From contig NC_135359.1 of assembly GCF_051622035.1 (NCBI RefSeq), positions 21,548,001 to 21,612,000 on the forward strand: a DNA stretch of 64,000 bases, in the 5' to 3' direction. This document shows positions 1 to 64,000 of this stretch, piece by piece. The DNA is from Arctopsyche grandis. Its lineage: Eukaryota > Arthropoda > Insecta > Trichoptera > Hydropsychidae. Under the pieces are notes generated by a model. It made no database searches, was not told where the DNA came from, and saw only the letters and a list, made by a program, of their open reading frames with translations. The position numbers and the translations under genes are program-made. The stretch's first letter is position 1, and the number at the start of each line of letters is the position of its first letter.

Positions 1-268
1 AATATCACGCAAAACATTATAATTTTTTGCATTTAACAATATTTTAAAATACTAGCTACCTGTAATAGGTTTATTCTGCTTTGCTGAGATTCTGAACATA
101 TCGAATTAAAAGAAGTGATAACAATTTGTGAATTAAGTCTAACAGAAATAGTGTTTTTGCCACTTTCAAATATAACAGCTCATATATTAATAATGTTATG
201 TATTATGTATATTACGTACAATATATTTCACATTTCCAGTATTGAGACAAATTGCTTTATATTTGCAG

Positions 269-398
269 TAATGTCAACACTATTAAATGTTTGATTGACT
301 CCGCGAGTTCTGAAGAAAATATTTCTAATGTCAAAACAGTGATGGGTATAAAAGCAGAGGATGAAGACCTAATACAATATTGGTTATCTGTTTCATAA
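269..398 (+). CDS. Terminal exon of an unidentified gene (5' part outside window)
   Basis: A splice acceptor (TATTTGCAG) ends at 268. The next bases read in one frame, after a single leftover base, for 42 codons to a TAA at 396-398. The peptide includes SSEENISNVKTVMGIKAEDE and ends in YWLSVS. Acidic, polar composition and ordinary codon use look like a real C-terminal exon rather than chance, and an AT-rich 3' region follows. I do not recognise the family. The upstream exons must lie left of position 1; bases 1-268 look like intron. Confidence 0.45.
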
Positions 399-878
399 CA
401 TTGACTGCATATTTATAATGATAGTAAATTTTATTAATTATTATGATATGATTTTACAAAATTATACATTGTAAATATAAAGAATTTCTGAATCATGTTA
501 TGTATTTACATAACATGTAATATATGTACATACATAGAATAATTTATTTTTACTCCAAAACATTTATATTTGTATTGAAAAGATGAAATATATGTATGAG
601 ACAGATTTGAACATGGCTTTTGAATGTACTGCATAAAAATACATCTAATTAATTTCAGGATATTTTCATAACTATCTGAAGCTTCGAATTGCCATGCTCC
701 GATATATGTACAGTAAATTCATATAATCCGTTTTTAGTCTGTTGAAATTGTCAATTTTTTGATATTTGAGGATCTACATATATGTATACATACTGTGATT
801 GAATGCATACATTTTCACGTTTAAAGTAAATTCAAATACCACTATCAATTTAATAATGAATAGAACATAATGTCACGC
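399..878. other. AT-rich spacer, no gene seen
   Basis: Probably the 3' UTR of the exon ending at 398 plus intergenic DNA. It has short ATGTA/TACAT-rich stretches but no convincing coding or structured element. It ends at the target-site duplication of the LINE insertion (879-888). Confidence 0.5.
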
Positions 879-888
879 ACACGAGATT

Positions 889-1158
889 CTTCTTCTTGTT
901 AATGCTTTGTCCGCATCCGGACGTTGGCGACCACCTCGTCGATTATTTGAAGATATCCGCATCGGTCTTCAGCGGATCGGAATAGCCCTTCGGCGCTCAT
1001 ATCGGTCCACATGCACATGATTCGAAGCCAAGATAACTTTTTCCTGCCAATCCATTTTTTTCCTTCTATTTTCACCATAGTTATCAAACGGAGAAATTCG
1101 TATTTTGGACCCCGTATTATGTGTCCGAGGTACTCCATCTTTCTCCGCTTGATGAGAG
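889..1158 (-). pseudogene. C-terminal fragment of the same LINE ORF
   Basis: The minus strand reads LIKRRKMEYLGHIIRG onward to a stop at 899, the typical end of LINE reverse transcriptases (KRRK-YLGH, then a GRKK-SWLR-like block). It is the direct continuation of the fragment at 4851-5520. Removing the inserted LTR element and one copy of its AGAG duplication restores a continuous frame across the junction. Confidence 0.8.
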
Positions 1159-2223
1159 TGTAGGCGGGGTACGATGTGTTGACCGTATCCCGGCCTAACG
1201 AAACACTGTTGTGTGGTTCAAAGATGGGGTCACCAATGTAGGCGGGGTAGCGATGTGTTGACAGCGCTGTTGGATGATCAGAAGGTTGCGTAGATCACGT
1301 CGGGGTAGTACCAATGTAGGCGGGTTACATGTGTGTTGACCGTATCCCGGCCTAACGAAACACTGTTGTGCTAGTTTTATAAAGTTTTATTGTTTGCCTA
1401 TGGTTGTACAAAGGTATGGTATTTGTGGGCAAAAGTATGTCGTTCAGCGGTCTCTGGATATGGTAGAGTGTCGCTGGCTCAGCATTCAGCTATGTACGGA
1501 AGGTCTCTGGATACGGCAGTGTGTTGCTGGCTCGTCCGGCTGGTTGATCTTCCAAGTCCGCGTAGTGTAGTGGTGGCTGGTCAGGAGCTGTATGTTGACT
1601 GGTCTGCTGCTGTGTGTCGACGCTTGCTGCTCTGGGTCGACTGGTCTGGTGCTGTGTGTCGACGCTTGCTGTTGTGGGTCGACTGACGTTGTTTGGGTTG
1701 TACCTCCTTTTATAGTGTTTTTGGAATGCTTGGTGGAAGTGGTTATTGACGCGTACGAAAGGAATTTTGTTTTCGTCGAGGCGTCGAATTTTCTGGAATG
1801 CTTGATGGAAGTGGTTATTGACGCGTACGAGAGGAATTTTGTTTTCGTCGAGGCGTCGAATTTTCTGGAATGCTTGATGGAAGTGGTCGTACGAGCATTT
1901 AGTTTATTGATACGTACGAAAGGAATTTTGTTTTCGTCGAGGCGTCGAATTTTCTGGAATGCTTGATGGAAGTGGTCGTACGAGCATTTAGTTTATTGAT
2001 GCGTACGAAAGGAATTTTGTTTTCGTCGAGGCGTCGAATTTTCTGGAATGCTTGATGGAAGTGGTTGTACGAGCATTTAGTTATTGATGCGTACAAGGGG
2101 AATTTGCTTTCGTCGAGGCGTAGTATTTTCTGGAATGCTTGATGCTGTTCCGCTCGATGTATTTTGTTGTTGCGGAATATTCTCGAAGGTTTCGATGACG
2201 ATGACGACGGCGAGATTCCTACA
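1159..2223 (+). repeat. 5' long terminal repeat
   Basis: 1065 bp, TGTAGG...CCTACA. Its first 60 bases recur in modified form inside the repeat near 1237 and 1315, so it looks built by internal duplication. A tandem array occupies 1723-2140. Confidence 0.85.
1723..2140 (+). repeat. 72/87/89-bp tandem array within the LTR
   Basis: Copies of a unit starting GGAATGCTT begin at 1723, 1795, 1867, 1956, 2045 and 2132 (spacings 72, 72, 89, 89, 87). The same array recurs in the right LTR at 4346-4763. The unit is GC-balanced with GTACGA and GTCGAGGCGTCGAATTTTCT blocks. Confidence 0.85.
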
Positions 2224-2241
2224 TGGCTCTCCGGTGAGTGT
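2224..2241 (+). other. Putative primer-binding site of the LTR element
   Basis: TGGCTCTCCGGTGAGTG begins immediately after the left LTR, as expected for a site complementary to a tRNA 3' end (TGG pairs with CCA). I could not assign the tRNA. Confidence 0.5.
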
Positions 2242-2499
2242 TAGCGATGTGTGTGATTTTGTGGGAATCTTGATGTGTTGGAGTCTATTGACTCGATGGC
2301 GTCGTTGTTTGTCCGGTTGTGCTGGAGAAAGTTGTCTCAACAGCGGGTCTTGTGTTGCATGCCGGTCCAAGTCTTGTTCTCTACCAGGTTGCTTATTTTG
2401 GGCGAGCTGCGTTGGCAGTGAAGGTTTGTAATGGCTTGGATGGTGCTGTTGTGCAGGCTGCTGTGTTCTGCGTGGAGTCATTCGCGTGACTGTTTTGCT

Positions 2500-2950
2500 G
2501 GTTGTGCTGGAGTTAGTTGTCTCGGCAGCGGGTCTTGCGTGAAGAACGTTGTTTGACGAAGTGCGTTGAGTGCTGGTCTTCGTTGGTTGTGCTGGAGTTA
2601 GTTGTCTCGACAGCGGATCTTGCGTGAAGAACGTTGGTTGACGAAGTGCGTTGAGTGCTGGTCTTCGTTGGTTGTGCTGGAGTTAGTTGTCTCGACAGCG
2701 GGTCTTGCGTGAAGAACGTTGGTTGACGAAGTGCGTTGAGTGCTGGTCTTCGTTGGTTGTGCTGGAGTTGGTTGTCTCGGCAGCGGGTCTTGCGTGAAGA
2801 ACGTTGGTTGACGAAGTGCGTTGAGTGCTGGTCTTCGTTGGTTGTGCTGGAGTTAGTTGTCTCGACAGCGGATCTTGCTTGAAGAACGTTGGTTGACGAA
2901 GTGCGTTGAGTGCTGGTCTTCGTTGGTTGTGCTGGAGTTAGTTGTCTCGA
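2500..2950 (+). repeat. 85-bp minisatellite (about 5 copies)
   Basis: Units starting GGTTGTGCTGGAG begin at 2500, 2585, 2670, 2755, 2840 and 2925, each 85 bp apart. They differ by a few substitutions and lie in the interior of the LTR element. Confidence 0.9.
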
Positions 2951-3369
2951 CAGCGGCTGTGTTGTGTTGGAGCTAGTTGGCTCAGTGGCGATTTGTTTCG
3001 CCGGTTGTGCTGGAGTGGGTTGACTCAACAGCGGGTTGTGTTGGTAGCTGGTCCATATGTACTTTCACACCATGTTACTGTTGCGGTCGTTACAATGGTA
3101 GTGAAGGTTTGTGTCGGTCTGGACGGTGCTGTTGTGCAGGCTGCGGCGTCCTGCATGGGCTCATCGAGGTGATGAATCATCGAAGGTGTGATGAGCGGTG
3201 CTGGCGGATCAACAGTAGTGGATCCATTTGGTTGTTGTCTCCGGGTTGCGTCTTGTTGTGGCGAAAGCTGCCGAGTTGTTTGACATGGTCACTAGTTGTG
3301 GGGACATGTAGCGGACTGCGTTTGAAGTCTGCGTTGAGGGTTGCGTTGTAGACTGCGTTGAAGGCTGCG

Positions 3370-3755
3370 GTTGCGTGAAGTCTGCGGTTGCTATGTAGTC
3401 TGCGGTTGCTATGTAGGCTGCGATGTGGGCTGCTATGTAGGCTGCGATGTGGGCTGCTATGTAGGCTGCGCTGTGGGCTGCGATGTTGACTGCGCTGTGG
3501 GCTGCTATGTAGGCTGCGATGTGGGCTGCTATGTAGGCTGCGATGTGGGCTGCTATGTAGGCTGCGATGTGGGCTGCTATGTAGGCTGCGATGTGGGCTG
3601 CTATGTAGGCTGCGATGTAGGCTGCTATGTAGGCTGCGCTGTGGGCTGCGATGTTGACTGCGCTGTTGACTGCTATGAAGGCTGCGATGTAGGCTGCTAT
3701 GTAGGCTGCGCTGTGGGCTGCGATGTTGACTGCGCTGTTGACTGCTATGAAGGCT
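3370..3755 (+). repeat. 12/24-bp minisatellite in LTR interior
   Basis: About 30 tandem 12-mers of the form GCTGCKATGTRG, often alternating in a 24-bp higher-order pattern. Because 12 is divisible by three, both strands stay open and give false low-complexity proteins (repeating AAYI/AAHI on one strand, GCDV/GCYV on the other). Confidence 0.9.
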
Positions 3756-3781
3756 GCGTAGTTCAAAGATGGGGTCACCAA

Positions 3782-4846
3782 TGTAGGCGGGGTACGATGT
3801 GTTGACCGTATCCCGGCCTAACGAAACACTGTTGTGTGGTTCAAAGATGGGGTCACCAATGTAGGCGGGGTAGCGATGTGTTGACAGCGCTGTTGGATGA
3901 TCAGAAGGTTGCGTAGATCACGTCGGGGTAGTACCAATGTAGGCGGGTTACATGTGTGTTGACCGTATCCCGGCCTAACGAAACACTGTTGTGCTAGTTT
4001 TATAAAGTTTTATTGTTTGCCTATGGTTGTACAAAGGTATGGTATTTGTGGGCAAAAGTATGTCGTTCAGCGGTCTCTGGATATGGTAGAGTGTCGCTGG
4101 CTCAGCATTCAGCTATGTACGGAAGGTCTCTGGATACGGCAGTGTGTTGCTGGCTCGTCCGGCTGGTTGATCTTCCAAGTCCGCGTAGTGTAGTGGTGGC
4201 TGGTCAGGAGCTGTATGTTGACTGGTCTGCTGCTGTGTGTCGACGCTTGCTGCTCTGGGTCGACTGGTCTGGTGCTGTGTGTCGACGCTTGCTGTTGTGG
4301 GTCGACTGACGTTGTTTGGGTTGTACCTCCTTTTATAGTGTTTTTGGAATGCTTGGTGGAAGTGGTTATTGACGCGTACGAAAGGAATTTTGTTTTCGTC
4401 GAGGCGTCGAATTTTCTGGAATGCTTGATGGAAGTGGTTATTGACGCGTACGAGAGGAATTTTGTTTTCGTCGAGGCGTCGAATTTTCTGGAATGCTTGA
4501 TGGAAGTGGTCGTACGAGCATTTAGTTTATTGATGCGTACGAAAGGAATTTTGTTTTCGTCGAGGCGTCGAATTTTCTGGAATGCTTGATGGAAGTGGTC
4601 GTACGAGCATTTAGTTTATTGATGCGTACGAAAGGAATTTTGTTTTCGTCGAGGCGTCGAATTTTCTGGAATGCTTGATGGAAGTGGTTGTACGAGCATT
4701 TAGTTATTGATGCGTACAAGGGGAATTTGCTTTCGTCGAGGCGTAGTATTTTCTGGAATGCTTGATGCTGTTCCGCTCGATGTATTTTGTTGTTGCGGAA
4801 TATTCTCGAAGGTTTCGATGACGATGACGACGGCGAGATTCCTACA
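3782..4846 (+). repeat. 3' long terminal repeat
   Basis: 1065 bp, offset 2623 bp from the left copy. One mismatch seen (G4535 against A1912). It is preceded by AAAGATGGGGTCACCAA, where a polypurine tract is expected. Confidence 0.85.
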
Positions 4847-4850
4847 AGAG

Positions 4851-5520
4851 AAACAAGTTCCCTGCCTCTCCCCATCATGCCGAGGACAGCTTCGTTTGAT
4901 ATCTTTTCGGTCCACAGAATCTTCAGCATACGCCTGTAGACCCACATCTCAAAAGCTTTGACGAGGCTGATCATCTTGGTCTTCAGAGTCCACGTCTCAC
5001 ATCCGTGTAGTAATACTGTCCAGACGTAGCTCTTCACGAATCTCAACCGCATATGAAGATTGAGATGCTTGTTTGTAAGCGCCGCCTTCATTTTTATAAA
5101 TACTGTTCTAGCCATCTCGATGCGGATTCTTAGATCTTCATCTGGGTCCATCTCTTCATTCAGCCAGGTACCCAGGTATTTGAATCTTTTTACTCTTTCT
5201 ATCACCTCCCCATCCAACGATAGATCACCGGTGTCTGTTTGCATTCTATCTACTATCATAAATTTTGTCTTCTTTAGATTTATGCGCAGACCTCTTCGAT
5301 TGCTTTCGTGATGTACACGGTCTAGAGATATTTGCAGATCTGCTAAATTTTCAGCAACTAGTTCCGTGTCATCAGCATATCTTATATTGGTGATCGTCTC
5401 GCCGCCCACCTTGATGCCCTCCGCCTCTTGGAGAGCATCGTGGAAGATGGATTCGGTGTAGGTGTTAAAAAGAGTAGGTGATAGGATGCATCCTTGCCTG
5501 ACACCCTGTTCTATAGGATT
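4851..5520 (-). pseudogene. LINE reverse transcriptase fragment
   Basis: The minus strand encodes typical reverse transcriptase blocks. There is a QGVRQGCILSP block near 5500, then the catalytic YADD box just downstream of GGETITNIR (about 5390). A GLRINLKKTKFM block and the C-terminal GCETWTLK region leading to NEAVLGMMGRGREL follow. The frame is open through the LINE part but runs into the LTR sequence at 4850, so the reading frame continuing into the repeat is artificial. The 5' end is truncated, so the fragment cannot encode a working enzyme. Confidence 0.85.
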
Positions 5521-5530
5521 ACACGAGATT

Positions 5531-6070
5531 AAAGAAAAGGAAAAAATGCTATAAATACAATCTGTTGTCTTTATAAATTTGGGTTTAATATTTGCCTACA
5601 AAATTTGTATTTAGGTAGGTAGGTTTATATTTTTCTATTTCCCCTCAGGCATCATGACCTTGTCCCAGGGGGGGGGGGGGCTTAACCATTTTAACGATTA
5701 ACGTAAATGGAGAATGGCTATAAACGCCTTGCATTTTGAATAAATAAGAAAGCAATCCCGAAAAATAAAATAGAGAAGGGGGTAAGGCTTAGTCTGTTAA
5801 AAATCTGGCACCTCCTTCGTCATGGGCTGGCAGATGGTTTTTTGAAGATTTCCCTCCGTAAAAAAAGGTAAACCCAAAATCTAATTCAACATTTTATTGA
5901 GTTTTTTGTTTATGGCAGCACTGGGTGTTATTACAATATTGTTGAATGGCAGCCCTACTTCGATGACAGTTTGACAGCTGCCTGTTGAATCATTCCTTCC
6001 TATTTGCACATCACTATGGTGTGGTTTTGATTTCAAATTTAATGCATTCAAATAATAATATCGAATAAAT
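5531..6070 (+). other. Upstream region of SYS1
   Basis: AT-rich with a GGTAGGTAGG run and an 11-base G run near 5668. No gene is seen; the right part probably carries the SYS1 promoter and 5' UTR. Confidence 0.4.
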
Positions 6071-6721
6071 ATGAAGAAATTAACGGGCTCGTTCCGTTAT
6101 ACACAATGGGATCCTATTTTGCTTGTTTCTCAAATAACGGCGATGCAGTCTGTTTTGTATGTCTCACTTGGTATCCTCATAGCGGTGATGCAAGACATAT
6201 CCAGTTCTACTAGAACCTTAGATCACATATTTAAGTATCACGTTAGTATTATTTTATTCGCTTTGAAAATTTTACACCCAATAATAATTTTGTGATTACA
6301 TGTACTCTATTCTAAATACTGTCGTTTTGTATGACTTTTTTCACAGGAAATCCATATAAGAAATTTTGAAGGCCAGATGGTGATTGTAGCATTCGTTATA
6401 AACGCTCTCGTTGGTGGTTACGTTTTGTGGTTCGTTGTACAGAGGACGAAATTATGCTTAGACTTTAGGTAATTAAATTAATTTTGCTTTAAAACACATT
6501 GTATTGTATTGTATTGACGATAATATTTTTCCAGTTGCACATTTTATTGCCTGCATTTGATATGCTGCTGGTATTACAACGGTAATTTTCCATCAACGTT
6601 TTCATGGTGGGCATTGAACATAGCGTGTGCGTCTATCACTTGTGTTACGGGAGAGTTCATGTGTTTAAAATCAGAATTAAAAGCTATTCCTTTAGGCATG
6701 GGCGCCAAAGTTGATTTATAA
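6071..6721 (+). CDS. SYS1: SYS1 Golgi trafficking protein homologue
   Basis: Three exons, 6071-6241, 6347-6468 and 6535-6721, give 159 aa; the human protein is about 156. SYS1 is a small four-helix Golgi membrane protein that recruits the ARL-family GTPase ARFRP1/Arl3p to the trans-Golgi. Visible landmarks: N-terminal FRYTQWDPILLVSQI (family WDP-L-L-SQ pattern), first hydrophobic helix at about residues 18-40, KLCLDF closing the second exon, and CCWYYNGNFPSTFSWW before the last helix. The end GEFMCLKSELKAIPLG matches the family's GEY-C---EL--IPL. The exon 1 donor is CAC/GTTAGT; an earlier GT would bring a stop codon. An AATAAA lies near 6995. Confidence 0.9.
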
Positions 6722-6992
6722 GGTACTATTTGAGATTATTTCACATAATCATGACATTCAAGACTAAGCAATACCTAATCGTGTTAAAAACACTCATTTT
6801 CGATGAACTATTTTTACGACAAGATTTTTCTGCTATAAATGAATTTGTTCTTTAATATACCCAAGGTGGTCAAAAAACTGCCTAATCTCATATGTTTATT
6901 TAAATCTGTAACTTGAATAACCATAATTACATTTTTTTCGCTAAAGTTATCATATTTGATGTTATTTATTTGTATTTAATATTATTTATTTA

Positions 6993-7187
6993 TTAATAAA
7001 ATGTGAATTTAACTGATTTTTCTTTCCTATATTTGAAACGAAATCGCCTATATGGATAGCTGCCGAGATTACAACAGCATTGCGGTTTATCGTTTGGCAT
7101 TTCTTCGAAAAAAGACATTTTAGAATCAATCTCGCTAACTAATCGGACTTTTCCATCTACATAATGATACACGCTTGATTTAAACAA
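6993..7187 (-). CDS. Possible small exon or ORF, unknown
   Basis: The minus strand has an open frame with no ATG at its left edge (it opens in TTG). It reads SVYHYVDGKVRLVSEIDSKM and ends FRFKYRKEKSVKFTFY, with an AATAAA just after. A pyrimidine-rich stretch ending AAATCAAG precedes it, so it could be a terminal exon, but no partner exon or family was recognised. It overlaps the possible SYS1 polyadenylation region and may be chance. Confidence 0.15.
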   Translation of the reverse strand: MFKSSVYHYVDGKVRLVSEIDSKMSFFEEMPNDKPQCCCNLGSYPYRRFRFKYRKEKSVKFTFY

Positions 7188-7280
7188 AAGTAGATTGCTA
7201 TCATTTTCAAGGATTATTCAAATTTGTATAAATGTGTGAATTCACCACTTTTTAACCAATTATCTAATTTTTTTATGGTA

Positions 7281-7685
7281 TGGACAATATTTGCTGCCGG
7301 TTTAGTGTCCATTATACCTTAAAGGTAATGGCTTTAGCGTGCATTCAACCTATCTATGTGTATAGGAATGGTCAGATAAACAGGTTCATATTTTATTAAA
7401 ACAAGTAATCGTCATTACAACAGCAATTATTGATTACCGGTCAACCGTAGCAATGTCATGAAGAAACTTGACAAAAAGGTTGATAACAGTGTGGTCGTTC
7501 GAAAAGTCCATTTTCCGAGATAAAACTGCAGGAGTCAATCCTCCGTTGCAATCAGGAATAAAAACTATTTATACCGTCAGCACGTTTGGCCCGTGCTGAA
7601 TAAATTGGCGAGATGTCAGACAAGTATTATTGTCAATCTTATTACATTAGAGTGCACGCTAAACCGGCAACCAATATTTCCTACA
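7281..7685. mobile_element. MITE with about 30-bp imperfect terminal inverted repeats
   Basis: AATATTTGCTGCCGGTTTAG near 7286 pairs with AATATTGGTTGCCGGTTTAG read from the minus strand near 7678. Similarity extends outward for about 10 bases. There is no coding inside and no clear target duplication, so the superfamily is unassigned. Confidence 0.6.
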
Positions 7686-7813
7686 CTTTCTAATGTACTA
7701 CATATATGTTGCTGATCATGAACATATTAGTTTATTCATGCACGAACTAATCTGGCCACTTAAAGTGAACACAAAAGAACAAATTGACAAACGAACTATT
7801 TGTTCATGTAAAC

Positions 7814-8800
7814 CAGTGGTTCTTAACGGGGGCGCCAGCGCCCCCTTGTGGGCGTTTTTAAATTTTTAACATTTGGGGGGCGTTACACGATACAGAAGTA
7901 AGATGGCTATCGAAATGAAATTGTTTAAAAAGATTTTATGCACTATTTAATATATTCGGAAAGATAAATGAAGCAATATCAGCCTTATTAAAGCCAAAGG
8001 CGTTATACTGAGCTTTGTCAACAAACTCAAATTATTTAAAAATAATCTTCGTCGGCGAGAACTTCATCTATTTCCTTCTTTACAATAATTAAAAGAAGAT
8101 ATGCTCTAAGATTCTGATTTGGAAACATACTGTAGCCACATTGACGCCCTTATCGAAGATATGTATGATAATACGATTCAAAGACTTGTATGAACTGTTA
8201 ATACCAGATTGGATAATCAATCCATTTTTATCAGATGTAGAAAGTTTCAGTCAAAATTTAAAAGAGCAGTTTATTGAGCTACAAAATGACTGTGAAGCTA
8301 AAATAGTATTCAATCAATGTGATTATGATGTTTTTTGGGTCCGTTTTCACCATCGATACCCTCTGTGGAAAGAGGTAAAATTACCCATCGTAGCATTTCC
8401 TTCATCATATTTAGTAGAAAAGGAGATTTGAGACTGTAATTAACTAAACTTGAACCGAATATTACGAAAATAGCGCAGTCACATGAGGCTCAAGGATCTC
8501 ATTTTTTTTTTTTTTAATAAAATATTCACATTTCCATTGAATTATTTACTTTTAAAATTGAAATAACATTATAATGTATGTAATGTTAATATGACATAAA
8601 TGGCAATTAATACAAAATGTTTATAAAAATAATCCTGTTTTTTATTTGTTTTTCTTATAATTTTTTATTTGTAAAGAAAATCATTGCATGAAATACATAC
8701 ATAGAAAATAGAGTAATTTTTTGTGGGGGGGGGGGGGGGGCGCTGGATAATTTTACTGTGGTAAAGGGGGCGATTCTCTCAATATGGTTAAGAAACACTG
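7814..8800. mobile_element. hAT-superfamily transposon, internally deleted
   Basis: Inverted ends CAGTGGTTCTTAAC (7814) and its near-complement ending at 8800 (CAGTGTTTCTTAAC on the other strand). They are flanked by a perfect 8-bp duplication ATGTAAAC (7806-7813 and 8801-8808). The 8-bp duplication and CAGTG ends are the hAT signature. Inside is the C-terminal part of a transposase gene. Confidence 0.85.
8141..8510 (+). pseudogene. hAT transposase remnant (ZBED5/Buster-like C-terminus)
   Basis: An open frame from 8141 reads PDWIINPFLSDVESFSQNLK, then FNQCDYDVFWVRFHHRYPLW and KLPIVAFPSSYLVEK. It resembles the C-terminal dimerisation region of hAT transposases related to ZBED5. After 8430 the frame has stop codons but still shows LTKLEPNITKIAQSH-like sequence. 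The usual segment between the YLVEK-like block and the GDLRL block is missing, consistent with an internal deletion. It is non-functional. Confidence 0.65.
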
Positions 8801-8808
8801 ATGTAAAC

Positions 8809-9442
8809 TATTAGGCATAAGCGTTAGTGTTCTCAATCGTTTATGTATATTTGCTTACCCTAGGTTACATTTTTTTGACTAACACTCTAATAAAAAAGAG
8901 CTTGAAATTATTAGCGAAAATGGGAATTATAGCATCGTAATTTCTGTCCGATTTCCCATTTCAAATATTTGACAGCTAAAAGTTTCATGGGACACCTGGT
9001 GTGAGTCTATTTGAGGGTACCTTTTGCCTAGCAAATAGATATTTGTATCAATGTACACTAATTGTTAAGAGATAATAGAAAATCACCTTAAATTTGTTAC
9101 AAAATTTTTAAATAAACCTACTGCTCTAATACACTCGAGTAAAATTATTCGATTTTGAATATATGCGATCAAATTGTAACATGCTGATGACCAAAATCAA
9201 CCGCATATTGAAAGTTAGCTGCCAAGTTATATTAGAAACGAGCGAAGGCAAATATAGAAGACGCTTGTAGAAATGAATGGCAAGATAAATGTTCGTTAGT
9301 CCAGCATGTGAATCTTTTTTGTTTTAAATTTAGTATTACTCGGAAATTTTAATGTTTTACAGCTTTCACCCACCTGATCAACACATGGCAATTTGGCTAG
9401 TTTGATATAAAAATAAAAACGACATTTAGAATCCTTAGAATG
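8809..9442. other. Intergenic spacer, nothing recognised
   Basis: AT-rich DNA between the hAT element and the 3' end of RpL18. No coding or repeat structure was seen. Confidence 0.4.
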
Positions 9443-9448
9443 TTTATT
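9443..9448 (-). terminator. RpL18 polyadenylation signal
   Basis: TTTATT on the plus strand is AATAAA for the gene, 77 bp beyond the stop codon. A short 3' UTR is typical of ribosomal-protein genes. Confidence 0.6.
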
Positions 9449-9524
9449 TGAGAACAATAATTTTCAAATTTATATCAGTAGAATAAACATCAGTGTTAAG
9501 TATAAAAGAAACACTTGTATCCGT

Positions 9525-10786
9525 TTACTTCTTGTATCCACAGCTTCGCCTGCGTCCTCTAGCCTTCTCAAACTTACGACCCTTGGAACGAACATAGGGT
9601 TTAGAGTGCGATCCAGGTACACCTGGAGCAGCACCGAAGTGCTTAACAGCTTCGCGGGCCTTGCGTCGCCCTTGGATGAGCATCGTCTTACGGCCGGTCG
9701 GGGCGCGAAGAGCCAATTGATCGAAAGTCAAAATTTCGCCTAAAAACACATTCAGTTTAGACACGCTAGTCAATATTAAAAAATGTATACACACATATGT
9801 AGATCACTCACCACCAGCTTTCAAAATCCTGGCGCGCGCTTTCTCGGTAACGTGGAGAGCGCAAATCGACATCTTTGGAATGTCATAAATCCTGGCGTCA
9901 TCTGTAACTGTACCAACGATGACAGCGAGAAGCCCATCATGAGTAGGCCGCTTCATGTTACGCACGATTCTGGCGATGGAGATTGGCGGGCGATTGATTC
10001 TGCTCATAAACAGACGTTTCAGAATAATTCTGTTGAACTTCGCCCGGGTTCTGCGAGCCAAGAATCTGTAAAGCTGTATACACAGTAACAATTAGTCTTT
10101 CTCATATATTATCAGTACAAAAAATTTATAAAGAAAAAAGCTTTGGAGTAATATGTATATGAAATCCATGCATTTGGTGAGGTCTAAATCATAAGTTGAC
10201 TAACTTCACATTTCACTTATATTTCCTAATTAATTACACTGACTCGAGATACACCAAGTTCAAGGTAAATCAGCTGAGAGCAAAGAAAATAGCACAGTTT
10301 AGATCGATTAGTATTAACTTTTCAACAACTTTGCTGACCTTCATGACAAAATATGGTTTTCGGAATAGTTCCAAATCCACGTTTGACTAGTGCTTACTAG
10401 TCAAACGTGGTAATACCTACTAGTACTTAAGTACCAAACACCAAGTGTATGCGTGCGTAACGCTATACATTTTAGCCGAAAGAGGTTATGTGCAACTCGG
10501 TGTGTTAAATATCGTCAGGACCAACAGAGTGGATGAATGGATGAATGAGGGTGCAGGGAGTGTTCGGCGTGAAGATGGATTTACCTTGACGAGCAGTCTC
10601 AGGTAAATATCCTGAGATTTGGGCTCGGTTCGCCGCACCACCCGGTCATACTTGTGGTTGATGTCGATACCCTGAAACGAGAACACAACACTGAGTTAGC
10701 AGTCGATGAGCTGGAGACTCCATTTCGCCCCATTTCGAGGGTGATTGGAGCGGATTCGCGCAGATTAGCGCGGACACACTCACCAT
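9525..10786 (-). CDS. RpL18: 60S ribosomal protein L18 (eL18)
   Basis: Four coding exons on the minus strand: 10784-10786 (the ATG alone), 10585-10671, 9812-10073 and 9525-9739. The product is 188 aa, the usual insect eL18 length. It starts [20 protein letters not shown], passes through LYRFLARRT and [13 protein letters not shown], and ends with the basic [20 protein letters not shown] tail. eL18 is a structural protein of the large ribosomal subunit. All splice sites are GT-AG and phases fit. The first coding exon contributes only the start codon, so the start is fixed by the ATG/GTGAGT junction. Confidence 0.95.
10377..10410. repeat. Perfect hairpin in RpL18 intron
   Basis: CCACGTTTGACTAG (10377-10390) is followed by a six-base loop TGCTTA and the exact reverse complement (10397-10410). 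It may be the remnant of a palindromic MITE; the TTTGACTAGT core resembles the element at 11050. Confidence 0.7.
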
Positions 10787-10820
10787 CTTGACAGTCGCAA
10801 GGAAGAGACCGCCACGCTCG
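10787..10820 (-). promoter_or_regulatory. RpL18 5' UTR with TOP-like pyrimidine tract
   Basis: Just upstream of the ATG the minus strand reads GGTCTCTTCCTTGCGACTG. The TCTCTTCCTT run is a good 5'-terminal oligopyrimidine candidate, the element through which mTOR controls ribosomal-protein translation. The exact transcription start is inferred. Confidence 0.45.
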
Positions 10821-11049
10821 ACAGCGACCGCCTCTCCGTCCAAATGTACTCTAATGTGACCATGTCTCTGTACACCTCCATTGTGTTTATGTATTATGAT
10901 AAAAAGCAAATATATTTTTTTGCTTATTTACGCCTCTATTTGAGTTTCAGAGCTAAATTATATTATATTCAAAAGATCTTATATTTCGCTTTTGAATTAT
11001 GAGTATATTTTTCATTCAAAAATTTTCAGTCGACAAAGTAAAAAAAATT

Positions 11050-11335
11050 GGTAAACGGACTACTAGTCATATGTGAACTAGTCACAGGACAACCGGTCGC
11101 TCTAGATTTGTCACACATGATCACCCGTCACACTAAAACTGGTCACGAGAAAACTGGTCACACCCTAAAACTGGTCACACCCTAAAATCGGTCAACCAGT
11201 TTTCTCGTGACCGATTTTAGGGTGTGACCAGTTTTCTCGTGACCAGTTTTAGTGTGACGGGTGATCACGTGTGACCGATCTAGAGCGACCGGTTGTCCTG
11301 TAACCGGTTCACATTTGACTAGTAATCACCGAACC
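11050..11335. mobile_element. Palindromic MITE (foldback), arms about 140 bp
   Basis: Nearly the whole 286 bp is an inverted repeat. The left arm holds ACTAGTC...GGACAACCGGTCGCTCTAG and GATCACCCGTCACAC, and the right arm has the complements in reverse order. The ends are GGTAAACGGA and, on the other strand, GGTTCGGTGATTA, the same ends as the elements at 12230 and 56254. Flanks are A-rich and share AAAAAATT, a possible duplication. Confidence 0.8.
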
Positions 11336-11392
11336 AAAAAATTATGGCTGTTCCTGATATTTATTTTAAATTTACAATATACCAGGGACGTC

Positions 11393-11644
11393 ACTGTGGG
11401 GGGGGGGCAGGACATACCGGACATGCAGGGGCATACCCCCCCTAAATTTGGCCAGTTCATTTTATGAAATACTATGAATCTTATCAATTATTTATAACCA
11501 AAAGTTTAGACCAGTAGAAACTGCAACAAGATTATAATTTCTATCAGACGCTTCATCAAAAATTTTTTTACAAAAAACAACCGCAAAATGGTCAACTTTT
11601 ACCCCCCCCCCCCTCTCCTGGAAAAAGCTGAAATTACATCCCTG
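11393..11644. mobile_element. Possible hAT-type MITE
   Basis: Ends CAGGGACGTCACTG and, from the other strand, CAGGGATGTAATTT enclose G-run and C-run tracts. The flanks match only 5 of 8 positions, so the assignment is tentative. Confidence 0.35.
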
Positions 11645-12229
11645 CACATATGTATGTATTCAGCGGTGCTTGGCATAGAGGCGTGAGACCAAAAAGGTAC
11701 CAAACTAGCTCAACAAATTTTACATTTTGTGAAAAAGAAGTGTAAATATTAAATGGAACGAGATTTGCGTGCCGTCTATATGTTAGAGAGGTTGAATGAG
11801 GAAATAAAAACCAAAAAACGCTGTATAATTTGTGGGATGGGCGCGAGAATGAAATTATAATCGACAAGCGAAAGTGTAACAGAACAGATTGAAATGTCTG
11901 AAAGTGTAATTGAACAGGATGAAATGTTTTAAAGTGAATTAGACATTTCAACAAATGCAGTGGAGACTACAGACAGATTTTGATAATATAATGGATTGGC
12001 TGGAAAAACAGAATAATCAAATTGAAACTATAGTTTGATGTCCTGCGTCAAGCTTTTGCTAAAATGAAAGCCGGATGAAAAGATTTTAGCAAAAATTAAA
12101 TAAATATACAATTTTGGTAAAAATTTTATTATCATTTTTAAGTTTTTTTTGTTAAAAATGGAATTTTTTTAGAAAAGGTGCCAAAAATTTAACGAAAAAT
12201 ATGACGCGCCGGTCCTGTATGTGTTGTAT

Positions 12230-12414
12230 GATAAACGGATTATTTCGCACATTGTGATAGCACACACGACAATCATTACCATGAAAATCACGAATACGGA
12301 ATATCTGGAACTCGAATTCTCGAGTATGATAGTTGACGTGGGTAGCTCTCGATTAATAATGGAATTTTTGGGTGACGTGTGCAAAATCGTTTTGTGCGGA
12401 ATAATCACCGAACC
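12230..12414. mobile_element. MITE, same family as 56254-56509
   Basis: Ends GATAAACGGATTATTTCGCA and, on the minus strand, GGTTCGGTGATTATTCCGCA. Flanking 9-mers GTGTTGTAT (12221-12229) and GTTTTGTAC (12415-12423) match at 7 of 9, consistent with an aged 9-bp duplication. The interior (CACGAATACGGAATAT, CTCGATTAAT) recurs at 41.9, 56.3 and 56.9 kb. Confidence 0.6.
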
Positions 12415-12423
12415 GTTTTGTAC

Positions 12424-13703
12424 CTAGGTAAATAGCAAAAAGTAGCATTTCTTATTCCAATAAAGCACAGCAATGACGTGGTCAGCATTCGGTAATTATA
12501 AATTATTGAAAAATTCAGTATAACGTAAAAATATATTCACATGAATAAGCTGGGCTTTCTTTTGAAAAAAGAAAGTGCCGGAACGCACTTATTGTTCTTG
12601 CACTTTCAAATTGATCCATATTTTATCCTCTTCATAAGACACCATATTTTATCATTTTTGCAAATTATATAAATATGGACTGTGGTTATGTACGCACTGA
12701 TATTGTTTCGTCTAATTGCTTTTGAAACATTAAAAATACTGTGAAAAAAGGTGCTGGAACGCCGTTCCGATAGTATCTGAGGGAAAAAGGTCCTGTGTAC
12801 AAGTACCTTTTTCGTCGATAATATAATTAATCAATTTTTCTCTTTTAAGAGCATTTAGTATTATTTTATTTTAAATAAATATAGATAAGAGATTAAATTG
12901 ATTGGTCGCGTAGATTTTATAATGAAATCCAATTCAAAGAGTTCAATTGCTTAGGATTTTAAAGCACTTAAAAGCTAGTATTTTTTAATGGATAATAAGA
13001 ATTATTTTACTGAAAAGTCGTAAAATAATAGACTCGTTTTCATTCTAAGTAGAAATTTTTATTAAATTCAACAGTAGAAAAATACTAGTATCTTAGTTGA
13101 CTACCTGAATTAAAATAAAATATTAAATCCAATTTCCTGTAAATAAAAATATTACTACCAGTCAAAATTAACTGAATAAAAATATAATGGAGTTCTTTTA
13201 AAAAGCTTTCATTTATTTACATTATAATCGAGGCGATCAACAACTGTAGTATTTTCCCTACCTCATAGAAACATGCAATGAAATAACGAATATAGAATTA
13301 CGTGCATTTGCAAACATGCAATGAAATAACGAATTCTCAGAACATTTCACCCGCATACATATGCATGAGTGCAACAACTTTTGTAGTCATTTTTAGCTCA
13401 TTACGACGCAAACGAAATAGCATTTTTTATTTGGGTATATTTTTAGGTGTCCCTCGTCGAGTATGGAGGGGTCGATTGTGGGGTGGAAGAACTCCCCCCA
13501 TGCAGAGGGTGAGAGTTCCGTCTACCTCCACCGAGTAGACAAGGGCGCGGTCGATTCGCCGACTAACCGAGGTTGATTCACTTCCCGGAAATACACAACA
13601 ATACGCCGATCTCGTGAACGTTACTTTTGAAAAAAATTTCCAGACATTGAGTGTGTTTAGGAAATAATTTCACTAAAGTCTTAACGTTCTTCATTAAAGT
13701 GAT
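12424..13703 (+). other. Spacer and likely 5' region of the dehydrogenase gene
   Basis: AT-rich to about 13440, with a repeated phrase ACATGCAATGAAATAACGAAT at 13271 and 13314. A GC-richer patch (13450-13620) may be the promoter and 5' UTR, possibly with an intron ending TTTCCAG near 13640. No separate gene seen. Confidence 0.35.
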
Positions 13704-15526
13704 ATGGATTTAAAGGGAAAAGTAGCTCTCGTGACAGGGGGTGCGGCCGGAATTGGATTGAGTTGCTGTGAGGAACTTTTAAAACAAGGAGTCAAGGTAA
13801 ATCTCTCTTCAATACTAGAAATCGATAAATAAAATATAAATTATCAAACTCTGGCACGTCACAGAGAAATTGGTGATAAATACACACTTACTTACACTTT
13901 TTGAACACGATAAATAGTCTGCTGATATATACTTTCAACATTGATTTCCTGCCGAATCTATATAATACATATATAATTCATTTTTCGCCGCAAAATTGAA
14001 TCATTTGAATGTGTCACACCTACCCTTATTACATTGAAGAAATAACACAATTTTTCAAAATATACGATTTCAAAGATCCCAACTACCTTTTTACTGAAAT
14101 TTTCTGTAATAAATGACCAAAAAAAAAAAATTCCTAAAATCAAAATTTGAATCAGGTCTTAATTTTCTGTTTTTGAGAATATCTTTTGATTGTAAACTGT
14201 GTTTCTTTGATATTGCGATAGTCAAATAATCATTTGTTTTAATGTAGCTTGAAAACCATGAAATAATTAATGGCTTCTTTATAATTACATAAATATGTAT
14301 ACTATGAAGGGCAAATCTTTCAGGATTGTATCATGAAATAGCCAAATAAGTGTCGTTCAAGCAGATGTAAGTTGAAAAAACCTTTTCCAAAATTATCTAT
14401 CTATACACTTAAAGTTAGAACACCATGAGATAGTATACCAAATTTGTCAGTTCTATATTGAAAATAGCTGACAAACAAATATTTATCTTCTTCTAATTCT
14501 ACATAGCATATATTATATCTGTATTTTCAACAATATCTTTCTTAGGTGGCTATATGTGACATAGATTCAGACACCGGAGAACAAGTAGCTGACGACTTAG
14601 CTGCAAAACATGGAAAGAAGAATGTATTATATTGCCAGTGTGACGTCACAGATTACCTACAATATGAAGGTATAGTATGAGCAGGTTCTCAATAAAAAAA
14701 TCACTGTGAAAACAAGCTTTATACATATTTTAAAACTGCATGAAACATTTTCACACCACAGAGTCCTTTCAAATGACAGTCAAAGTCTTCGGCGGCTTAG
14801 ACATCGTCATCAATAATGCAGGCGTAATGAACGATAGATTTTGGGAGTTAGAAGTTGATGTGAACCTGGTAATTTTATATTATTTTTGATCATAGACTAT
14901 TGAAGTACGCAGATATATTAAGTAATTCTTGAAATTTAAGAATGGTGTGATTCGTGGCACTTTGCTCGCATACCGATTCATGGGCCGCGATCGAGGAGCT
15001 CACGGTGGTATCGTAGTCAACGTAGCTGGGACAGCTTGCGTTCGACCTCAAGTCTCAACTCCCATTTACACGGCAACTCAATATGCAATCGTCGGACTAA
15101 CGAAGTCTTACGGTGTAAGTGTACATTTAAGTGAACGTTTCTTATCAAGTTTCTTAACTAATTCATCTTTTCTTGATGTGACTTTAGGATCCTTACCATG
15201 TCGGCTTAACCGGAGTGAAAACGATTGCTCTGTGTCCCTCAATGACTGAAACGAGTTTGGTAAAAGATATTCGAAAACAGCTCATGTCGACAGAGTACGA
15301 AGCGGCTTGGCAAAGAGACAACGCCAACTGTAAATTACAATCGTAAGAATATTCCAATTAGACTAAATCAATATAAATAGTATTATTTGAGTTATTGCTG
15401 TGAATTATCATGATTTATTGCAGTCCGGCTCACGTAGGCAAATCGCTGGTGGAAGTGTTATCAAAAGCTAAGAGTGGAAGTGTTTGGGTTGTAGAAAATG
15501 GCCAGCCGCCGAGAGAACACCATTGA
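13704..15526 (+). CDS. 15-hydroxyprostaglandin dehydrogenase-like SDR with degenerate active site
   Basis: Six exons (13704-13796, 14546-14669, 14762-14868, 14941-15114, 15188-15342, 15424-15526) encode 251 aa. It is a classical short-chain dehydrogenase. The cofactor motif TGGAAGIG (about residues 12-19), an acidic CDIDSD at strand 2 (NAD preference), the structural NNAG, and the catalytic-tetrad Asn in DVNL are present. The family's Ser position reads Gly (NVAGTACVR). The YxxxK motif is YTATQ, so Tyr is kept but Lys is Gln. Overall pattern and length fit insect 15-PGDH-like proteins, which oxidise 15-hydroxy eicosanoids. With two of four catalytic residues gone it may bind NAD without normal dehydrogenase activity. 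AATAAA at 15679. Confidence 0.87.
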
Positions 15527-15678
15527 TCGCATTGTTTTATACCAGTTTGTGTAAATATATAATTATAATTTACTCGCGTAGCTTTTTTATAATCATTTTT
15601 ACGATTTCTAAATACACACCAAAAAGAAGAAAAAAAATTGTATTGATGTTTGCTTCTTTGAAATTGTCATTGATGTCA

Positions 15679-15684
15679 AATAAA
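15679..15684 (+). terminator. Polyadenylation signal of the dehydrogenase gene
   Basis: AATAAA 153 bp after the stop codon. Confidence 0.5.
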
Positions 15685-16021
15685 ATTTTCTAATTACTGC
15701 AAAACGAGCAATTCTTTCTACTATGGATATTATATATGTAATAGTGATTGTGCACATAGATTTAAGCAACAGAGTGCATGTAACATGTCTAGTAAATCAT
15801 ATTGATTTAAACACCTACATAAGAGAATTTCAACCATGAAAGCTTATCAATTCCTATAAACTCAAAATATACACTACTTAAGTAATGCATATTTCTCATT
15901 CTTTCGAAATGTTGAAAATATATATATATATATATATACCAATAAAATTGAAGAACATACTATACATACGTAGTTTAGAATATATGATTGCTTTTTAGAT
16001 GTTTCTTCATATATGTACATA

Positions 16022-16173
16022 CAGTGGAGCCTCACCTATCCAGACTAAACGAGGTTCGAGATGAAAAATTCAGATAATCTAGAGCTGTAAAGTTTGAATT
16101 TCAGTGTTAAAAAAATCGGAATGATATCCAGATTATCGTTTTAAAGTTGTTCAGGGTAGTTGAGGTTCTGCTG
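16022..16173. mobile_element. pogo/Tigger-like MITE
   Basis: CAGTGGAGCCTCACCTATCC at the left pairs with CAGCAGAACCTCAACTACC from the right end, and TA dinucleotides flank both sides. CAGT-GA-CCTC ends with a TA duplication are typical of pogo-class elements. A related fragment lies at about 30666 (GGATAATCGAGGTTTTACT). Confidence 0.65.
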
Positions 16174-18573
16174 TAGTTATTGTTAAAGCGTTTTCGGCTC
16201 AAAATTAAATATGTATATTCTAATTGGTTGATTTATCAGAATGCATTGATTACACCCACTCGTTCTGATAAAAATAAATGTATGTATATTTAATCATGTT
16301 GATGGATCGTGTGCTTCAAGTTTTCAAAAAATTTATGAGGCTATCCATATATGTATGTATGTATGTATGTGTGAACCCATAAAGAATGCATAGCATTTTC
16401 GTTTCTATGCGCTATCAAATGTAACAAACTGTTGAGCGATAATTTAAAAATAAAAATATAGTGGTTGAGAGGAAATATCATAGATTTATTAGCAAGTTAT
16501 TATTTTATTTCCAATGAAATTGGGAGTATTTTCATTTATAATTGGTTTACATAAAATAAAGTGAAATTTTTGAGATTTATTTATTTTGTTTTTCAATAAT
16601 TATTGTGTTTGATCACATTGTAATTTTATTATCACATCATATTTCCCCATGCGTAAGTGAGAGATTGAGAGCAACAATTTGCACTCCAGCTTATTAAAAT
16701 GTAACAAAAGTTTAAATAACTAAAACTTGATTAAATAAAGATATGTAGAAATATTAAGTTAAAAATACATAAATTTTAAAACTATTTTTATAAATTGGTG
16801 GGGAACACCCTAGTTGACAAAAATAAAACTTTACATAACATTTCTTTACTAAGTTTTGATTATGTTTTATACAATGATTTTTGTAATTAATATTCCACTT
16901 AAGTCAATGTGAAAATTTTTTGACAAACTATATTATAAGTGACAATTGTAATCAATACATAGTAGAAGTTGACTTATAGTATGTATTGTTTCTTGGTTGT
17001 AAAAAAATATTGTAGCTAATTAAATATCTTTTGCAAGATATTTCTTGAAATTTATATTTATTTTAATTGTTAATGTACGATTAACTATTAATGTGTTAAC
17101 AAAAGTCATCTATAATATATTTAACAAAAAAATAATGTGTTCTATCCATGCAATAATAATTGTCAAAGAAAATTAAATTAAAAAAATCACATTAGAAGCA
17201 TCCCAATACAGTTTAAAGATGTAAAAAAAAGCCTAGTAACTTTGTTAACACTTTAAGAAAGTAAATAAAATTATAATGGATCTTTTTTCTTTGAATAAAC
17301 TAAACATGTTTAAAGCAGAAAAAATAACATGAAATTGCTAACACTAAAATATTATTTTAATATAATATTACTGCAATGGGATGCCTTAAAGAGTTATGTG
17401 TATAAACTACAATTTTTCCACAAAAATATCTATCCCATTTGCATTATAGAATATTAAAAAAATACACAAAGCTCTTTAAATACTGGCAGTTATACGTATT
17501 TAATAAGCAAGAACATATAAAGTAACATAATTTTAATACATATACGAAAAAATGAAAAAGTTTACTCTAATATTTGGAATAAATCAGTAATGTATTATCA
17601 ATGCAATTGTTTCATTTATGTTTAGTAATCATTCATTTCAAGTAAAATTATCATTTTTATCAGATTTGTGTCTCAGCGGAAGCTTTACAAATAAAATAAA
17701 ATAAAAAAAAAAACAGTTTAAAAATATTTCATTACCAAATTTTACACAATATCAATTAACGTTCGATGTCTATTCAGCATTTGAACATTTGCTATTTAGT
17801 ATTTGTTGAACATCAACAAATGTTGTACATATAATATAAATTTCCTTATTATTTTCCAATTATTTTCTTACTTAAAAGTACACGTTAAATAATTTGGATA
17901 TAATGAAAGATTTTGTACATTAAAAAATTGCCAGTACCCAATGAGTTAACAAGTTAAACAATATAAGGATTCCTCATTCCTCTTAGAATATGACATGATA
18001 AGTAGTTTTCTCCTTGTAATAAACAAAAATTGAAAATGAAATCATTATCAACATAATTATATTAATATACTTATTCTAGGGACAAGTGTCCTATAACACA
18101 AATGAACTTATTAACTTAAAATATATTTAGTCAGATCATGGGACTAAACAGGCATACCCTCAAAACCATCCATTTGTGTCAACAAATACTTGTGAATTTA
18201 AATTTCAGTTCAGATGGACCATGAAATTCCCCCATAATCCTGAAAAATCGGTTGTCATATTCTATTTGATTTTACTAAATATTTTTACACCACATTGAAA
18301 AACACAGTACGAGTCATAACCCAGGAGTCACGCACTACCAATCAACTCACATAATAATTATTTTCCTGGAAAGAAAAAACCCATTTAATTTTCAACTCAT
18401 AAATGAATGCCAAATATATTATTCGAATTTATCAGGTAAATATATTCAAGATTTTTAAATTACATATGTTTGAACTATCATTTATAATTTGCAAAAAGCA
18501 CTGAGTTATAGAATATCTAATAACTTAAGATTTAATTCTAGATGAATATGGAAAAGTTTCATATCAGAACTCA
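16174..18573. other. AT-rich spacer, probable LSM14 3' UTR at right
   Basis: Very AT-rich, with a TATG microsatellite near 16352. No coding region seen. The part adjoining 18573 is likely the 3' UTR of the minus-strand LSM14 gene; its end is not fixed. Confidence 0.4.
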
Positions 18574-21500
18574 TCAGTAACGGTTAGACGAATTGCTATG
18601 ATCGAATTTACCAGGCACAGAAATGGGCGTCTGTTGCTGCTGCATTTGATTTTGCCCTTGACGATTCTGGCGAAATTGTTGTGGAGCACGCCCACCTCTA
18701 TTCCCGCCACGCCACGGTTGTCCTCTCCAACCGGACTGCATTCCTCCTCCACCACCTCCCCAATATCCGCGGCCGCGATATCCACCACGCCGGGCAGTCG
18801 CCACACCGAATGTTTCCGAATTTAATTTACGCTCTGTACGCCAATCTCTACGCTGTGAACGACCCTTTGATCTGAAATCATTTCGTTTGACACGTTATTC
18901 ACTTGTGCCCCGCTACAATCACATTACACTGTCTTACAACAACCAACCTTTCAACAGCTTCACAGGATATGTTATCGAAAAAACTTTTGGTTTTATCATA
19001 ACAATTCACAGCATCATTTGCATCATCTTCGTGTTCTGGTTCACCAGCACCAGTTTCGTTTCCAGAATCATCTTTTTTTTCAGTCTCAGCCTAGATTACG
19101 ACACGACAAAGCACCGTTAATAATCGTTCAATTTACAATTACTTAAATATGACGCGAACAGGATTTCATTTACCTCAGGTTTGGGGGTTTCACCATCCGT
19201 AATTTTAACTTTAGCAAGTTGAACACGTATTTTATCGAATTCCGTGTTGGCTTGCTCAAAATCGTAATCGTTTTCAAACTTTAAAATATTTTTGGGTCGT
19301 CCTGAGACAATTCCCTGTTGGCCTTGAGGTCTTCCGTTAAAACCACCCCGACCTCTACCTCCACGGCCTCCGCGTCCTCCTCTATGCCCCCACACTTGAT
19401 TTTGACCATGCCTAGAGCCTTGATTATGTTGGTGTTGGTGTTGATGCTGATCTTGCTGACCATGTGATTGGTTTTGATTTAGATTCTGGTTGTGATGAAA
19501 TAAAAACCCCATGAGTCACATATAAAAGAAATAAAACAAAATTCAAACAAATTAACCGAAAATCGTACCCTGTTTTGAGACCTAGGTCGATTAGGCTGTC
19601 TAGAATGGTCTGATTGATTCTGATTGCGGTCATTTTGTTCTTGTTTATTTTGTCGGTGTTGACCGCTACCTATGCCACCCTTTTGTTGTTGCTGTTGTCG
19701 CCCGCCTTGTAAATGGTGTGACCCGGCCTGAGTACCCTGTTCTGTAGTGGGGCTCTTTCTCTGGATTCCTGATGACATAGGTGTTTCAGCCCTTGATCCG
19801 CCGCCGATCATTTCTAGCATATTACCTAAAAATAGAAAACTAAATCAGTACTAATTCAACGCTATAAATCAACAAACTCCCATATATTACGTAAAATAAA
19901 GAAATAATGAATAACAATAAACTTTCAAATACAAGTTTATTTCCTATATAATATAAACATATCAAGCATGCATCTTATTTAAATATACGTTACTTATTCA
20001 TGTATATAAAAAATAAATACAATATAAAATGGTAAAAAAAAAAATACTGCTGCATACAAGTAATAGACCAAGTTACCATTTCTATGATTCCATTATTTTG
20101 CTAATTTTGCGATTTTTGAATAAAATTGTTTTTGAATAAAAAAAAGCATGCAGAGAAATTATTTGGGTAATAATTGAATGTTTGGTTTTTGTTCGATTAC
20201 TATTTCAGTTCACTACACTTAACATAATTAGTTACGAAGGACTTAAATATGAATATATTAATTTGAAAGTGTGACGAGCAATGACAGGTAATATCACGAC
20301 ACAACATCTATATAAGCAGATATTTTAAAATGTAGATCGAAAATAATATAATATGCTTATTGAGACAACATAAGAAAGGACTCATATGATCAAATAGAAC
20401 AGACGATTAAGACAAATCAAATTACAAAACATTCACAATATCACCAATTAAATACGGAAAGATAGATATTTTGACTGAAATCTAAGAACAATTTATTGAC
20501 TTTCATTCAGACAAATGTATTAATGTTTAATATTGAGAAAACAAATAGTAATCCTTTTTATTATACGCACAATAAAATGCATTTTCAAAAAACGTGAAAC
20601 TAAGATAAATCCTGTAAAAAGTTAAAATTGTTCTCATCATGTTGTCAATGTGTATACCATCACCATCAATATGAATCGGTGCGCTCCATTCTACCGACTT
20701 GACATTCCTCGACTTTTCGTCTGTTTGAACAGGAGTTTGTTTGTTTACAAAAATGTTTTTTTTGTATATACATGTATTTAAATATATGAAAACAGCATGA
20801 TCATTAATAGATTTTTAAGCTATTACCGCTTTTAAAATATTAAAAAAAATTTAACCTTTAAAAATCGATTCATACTATATTTTTTTAAGTTGATGTTTAT
20901 CGCGTAAAATAATTATTTCAATATGTAAAATATTTTCTTGTTTTTTGTATGTATGAGTCAGTGTATTTTCAGCTGTAATATATACCAACTGACGTTTTAG
21001 ATCATTCATATCCGAATAAAATTTAGCTAGTAAATTACATCTGTACTAGCGCAAATACACTTTCAACAATATGCGCCAGTTATAATATAACAGTTCGAGT
21101 TTTGACAGCTCTGATGTTTTTGCGAATGCTTTAGAATACAACAATGCGTTAACATTCGCTAGGTATTACGAATATAGGTAATGAGTACCGTATTATGATA
21201 GCTCTAAGAATGTGTTCAAAACAAAAATGTGACTTTTACTAATCGAGTGACGTCCTCACGAAAACTTAACCTCTTCATTTAACCTGGTGTCAACATATAG
21301 TTGAATTGTATTTCCAGTTGTAATATATTTAAACCAGTTGGAATGTAATTCGCCGGGGACGCGACAATTGGTTCAAGTCCAAAAGGTTCAACGACAAAAT
21401 GTACCCGAAAATTAGTGCACTGACAAAATGTCCACGGAAATATTGTTCAAGCGACAAAATGTTCAAAAATCCTAAATTTTCCCATATTAATGGAAAAAGT

Positions 21501-24500
21501 AGCTTTTTATTGTATAATATGTTATGTATATGGTACTTTTTATCGTATAGATCGCGGATGTTATTAAATTAAAAAGTACCATATACATAACATATAATAC
21601 AATAAAAAGTTACTGTTTCCATTAAAATAGGAAAATTTAGGATTTTTGAATATTTTGTCGCTTGAACATTATTTCCGTAGACATTTTGTCGCGGGTACAT
21701 TTTGTCAGTGCACTAATTTTTGGGTACATTTTGTCGTTGAACCAATTGTCGTGTAACCTAATTCGCCATATGACTCAACTAATGTGGGTTAGACGGAATA
21801 AATTCCAACTGGTCAAAATACAAAACAACTGAAAATACACTTCAATTATAACGGTAGTTGGTACCAGGTTAGATGGAATATATTCCAACTAGACAAAATA
21901 TATTAAAACTGGAAGATACACTTTAATTGTAACATATATATATATACAAACTAAACGACGAGATACACCGAAAAAGGCAGAGGAAACAAGTCTCGAGAAA
22001 TTTCAAGTCAATGGAGTAGACCCAATGTGTATATCAGACACCAACATAGATTTATTTATCTTTTGCAATGAGTATGGAAAAATGATATTTCAATATAGTA
22101 AATGAGCGTTGAATATGTTTATTATAAAATAGGGTTGTAATCGTTGTAGATTTACTTATGCAATTGAAGCCTACAAAATCACTCATAAATATTCCAAAAA
22201 CTACCAATTTTTTTTTTTAATTATCCTGCTGACAAATATTATACGCCAAAATGGAAAATTTGATGATAAATGTTCATCTATCTATACATTTTAATATTCA
22301 GTTATTAAATTTGGATACAGTTTATGTGGACTTAACTGTTAGAAATATATTGAAAAAAAAACCAGCGACAAAAATATGATTTTAAATGATACAAGCTAGA
22401 AAAAAGCAGCAATGAGTCTTTTTATTAAAAAAAAAATTCAGAGACTATATTTTGAAATGGAACGTATGTTAAAAGCTTAACATACCAAGAATATCTTTTC
22501 ATAAAGGTACAATTTTATTCACAATTATTGGGAATATGAACTCGAACGTTGTCATTGAAAACATTTTTTCTTTGTTTGTCGACTCTCATAATGCTCGTAA
22601 TGATCCGAGTGTCACAATACAACAGTTACAAATTCGAAACAATCTTACCCTCCTCGAGTACAATTATTACAATCGTCCAACATATTATACATGCAAATCT
22701 AAAAAAAGAGAACATCGAAGAACGAGCATATAATTCGAGTTCATGCAAACATATACACATGTACGAGCAAAAATAAAGTGAGAATGTGGTGTTTCATTAT
22801 TAACAAATCGCAATAAAAACGTCTTCTCAATGGTTTTCGAAGCAAGCAATGTAAGCAGGCAGATATAGTGATGCAGCATTTCACATATTAAACGACATTC
22901 GGAGGACCTTGGTCTTTCACTTGTCCGGTCTGTTGCGGCGGCAACATCTGTGGAGGAGGGAGGTCAACGGGGGGCTGCTGAGACAACTCACTGGGCTGCT
23001 TGGCGAGCGGTCCCGGCCGTAACGCCGGGGGTATCCCCATGGGGTGGTACTGGGGATACTGCGTCGGTCCCACCACCGGATGGTTGAACTGAGGCTGCTG
23101 GTACGGGGCCCCGCCAATGGGGCCCAACGTCGGTGGCACCGAAAGCTGCATGATGGCCGGGTCGTTGGGTAAGGACGAAACATTGTTCAACACTCGAATA
23201 TCCTTTATGTCCGAGCCTCGAAACAGGATGTAGTCGTACACTTGGTTCTGTGGCGCCACCGGATATTGCGTCTCTCTATCCTCCGTGCCGAATGAGCGCA
23301 CTGAAAAAATACACAAACAATCATTAAAAAAGAGTCATCGCAGATCGTTTTCAGCCAGCAGGATGGCTCAGTGGTAACGTGTACGTTTAGCACCAAGTGA
23401 TTATCGGGTTCAATCCCGCTATACTGTTAGTTAAACTTGGATATTGTAGATTATCAATCGTTTGCCATTGTTGAAATGGTTCCTCAAAAAATCATTCTAC
23501 CTGCTGTCATAAATCTTCTGTATTTAATGTAAAAATTAATTAAAAATCTAAAATCATTCAATTAATTACAATTAAAATTATTCTACCTGCTGTCATAAAT
23601 CTTCTGTATTTAATGTAAAAATTATTTACAAATCGAAAATTTATAGATATATCAATGGATTAATTTCGTGTTATTCAGCTTTTCGAAATACAGTGATTTA
23701 TGTAATAAAAATGCTGCAATGTTTGTAATTAATTGTTCAGGAAGGCGCATTGGGGTTTTCTTTTCAAGCCTTCCTAGTATATATCTATGTAATTGTAAAT
23801 AGGTTTTTGAGTTATTTTTCCTATTATGCCGTACATTAACATTAGAATAATATAATACTATGATTACTAACCATATTAAATTAAATTGTAAAATAGAAAA
23901 CGATCAGTAGATCGGTAGCTATTAAAATAGATATAAGCTGTATTGTGAACATAATTTCGTAATAATAAAAAGCATTTAAAAATCAAATCAAAAATATATC
24001 TATGTAAAAATAAAATATTGAATTGGAACAAATATTGCACATTTTTTGTTGTTGTAAATTTGCATTGCAAATTCATGGGAACGATTTGCAACAATACTAA
24101 CGACGCGTAAAAAGTATTCATACCTACTAAGCGTGTGGTTTCGTATATATAAAAAAAATTATTTAAACGGGATATATATATATATATATGTTTTTTTTTT
24201 ATATTAGAAGGAATAATATGTAAAGGTGAAATTTATAAATACAAAGCAACTTTTGTTACCGTTCAAAAGAAAATGTTACCTCTATGGAGAGAGAGTATAG
24301 TAACGGTAAATTAGAGCACACATTCGAATCCTCAATTATACATTTGTGCAATCGTGTCGAATATTGAATTTTATATACGAGTCGAGTGGATTTAGGGGTG
24401 AAAGGAAGGAGTGGCGCATATTGTTGGACAATATGCACAACTTGTTGCATTCACATTCCCATATTGGACAATGACGTCTTGTGGGGAAAAGCAAACAATG

Positions 24501-24830
24501 CACTGACAATGAGTTATGTCACTGACAATGAGGAGCAACCACAAAAGTTTCGACGCAATTTGGAAAGTGATGCGCAGAAGCGTTCGTTCGGCCAACAGTT
24601 GTCAAGTTGGAAACGAAAGCGAAATGGCGCGAGAAAAGGGGGGTGGGGTGGGGCGGGGTGAGGTGTTGTGTTGGAGTGTTGGTGTTGGTGTTGGTGTTGG
24701 GAAAGTTACCGCTGGCCAGGGCGATGGTGCACTCCTGAGGGTCGACGGTGAAGAGGCGGCCCTCGTAGCGGATGTCGGCTTTGGAGATGAGCGAGATCTT
24801 GGAGCCCAGCTCGGGCATTCCGGCCGCCAT
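18574..24830 (-). CDS. tral: LSM14 / trailer hitch mRNP protein
   Basis: Six minus-strand exons: 24710-24830, 22908-23300, 19569-19825, 19174-19485, 18948-19090, 18574-18871, giving 507 aa. LSM14/Tral proteins sit in P-bodies and germ granules, bind DDX6/Me31B and 4E-T, and repress translation. Order of parts: N-terminal LSm domain ([16 protein letters not shown], then [18 protein letters not shown] and [12 protein letters not shown]); a Pro/Gln-rich stretch; a Gln/His/Asn-rich linker; an RGG cluster; the FDF motif ([17 protein letters not shown]); the FFD-like block [12 protein letters not shown]; the TFG box (RKLNSETFG); and a C-terminal RGG/Gln tail. The exon 2 donor (CAAG/GTCCTC) is weak. 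If unused, the frame stops 20 nt later at 22888, giving a short isoform. Confidence 0.9.
21300..21840. repeat. Outer inverted repeat enclosing the 404-bp MITE
   Basis: TTGAATTGTATTTCCAGTTG (from 21301) and its neighbour AAACCAGTTGGAAT are matched in reverse complement on the right of the MITE (AATTCCAACTGGTCAAAA, ACAACTGAAAATACACTTCA, to about 21845). A third partial copy follows near 21870-21925. The 404-bp MITE appears to have landed in an older palindromic element. Confidence 0.6.
21355..21758. mobile_element. Palindromic MITE with 9-bp target duplication
   Basis: Nearly the whole 404 bp folds back on itself. The left arm starts GGGGACGCGACAATTGG and the right arm, on the other strand, GGTTACACGACAATTGG. 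Both share GTTCAACGACAAAATGTACC and an inner part around TGGTACTTTTT. A perfect 9-bp duplication TAATTCGCC flanks it (21346-21354 and 21759-21767). Nine-base duplications point to Mutator-like transposition. It lies in LSM14 intron 2. Confidence 0.82.
23354..23430 (+). repeat. tRNA-derived SINE head
   Basis: Contains an A box (TGGCTCAGTGG, 23364-23374) and a B box (GGTTCAATCCC, 23407-23417) at tRNA-like spacing. The acceptor ends do not pair, so it is not a tRNA gene. Located in LSM14 intron 1. Confidence 0.6.
23815..23990 (+). repeat. Dispersed repeat, copy 1
   Basis: About 170 bp (including GATCAGTAGATC, AGCTATTAAAATAGATATAA and AATAATAAAAAGCATTT) occurs in reverse complement at 29175-29345 with modest divergence. 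Confidence 0.6.
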
Positions 24831-25575
24831 GGCTGCTGCGGGCGGGGGGGGGCGAGGGGGGGGCGAAAGCGGGCGTCCAGACGGTCACACGACAGCGATA
24901 GCGACTGCAGCTGGCGAGCGGCGGGCGGCTAGTGGCGAGTGACGAATGACGAATGACGATAGCCGCGGCCGAAGCGGCGGATGTGGCGGGGGCGGGGGCG
25001 GGGGTGGGGGCGCCCGATGCGACCAGACGAGGCTGATTCCTTCGGATTACTGTGGCGGTGGCGGTGGCGGGGGACGCGGGACGAAGCCGCTGCCGGCCGC
25101 CGCCGACACTGCCGCCCAAACTGACTCTATACGCGCCCTAACCCTCCAGTTCGCGGCCATCGCCCGCGCCCCGCACCCTACTTTCGCTTTATAGCTTTTT
25201 CGTAAATAAACTTCCACGCCGATTCGCCCGCAAATAATTGCCTCCTGTAGGTTCTTCCGCGGCTTCGCAATGAAATACGACTCTGTACGGGACTCGATAG
25301 GGTGAACTTAAAGCGGTGCGAAAGTTCACTCGTCTGCTAAAGTGAGCGCTATGAACTATTCTAAAACTAAAACTTCGACTAATCTTTGATTGAAAATCTC
25401 AAATGCACACTAAAAGTTAATTTGCCACGCTGACATATTTATGTTAAATTTACGCACATACAATATCCATACATATGTCCGTTTAAATATTTTTCCATTT
25501 CACACGGTTCACCGATTCTTTTGTATCTATGCGCTTTACACACATAAGTAATCTGCTAATTCTTTGATAATATTT
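24831..25575. other. GC-rich upstream region of LSM14
   Basis: Strongly GC-rich to about 25190, with GGGGGC runs and GGTGGC repeats, then AT-rich. This is likely the LSM14 promoter and 5' UTR; the several open frames here are low-complexity GC artefacts. Confidence 0.4.
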
Positions 25576-25735
25576 TGTGGCGGCTCGCTTATACGACATG
25601 GTCGAGTTTGGTTGCCTTCCTGCGAGTGGGAATCAACTCGGCTGGGTTCGGAGAACCACTACTCACTCTGCCTTTAGCTGTCATATAATAAACACGTGCA
25701 TTAACATGCCAGTCGTCTCATTCGTTCATCCCCCA
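25576..25735 (+). mobile_element. Solo LTR (160-bp family)
   Basis: TGTGGCGGCTCGCTTATACG at the start and CGTTCATCCCCCA at the end, 160 bp. It matches the LTRs at 36404, 37321 and (reversed) 42664. An AATAAA lies near the 3' part (TATAATAAACACG). No clean target duplication was found. Confidence 0.8.
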
Positions 25736-27327
25736 TAATTAAAAAAAAAATTAAGTCTCAGCAGTGGAACTCCAAATTCCCTTTCTCTCGCAAATAAATT
25801 CAATCTAAATTTATTTAGATTGAAAAATTGGACAATCACACAATACCGCATATAGCGCAGACAAAAAAAATATTCTAATATTCTCGTATACAATTGTATA
25901 CAACGCACATTCTACATACAACGCGTATTCGTATCTCGTATACAACGCACATTCTACATTGTGCAAGTTGTGCAATTTATAACCATTTACAATCATCATT
26001 TATAGCCATTCACAATCATCATTTATAGCCATTCACAATCATTGTTTACAGCCATTTACTATTTATTGCTGGATGAAGGTTTCTCCAACACGCTTACATT
26101 TATCTCTGTTTTGCGCAATTCTCATACATTTTTCTAATTTTATCCACCTGTCTTCTTTGCGGCCTTCCCTTCAACCTTTTATATTCTCTCGGGTACCATC
26201 CTAACACTTCTTTTCTTTTAAATACAGAACCCACCCATTGCCTGATCAATCTCTTCAATCTCTTTACTATAGGTATATAAACAATCCTCGTCATACTTTT
26301 TACCAACACAACTCTCCTGTTTACTTGACATCTCATCTATTTCTCTTCGCTATGCTATTCAGAGCTACGTACTTTTTGAGTATATTGGACTTTATTTAAC
26401 ATTTTGATATTCAATATTCAAGTTTCAAAAATTGTAAATATACGTATGCGTATGTATTTGTTTAAAAATGCACCTCTCCCCCTGGGTCCCAATCTCCTCT
26501 ATAATGTAAAAATGGTGTACAATAAGATTAATTCTTAGTTTTCTTACTATTAATTAAATTCACACGCATAAGCCATACTTGCTATTTTTTGGCTTTTTAA
26601 ATTAAACGAGGTCACTGAATGTTTTTTTCGTAAGTTTACACCAATAAAGTAAATCATTAATTACAAACTTCAAAACTTCACCCAATATCATAACTAGACA
26701 CTGGATAGTCACAGTGCTTTTTCTAAGAATCGGGGCGGTTTAATTCTATTTACAAAGCTAGAGTCCAAAAAAAAAAACGTTCGGCGAACCTTTAACAATG
26801 CAATGAACAATACACAGCACCCTCTGGGTCCGTTTTTTTCAAGACGGCACCTTGGTTATCCGGTCCTTAATCATAAAATTTCTTGCGCTCATTTTATTTT
26901 ATAACCGGCAAGCTCGATCGAGCCGATTCTAACACAACTCTGCCAACACCGTGTGATTTTGATGAAGTACGTACATACGTATACCAATAAACATTTGATT
27001 AAAAAAAGCTCATTTTAAATAATCGATTTTAATTGTTTCTATGAATAGATCATTTTCAAAACCTCTCTACCCACCATTTTCAATCTACCGAAACTGAAAT
27101 AAATATAAATGATCGCTCAATTTCGCATTCGCCTAGTTCTAAAAACTTGTACCGAAAGCGAACGAATTTTCAGAACATGCAGACGAAATTGAATTGGTAA
27201 TTCAAAAATCCTAAAAGGAGTATTCGTATGCGTATGTACTGTCAAAGGGAGATAAAGCAAAGCGAAAAGCGAAGAGCGAGGAGCGGGGGTGGGGAGTGGG
27301 GGTGCAGGTGGCAGTCTGGTGAGCAAG
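25736..27327. other. Spacer with small tandem repeats and a decayed ORF
   Basis: Contains partial duplications of GTATACAACGCACATTCTAC near 25890-25950. A run of about 23-bp units (ATAGCCATTCACAATCATCA) spans 25981-26060. The 237-bp minus frame at 26100-26336 is listed separately. The right end adjoins the cytochrome c1 promoter. Confidence 0.4.
26100..26336 (-). pseudogene. Possible retrotransposon ORF remnant
   Basis: The minus strand reads RLKGRPQRRQVDKIRKMYEN near its end, similar in style to the G-RP-KRW-DDI tail of many LINE reverse transcriptases. The match is short and I cannot exclude chance. Confidence 0.3.
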
Positions 27328-30300
27328 ATGGCGGCGCTGGCCGGTCGCATGTGTGGAGCTGCCCTGCTCAGGGGTTCGCAGCCGATCCTCGCGCCGAAGC
27401 AGGTCAGCAGGATCACTCGCCTCGGACCCCTCTCCACTCTCCCGACCTTCAGATCACCCGAGTGCCTTTTTTCCACTTTCCGCCCCTTCCACCTTTCCCT
27501 TTCCCTGCCCCCGCCCCTGTCCTTCGTCCCCATAGACTTGAGTGCAGGAAACTTGGAGACGGCCTCACCCACCTCCCAAAATTGTCAGAGGGGCGTATTC
27601 CCTTCGATTAGTCTTCGCGAAGACCCCACCCCCCTCTCTCAGCTGTGCGTTATGTAATGTGCTTACCTAATGTAATGTACTTTGTGTTTCAGGTGCGGTT
27701 GCTGGGGACTACGGCCGGTGGTCTCTCTCGCAATCAGAAATATGTGAGTACTTCTTCAACCCCGCCCCGCTCCTCCCCCCTCTGCTCGTCTCATTCATGG
27801 TTCGTCTTCCATGTAAACATTCATAACCTCAAATGTCATATTGTTCACTGACAGTAACGTCTGATGATCTATGATGAAACTGATACATTCGATCTATATC
27901 GGCCTTATACTTGTAAAGATTTTAAAATTTAGTGAAATTACTAAATTGATTAACAATGATTAATCAAATGCTGCATAAAATAATTCGTTTTTATAGATCT
28001 TATTTTTCTAATCTTTCAGGGGGAGTGCTAGTCAAAAATCGTTAACCTTAAAATATGTATGTGTGAAAATTCCATATGAAATGTGTCGAATGTCCCCATT
28101 TAATATTTTAATTGCTTCTACAGGTTTGATCGTTTCAAGTGGTAAAAATTGTTAACTTACCTTACATAGTAGAAATTTATCGATTTTCATTCTTCAGTTT
28201 AACATGTTAGATAATCCGTTTCAAAATCTGTTTAGGTAATCATATTCACAAAATTGAAATATTTCAAAGGCCATCAATTATTCTACAACATGTGTGCTTT
28301 CAATGTACATAATTTACAGAATAGAATTTTGTTACACTAAATTAGTTTTAAAGCATAAATATTTCTGCTTTCAAATGACTGCTACATGTTTCAGAGAATA
28401 AATAATCCTACTTGAAAAATAGTATAAAGCCTCGATTATAAATGGTCTGGATAATGGAGAGAAGAAAATATCGCTTTTTTTTCTTTCAGCTCTTCATTTC
28501 ATGATTTTTTCGAACTTGTTCTTCGGACAAATCACATCCTTAAAACGAAAATTTTATAGCTCCACAATTGGGTTAATGCAGTTTTTTTACTACATTCGTA
28601 TGCTATCCAACCATATTAGCAACCTTTCAAAATAACATCTCATTTTCTTATACAATATACTATAGCAGTGGTTCTTAACCTGGTTCGATCGAACCCCAGG
28701 GGCTCGGTGAGTCAGTCTCAGGGGTTCGGCGGAAGTCAAGACACACCCGAATCATATGATTCGGGTGCCAATTAAGAAGGGTTCGGTGAATGCGCATATG
28801 AAACTGGTGGGGTTCAGTACCTCCAACAAGGTTAAGAACCACTGCTAAAGTTATAAGTTTTTACCAGAATTGACTGACTTTGTCTCCGACTTACTTTTAT
28901 GATTCGATTCCGACTCCAACTTGAACGATTTTAGTAAGATTGACTTTTCTTGCCAACGTATAAAATTGCTAGGAATAAAAATAATAGCGATCAAAAAATT
29001 ATGAAATGTAAAAAATTAAAGGAATAAAAAAAGTCATTAAACATTAACATGTAGCCCAATTAATTGAAATATTGGCAATATAATAGATATAAATAAAAAT
29101 TAAGTAAATTAATAGTGTGTATATATATGTATGTATGAATTTCATACATAAATAAATCAATGAAAATAAAAAAGTATTGATTTTTTAAATGCTTTTTATT
29201 ATTATTAAATTATGTTCACAGCGCATCTTATATCTATTTTAATAGCTACTGATCTACTGATCATTTTCTATTTTATTTTATTTTTGTTAGTAATTTAAGT
29301 ATTATATTATTCTAATTTTAATGTACAGCATAATAGGGAAAAGAGCTCAAAAACCTCTAAAAAAGTATGAGACTGAGGAAACAATCGGTTTTGGCTACAA
29401 AACATCAAAATACCTGCAATTCAATCTTCAATGTGATTTAAAATCATGATTTTTATAAAATAAGAACCCAAACTTTTTTTGACTGGTGATCGTAAGTGAC
29501 ATTAAGAAGAGGTTTAAAAGAGGTTTTAAAAAAATTATTAAATTTATTAGTAAATTTACTTCAGTACAATTAGAAACTAGTTGACACATACCGTAATACT
29601 ATTAATTAAAGAAAAAAAATTCGATATTGAAATTCGATATACAGACACATTCACACATACCGGCGGCATTTTGAAATATTAATAGCTATGACAGCATTTT
29701 CATTATGGAAACTTGCACAAGACAAAAGTTCTACTTCCAGTTATCGGATTTTGTTCGAATTTTTTTATTACTTTAAATCACTATCAGTATTATACGCATT
29801 AAATATCAAGAAAATAAAAATAATTTAAAAGGTCAAAATAAAATAATGAAATCTTGTTTTTAAATAAAAAACTACTTCCGGTTTACGAATTCTGACCAAA
29901 ACCTTATCGGCTCTAAGTTAGTGCATAGAGAATAGAAATATAAAGTTTCAGATTGATACGTTCAGGGGTGTTGAAGTTGAACTGCCACTTCCGGTTGATG
30001 GATGCTTACCAAATTTTATACATAACTTGGTATTAAGCTTAAACTTGTAGATATGAAATTTCAGTTCAATAAACCAAAAGGTTTCTGAGAAAAAAAAAGT
30101 ACTACTTCCGGTTCAGATAAAAATATTAGGTTATAAAATTTATAATTTCTATTACATGTAAAAAAATTTTATTGAATTCAAAAACTTAAATAATCGTAAG
30201 TGAAACGTAAAGGAGGTTTGGAAAAAAAGAGGACAAAAATTTATCTCGTGTCGATAAGAATTTCAGTAACCAATACTAAGTTTCAGTTCGATAGGACTAA

Positions 30301-32034
30301 CGGTGTTCAAAAAATCCCCAAAATACACATTTATGCAGCCCTCCTAGCTCATGGCATTATTCAACAATTAGTTTTAGCGAAGCTATCACCTTTGCGCCTT
30401 AAAGATGCGATATCTTCAGCGGCGTATCTTACAACGACGTATTTTATTAATTACATTGGATGGGAAACAAATACGTGTACACTAAAACGGTATTAGTGAC
30501 CAACACTTCTAAAAATCGCGCATATTGGGACATTGATGGAGATTTTATTCAATTGATGTAAAAAATCTGGCCACTTTTACCAATGCGAATCGTGAGATAA
30601 ATACATTGGATACTTCATCATATGTTATGCAACAAATTTTTCAAAAATTATTTGTTTTTTTCAATCTGGATAATCGAGGTTTTACTTTATATAAAATAGA
30701 GTGAAAATATACATTATTTATAAATGTTCTCCCACCATTAGAAAAAACTTCAAAAAGCTAAAAATAAACTGACTTGTAGATATATTATAGATAGATCGAT
30801 AAAGATTTTATACAATTGGAAGTATAATTCCAATTATATTTTTGCTTCTATGATTATTATTTACAAGTTATGTGTGTACATGCCGTAATGAATTGAATTT
30901 GAAGAAATATTCTTTGTGTTACAGCTGTTAACCACCTTAGGTGCCATCGGTGGTGGAGTTGGCACATTGATTTTTGCGTTAGAGCAATCTGTGTCGGCAT
31001 CCGGCACTGAAGTGCACCCACCGCATTACAATTGGAGTCACAATGGACTTATATCTTCCTTTGATCATGCTAGGTAATTATATTTTTTCAATAGCATGTA
31101 TATATATACTTTTTGTTTTACTAAAACACATTTTTTTTAGTATTCGTCGTGGTTATGAAGTATACAAGCAAGTATGTGCCGCCTGCCATTCACTGCAGTA
31201 CATGGCCTATCGTAATTTAGTTGGAATTTCGCACACTGAAGCTGAAGCTAAAGTCGAAGCAGCTGAGGTAGAGACGAGAGACAAAAATTAGAATATCAAT
31301 TTTTTTTTTTTTATATTTATATATGTATTTGCATCGTTACAGGTGATGGTTCGTGACGGTCCAGATGAAGTTGGTAACTATTTCATGAGACCTGGAAAGT
31401 TGTCTGACTATTTCCAATCACCATACCCCAACGAAGAAGCTGCCCGTGCTGCGAATAATGGCAAATATAATTTTAATTATTGGTTTACATTAAAATATTG
31501 TGCAAGTTCACTCAGAATTGATTTCTTCAATAATCCTTTATTTATTTATTATAGGAGCATATCCACCAGATCTCTCATACATCGTTTCGGCTAGAAAAGG
31601 TGGCGAAGATTACATATTCTCTTTGCTAACTGGATATGCAGAAGCTCCAGCTGGAATATTTTTGAAGGAGGGACAATATTTCAATCCGTATTTCCCAGGC
31701 GGTGCAATTTCCATGGCCCAGGCTCTCTATAATGAGGTAGGTTATTGATTTTCAACTGCATATCAGTTCACTTTTATCGAATTAAATTGCATTTGTTGAT
31801 GAATTTTAGGCTATGGAATATACGGATGGCACACCCCCGACAGCAAGTCAACTGGCTAAGGATGTAAGCACATTCCTGAGATGGACATCTGAACCTGAGC
31901 ATGATGACCGTAAACGGATGTTGATTAAAGCTGTCGGTTATGGCGTCATCGCTATATCAATTTCATACTACATGTACCGATTCAGGTGGACAACCATGAA
32001 ATCTAGAAAACTTGCGTTCAAACCAAAATCATAA
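27328..32034 (+). CDS. Cyt-c1: Cytochrome c1, complex III heme subunit
   Basis: Seven exons (27328-27402, 27693-27743, 30925-31073, 31141-31267, 31343-31460, 31555-31736, 31810-32034) encode 308 aa, the usual length. Cytochrome c1 passes electrons from the Rieske protein to cytochrome c in the mitochondrial inner membrane. Visible: a basic N-terminal targeting region ([16 protein letters not shown]); an insertion-signal helix [14 protein letters not shown]; the covalent heme motif CAACH at residues 104-108; the axial Met at about 227 (GGAISMA); PEHDDRKRM; and the C-terminal anchor [16 protein letters not shown] followed by [16 protein letters not shown]. Intron 5 (31461-31554) starts with GC, not GT; all alternatives bring stops or insert residues. 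Intron 2 is 3.2 kb. Confidence 0.95.
28666..28844. mobile_element. MITE with CAGTGGTTCTTAACC ends
   Basis: Left CAGTGGTTCTTAACC and the exact complement at the right end (to 28844), 179 bp. A perfect 24-bp palindrome lies inside (28744-28767, CACCCGAATCAT and its complement). The ends resemble the hAT element at 7814, but no 8-bp duplication is evident. Located in Cyt-c1 intron 2. Confidence 0.65.
29175..29345 (-). repeat. Dispersed repeat, copy 2 (inverted)
   Basis: Reverse-complement relative of 23815-23990; lies in Cyt-c1 intron 2. The rest of that intron (27744-30924) shows repeated ACTACTTCCGGTT phrases (29870-30115) but no coding exon. Confidence 0.55.
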
Positions 32035-33791
32035 AGTGTGAATATTATTGCAAGATCACATACATGTGTAGTGTGACTGTTTGTTTTTATTTTAAAAACT
32101 AGTAGTCACTTATTTGGTATTAAGGTGTTCAACATCATGTTTATGCCTATTCCGTTCTTAGGTAACAATTTATTATTTTCTTCTGAAAGTAAGCTAAACA
32201 CTTCTTACAGTTTAATATCAAACAGCCGATTTAATAATTTGCAGTCATTTAAGAGAAAATTTTTTGAGAAATGTACATATTCAGTATGTATGCGTATGTA
32301 ATTTTACATCCATTCTTGTCAGCTGTCATACATCTAAGAATGCGCTTGGCTTATCAGAATTAAATAACGTTAATAATTTATTGTATCGTACAATTAAATA
32401 AATTTTAAAACCAAAACGACTTTTCTTTGTAAAATGTGTAAAACGAAATAAACATTTCCTGCTCGTTTAGTATGAAATCTTGCCGATAAAAGCCATCACT
32501 GCAAATGAACTTTATTAATAATATATAAGATTTCATTCCAACTGTTAACAAGAACTCAAAAGTTTTGATTGGATTGCAATTTTTTTCAAACCAGGTAGTA
32601 TGTTGTACATTCTGGCTATGGTTTCTTCATTCTGATAATATATATTTGTAGATTTACTCTTTGAGACGCTTGAGCAGCGTGATCTTGAATATTTTTTTAC
32701 TAGATACATGTTTTGAAAACTTTTATTTACATCTATAAGTGAGATATTTTAATAGCTAGGGATAAAAATAAAACAATTTGTAAATTTTTGATTATATATA
32801 TATATTTAAAGTTAAATTAAACCTTAATTAGTCACATCATAACGCTGATTAATCAACGCCACAAGTGATATACAAAAAGGTTTGAATTGAATTTATGCAT
32901 TGTAAGCACATATTATAATGATGGCGTTTACCAAATTTTACAACTGATAGATGTACGAATTTAGAATCATAGTAGCTAACGGCAACAAAATTAAGACTTC
33001 CACATATGAAAATAGAAGTGCGTCTATTTTATTGTATCTACTGAATGAAAGCGTACCATAATCACATAAAATCTTTTTTTTAATTGTCGAAATCTTTGTT
33101 CGTATCCGGCTAAAATAAGTTGGTGGGCACATTTTTGTCGACATGTAAATGGAATTTTATTTTGTTATATTTAAAGATAAGTATGAAGGCTTTCATTCAG
33201 ATAGCAGCTAATACATAAAATTTTAATAATCATTAAATATATTTTTATTACATTTTAATTAAGATATTGTAAAAATCGAGCATCATAACTGTTTGATTTC
33301 AAATTAATGTAACAAGTGGTTCAGAAAGTAAAAAAATAAATAATGTTTAGAAAACTCTTGTCTAAAATTACATTAGTTGACAAATAACAGATGAAATTTT
33401 GGGGTAAAAATAAAATTATTGCAGCACCCAAACCATTTTATGATGGTTGTTGTGATTATTTTACGCATTCAATTCGCTCACTTCTATTATCAGTGTGAGG
33501 GTGCAGTTCATCAAATGAATGGAAAAAGAGTTTTAAATAACTGAAATATACAAAAAATAAAACCTCTGTCAACTAATTTGTAAGCCTAAGCAAACACGAG
33601 ATGATGCACTTGCGTTGGTTACTTTAAATGCATATAAGGTCTTATATTAGGCAAATTTATATGAAAAACTGAAAATACGAAATAACTTTAAATTAATTTC
33701 ACAAACAAATGTATAAGTAATTGATGTAAAAAAATTATTATATAATCGGAAAAACATGACAAATGGGCTAAAGGCTTGGTTACTGCCCATG
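32035..33791. other. 3' UTRs of convergent Cyt-c1 and Uev1A plus spacer
   Basis: AATAAA signals for Cyt-c1 lie near 32397 and 32446. No other gene seen; AT-rich throughout. Confidence 0.45.
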
Positions 33792-35202
33792 CTAAAATGT
33801 GCTGCCTTCAGGTGGCTGAGATAGTTTCATATTATCTTTGAGAGTCATTATGCGTCTTAACTCTTGTAGAACAGTTTTAATAGTATAATCTCTTTGCCAC
33901 CTCGCTAATATAGGAACCTGTCGTTGATCAACCTGAAACAATTGATTAATAAATATTATATAATACTTAAAACTGTCGAGAATTGAAGTAAAATCATAAT
34001 TATTAAATAAAATACTATATAAAATGTGTCGAGTTAAAAGAAGATAAAACAAACCGTTCCATTTGAACTGTTGATGCAATTAATATTGATCCTAGAGAGA
34101 AATTTAGCTGATGGGGCATCATCTGGATATCTTGCACCGCATTCTATTTTTAATGAATACATCCTATTTTCATATGGAGTCTGAAAATCACAAAAATTCG
34201 TTTATATAAATTATGCACAGATACAATCCGGGAGAAAAATGTCAGGTTTTCACATAGCATATTACATCGTTATCTCGAATACATATTATGCATATTATAA
34301 TACTCATGGAACATACACACACATACGATAACCAAGCACATAAACATATTTTATAATAAAATGATTAGTCTCTTTGACATTGTATGAAAAGATCCCACAT
34401 GAACTCAGAAATTTTAACGAATTTAAGAATTTTTTTCCATAATTGTACAATTATCGAGTGCAATTATTTATGATGAAATACTACTGTCTTCTAATGCTAA
34501 ATTTGATTTAAAGCCCACACAAAAGAAAGCACCGCAGGCGAAATTTTTAATTAAATATTAAAATATTCCATGTATAATCCTATCGATTCACCTATGTATC
34601 TATATTGCTCACCGTGATTTTTCTGGGAAACGTGCCAAGTTAACGGGGAAGTGTAGTTGCCCAGAAAATAGGATGATCAAATAGAAATTTTCCCAATACA
34701 AACTGAGTTATCACCCAGAGTGATTTCTTTAGATAGAAAATTATTTGAGATATGGAATATTGCGACTTGATAAATTACAGTTTGCCCGCAGCGAATAGGT
34801 TAGGAAAGTGTTCAGGCCAAGATGTATAGGTTGTCTACATAAGTGAAATTCAAAAGCGGTGGGGGTACAATGGAGGGTTATATTCGTGAAATCGAAGGTC
34901 ACGTGGATAGGGAGGCGGAAGTTTACCCTGGGCGGTCCGATGATCATGCCGGTCCAGTGCGTGAGCGTCATGTCGTCGTCGTTCTCGAGCCCCCACGAGA
35001 TTGTGCCGTCGCCTACGCCCTTCTGTCCTTGCTCGAGCTCCTCCAGCAGCCGGAAGTTGCGAGGAACCACTGCGGAGAAAGAGGAGAGGGCATTGAATCG
35101 GTGTCGATACGATACGATACGACACGGAACCGCAACCGCAATCGAATGACGGCAGGCAGGTAGATCGATTTACTCACCCACACCAGAGGACGGCACCGCC
35201 AT
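33792..35202 (-). CDS. Uev1A: Ubiquitin-conjugating enzyme E2 variant (Uev1A/Mms2)
   Basis: Four minus-strand exons: 35178-35202, 34927-35069, 34055-34180, 33792-33932, giving 144 aa, the family length. Uev proteins pair with Ubc13 to build K63-linked ubiquitin chains for NF-kB-type signalling and DNA-damage tolerance. The start [20 protein letters not shown], the [19 protein letters not shown] block, [29 protein letters not shown], and the end [20 protein letters not shown] are diagnostic. The E2 active-site Cys is absent, as expected of a variant. Phases are consistent and all introns are GT-AG. Confidence 0.95.
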
Positions 35203-36403
35203 GTCTGGATGATAGTCGATGGCAGGTTGCGATAGTCCTTTGACAGATCTGTCTGGTCTCCGGCACCACCAAGAGTCGGATCTCGCGCTCACTCTTCACT
35301 CCTCACTCCTCACTCGTCGCTCTCTCTCAGCCGCACTCGCCGCAGACCGCAGACCGCACTCGCACTCGCACTCGTCACTCGTCACCCGTCGCTCTTCACC
35401 CGCCACCGCGCCGGCACCCAACACCCGTCACCTCAATAGCACGTCTTCATCTTATTTCGAATGTTTTTTTAGAACTACCAAGTGCTAAGACCATTACGCA
35501 AGCGGTAACGATGGGTGCCCGCTATTTCTATTAAATACTTGTGATATTATCAACCACAAGTTCTTCTTTTTCGAACTCGTTTTGAAAATATTTTATTTTT
35601 AACTAATAGGCCGACTAGCGATGAATGCCGCCGTGACAAATATATTTTCCCACCATAGAAGAAGAATGTGTAGGAATATAGTACAACTTGTGCTAATACA
35701 TCAAAACCGGCGATCTCATCATCGGTCCTGTCCAAAACCGCATAACTCAAGGGAAACGACCCTTCGACCATTCCAGAAAAAAAGTTTATAGGGAGGTTGA
35801 AGGTTTTGGACCATTTCCCAGCCTATGGAATTTCAGTTGAATTTTGAAGAGGATCTTTATTACTCGATTAATACAGGTGTATTTGTATGTACAGCGAAGT
35901 AGGTAAAGGATTCACTGGAACGAGCTAGGTCGAGTTCCTGAAGCTCACTGGCATCTGGGGACGATGCACTGGTTTATAAAGGTGTTGCTTGAGCAACGCG
36001 TAGCTGGGCTGGTGAGATCACGTTCTGGAAGATTCCGACGGGGTCGAGGTCTTCCTTTGTGTTCGATGTTTGATGCGTAGTTGCGTAGCTCCTTGGTATG
36101 TACGAAGAGGTTGACGCTTCGGAGATGTGAACTGGTTGAACTCCAGTGGATCACTCTGGTGTTGTGGGCTGCTGCGTTGCTTTATATACGTTTTGGGTTG
36201 GAGCGTGTCGCGTGCAAATGCTTTGTCTTCGTTTCCAGAACATGTGTGTTGGAAACACGTGTGACCTATTTTCAATGCGCGTGCATTCGGTGCGTGCGTT
36301 GACCTATTTATGAGGCGCGTGCAGTATAGCTGGGGTCGGCGTCGTTCGTTTGCCACGAGTAAATGTCTTTTTACGACCCGTGTGTTCGGTATCCTGATGA
36401 TAT
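35203..36403. other. Uev1A upstream region and a GC-richer repetitive-looking block
   Basis: 35270-35420 is CTCACTC-rich simple sequence upstream of Uev1A. From about 35840 to 36403 the DNA is GC-richer than its surroundings and has the style of an LTR or other transposon remnant. No borders or coding were found. The TRIM element at 36404 sits at its right edge. Confidence 0.35.
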
Positions 36404-37480
36404 TGTGGCGGCTCGCTTATACGACATGGTCGAGTTTGGTTGCCTTCCTGCGAGTGGGAACCAACTCGGCTGGGTTCGGAGAGCTACTACTCACTCTGTC
36501 TTCAGCTGTCATATAATAAACACGTGCATTAACATGCCAGTCGTCTCATTCGTTCATCCTCCATACTGGTGACCCCCGACATCGAGCCACGCAGCCTCGA
36601 TCAATTTCAACATGCCGCTCATCCCTGCCTCGCCGAGCCAGGCAGGAAGCTACCCGCCGCGCCCCCATCGCCATCAACACGCGTCGCGGCCCGCGGGTGA
36701 CAATAAACGAGCAGACACGGCTACCTACCTACCTACCTACCTACCGACGTCCAGCCACAACGTCGATGACAGGTGCTTACAAAAATGGGGGAGCGAATGA
36801 GACGACGATCTTGACAGCTGGATGTGGAGTCATGCGCGATCCACTACACATAGAACGGTCATCCAGCACCACAAGACATACACCACCTCAGCACCATCAT
36901 CATCATCATCAAGGCCCCGTCCGTCCCCACGAGCGTCGTCACGCCGAGACGGGCGGTAGCGCTACAACACCTCCACGAGCCACAACGACTCACGGTCCAG
37001 CTCGGAGTATCATCAACCACATCGATGCCCCTGCCGCCCCCGCCGCCCCACCAACCGACATCAGCCTCGGAAGAGCGGCGCCGCCGCAGCATCGCATCGC
37101 GCGACCATCGGACCACCCACCGTCCTGCTCGCGACGTCACCGCCCTCGAATCTACCGACCATTCAGGGCGGTACACCTATGTACACAGCGGATGACCCAC
37201 GTCAACATTTTTTTTCTCCCCACGTAATAATTTTTTCTCTTTGTGTAACAATAATTTTTTTCTTTTGGTAAAATTTGTTTCTTTGTAATTTTGGTATCGC
37301 TGATGCTGGGGGGGGAGTGATGTGGCGGCTCGCTTATACGACATGGTCGAGTTTGGTTGCCTTCCTGCGAGTGGGAACCAACTCGGCTGGGTTCGGAGAG
37401 CTACTACTCACTCTGTCTTCAGCTGTCATATAATAAACACGTGCATTAACATGCCAGTCGTCTCATTCGTTCATCCTCCA
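36404..37480 (+). mobile_element. TRIM-type LTR retrotransposon (no coding capacity)
   Basis: Two 160-bp LTRs (36404-36563 and 37321-37480) start TGTGGCGG and end CATCCTCCA. A putative primer site TGGTGACCCCCGACATCGAG starts at 36567, three bases after the left LTR. A purine tract GGGGGGGGAGTGA directly precedes the right LTR. Flanking hexamers TGATAT and TAATAT match at 5 of 6. The 757-bp interior is GC-rich with a CTAC repeat (about 36721). Its open frames are low-complexity (Pro/His/Thr/Arg-rich) and show no gag or pol motif. Confidence 0.85.
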
Positions 37481-37962
37481 TAATATATATGAGACAATTC
37501 TCGTCTTCAGGCCTTAGGTATGTGAAACGGTAATAATTGTGTTTTTATAATAGTTTTGAAAATTAAATCTATTTTTTTTCAATAGAAAAGGTCATATCGT
37601 AATACTTCATATCACCCTGTAAATTGTCATTCACTGGTTTTAATTGACGACTTTATTATTTGAATGGCGGGAGGGAAATGATATGTCACCTACCAACATG
37701 CTTACACTTTTATATTGCTGTCGATTGATAGTGAACGATGTTAAATGTATATACTCATTTTTAGCTTTAAATTCGAGTGATTAAATATTTTCAACGCCGC
37801 CTCTGAAAGGATTGCTGGCCCTAAAAGTCAATTTGCAAGATGATTTAAAGAATGTTAGGTTATGTTGTTGAATGTGAGTTGGCACGCGTGATGGTGTTGT
37901 CCGTGTCCAAGTTGAAGTGCATTTGGCGCGCGTCGTTCGGCGTCCGAGATCGATCTCGAGGA
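37481..37962. other. PRMT7 upstream region
   Basis: AT-rich spacer, then the probable PRMT7 promoter. An upstream in-frame ATG occurs at 37852. Confidence 0.4.
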
Positions 37963-40933
37963 ATGGTTTCGTTCGTGTTGGGGTCGGGCGGGTGGAGGCC
38001 GGTGTCTCCAGACTACGACTATCACCAGGAAGTGGCCCGAGCCGCGTTCGCCGACATGTTGCACGACGAGGAGCGGAACCGGAAGTACCGACTGGCACTC
38101 CAGCGTGCTATCGCGCGCCTCAGATTGCAGAAGAAACAAGTACGAGTGCTGGATATAGGTCAATATTGTCAACATCTATTTCATTTCATTTTGACACTTT
38201 TCACTCAATGACTTTTGATTTGAATCTAGTAATAAGACTTACAAAAAATATATATATATATATATTATTTTATATTTTATATAAGGGTTGACGATTTCTT
38301 AAAGCTAATCTGTAGGATAGTAAAAAATTGTTGCTTAAATATTTACTTTATATGAAAACAAGATTTTTTTAATGACAAGTTCTCTTTTTTGTTAAAATAT
38401 TTCGAAATATTCATATTTTAATTTACTGGTTTTAAATACTTTCAATGCTTATTCACAGGCACTGGAACGGGCTTGCTTTCGCTAATGGCAGCCCAAATGG
38501 GGGCAGATTCGATCGTAGCTTGCGAAGCGTTTAAACCGATGGCTGATTGTGCACTGAAAATAATCGAGGACAATGGTTTTAAGGACAAAATACAGCTGAT
38601 ACCGAAAAGGTCGACTGATCTCACTGTCGGGGAGGATGGAGATATGAAATATAAGGCAAATATACTAATTACTGAAGTATTTGATACTGAACTGATCGGA
38701 GAAGGTGCTATAGAAACGTTTCAACATGCTCACTGTGTATTGTTAGAAGACGATTGTATCGTTATACCGGATTCCGCTACAGTTTATGCTCAAATAGTGG
38801 AGTGCCCCACTCTTCAACGTTGGAATAAGATTACGGATACTGTTGTTGATGGCTCAAATAAACTTCTTGAAGCACCATTGGAGGTAATTTTTTAGTTTAA
38901 AAACAAATCATTCACAGAATTTCAATGGTAATTTTGTTTTGAGAATGTCTACAATTTCAGTTTTTTTTTTCAAGATCAAAAAATGTCCTGGAAGTGCTGC
39001 TGTTCATGACATACAGCTGAGCCAACTTCCGCGTTCATCATTTCGAGAAATTACCAAACCAATTGCAATATTTCAATTTGATTGGACTGGAAAGAAAAGC
39101 ATTAAGAAAAACGAAACATTGACGTTCACTGAGAAGTCATTGATAACTGGTTCGATTGAAATGATTTTCATGTGGTGGGATTTAAAAATGGATCCGAAAG
39201 GTCTCGTCAAAGAAAAGATAATCAAAATTTGAATAAATTAATTTGTTAGAATTACTCGACAATTTCACTTACAGGTGAAATTCTTTTGAGCTGTGCGCCA
39301 TGGTGGAATCATCCAGATGCAGATTTTAGTAAGGCTAATCCGGAAAACAGCATACCTTGGCGCGATCATTGGATGCAAGCAGTTTATTATTTTCCCGAGA
39401 CAAAACATGTTTCTTTTAATGATGTAATTACTCTACATGCCTCGCATGATGAATTTTCATTGTGGTTTAATATGGCAATCAATGATGACTCCTCCGATGT
39501 AGATCGTGTCCGGCCAGTTTGTGAATGTGGAGTACATATGGCATATTCTAGAACTCATGTTGCTTATATGAATGATTTGGAAAAGAATAAGACATTTGTT
39601 AATGCGTTGAAGGAAAGTATCGATGGGGAAAGTATTTGCTTGTGCTTAAACGGAGCTTCGCTAATTGGGTTACTTGCTGCCAAAATGGGAGCAAAAAGAG
39701 TTATATATGTTGAATCTGGAATAATTGGAAAAAGGATTCTAGAAAGTTATATAAAACATAATAATCTATGTGACATAGTTTCAGTTGTATCTGATTTAGA
39801 TTCGGTGTTTCAACATGAAAGCAAAAGTGAAATATCAGTAATAGTGAATGATCCTCACTTTTCTTTTGCAATTCTCCCTTGGGATAACTTTAAACATGGT
39901 CACTATTTAACAAAATTGCATACCATGCTACAACCAGATGTAAAGATTATTCCTGCTAGTTGTAGTGTATGGGTTATGAGTGTCGAATTTTTAGATTTAC
40001 ACAAAATAAAAGCACCTTTAAGAATATGTGAAGACATAGATTTGACTTTATTTGATAATTTAATTAAGGTAATTATTACCCACTGTTCTTTATTTTCATG
40101 GTATAGATCAGTCGATTTTGAAATATTTGTTCTATTTTAGGATTCTAGAGATAAATCTGACGATGAAATAGAAGCACAACCATTATGGGAATATCCATGT
40201 GTGTGCAGATCCATTCCAATAAAAATTGCTGATGTTAGTTTTCATATTGATATGGAAAATACTCAATCGTCGGATGGTTCTGTAAAATGTGAAAAGTTAG
40301 TTTTCATGGGTCTGGGTCACTGCAAGGAAAGTGACTTGATGGAAAAAATTTAAATCGATTCGTTGACTTGTCATTAACATTGTTCGGGGCTATCTATCTC
40401 TTTCATCATAATGTAACTCTGGCACATGGTAAAGATCTTTCAAATCTCTAACCCCGACTTATGCTAACGAGTCTACGAATCGATTTTCATTTTTTCCATC
40501 TTTCGACTTTCCATTAAGTCACATTCCTTGCAGTGACGGCCACCAAGTTTTCATTTAATTTTAATTATTTAGAATAAAAATAACACTTTTTATATGATTT
40601 CAGTAATGGATTAATTAATGCATTTGTATTTTGGTTGCAATGGGATTTGAATGGTACAAATAAGAATCTTATTGTAAATGGTCCTATAATGTCGCCTAAG
40701 ATTAACAAGAAAGTAGAATGGGACCCTAGTATACGTCAAGCTGTAAAAATTTTAGTAAGTTGATTTATAAGTTATGTAGTTTGATTTAGATGACTAGATT
40801 TTGTAATGTGTTTTTATCATTTTAGGAAGAAGGAACAATGCAGAAAGTTGGAGATATGTTAAATTATAACTTTTTGTACAATCCAAAAAATGATTTAGTT
40901 AGTGTAAATGCTTATTTAGATGTAAAACCGTGA
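37963..40933 (+). CDS. PRMT7: Protein arginine methyltransferase 7
   Basis: Seven exons (37963-38158, 38459-38883, 38975-39200, 39275-40068, 40141-40295, 40604-40754, 40826-40933) encode 684 aa, close to human PRMT7. PRMT7 makes monomethylarginine on histones, spliceosomal and other proteins, and has two tandem methyltransferase modules. Seen: [21 protein letters not shown]-binding [14 protein letters not shown]; the double-E loop [13 protein letters not shown]; the second-module entry [13 protein letters not shown]; and near the end PLWEYPC. The start at 37963 is chosen because it leaves a family-sized N-terminus before YDYHQE; the in-frame ATG at 37852 would add 37 residues. Intron 5 carries a MITE starting 12 bp past the donor. 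Confidence 0.93.
40308..40545. mobile_element. MITE with 9-bp target duplication in PRMT7 intron 5
   Basis: The arms share GTCACTGCAAGGAA and GTGACTT-ATGGAAA and continue through ATCGATTCGT. The perfect 9-bp duplication AGTTTTCAT lies at 40299-40307 and 40546-40554. Length 238 bp. It starts 12 bp after the exon 5 donor. Confidence 0.82.
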
Positions 40934-40942
40934 TTGATTTTC

Positions 40943-40948
40943 AATAAA
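40943..40948 (+). terminator. PRMT7 polyadenylation signal
   Basis: AATAAA nine bases after the stop codon ends, implying an extremely short 3' UTR if used. Confidence 0.5.
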
Positions 40949-42348
40949 GCAAATTAATAAGAATTTGGTTTGTTTTATCAAACAGGAGAAAAGTTGGGTG
41001 TTCCTTGTTATATTGATGGAGAAATTTTTTAATGATTAAATTATTATCAATGAAATATGTACATACATACATATGTGCCCATAATTATGTAAGTGGTCAA
41101 AAAAAAAATTGTTTTTTTAAGTCGATTTTATCGTTTAATATATGTAGCTTATATTGTAATATGTAATTGATTAAAAAAAAAAGTTTAATAATTATGGGTA
41201 CATATATAGATTAATGATAATTTAGTCATGATAATGTCAGGTTTCAGTTCATATTTTATCTTTTCTGAATGAATTGATTACTATATTTTAAAACTAAATA
41301 AGTCATTTTAATTCTTAAGAAACTGATAAATTATTTCTAGTAACAATCAAATATATATTAAAATTAATTACTGTAGCTAGGATATGAATTATGGTTAATA
41401 AATAAAAGCTTTCAAATTATCTTTTGTGTCTTCGTTCAATACCAATGTCAATACATATTCATTTGCCGTATTATTTTAATCCAAATGGCCAATGACTACC
41501 GCACGGTCAACAACTAGTGTTTACACTAGTACATATTACCGATTAAATTCACGAAGAAACTAAAAAGGGTTATTGTGTTGATGACAATGCTCAAATTATA
41601 TTATAAAAACAATAATTCAACTATAAAAAAGTAAGTAAGTATATTAAATCAATCTCGGTGAGCATGGTTTCACAAATTCTCTTTAAATGAACTCTTCGTT
41701 TCTATACTTGAATATAATATGTCATCAGTTTTGAATAAGATTAACAATTTTATGTTTGTTACAGCTACATGCATATGTATGTAATGAAACCAAACTAGTT
41801 AATAATTTTATTTCAAATAATTAATTTGCATTTAGTAAAAGTTGGGATAAGTCGTAAAATAGTAGAGATATTGAAAAATGTTTCTGGAATGATTACTACA
41901 GTTCATTTAACGAAAATTGATGTTTCGCAGGAGATCCCATCTGGCACTCAAGTTCTCGTTAGTACAATATTTCGCGTGGGTAGATTTCGATTAATGGAGT
42001 TTTTGGGTGCCCAGATGTTTCGTGATTGAGATTTTAGTGACGTGCGCGAGATTGCTTTTTGCGGAATAATCACCGAACCTTAAGCGGCCGCGAACACCGT
42101 GCGTGTGAGTCGAAATGTGAGTGTGTACGTTCGCGCGCGAGTGTAGAGCCCGCTTTAAATCTAAATAGAAGACCACGAAAATTTCTATAACAGATCAACG
42201 AGGATTTCGAATTATCGAGTTCGAGTTGTATAAATAAAAAAAATACATAAAACCCATTTTTAATGCGATTGCACGCATCATATATATATTTTTAGTTTTT
42301 AATTAACGTTTAAATTTTTACATTTGAATAAATATAAGCACACATTCA
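40949..42348. other. Spacer with small repeat remnants
   Basis: A short inverted pair, GTGCCCATAATTAT near 41073 and GTACCCATAATTAT on the other strand near 41205, suggests a mariner-like MITE. About 41940-42078 is a degenerate copy of the family at 12230 and 56254, ending GCGGAATAATCACCGAACC. No gene seen. Confidence 0.45.
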
Positions 42349-42993
42349 AGCTCTGACCGCACTATGCGACAATCGAACGATCCGACACTTCACAACGGTA
42401 CGCGACCAAATATTGTTTGTATGAAATTGTATAAGATGCACTGCGCGACAGTCGCATGACGTGGAACGACACCTTGCGTCAAAGTTGACTTTTCCACCAA
42501 CTTTGACGCAAGGTGTCGTTTGCGACGTGACGCACTGTCGTTGAGTGGGGGTTGCCTTGCGACTATTATTCTCCTTCTTCATATCGTGACTTTGAAATAG
42601 CATGTAGCTATAATCTTTTGGTTTTTCTCGATTGTTCTTCTTCCTCGCATATCAAATATACTATGGGGGATGAACGAATGAGACGATTGACATGTTAATG
42701 CACGTGTTTATTATATGACAGCTAAAGGCAGAGTGAGTAGTGGCTCTCCGAACCCAGCCGAGTTGGTCCCCACTCGCAGGAAGGCAACCAAACTCGACCA
42801 TGTCGTATAAGCGAGCCGCCACAATACTATAATAGCGTCCGTTTCGTCCATTTTGCTCCGAGGTACCGAAAGAATGATTGACATAATTTAGAGTGTCGCA
42901 TCGCTGTCGTTCAAGTGCGATTTACCTAAAATTGTCACACACTGTTGTGAAGTGTCGGATCGTTCGGTTGTCGTATAGTGCGGTCAGACCTTT
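42349..42993. mobile_element. Inverted-repeat transposon carrying a nested solo LTR
   Basis: TCTGACCGCACTATGCGACA (left) matches the right end read from the other strand (TCTGACCGCACTATACGACA). The match continues through CGAACGATCCGACACTTCAC, for arms of about 45 bp. An internal palindrome (CAACTTTGACGCAAGGTGTC and complement) lies near 42465-42520. No transposase and no clear target duplication. A solo LTR interrupts it at 42664-42823. Shorter relatives lie at 56528 and 56698. Confidence 0.75.
42664..42823 (-). mobile_element. Solo LTR (160-bp family), reversed
   Basis: 160 bp, the reverse complement of the LTRs at 25576 and 36404. Target duplication ATACTA at 42658-42663 and 42824-42829. 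Confidence 0.85.
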
Positions 42994-44005
42994 AGAAGCG
43001 AGTTGTGTCAGTGTGTCGAGAGTCGAATGCATTGGTACCGAAAAGGTGACGGGTGCGGGTGTTTAGTGGGAGTGGGAGTGAGAGTGGGAGAGAGAGGGAG
43101 CAGGGCCGCGCCTGGGAACGGAGCGCGCCCCCGAGGCTCCGCGCGGTTGGCGCCCCCTTGTGAGTACGCTTCGCCCCTTCCCCACCCCACCACACCACAC
43201 CCGCCCCTCGCCCCGCTTTCCTTCGTGGGGCTCGTTCGGCCACCACCACTCGCACCACCTCGAGAGAACCCCGAGAACTCGTCTTTCGCACCCCGACTCT
43301 CATCGGCCAAATATTTGTGTTGTCCGCGCGCACCATATTTCAAGTGACCCGCTTCGTTCTGTCATTAAATAACACAACACGGTGTCTACACAACACTTCG
43401 TCTCGTCCATGTTGTCCCTGGATTGACGCGTTCGACGCTGCTACTGCTGTTCCGTCGGCCGTCTGCGATTTGCTGACATTAACAATTTTTGCGATTATGC
43501 TGACCGTGTGTGTGTGTGTGTGTGCGGATGCTCGTCGTGATATCGAATCGACAAATTGCAAGTTGACAGTTTAACCGATTTTCGCGCAATATTTAGGCCG
43601 AACTTGTGAATTGTGCAAGAGCCCTAGCGTTCGCCGAATACGCCCCCCTGGGAAATTTAAGCCATATTCAGGGATCCGTGAGCTATTTTTATAGCTTGCA
43701 TATCAAATTACAATTTTTCAATTTTTTGTATGGCTTCGAATTATTTCATAATTTTCTTTACATTTTCCATTTCATTTTAAATGAAAAGCCTCATCGTTAA
43801 CATTTGGACGCACTATTTAAAAACATAATATTTTTATTCTGAATTTTGTATTGAAATTTTTAAACCTGAATATTTTTGATTTACATTTCTGCATTTCAGA
43901 TCCCAATCAATATAAAAAAATAAAAATCAATATTTAAAAAGTATAGTAATCTTATTTCAATATAATCAGAAAAACGGTATCTGAACTATTTAATACAAAT
44001 TTTTC
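42994..44005 (+). promoter_or_regulatory. Putative SNRK promoter and 5' untranslated exon
   Basis: 43000-43600 is GC-rich in otherwise AT-rich DNA. A donor-like CTTGTGAGTAC at about 43157 could splice to the acceptor TTTCTTCAG at 44880, just before the first coding exon of SNRK. This is inference from composition and splice signals only; a TG repeat lies near 43508. Confidence 0.35.
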
Positions 44006-44353
44006 GGCAAAGGTATAGCGCTGGGTCACCGACTGTTTTGACGTAAGATCCAACATGGCTGCCACGCATTTTTCATTTTTATTTTATCGATTTCTTATAT
44101 AGTTTTATTTTATAGAAAAAGTTTTATATTTTTGGAATTAAATTTAAGACGATTTATTTATTTTTAATAAAATACTTTGTCATCCAAACTATTGCTTCAT
44201 CTAATTTTATATTTATAATTTTTTTATTAAATTGTTTTGATATTATTTATTATTTTTAATATTTATATTTCATTAATAATGAAATTAGGCAGAGCCCCGT
44301 TTCATTTGGATCATACGTCAAAACAGTCGGTGACCCAGCGCTATACCTTTGCC
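44006..44353. mobile_element. MITE with about 40-bp near-perfect inverted ends
   Basis: GGCAAAGGTATAGCGCTGGG and the following TCACCGACTGTTTTGACGTA at the left are repeated exactly, in reverse complement, at the right end. The interior is AT-rich. No target duplication could be assigned. The near-identity of the ends implies a young element. Confidence 0.8.
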
Positions 44354-44816
44354 TTTTGTAATAATTTATTAGTTAAAAATTACATGTAATTTAAAAAAAA
44401 ATAATGTTTTTTATACAAATAAAACAATTGACTGTATAATATGTACATACATACATAAGTATAATAAAATATGATTTAATTTACATATATGTAGTACAAA
44501 TATAAGTATTTTGGGAGTATCGTATCAATTAAATATGGTATTATTATTAATATATTTATTCAGTAAAGTTCAAAGCAATAATATAATATAAAAAGTATTA
44601 TTTAACGTAAATTATATAATTATGTATGTTGAAATACGTTTATATAGACAAATTAATTTAAAGTACACATGCAGGATGTTAATACTTCAATGTGGAAATT
44701 ATAAATAAATTGTGCAAATCTAGATCATTCCTGACCCACTTAAATTACATACATAGATGAAAAACGAGTCCAAGTGTAAGACATTCCGAATCGTATATTA
44801 TTTTTGTACGTTTTAA

Positions 44817-48379
<3,563 letters not shown>

Positions 48380-49612
48380 CTGCGTCATAGTAAATAAAAT
48401 ATACATACATATGTATATTATATACATTGTAAAATGTCACTACTTTGTATACTTATTAATGTCTAGTAAGTGTTAAGATTCTGTTAATTTATTATGGAAA
48501 AGTTTATTACAATGTTGTGTATTTACTTTAAATATTTATAATTTATTAATGATATATACTTAATGTATTGCATTAGTCCAACGTTTGGATAGGTACATAA
48601 GTGTGTCTGTTTTTGTTACTATTACATATTTATTGTGTATGTATACTCGTGTGAGCATTTGGATGCATTTGTGTTTATGTATTTAAATGCATGATAGTAT
48701 CCGCGTGTATGTGCGAGCACTTTCATGTTAAAATCATTTTTTTGATAAAATATTGATGGTGCCAAAGTACACTGTTTTTTAGTGCCATGATTTTCTGAAA
48801 TTCATTTTTATTTAGCATTTATATTGATAACTTCACTGTGCTAGAAATTTTTCAGGTAATTATGACTGACTAGGTAATAAGATTTATTTATACTACATAT
48901 AACCGATATTGCATACTGTAATGCGATATAATGCACTAACTGCAATATTACACTTAAGATTCGATTACATATACATATATATATATATATATTTTTTAAT
49001 TTATTATCAATTCGTATTACAAATGGAATTCACACTTTTTATGTCTACATTTTATTTTTAATGTAAGAGTGTGATATTTTGTTTCAAGTGTATGTAATAA
49101 TTCTACAGTGTGGATATTCTTAGCATACACGTTTACGTTTATACCGTTGTATTTGTGTTTGAAATATACATACATACTTCATAATTATTTTAATGCTACA
49201 TCAGCGATATGCTACTTATGTACATTGTGTTAAATGTATAAAAGGTATAATGGATACATACACATATGGTACTTTTTATGATGATATTTATACAGTATAC
49301 TGACAGTTTTATTTAGAGATAAATTAACGGACCAATTAATTTATTATTCAATTTAAAAATATTACCAATTTTTTGCAATTCCTTTGTATACATACATATG
49401 TATGCATAATGTGCGGAATAGAATTCTAAAATTTATTATAACAAATGTAAGAATTTTTACGTAATAACATCACTTTCATCACTTTGTTGATTTGTTCAGT
49501 TTTTTCATAATTTTCTTTCAATTTTATTAAGTTTACTTGATTATACATACATACATTTCATTTCATAATATTAGATTTGTTTTTGATATGTTGACATGAA
49601 TACCGGAAATAA
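48380..49612. other. AT-rich spacer, probable SNRK 3' UTR
   Basis: Rich in ACATACAT and a TA microsatellite near 48980. No coding exon seen. Confidence 0.4.
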
Positions 49613-49620
49613 AAAAGGAC

Positions 49621-50160
49621 GGTGCTACTTTAGTATGCGATCTACCTTCACATATCTACTTTAGTATGCGATCTACCTTCACGTTTTTACTTTAATATGA
49701 GGTCTCACTGTCTTAGTTCTCGCGTGTGACACTGAGACTGAATAATACCGACCCTATCAACCTAATTTTAAATTTATAAGGCCAACCTTTACTCAACCTA
49801 ACCTATACTGACCCTTAAATAAATAGGTGTTGGCTGCTAAGATATCTTTTTTTTTAAGTTTTATTTCATCAATATTTTCACAAAAACAAAAACATCTTAT
49901 CAGCCAACACCTATTTATTTAAGGGTCACGATAGGTTAGGTTAAGTTAAGGTTGGCCCTATTCATTTAAGATTTGGTTAAGAGATATACAATCTGCTGAC
50001 GATATTTTGATAGAAATGCTTCGACTACATTATGGGGCGGCAGGAAAAAACAAAAATTGTAATAAACATTTCGTTGCTACGATACAAATAAAAAAAAAAG
50101 ATCGACTGCGATTCAAAGGTAGATCGCATGCTAAGGTATATTGCATACTAAAGTAGCACC
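49621..50160. mobile_element. MITE with 8-bp duplication and large internal palindrome
   Basis: Ends GGTGCTACTTTAGTATGCGA and, from the other strand, GGTGCTACTTTAGTATGCAA. The flanking duplication AAAAGGAC lies at 49613-49620 and 50161-50168. Inside is a second inverted pair (GGCCAACCTT, ACCCTTAAATAAATAGGTGT and complements). GATCTACCTTCAC is tandemly repeated near the left end. No coding. The 8-bp duplication suggests a hAT-like mechanism. Confidence 0.75.
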
Positions 50161-50168
50161 AAAAGGAC

Positions 50169-52300
50169 CCAAGTGCCAAAAATCCAAAATCGGTTTTATG
50201 CCAGTGACAATGTTTTATAATAAGGTATAAGTCCCCAAAATCCTTTTTTAATAGTGTATATCAAAAGCAAGTTTGTATTGCCCAAACAATTGTTTTATAA
50301 TTCATTGACAAAAACCGATATATCCCAAAATCTTAATAATAACACTTAGATCCTTTATTTCCAGTATTCATATATTCAACATCCGTTCTAGTATGTATGT
50401 TATAGCTAAATACCAATTCACAAATATATTCCTTAGTTTGTATAATAATTTTCCTTTCGTTTTATTAAATGATGTAACTTGAAACAAATTCAGTGTAAGC
50501 AATAACTAAAGAAATTTTGCATTTTTCCTGTTTATTAAATAGATATATAATCGAGAAAATACTGCGAGTTTAACTAGTTTGAATTGATTTACTCATGTAT
50601 TATTATAATTATAAAACCTCTATGTTCATTAGAGCTTATGAGCTATCAGTATTCTTTTTCGTGCTAATTAAATAGTTATAAAAATTAACTTACAAATAGT
50701 GAAGCGGAAATTTAACTTAAAATTATTTTCATTAGTGTTTTAACAATTGATTGTTTATATGTTAACCAAAGTTTTTGAATTTACCAATATTGAAATTTAG
50801 AAGTTGATGAAAATTAAAAATATCCAATTAAACTGTTGTGATTGTTTTTCCTGTGACTAGAACCAAAAATTAAAAATTGAGTTCTTCAAATTGCCTGTTA
50901 AATAATTGTATCTATGTATAATTTTAAATGTTATAACTTTCAATAAAATTATTGTGAATCTCATTGTTACTGAAACGTTAACATGACTATTTAATTGTAT
51001 TAAAAATATAACGTTTTCATATCTTTGTTCATTTTCATTATTATACCATACATTATATTATGTATATGCATATGAAAAATTGTACGTTTTTTATTATATT
51101 ATCCAAAGCGGTGTGTAATTCATATATTGAAAATTCATGGTATTTTTTTAAACTATTAATAAATAAGTCTAAATTTTATGATCATAATTTATTAAAATGG
51201 ACCTAAACGGGGGTTAACAGGGATGTGCGACTAATTTTGTATTTATCTTCATAAAAGAAACCAATGTTAATCCAGTGAATACAACGTGACAATGTAAAAA
51301 TTATAATTTCTCATATTATATATAAGTAAACTTTTTTTTTTCCTAACGTTTTGATCAATGATTATTGTATTTTCGTAAAACCACAAGAGTTTTTGTATTT
51401 ATTCATAAAAGAGAGTACATATTGTTCATTTGAATTACAAAGTTAAATAATCAATAATGCTTCTGTGCTGATTATATACACATTTTTAGTCAGGATCTTT
51501 ATTTAGTTTTATTTGTAATATTATTTATTGATTATATTTGTGGTTACACATTGACTTCGTGTGTACTTTTCGATAATGTGGCTGGATCTGAAAATTTTAC
51601 TTAATTTAGACGTAAAAATTGCACATTAAAAATTAGATACAAAATGTTTATTTGTTTTATTTTTAATCCTCTCTTCTATCGGGGAAATGGTAGTATCGAA
51701 TGTTATTAACGATATATGCGACTGCTTTAGTGTTGACTGTTTTTCACCTCATTTAATCAATCAGTTTTTAATTGATGCAATTTTTATTATTTAATGTGGT
51801 GAATATTGGAGCGAATATCTATCTATGTGGATAGACTTTAATCCATTGAACATTCGTGCCGCCCTCTATGATTCCTGCATGAATAATTATGATGTTTAAA
51901 TGTGTTTCAACTGTAAGAATATTTTGTATGTTTTTATTTAGTGATAAGCATTGAATTATTCCTACTCGTGGATGCATCAAATACCTAATACATTCTTTAT
52001 AAAATGCGAGCTGGTCTTGCACAATTTTTCAAAGATAAACAAAATTTTGTGTGTACATCTATTTTTTGTGTGTAAAATTATTAAACATGTATACTATGAC
52101 ATAAATAAAACATATTAATGATGTGAATAGTTTTATTTTCAAAGTAAAACATTTATAAAATTTATATAACACATACATAATTCAGGGACTAGATTGATAA
52201 AATATTTACAAATCAAAATTAAATAAATTCTTCTCGTTTCGTATATTACACTTGTGCTGTAATGCTTCGTACACTGACTAACAATAACATATAAAATAAT
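50169..52300. other. AT-rich gene-free spacer
   Basis: No coding or structured element recognised. Confidence 0.4.
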
Positions 52301-52750
52301 GGTTGTGGCTATTTGTAGGTACTATATCTGCGACAGGCGCAAAGCCTTCTGCGCATGCGCGTGAACTTAAAATCCGATTATAATTTCTTACATTTAATGT
52401 ATGCTAGACTTGTTTAATCAATCGCTCATTATACGAGGCAAATAAATTTCGCACGTTATTATAATAGATTTATATCATTTAGCTAGTCCGCGGCTTGTAC
52501 TTGTATGTACGTATTATACGTTGTATATGATAATAATTTTCTAACAATTAATAATATTAAATAATTTGGATTGTATTTTTTACTCTGCGTCACTTTACGA
52601 GTTCGAACTAAATTTTAAGAGGTTTCAAACAAAATTTTAACAGTAAACACGCTGACAGTGACAGTTCAGAAGGCTTTGCGCCTGTCGCAAATATAGTACC
52701 TGCAAATAGCCAATAATTCGCAGATATAGTACTTGCAAATAGCCACAACC
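52301..52750. mobile_element. MITE with long inverted ends
   Basis: GGTTGTGGCTATTTG with GGTACTATATCTGCGACAGG and GCGCAAAGCCTTCTG at the left recurs in reverse complement at the right. There the TATAGTACTTGCAAATAGCC part is duplicated. Target duplication unclear. Confidence 0.65.
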
Positions 52751-53274
52751 ATAAATAATTGCAGCAATATTTTAAGTACATAGAATAAGTATTTATTACA
52801 TCCAACTAAAAGTATTTTATAAATAACATTAATACTGATGAAAAGGAAATATTTAAAATATAATACCTATCACACATTAAGATCTGGACTCATAATATCA
52901 CGTAATTTTACAATGACAGTACGTCAACATTAGATTATTAAGTATTGAATACTTAATTATAGAGCTAAATGCAAAATGGACATATCGATTGATAAATTTG
53001 TTTATTTCGAGTAAATACTCGAGGATTTTATTGAAATTCGATTTATTGCTTAATATGTATAATTTAAGCGAAATTTTAAAATTTTAAAAACAAAGTAATC
53101 GGCAATCTTTGGAAATATTATTTTCAATCTATCATTACAACATTGTACGAGTTATTGATTCATCGTCGGCTTACATTAGTCAAGAGAGAATCTTGTAAAT
53201 ATTTCTCAAAAAATATTTCGATATTCTTTACAAAATTTACTTCATGTCATTGAGACGTAAAATATTATACAATA

Positions 53275-55849
53275 TTAAACTGGTCTTTGTAAATTTGTTT
53301 GGGAATTGGAGCTGGATGGTGGAATGCTTTCTTCGTCAGTATCTCTCTCTGGCGATATTCGTATAGCTTGATACCATTGATTAGTAAGGTCGGTCATTTG
53401 GCTCTTACAGTCTTTCAGTTCCTGAAAATAATAAATTTAAACATTTACGTTTACATAAAGAAACGATAGAAGAATTTTAAAATATTAAAAAATTATTTAA
53501 CCTGGTGTGTGAAACGTCTAGTGAAAAATGGTATCAAATATTTCAAATCCAATCTAGCAAAGCCTCCAATGTTAGTATTTTGAGAAAAATTCACCTAAAA
53601 ACATTTTATTACATTACTATATATTCTCAGAATCGTATTGTATTATAAATTTTATGTATGTATATATATATATTTGCCTCCATTTCTTCTTCTGTAATTT
53701 CAGAAAGGTGCTCAGAATCGATTGCTTGACCCCACTCTTTGGTTTTAGATAAAGATACTTCCTTTCTACGCCTTTGCGAACGAGACCTCTTATGTTTTTT
53801 ATTTGCCTATAATAAGTTCCATAAAATAAAACATTTAAAGCAAAAAAGATTGAAAAATTAATTATTTAAAAGTTTGATAAAATATTAACCCTTAAAAATT
53901 TAAGTAAGGGCATTGTGGATCCTCCAAAAATTAAGGTTGTAAATAAAACTATAATGAGCGTAGTAGTTATAATAACATGACGTGTCTCATCAGAGAATCC
54001 TAAATGCAGTGATAGTGCATATGATATAGCACCGCGTAGCCCTGAAATAAAATCATTTGATTAAAACGACACATTATTGGAAACACTTAATTAGGGAAAT
54101 AGATATTTACCGCTAAACCACATTATAAAAGCCATTTTTTTCGTAATCTTATGTTCTCGAAATTTATTAACTAGAAATGCCAGAGGGAATATGTTGCAGG
54201 CTCTGCCCAAAAGACATAAAACCAAACTCCAAATTACCAATGCTGGTTCAACTCGGTGTCGGAAACTGAAAGTAGTTATTATATTGATAGAAAACGTATT
54301 GCAAAATCATATTATTACTACTATAACAGTACACAAACCTAAATATTGCCAATCCCAAATATGCGAATACGCAAGTTTCAGCGATGAATGCTAGTGTTCT
54401 CATTGTTTGTTGCATAGTGATTTGAGTCACGGTCGATAAATTGAAATGAGTATAATGGGACATAACAATGCCACAAAATAGAATAGCCATAATTCCTAAA
54501 ATACACACATTACATTTTAGTTGTTTGAATAATATAGAAGTATGTGTTTTTGTATGATAATAATGATTACCGGAGAGATGCATTCCTTCGGCGAGAACGT
54601 ATGGTGCATATGTGAACACGAGCATCATTCCAAACTCTAACGACGGATTTTTTCTGAGATCAACGTGTTTAAGTAATAGGGCACTAATTAGTGCGAAAAC
54701 GAGACCAATGCCGGCAGATGCGAAGAACATTAAGCAAAACCGATTTATTGCAGAGAGTATAGCATCGCCGGTAGACATCATAGGATCGTTTGAATCCAAC
54801 ACTGCCGTAGTTAATACAATGGCTATGGCATCGTTTAATATGCTCTCACCAAAGACTAACATGTTCAAAACTGGATCAACATCGAGTGCGTGAAAAATCG
54901 CTACTGTAGCCACAGGATCGACAGCCGATATTAATGAGCCAAAAGCAAAGGATTCGACAAAGTTTAATTTATAAGCTACTTGAGCTAACCCCAACAAGTA
55001 GACTCCGGCTCCGATCACAAGTGCAGATATGGCTGTGCCTAAAATGGCGAAAACTAATATAGATCCAATGTTTTGAAAAAAGTTTCCCTTGTGTAAATTA
55101 TAGCCAGATTCAAAAATAATGGGTGGTAATAATACAAGGAAGAAAGCAGTGGGGGAGAATGCTTCCTCCTTCTTCCAATTGGCTATGTTTTTTGTTGACA
55201 TTAAATTAATTATCAATCCGATGAGAGCGCCCAAAAATACGATGACGACGCTCTCGGGAAGATAAGTAAAACCTGTCTGCAACATAGAATGAATGAGTAA
55301 TATTCCGAGTGCTAGAATACACAATACGAAAAATATGGACAAGGAACTATTGTGTTCGTCTTCTGCTGCACTCTTTTCGGGTAGTACGGCATATGTGGGG
55401 GTAGTCGATGTTTTGTTGGCAACGACAGCAGATATGCTAGAGGAAATAACTGCATCGTCAACTTTCGAGGTGTTCAAATGTAAGTGGTTATCGTCTGTAG
55501 TGTTTGCGAGATGAGAAGGCGTAATAGATGACACTTCAGTTTTGCTTTTTTCCGACGATGATTTAGTGACGTTCGATACTGAATCTTCTGACCTTCGATT
55601 TCGTACTGCGCCATACGGTGACAAATACTGAGGGTTTGCATATGCGAAATCATACTGGGTATTATCACTCGCTAGGTTGTCATCTATGGGGTCAAAACTG
55701 TCGTCAAACTCGAGAGTGTTCGAGTCGATTGCAGCATTTGAGTTGCACAACGAAGCATTCCACAGCAGTAAAAGAAAAATAGAGGCGAACATGAACTTTG
55801 AAACGACATCACAGCGCGTATTAGTAAGTTTTAAGAGATACACTATCAT
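53275..55849 (-). CDS. NHE8: Sodium/hydrogen exchanger 8 (NHE8/SLC9A8-type)
   Basis: Seven minus-strand exons: 54571-55849, 54339-54495, 54111-54265, 53890-54041, 53678-53806, 53502-53594, 53275-53421, giving 703 aa. It is an electroneutral Na+(K+)/H+ antiporter of endosomal, Golgi or apical membranes. Seen: signal-like MFASIFLLLLWNASLC; a roughly 130-residue Ser/Thr/Asp-rich segment; the first core helix; PPIIFESGYNLHKGNFFQNI; AVDPVATVAIFHALDVDPVL; FGESILNDAIAIVL (family ND pair); FGMMLVFTYAPYVLAEG; MWFSGLRGAISYALSLHL; and the cytoplasmic tail FFTRRF...NQWYQAIR. The N-terminal extension makes it longer than the human protein (about 580). The intron after exon 5 (53595-53677) begins GC. Confidence 0.93.
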
Positions 55850-56253
55850 TTCAGAAAATTAATAGTTCTTTGGCCCAAAAACAGCGCAATCGTTCTGCGC
55901 CATTCGACAGCTGTCAACTGTCACTGGCACAACAGTGATACCAATCTGTAACGTGGAGCATGACACATTCTTTTACGACCTTGAGAGACCACTTGAAATA
56001 TTTCATTTCAGCCACTTAAAAGTGTTTTATTTTGTATAAAAATGTTGAATGCAAACATTATTATAACTCCATAAGTTCACTTGCAACGTATTTGGCCTCT
56101 CTATATCTCATATACACACACATCTGTTATTTTTTATAACGTTTTACAAGCGCAATCTCAATCAGTTTTCAGTGTAAATGAAAAATTAAGTTCCTTTTTT
56201 TGAGAATTCAACGGGCGTACATATCTGCAACAGACTATATCTATCTGGATATT
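55850..56253. other. NHE8 upstream spacer
   Basis: Promoter side of NHE8; no coding seen. It leads into a MITE cluster that fills most of the NHE8-DLGAP5 head-to-head interval. Confidence 0.4.
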
Positions 56254-56509
56254 GGTTTGGTGATTATTCCGCAAAAAGTAATCACGTGCACGTCACTAAA
56301 ATCTCGATCACGGAACATCTGGGACCCAAAAACTCCATCAATCGAAAACTCGAGTGCCAGATATTTCGTATTTGCGATTTTTATGGCAAAGATTGTCATA
56401 TGCGCGATCGCAATGTGCAAAATAATCTGTTTACTGAAATAGGGGAAAACACTATAATCATTGGCCATTGTTGTGCGCGCGATTGTAATTTGCGCAATAA
56501 TCCGTTTAC
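56254..56509. mobile_element. MITE with 9-bp duplication (GGTTYGGTGATTATTCCGCA family)
   Basis: Left end GGTTTGGTGATTATTCCGCA; right end, from the other strand, AGTAAACGGATTATTGCGCA. Flanks CTGGATATT (56245-56253) and TTGGATATT (56510-56518) match at 8 of 9. Related copies are at 12230, 41940 (degenerate) and 56900. Confidence 0.75.
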
Positions 56510-56527
56510 TTGGATATTAAAGCTAAA

Positions 56528-56697
56528 AGTCTGACCTCACTAGGCGACAGTGCGCTGCAGCGATCCAGCACAGTACATCAGAGTTGCTAGAAAAGGCGCC
56601 ACTCGTAGTGCGTTCTATCTCATATAATTTCATACAAACTATATTTGGTCATGCCACTCCGTTGCAGGATAGTTTCGTTTAGTGCGGTCAGGTCTTA
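56528..56697. mobile_element. Short relative of the 42349 element
   Basis: AGTCTGACCTCACTAGGCGACA at the left (first 20 bases diagnostic) and CTGACCGCACTAAACGA from the right end. A further inverted pair, 56698-56793, has CTAGACCACACT and GGTCCGAACGCACTAGGCGA ends. Confidence 0.55.
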
Positions 56698-56869
56698 AAG
56701 CTAGACCACACTCAAAGTTGCCTTTTATGCCAACTCTGGTGTGCTGCGCTGCGTCAAAGAAACGCATTGTCGCCTAGTGCGTTCGGACCTTTTATCTAAA
56801 ATAATATATATTGGCATTATAGATTATTTTAATCTATCTATATAGAAGTGATCGACAATTATCGCATGG

Positions 56870-57085
56870 CCAATGATTATAGTGTTTCCCTTAATTCAGT
56901 AGACAGATTATTTTGCACATTGCGATCGCGTATATGACAATAATTGCCACGAAAATCACGAATACGGAATATATGGCACTCGAGTACTCGTTAGTATGAT
57001 AGTTCTCTAGTAAGTAGCTCTAGATGGATGGAATTTTAGCGTGCCAAATATTCCGTGATCTAGATTTTAGTGACTCGTGCAATAT
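56870..57085. repeat. Degenerate MITE copy
   Basis: Shares CACGAAAATCACGAATACGG, GATAGTT and ATTCCGTGATC blocks with the copies at 12230 and 56254. Its ends are not clear. Confidence 0.5.
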
Positions 57086-57299
57086 AGGAACTGGATATGG
57101 AAAATTCGGGAATATCGGGTGTAGATATCGGTAGTGTGGATGTAGCCACTGAACTCCCTAATTCATGTGGGTAGTAAGAGTAAGGTATGTGGGCTATGGG
57201 CGTATATAGAGTTGCTACGTTCGGCGGGGAATGCGAGCGATCTCGACCTATCGGCGTTCAACGGACGCAGTTCAAAAGTGAAGTGATCCGGGTGAAGTG

Positions 57300-60200
57300 A
57301 TGGAGCTGATCGAGTTTGTGAGGAAATGCGCTTCGGAGAGGCGCGCCGCTGCGGCCGGGGGCGCCGGAGTGTACGCGCCCGTGGCGGAGGCGCGCTCCAG
57401 GAGGCAGGAGGACCGGCAGTTGACGCGCAACAGGCAGCGCGAGGATCGCTTCCACTCCAATCGCAAGCTGGAGCCGTCGAAGCCGTTGAAGCCGGCGACG
57501 CCCCCGCCGCGAGTGGACCCGCTCAGGCGGAGGCTGGAGCAGTGGCAGGCCGAGAGGCGTCGTCGGAAGCAGCTGATGCCGAAGCCTCCGCCCCCCTTCA
57601 AGGCGGGGGGCGCTCCTTCGCTGGTGCTGCCGCAGCCTCCGCCCCCGCACGCGCGCCGCCGAGACACTCGCGCCGCTCGGAGAGCCGAAGCCGACGCTGC
57701 CAAGCTAATCCCGTCTACTTACACTTCCTTCGCTCCTCCGGGAGCACTTTTTCATCCGCCTATTATAAGAACCGCACAAAGAACCCCATTAAAGTTGACT
57801 AAAGCCAAATCGAAAACCGGTCGTTCTTCGATTCATAAAATCAAAAAAGGTAAGCAGACGCCAAAGAAAAACAAACCTATGAAATCTTCGAGTAGGATAG
57901 CCAAGAGAAAAGATGCTGAAAATGTTCCGAGTCCTCTTCCAATTATTGTAAAAGACACTGTGCCAAATGTGTCAATAGTCAGATCCAATACTGTGGAAAT
58001 TGAAGTTTCCACTGGCAGTCCTTTTGTTTCGGTCATACGTGGGAAGCACAGGTTGACTGATCACTTGAGTAGTGGTGAGTACAAAAAAAATTACTTAATT
58101 CCCAACAATATTAAATCATTTATTTCTAAAATATTCGTAATTTAATTGTATAATTTTTAGTCGCTCCAGCTTCGCCTGAAAAATCAGCCAACTATTTCAG
58201 ATCACAATTGGACGGAGAAATTTCTAGATTGATAATTTTATGCGACGAATGGAAGAATTATAAAGATTGTCACGACGAACTCATCGAGGATCATAAGGTT
58301 TAGCAAAATTTAGTAAAAAATATAACACGACACTAAAAATATTTTACTCACTTATTTGTCTTTTCCTCTAAGGATATGATTGATGTAGCTGTTGGACAGA
58401 CGAAACTTCTTATTAACAAAAAATTTCAACAATTCAAAGGATTAATAGAAAAATGTGAGAACCAAGAAGCTTCAGAGGCCGGATTAGTTAAAATTCAAGA
58501 TTTGCAAGGTTTCTGGGATATGATATATATGCAGGTATTTCAAGAGACGATATATTTTTGCAAATATTTATTTATCATGTACCAATTATGTCAGATAAAA
58601 TTTTGGTTTAAAAAATAAAAGAACGATTTGTGTTACAAAATAAGTTAAGCCAAAACTAACCGAAAATTTGAATTAGTATACAGTATTTCTAATAACATGT
58701 TATGAAATTGTAATTTTGATTTTTTACTTTATCTATACACAATGTACCGATAGATAAAATTATTATGGTGAGAAATTTCTATTTTAAGATTTTCTTTGAT
58801 TTCACGATGTTCAAAATTAGTCCTAATTACCGTGTATATAGTTGTCTTGGGTAAGAAACTGACAAACTTTGAAAGGAAATGATCAATCTGGATCATTTCT
58901 TATACATATATAATCATCAGATTCTTCGAATTCATCGGGAAATATCGAATGCATTTGATTTCGGTCGAGATTTGAACCCACTACCCCCAACTGGTAAACA
59001 ATTACTCAACCAGTGAGATTTGCTGTGGCTGTTTGTAATTTCAATTAAAATTCAATTGTATCATTTTTATTATACAGCTCTTGCTTTGATTCAATTATAT
59101 GTATAAGCAATTTAATCAATTTTCTGTAATTTTATTTCCCATAGGTTGAAAATTTAGATATTCGTTTTAACGAACTAAAAGAATTGAAAAGTAAAGATTG
59201 GAAAGAGGAGGTTAGTATTCCTATAGTATTAAAAAGTAAAAAGATTCCAAAGTCAACCAAAAACGTAGACCTAAAACCAAAAAAAAAATCTGGTGGATTG
59301 AGAGCAATGATTCAAGGTAATTGCATAGTTTGAATTTTATTATGTATACCTGTTAATTAATTTTTAAGAAAATTTAAATACATTTATTTCAGCTGCTCGT
59401 TTGAAATCACAAGAAACTTCAAATGTAGAGAGCGAAAATGATAGTATAATTACCTTTAATGGTGGTTTCTTTTCTGTGACATCACCATTAAAACAAATAT
59501 CTGAAAATAAAAAGTCAACACCCAGAGACTCGATACATAAATCCGTTTTATCATTAGAAAGGAATAAAAGATTGTCAATGGTGTGTTTATATTAATGTTA
59601 TTTCATAATCAATATTAAAAAACAAACACTGCCTCATTCTTATGCACAAATTTAATTTTTAGACGCCATTAAAGGTTGTAGCAGTTTTGACGGCATCATC
59701 TATCTCAAAAAACATCACAAATGATCAGGTAATTAATTTAGTTGATTAATTCATTAGGGTTTATACATACATTAATGTGTAATATTGTCATTCTCGCCTA
59801 AAAATTTTATTCCAATTTGACTTTACATAAAACTTTTTATATATATATTTTTTTTAATTTTAGAGCCCTATCGATGAAAAATTTATGAATCTAAATAAAA
59901 CACCAGCAAAAAGTATATTGAAAACTCCTAATAATAATAAAAAAAATTCATCTGTAAATGTGAAAAACATCAAAGTTCTTTTCGCCAATGACGGTAGTGA
60001 TATATCGGAAGAAAAACTTGTCGATATTAGTTTACCAGAAGTGGAATCTGTATCTAGTACAAAACAAAAATCATCCGAGAAAAGAAAATCTAGAAGACGA
60101 GTGGCTAAACAAAAATGTGGCGATGAAAATTCTTTTTCAATCGAAACCCAAATTGAAAATTCCACAGAAAAAAAGCGAAAAAAAAGAGCAAAGAACTCAA

Positions 60201-60602
60201 AAAATAACGAAGATGTTCTAGTCAATCCTTTCAAGAATGAAAATCTTTTACAAGGTTGTCTTTGAATTTTCATTAAAATATTTATTTATTCCAAGCATGA
60301 CATGCGTGCATATATACGTATTTATTTAATGTAATTCATTAGATATTCCTTACAATTCTTCAGAAAATACACCAAATAAAAAATTGGAATCAATGCAATA
60401 TAGTACAAATTTAAAAAGTGAGCCCAGTAGGTTGTCATTCAATCTGATATCATTTGAATCTCCGGCTCGTCGTAGTTAGTATTGTTTATTATTTTTATGT
60501 ATGTTTACATTATTCAATCTGAATTGATTATTTTTATTTACTATTTCAGCCCTAATGACACGAAGTATGTCAAAAAACACTACAAATCTAGATAATCAGT
60601 AG
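57300..60602 (+). CDS. DLGAP5: DLGAP5/HURP-like (Drosophila mars) spindle protein
   Basis: Nine exons (57300-58074, 58161-58297, 58373-58534, 59145-59316, 59393-59580, 59663-59728, 59864-60254, 60343-60474, 60550-60602) encode 691 aa. HURP/mars binds microtubules near chromosomes, stabilises kinetochore fibres and is regulated by Aurora A and Ran-importin. Seen: a very basic N-terminal third (repeated RR/KK, Pro-rich) fitting a microtubule-binding region; then the guanylate-kinase-associated (GKAP) domain, about residues 265-400, with YFRSQLDGEISRL, VGQTKLLINKKFQQFKGLIE, LQGFWDMIYMQVENLDIRFN and LKELKSKDW. The tail is Lys/Ser-rich. Exon 1 is far more GC-rich than the rest. The start is the ATG at 57300; the preceding GTG is not needed. 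Confidence 0.88.
58960..59030 (-). repeat. tRNA-derived SINE head in DLGAP5 intron 3
   Basis: On the minus strand an A-box-like TGGTTGAGTAAT (59001-59012) precedes a B-box-like GGTTCAAATCT (58969-58979) at tRNA spacing. No tRNA fold is obvious. Confidence 0.5.
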
Positions 60603-60724
60603 AAATTTGTAACTTGATAGAATTTTGATCTTAGTATTATATTAAAATAGAGACGATTATAGTAATTAATATATTTATTTTTAAATTTGGTATAATTATC
60701 ATTTTTGTTGTCTGATTAATGATT

Positions 60725-60730
60725 AATAAA
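60725..60730 (+). terminator. DLGAP5 polyadenylation signal
   Basis: AATAAA 123 bp after the stop codon, facing the REV1 signal 25 bp to the right. Confidence 0.5.
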
Positions 60731-60754
60731 AAAATCTGGTTTTCGTTTATGAAC

Positions 60755-60760
60755 TTTATT
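60755..60760 (-). terminator. REV1 polyadenylation signal
   Basis: TTTATT on the plus strand is AATAAA for REV1, 72 bp beyond its stop. Cleavage 10-30 bp farther on would overlap the end of DLGAP5. Confidence 0.5.
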
Positions 60761-60831
60761 ATTTTATACAAACATATATTTTATACATACTATACATAAA
60801 AGTAAAATAATGTTTATATATTATATAAATC

Positions 60832-63800
60832 TTAGATAATGTTTTCACAACACATAAATTTATTAAATAATGACATTTTCTTTCCGTATGTGATGATCAT
60901 ACTCTCTTGGACGCTGTTGACCATTTCTGTGTAAACTTTATGCCAATCACATTGTTCTAGTGGTCGTGTTATACTAAAATAATCAGCAATTTGATTATTA
61001 TATTTGACTGCAAGTGGGGAAAAGGGGAAAATAAAATGTTTTACCTATATACAAACTTCAACAAATATCTTGTATCCTCAATTTTTCTCATCATGACCAG
61101 ATTCTTTAGATATCCATTGACTAGTTTAATATCACAGAGCAAAGGTAAACTATCAGAATTAATCCACATCCGTAACATTTCTTTAACTTCAGTCCAGTCG
61201 AGGTTTAATATATTGAATTCTTCATCAGCTATATCTTTGGTTTTTGTATCACTATTTATGCTGGTAGTGTTTTCGTAATTTTTTTCAATTGAATTGGATT
61301 CTATCTGTGATGTAAAATTGCATAAATAATTAAACTGAAATGATAATATGGTGTGAATTGATGTAAATTTACTTACAGATTCTTTGTTATCCATTTGTTT
61401 GAGGCGTTTTAATTTTGTTTCTTTGTCATTTTTATCTATTTTATAATTCATCACTATTTCCTTCTTTATATCATCGGGTAAAGCATCAAAAACATCTTTA
61501 TCTATATTTTCCATCTGACAAAATTTTTTTTTTATGAAAATGGTACAATTTTGTATACAAAAGTGGCGAGAATGAATTACTTACGGTGAATAATGAAGAG
61601 TTATTAGTGCTGTTTTTTTCCGAAGAGAAAAAACCTTTGATTACATGGCTTTGTTCTGTATTATTTAACTTGTTAACAGAAGTTAAGTTCTTTGGAGGTC
61701 TACCTCTTCGTTTGCTCATTCCTAAGTTTAATGATTTGGGCTTATTTTTCATACTGTTCGAGTTTATTTTATTGATGGTAACGGTATCATTAATCTTATC
61801 GATTATATTATTGTCGAGTGAAGTGCCTGGATTATATCTATCAACATTTACATTTTCTATTTCTTTTGCAGCTTTTATACTAACCACAGGAAAAATAGCG
61901 TCTTGTTTTTGGCACATAAACTTTTTAATTCCTTTATTTTTTACATCAGCATTTTCTAATTTTGACATCTGAATAGATATTCCTCTTAAATCTTCAGGGT
62001 TAATATTCAACTTCTTGCTGATTTCTAAAATTCCTTTTGTAATTGCTTCGAGACTATTAGTAAGTTCAGGCAAATTGGTTGACTTGTTTACATTATCACA
62101 AACACCGTGTCCCATAAATTTCGCTGTTTCTGTGGGCGCATCAGCTGCGCGTACCATTAATTTAAGACTAAGTAATTTGCCGATGACTTTATTTTGTACC
62201 ATCCTTGTGTGAATTTCTTGACACAATTGTTTGAGAAACGTTTCACATTGAACATAATCCGTAAATCTGATGCCGTAGTTTACTCCAGCTGAAATCGATT
62301 TTCGTATCTACGAAACAAGCTAATATAAAAAAAAGACAAATACAGAAAACAATTTCAAGTCAAACGTTTAATTTACAGTGGTGAAACTTAATGGGACTGG
62401 ATCCTGTCCTCTGCAATGTTGATATAGAAGTTGACCAGTTTTGTTTCCAAAGTGCTGCTTCAAATAATTTAGATTTGATGACCATAGCGACTCGCATGTA
62501 GTGAAACCTAAGCTTTTCAATTTAAATTGCATCTGGCGGCCTATACCTGGAATGAAAATGATAATGTTTTAAGACTCCAAGACTTTATAAGATTTAAATT
62601 CGACAAAAATAGTGATTTTAGAAGTAACCTGGCATATCTCCCAAAGGAATCATAGCAAAATACACTTCCACTTCACTTTTAACTAAATGAAACTGTCCAT
62701 TTGGTTTGGCCTTTTTGGTAGCCAGCCTTGCCTATAAATATACATAATAGATAACTTACATAAATAAACTTTCTTTTTTATATTTGTTAATTCAAAGCTG
62801 TATTTGTGAAGTGATGAGAAAAATGTATTTACAATAAATGCAGCATTATTTACCCTTTGAATGCTGACCAACGCCGATTGGCGTTTTGCCAACAAGTCCA
62901 TAGGCCTGAAAAACGCCGATAGGCTTTGGTCAGCACTCGAGAATATTACCCACTAAGCCTTTTCAGGTAGCATTGAAAAAAAAGCATTGAACATGGGTCG
63001 TGTAATCCGTGTCATTCATTTGTCAACGTTTATAAAGACTGGTTTACACGGAATTTCTGAATTTATTACCATAGCAGAACTTCCTGATGGGAATCCCTAG
63101 CTGCTGAGTATTTTAGATTGTAAGCATTACATTTCAACAACAATGAAGAAGATGGAACTAGTTTTGGAAAAATACACTCAGTAATAGACTTCTTTTGCTT
63201 ATTTTATATTGTAGCAAGATATAATAGAGTCTAAACCAGAGAAATGTAATATTAATAGAAGTGGCTTTAGGTGTTCTTTTGTTGTCAAGTGACATTATGT
63301 CCACGGACAGATCTAAATAATTTTAGCATCAGTCGTATTTGACGCTTGGTGCTCGACGTATGTCCGATAAAAACTTCTCTGTTTGTTTATATTACTCACA
63401 AGCATCGGTATAAATTGCACAATACATTCACAAACACAATAAACAACATGGGATACATTTTTATAAGTAAATTGATCCGATTGTATTCCGTGCGATGTAG
63501 CGTATTTATAGAGACGTACTGTATAAAATTGACAACAATTATTTATTCGTAAGGGCTCCTCTATTCTTATTACATCTCTCTGGTCTAAACACACCTTTAC
63601 AAAACTCGATATCCTCGGCAGTAGTTATCTAGGGTTTGTTTGGATTAGCTAAAATTTTTACACCTGCTTTCTATTGGATTTCAAAATAATTCTAGTTGGA
63701 AATTTTCAGTGTGGCGGGCTGTCAACAGAAAAGACGTCAGCACTCAAGGGGTTAAATACCTGCAAACGATTTTCCCCAAATCCAGTAGAACAAGGACAGT

Positions 63801-63954
63801 CTGTTTTCTTCTTTATTTCATCTCTCAGTAGAGTAGCGAATTCTAAAGGCGATAGTTTGATATCATTAAGTAGTGATGTACAATCAACGTACATTTCATC
63901 GCATGAAACTGCCTCAATATCCAAAGTGTATCTACGGAACAACTCTTCAAATAT
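60832..63954 (-). CDS. Rev1: DNA repair protein REV1 (Y-family polymerase), 3' part
   Basis: Seven minus-strand exons visible: 63760-63954, 62629-62731, 62377-62546, 61585-62307, 61377-61514, 61045-61304, 60832-60973, 576 aa. The BRCT domain and the start of the polymerase lie beyond 64000. REV1 inserts dC opposite lesions and scaffolds polymerase zeta. Seen: palm motif EAVSCDEMYVD (catalytic acidic pair); LATKKAKPNGQFHL; helix-hairpin-helix LGDMPGIGRQM; little finger SAGVNYGIRF, ETAKFMGHGVCDN; an AT-hook-like KRRGRPPK in the linker; one ubiquitin-binding motif VFDALPDDIKKEIV; and the C-terminal domain (LLCDIKLVNGYLKNLV). The 61305-61376 intron could instead end at 61335 (42 nt). Confidence 0.92.
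62853..63751. mobile_element. Candidate piggyBac-like MITE in REV1 intron
   Basis: Left CCCTTTGAATGCTGACC and right (other strand) CCCCTTGAGTGCTGACG are similar ends. The right flank is TTAA (63752-63755) and the left flank TTTA (62849-62852), a possible decayed TTAA duplication. A hairpin around AACGCCGAT lies near the left end. The right end is four bases from the exon ending at 63760. Confidence 0.5.
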
Positions 63955-64000
63955 CTATATGCGTTTCAAATGTTATGATAGTTAATAAGGTGATGTACAT

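Follow-up and report, generated by a model that had tools for sequence, protein, structure and literature searches.

Positions 1159 to 4846 of the window, a stretch of 64,000 nucleotides from Arctopsyche grandis (C5:21548001-21612000 in the genome searched, which comprises 475.7 Mb in 189 contigs), are occupied by what is likely a non-autonomous, tRNA-Trp-primed LTR retrotransposon of ~3.7 kb on the minus strand, in which the choice of primer site among stacked primer-binding sites (PBSs) probably sets the end of the LTR. The 5' LTR (minus strand, 3782-4846, TGTAGG...CCTACA) and the 3' LTR (minus strand, 1159-2223) are each 1065 bp in length and differ by a single mismatch in pairwise alignment, as a preliminary description of the locus had reported; the mismatch lies at position 1912. 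They enclose a coding-free interior of 1558 bp. The direct LTRs with TG...CA ends that characterize LTR retrotransposons are present in this element and its relatives, and a PBS, recognized by the printed tRNA-Trp complement discussed below, adjoins the 5' LTR. A target-site duplication (TSD), AGAG, flanks the element at 1155-1158 and 4847-4850. Excising the element together with one AGAG reconstructs an empty site with a continuous minus-strand reverse-transcriptase frame across the joint, and the piece adjoining the insertion matches RVT_1 in Pfam (E 1e-8); the interrupted frame is presumably of RTE type. The window copy has inserted itself into another retroelement.

The orientation of the element rests on the order of signals in the LTR. 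Read on the minus strand, the LTR presents the possible promoter box TATAAAAG (4330-4337; 1707-1714 in the 3' LTR), then, 323 nt on, the possible poly(A) signal AATAAA (4009-4014; 1386-1391 in the 3' LTR), each a consensus match only. Directly after the 5' LTR comes TTGGTGACCCC, a short PBS at the start of the interior (minus strand, 3771-3781) that is taken as the site used by the window copy. Other AATAAA and TATAAAA matches are also present in the minus-strand reading; the plus-strand reading has one TATAAAG and zero AATAAA. The plus-strand orientation was set aside, as the tRNA-Trp PBS and an AATAAA behind a TATA box come with the minus-strand reading, and the LTR at 3782-4846 is therefore assigned as the 5' LTR and that at 1159-2223 as the 3' LTR. 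As to the identity of the primer, the available text of one source prints TGGTGACCCCGACGTGAT as a tRNA-Trp complement (PMC4635179), and that of another prints an oligonucleotide for an engineered tRNA-Trp that continues as TTTGAACACGCAACCTTCTGATCT (PMC6379413). No tRNA-Trp gene of the host was found genome-wide with a vertebrate-type query or an anticodon-arm pattern; the host gene may differ from these queries or hold an intron, the PBS implying a standard tRNA-Trp 3' end.

Tandem repeats make up 2265 of the 3688 bp (61%, with U5 units included), and the earlier characterization of the element as almost entirely minisatellite was too strong, but the individual arrays are all as claimed. These are, on the minus strand, a 72/89-bp array in the U3 of the 5' LTR (4341-4767; 1718-2144 in the 3' LTR), and a 12/24-bp array (3316-3758) and an 85-bp array (2499-2956) in the interior; a 42-bp repeat is also found in the LTRs (1597-1685 and 4220-4308). 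The minisatellites of the element are unstable in length. Preceding the 3' LTR is a weak purine-tract candidate, CCGGAGAGCCA (minus strand, 2224-2234), whose six-base purine run is no better than chance, a run of equal length occurring in 484 of 2000 shuffled 30-mers.

The preliminary description had noted an interior without gag or pol, and this stands. Three open frames of the element returned no Pfam match above the cut-off and one sub-threshold match among them, and frame lengths are within the range of dinucleotide shuffles. In sense, the longest frame that opens with ATG measures 86 aa, a length reached in 290 of 400 shuffles, and the longest open frame measures 200 aa, reached in 109/400; the longest antisense ATG frame (59 aa) was matched in 294/400. 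Nearest to exceeding chance is an antisense open frame of 140, matched in 29/400.

A dispersed family and its possible helpers

In genome searches, 40 of 1367 candidates were scored for the LTR, giving 93 matches, and 40 of 205 were scored for the interior, giving 104. Pattern counts allowing up to 2 mismatches located 616 LTR 5' ends and 149 junctions of interior and 3' LTR genome-wide, with 0 in the reversed control in both cases, and by subtraction ~318 LTR ends are solo or truncated. Nineteen of 26 fetched loci are complete LTR pairs, with L010, L011, L017, L018, L027, L031, and L032 left out as incomplete. A 4-bp TSD is found in 17 of the 19 complete copies, the exceptions being L014 and L024, and interiors range from 1140 to 2313 bp, with 1-12 cores of the 85-bp unit per copy. 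Summed over the 19 pairs, the two LTRs of a copy differ at 6 of 17,207 aligned sites, a figure from a sample that leans young because loci were chosen by likeness to the window LTR. These data support a family of young, dispersed, coding-free LTR elements, and the earlier suggestion of a young mobile element is borne out by the dispersed copies, the TSDs, and the near-identical LTR pairs.

Some members of the family lie in unusual arrangements. Similar open frames that face opposite ways on both sides at L010 and L011 (C5, near 31.690 and 31.724 Mb) suggest an inverted duplication ~33 kb apart, with one family LTR on each side. The order of LTR and interior is repeated in tandem, with a spacing of ~2.2-2.8 kb, at C2:32044332-32049909, C12:761301-764969, and C8:21295611-21298802.

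Fifty-one exact sites of the full PBS (TTGGTGACCCCGACGTGAT) are found genome-wide. Slices taken at 20 full-PBS sites comprised 12 that are U5 of the family, 1 weak relative (L042), and 7 with no family match (L038, L039, L040, L041, L046, L051, and L052). Pieces of L038 and L052 carry a PF23055 domain, L046 an RNase H domain, and L051 a sub-threshold protease match. PF23055, a DUF, is read here as Gag from its place; it has 66 matches genome-wide, 24 of them in frames of 303-310 aa, and 5 of the 66 lie just downstream of full-PBS sites (C2:13422111, 30655041, 30719067, and 34497545; C11:1266822). These coding families at full-PBS sites may belong to the CsRn1 clade, and the likely helpers of the element are CsRn1-like Ty3/gypsy families that have coding capacity and share its PBS; they would supply Gag, reverse transcriptase, and integrase in trans.

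Non-autonomous elements usually originate by deletion from a coding element, and the window element could likewise have lost its coding part from a parent of the same LTR that still exists in the genome. In favor of this, two same-strand LTR ends lie 10 kb apart at C3:3715707-3725670. However, the 19 complete pairs have interiors of only 1140-2313 bp, and, among the matches listed, paired LTR ends on C1-C3 are ~1.8-3.6 kb apart, save for that C3 locus and for junctions with no listed 5' LTR end. A coding partner sharing the LTR, proposed earlier as something to look for, was not found in a non-exhaustive search of the genome. L042, which has 79% U5 similarity over 74 bp, was rejected as a coding partner, with no long open frame in the ~600 bp past its PBS. 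Descent from a coding element of the same LTR that survives in the genome is possible but somewhat doubtful.

The U5-PBS stack and the LTR boundary

The copies of the LTR's own start reported in the preliminary description were confirmed, and begin in the window at 1237, 1315, 3860, and 3938; what had been missed, along with the minus-strand reading, is that they form a stack of tRNA-Trp primer sites. In sense, the repeated start resolves into tandem units composed of the LTR end CCCGCCTACA, a PBS variant, in many units a stretch complementary to the 3' half of tRNA-Trp, and further U5 sequence. Four types of PBS can be distinguished: type F is the full PBS, allowing one substitution or an extra C; type Si is the short PBS at the start of the interior; type Sl is a short PBS inside the LTR; and type V reads TTGGTACTA..., with the pairing to the tRNA 3' end broken. 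The first U5 unit of the window element starts at 3925-3947 (minus strand; 1302-1324 in the 3' LTR) with an LTR-end copy (3938-3947) and a damaged, type V PBS (3925-3937), and is followed by CGCAACCTTCTGATC, which is complementary to a portion of the 3' half of tRNA-Trp (minus strand, 3899-3913; 1276-1290 in the 3' LTR). The second starts at 3849-3869 (minus strand; 1226-1246 in the 3' LTR) with an LTR-end copy (3860-3869) and a type Sl PBS (3849-3859).

Past the 18-nt PBS, 16 of 16 bases of the tail match the tRNA-Trp complement, a score reached by 0 of 2000 shuffles, and the same bases are printed in the engineered-tRNA report (PMC6379413). In a diverged copy, L035, the score is 40 over 42 tRNA bases, the match reaching into the anticodon; an Rfam search of L035 gave sub-threshold matches only. 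Modifications of tRNAs lie at position 58 and near position 37, and the tRNA likeness may end where it does through a reverse transcriptase that copied the primer past position 58 and was blocked near position 37.

Three copies have stacks of irregular structure. In L033 the 5' LTR ends after the first unit end, and a damaged PBS there runs on into a complete tRNA-like tail and then the interior (L033:1998-2035), and the 3' LTR has a longer stack than the 5' LTR. In L034 a 67-nt copy of host 3'-flank DNA lies within the 5' LTR stack (L034:5541-5607, minus strand, versus 2719-2785), a pattern that post-insertion repair or conversion would produce. At the left end of L017 (L017:1980-2560 and 4885; C6:12332500), the place of U3 is taken by part of the copy's own U5 end in inverted orientation, with a long PBS stack after it; AACA flanks both sides of L017, which therefore seems to be an integrated, aberrant product of reverse transcription.

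In LTR replication, the ends of the LTR are set by the primer site used, and the position at which the 3' LTR stops relative to the stack of the 5' half can be compared across copies. In 16 copies with no F, the stack is present in full in the 3' LTR, which ends at the point where the 5' half has the start of Si. The stacks are F Sl Si in L019, F Si in L045, and V Sl F F Si in L036. In L019 and L045 the 3' LTR ends before F, and in L036 it consists of V Sl and ends before the first F; in L047 it also stops before F, with the last bases as expected. The 3' LTR thus stops just upstream of the first F in 4 of 4 copies with F versus 0 of 16 without, although the associated Fisher p of 2e-4 overstates the evidence because the copies share ancestry. 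The stop in L047 was predicted in writing beforehand, which counts against an explanation at the DNA level; L045 was fetched as a test with no written expectation. The sequences of L036, L045, and L047 do not include 5' ends, so that among the four F copies a TSD is seen for L019 alone. The comparison left out L033 and L034, which have odd 5' LTRs and 3' LTRs that end V Sl like most, and the rearranged L017, in which a private variant indicates that the 3' LTR likewise ends ahead of an F, albeit not the first. L044, L054, and L055 carry a full PBS and stand outside the count, their 3' LTR ends lying beyond the fetched sequence. Six LTRs bordering non-element DNA (L035, L037, L043, L048, L049, and L053) contain a full PBS, so that a rule of F first is not absolute; either priming sometimes passed over the full PBS, or there was a further F downstream. 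The tracking of PBS type by the LTR end across copies leads to the reading that primer-site choice probably sets the LTR boundary, with decayed PBSs becoming LTR sequence.

The stack could instead be an ordinary minisatellite altered by unequal exchange or gene conversion, in which case differences in LTR boundary would have arisen after insertion and would be no record of primer choice. Two observations speak for this: the LTR pairs of L024 and L029 differ by whole units, of 72 bp and 42 bp respectively, and the copy of its own host flank in the L034 stack is explained by repair at the DNA level. Chance loss of units, however, would not single out the full PBS as the point upstream of which the 3' LTR ends, and we regard a purely minisatellite origin of the boundaries as unlikely.

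The preliminary description had also suggested that an element built of tandem repeats could give rise to satellite DNA in the genome. Array length in the repeat-rich interior does vary, as the 1-12 cores counted in the 19 copies attest. Against such a role, the genome holds 796 cores of the 85-bp unit for 149 junctions, or ~5.3 per junction, which is approximately what 149 interiors would hold given a mean of 6.6 per copy in the 19 copies at a looser threshold, and all 100 matches listed among the 796 (exact; 18 clusters) adjoin element junctions. Collapsed or unassembled arrays may escape the assembly-based count, and for the 85-bp unit the proposal is not supported and is judged very improbable. 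Finally, the LTR pair might be no mobile element but minisatellite DNA duplicated locally as a segment, an outcome that the preliminary description had named as refuting its own reading and one that the local pair by itself would support. This has next to no probability, being refuted by the 616 LTR ends and 149 junctions dispersed in the genome, by TSDs at other copies, and by the empty site.

Known systems and a proposed primer-site relay

LTR elements without coding capacity, LTR elements that contain arrays, and priming by tRNA-Trp are all known already, and published accounts provide points of comparison for each. PbTRIM, a TRIM of the harvester ant, resembles the window element in having two LTRs, no coding sequence, a PBS at the interior start, a 4-bp TSD, many solo LTRs, and no known coding partner of the same sequence, but is small, has a tRNA-Leu PBS, and is described in the available text with no mention of tandem repeats, whereas the window element is 3.7 kb and has a tRNA-Trp PBS, arrays, and stacked PBSs (PMC3532108). 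Like a TRIM, the window element has no coding capacity as judged by frame shuffles and Pfam, but at 3688 bp, with family interiors that alone measure 1140-2313 bp, it exceeds the defined TRIM size of less than 1000 bp (PMC10886601). Helenus elements, as described in the same text, are also coding-free and carry tRNA-related sequence in the LTR, with 4-bp TSDs in animal members and a tRNA-Trp PBS in some hymenopteran members; however, the promoter in Helenus LTRs is itself tRNA-like and has boxes A and B, whereas the tRNA-related sequence of the window element is limited to a PBS and the complement of a tRNA 3' half (PMC10886601). Membership in Helenus was rejected, as neither ARAGORN nor Rfam detected a tRNA, with its boxes A and B, in the element. 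The combination of a tRNA-Trp PBS and a 4-bp TSD, found in the window element's family, is shared with CsRn1-like Ty3/gypsy elements, but these encode Gag and Pol (PMC2582038), and neither a Gag with a CHCC motif nor a Pol of the clade is among the window element's detected content.

Plant elements such as Retand are LTR retrotransposons that likewise contain tandem arrays, specific to the family and variable in length, and array-bearing elements of this sort are a known source of plant satellites, but they are coding, with arrays between pol and the 3' LTR, unlike the coding-free window element, for whose 85-bp unit no satellite was seen (PMC11963269, which cites Macas 2009 and Vondrak 2020). 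The nearest precedent found for several primer sites in one retroelement genome is HIV-1 with multiple PBSs, although these arose in culture as altered PBSs reverted, whereas those of the window element are natural, inherited, and partly inside the LTR (PMC1084362). Among the papers listed in a literature search covering titles and the openings of abstracts, with few subscription journals, there was no account of stacked or multiple PBSs in LTR elements, or of an LTR end that tracks PBS type.

How might such a stack be acquired and maintained? In the mechanism judged most likely, the minus-strand transcript would be packaged and copied by the enzymes of a CsRn1-like Ty3/gypsy element, with tRNA-Trp priming at the best-pairing intact PBS, and integration would generate the 4-bp TSD. 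Each stacked PBS would be a possible primer site, the full-length PBS usually being preferred over the short interior one, as the comparison of copies suggests. Because minus-strand synthesis starts at the PBS used, sequence upstream of that PBS lands in both LTRs. As an upstream PBS decays, priming would move downstream and the old PBS unit would become LTR sequence, with the LTR lengthening at the 3' side as a result; the first addition of units could come by slipped strand transfer between PBS copies or by conversion at the DNA level (compare L034). Stated generally, the length of the LTR would evolve by a primer-site relay, in which tandem U5-PBS units, each with or descended from a tRNA-Trp 3'-half complement that extends to the anticodon loop and was perhaps copied from the primer past the usual stop, compete for the tRNA, and dead upstream sites join the LTR. 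This is a proposal that we hold to be evenly poised between right and wrong.

In young natural copies of this family, several candidate primer sites stand in an order that is known, with the LTR end probably recording the one used, and the rules of primer choice and the gain in LTR length thereby become testable by comparison of sequences. Where an LTR repeats its own start, the repeats can preserve a legible trace of reverse transcription rather than mere minisatellite noise.
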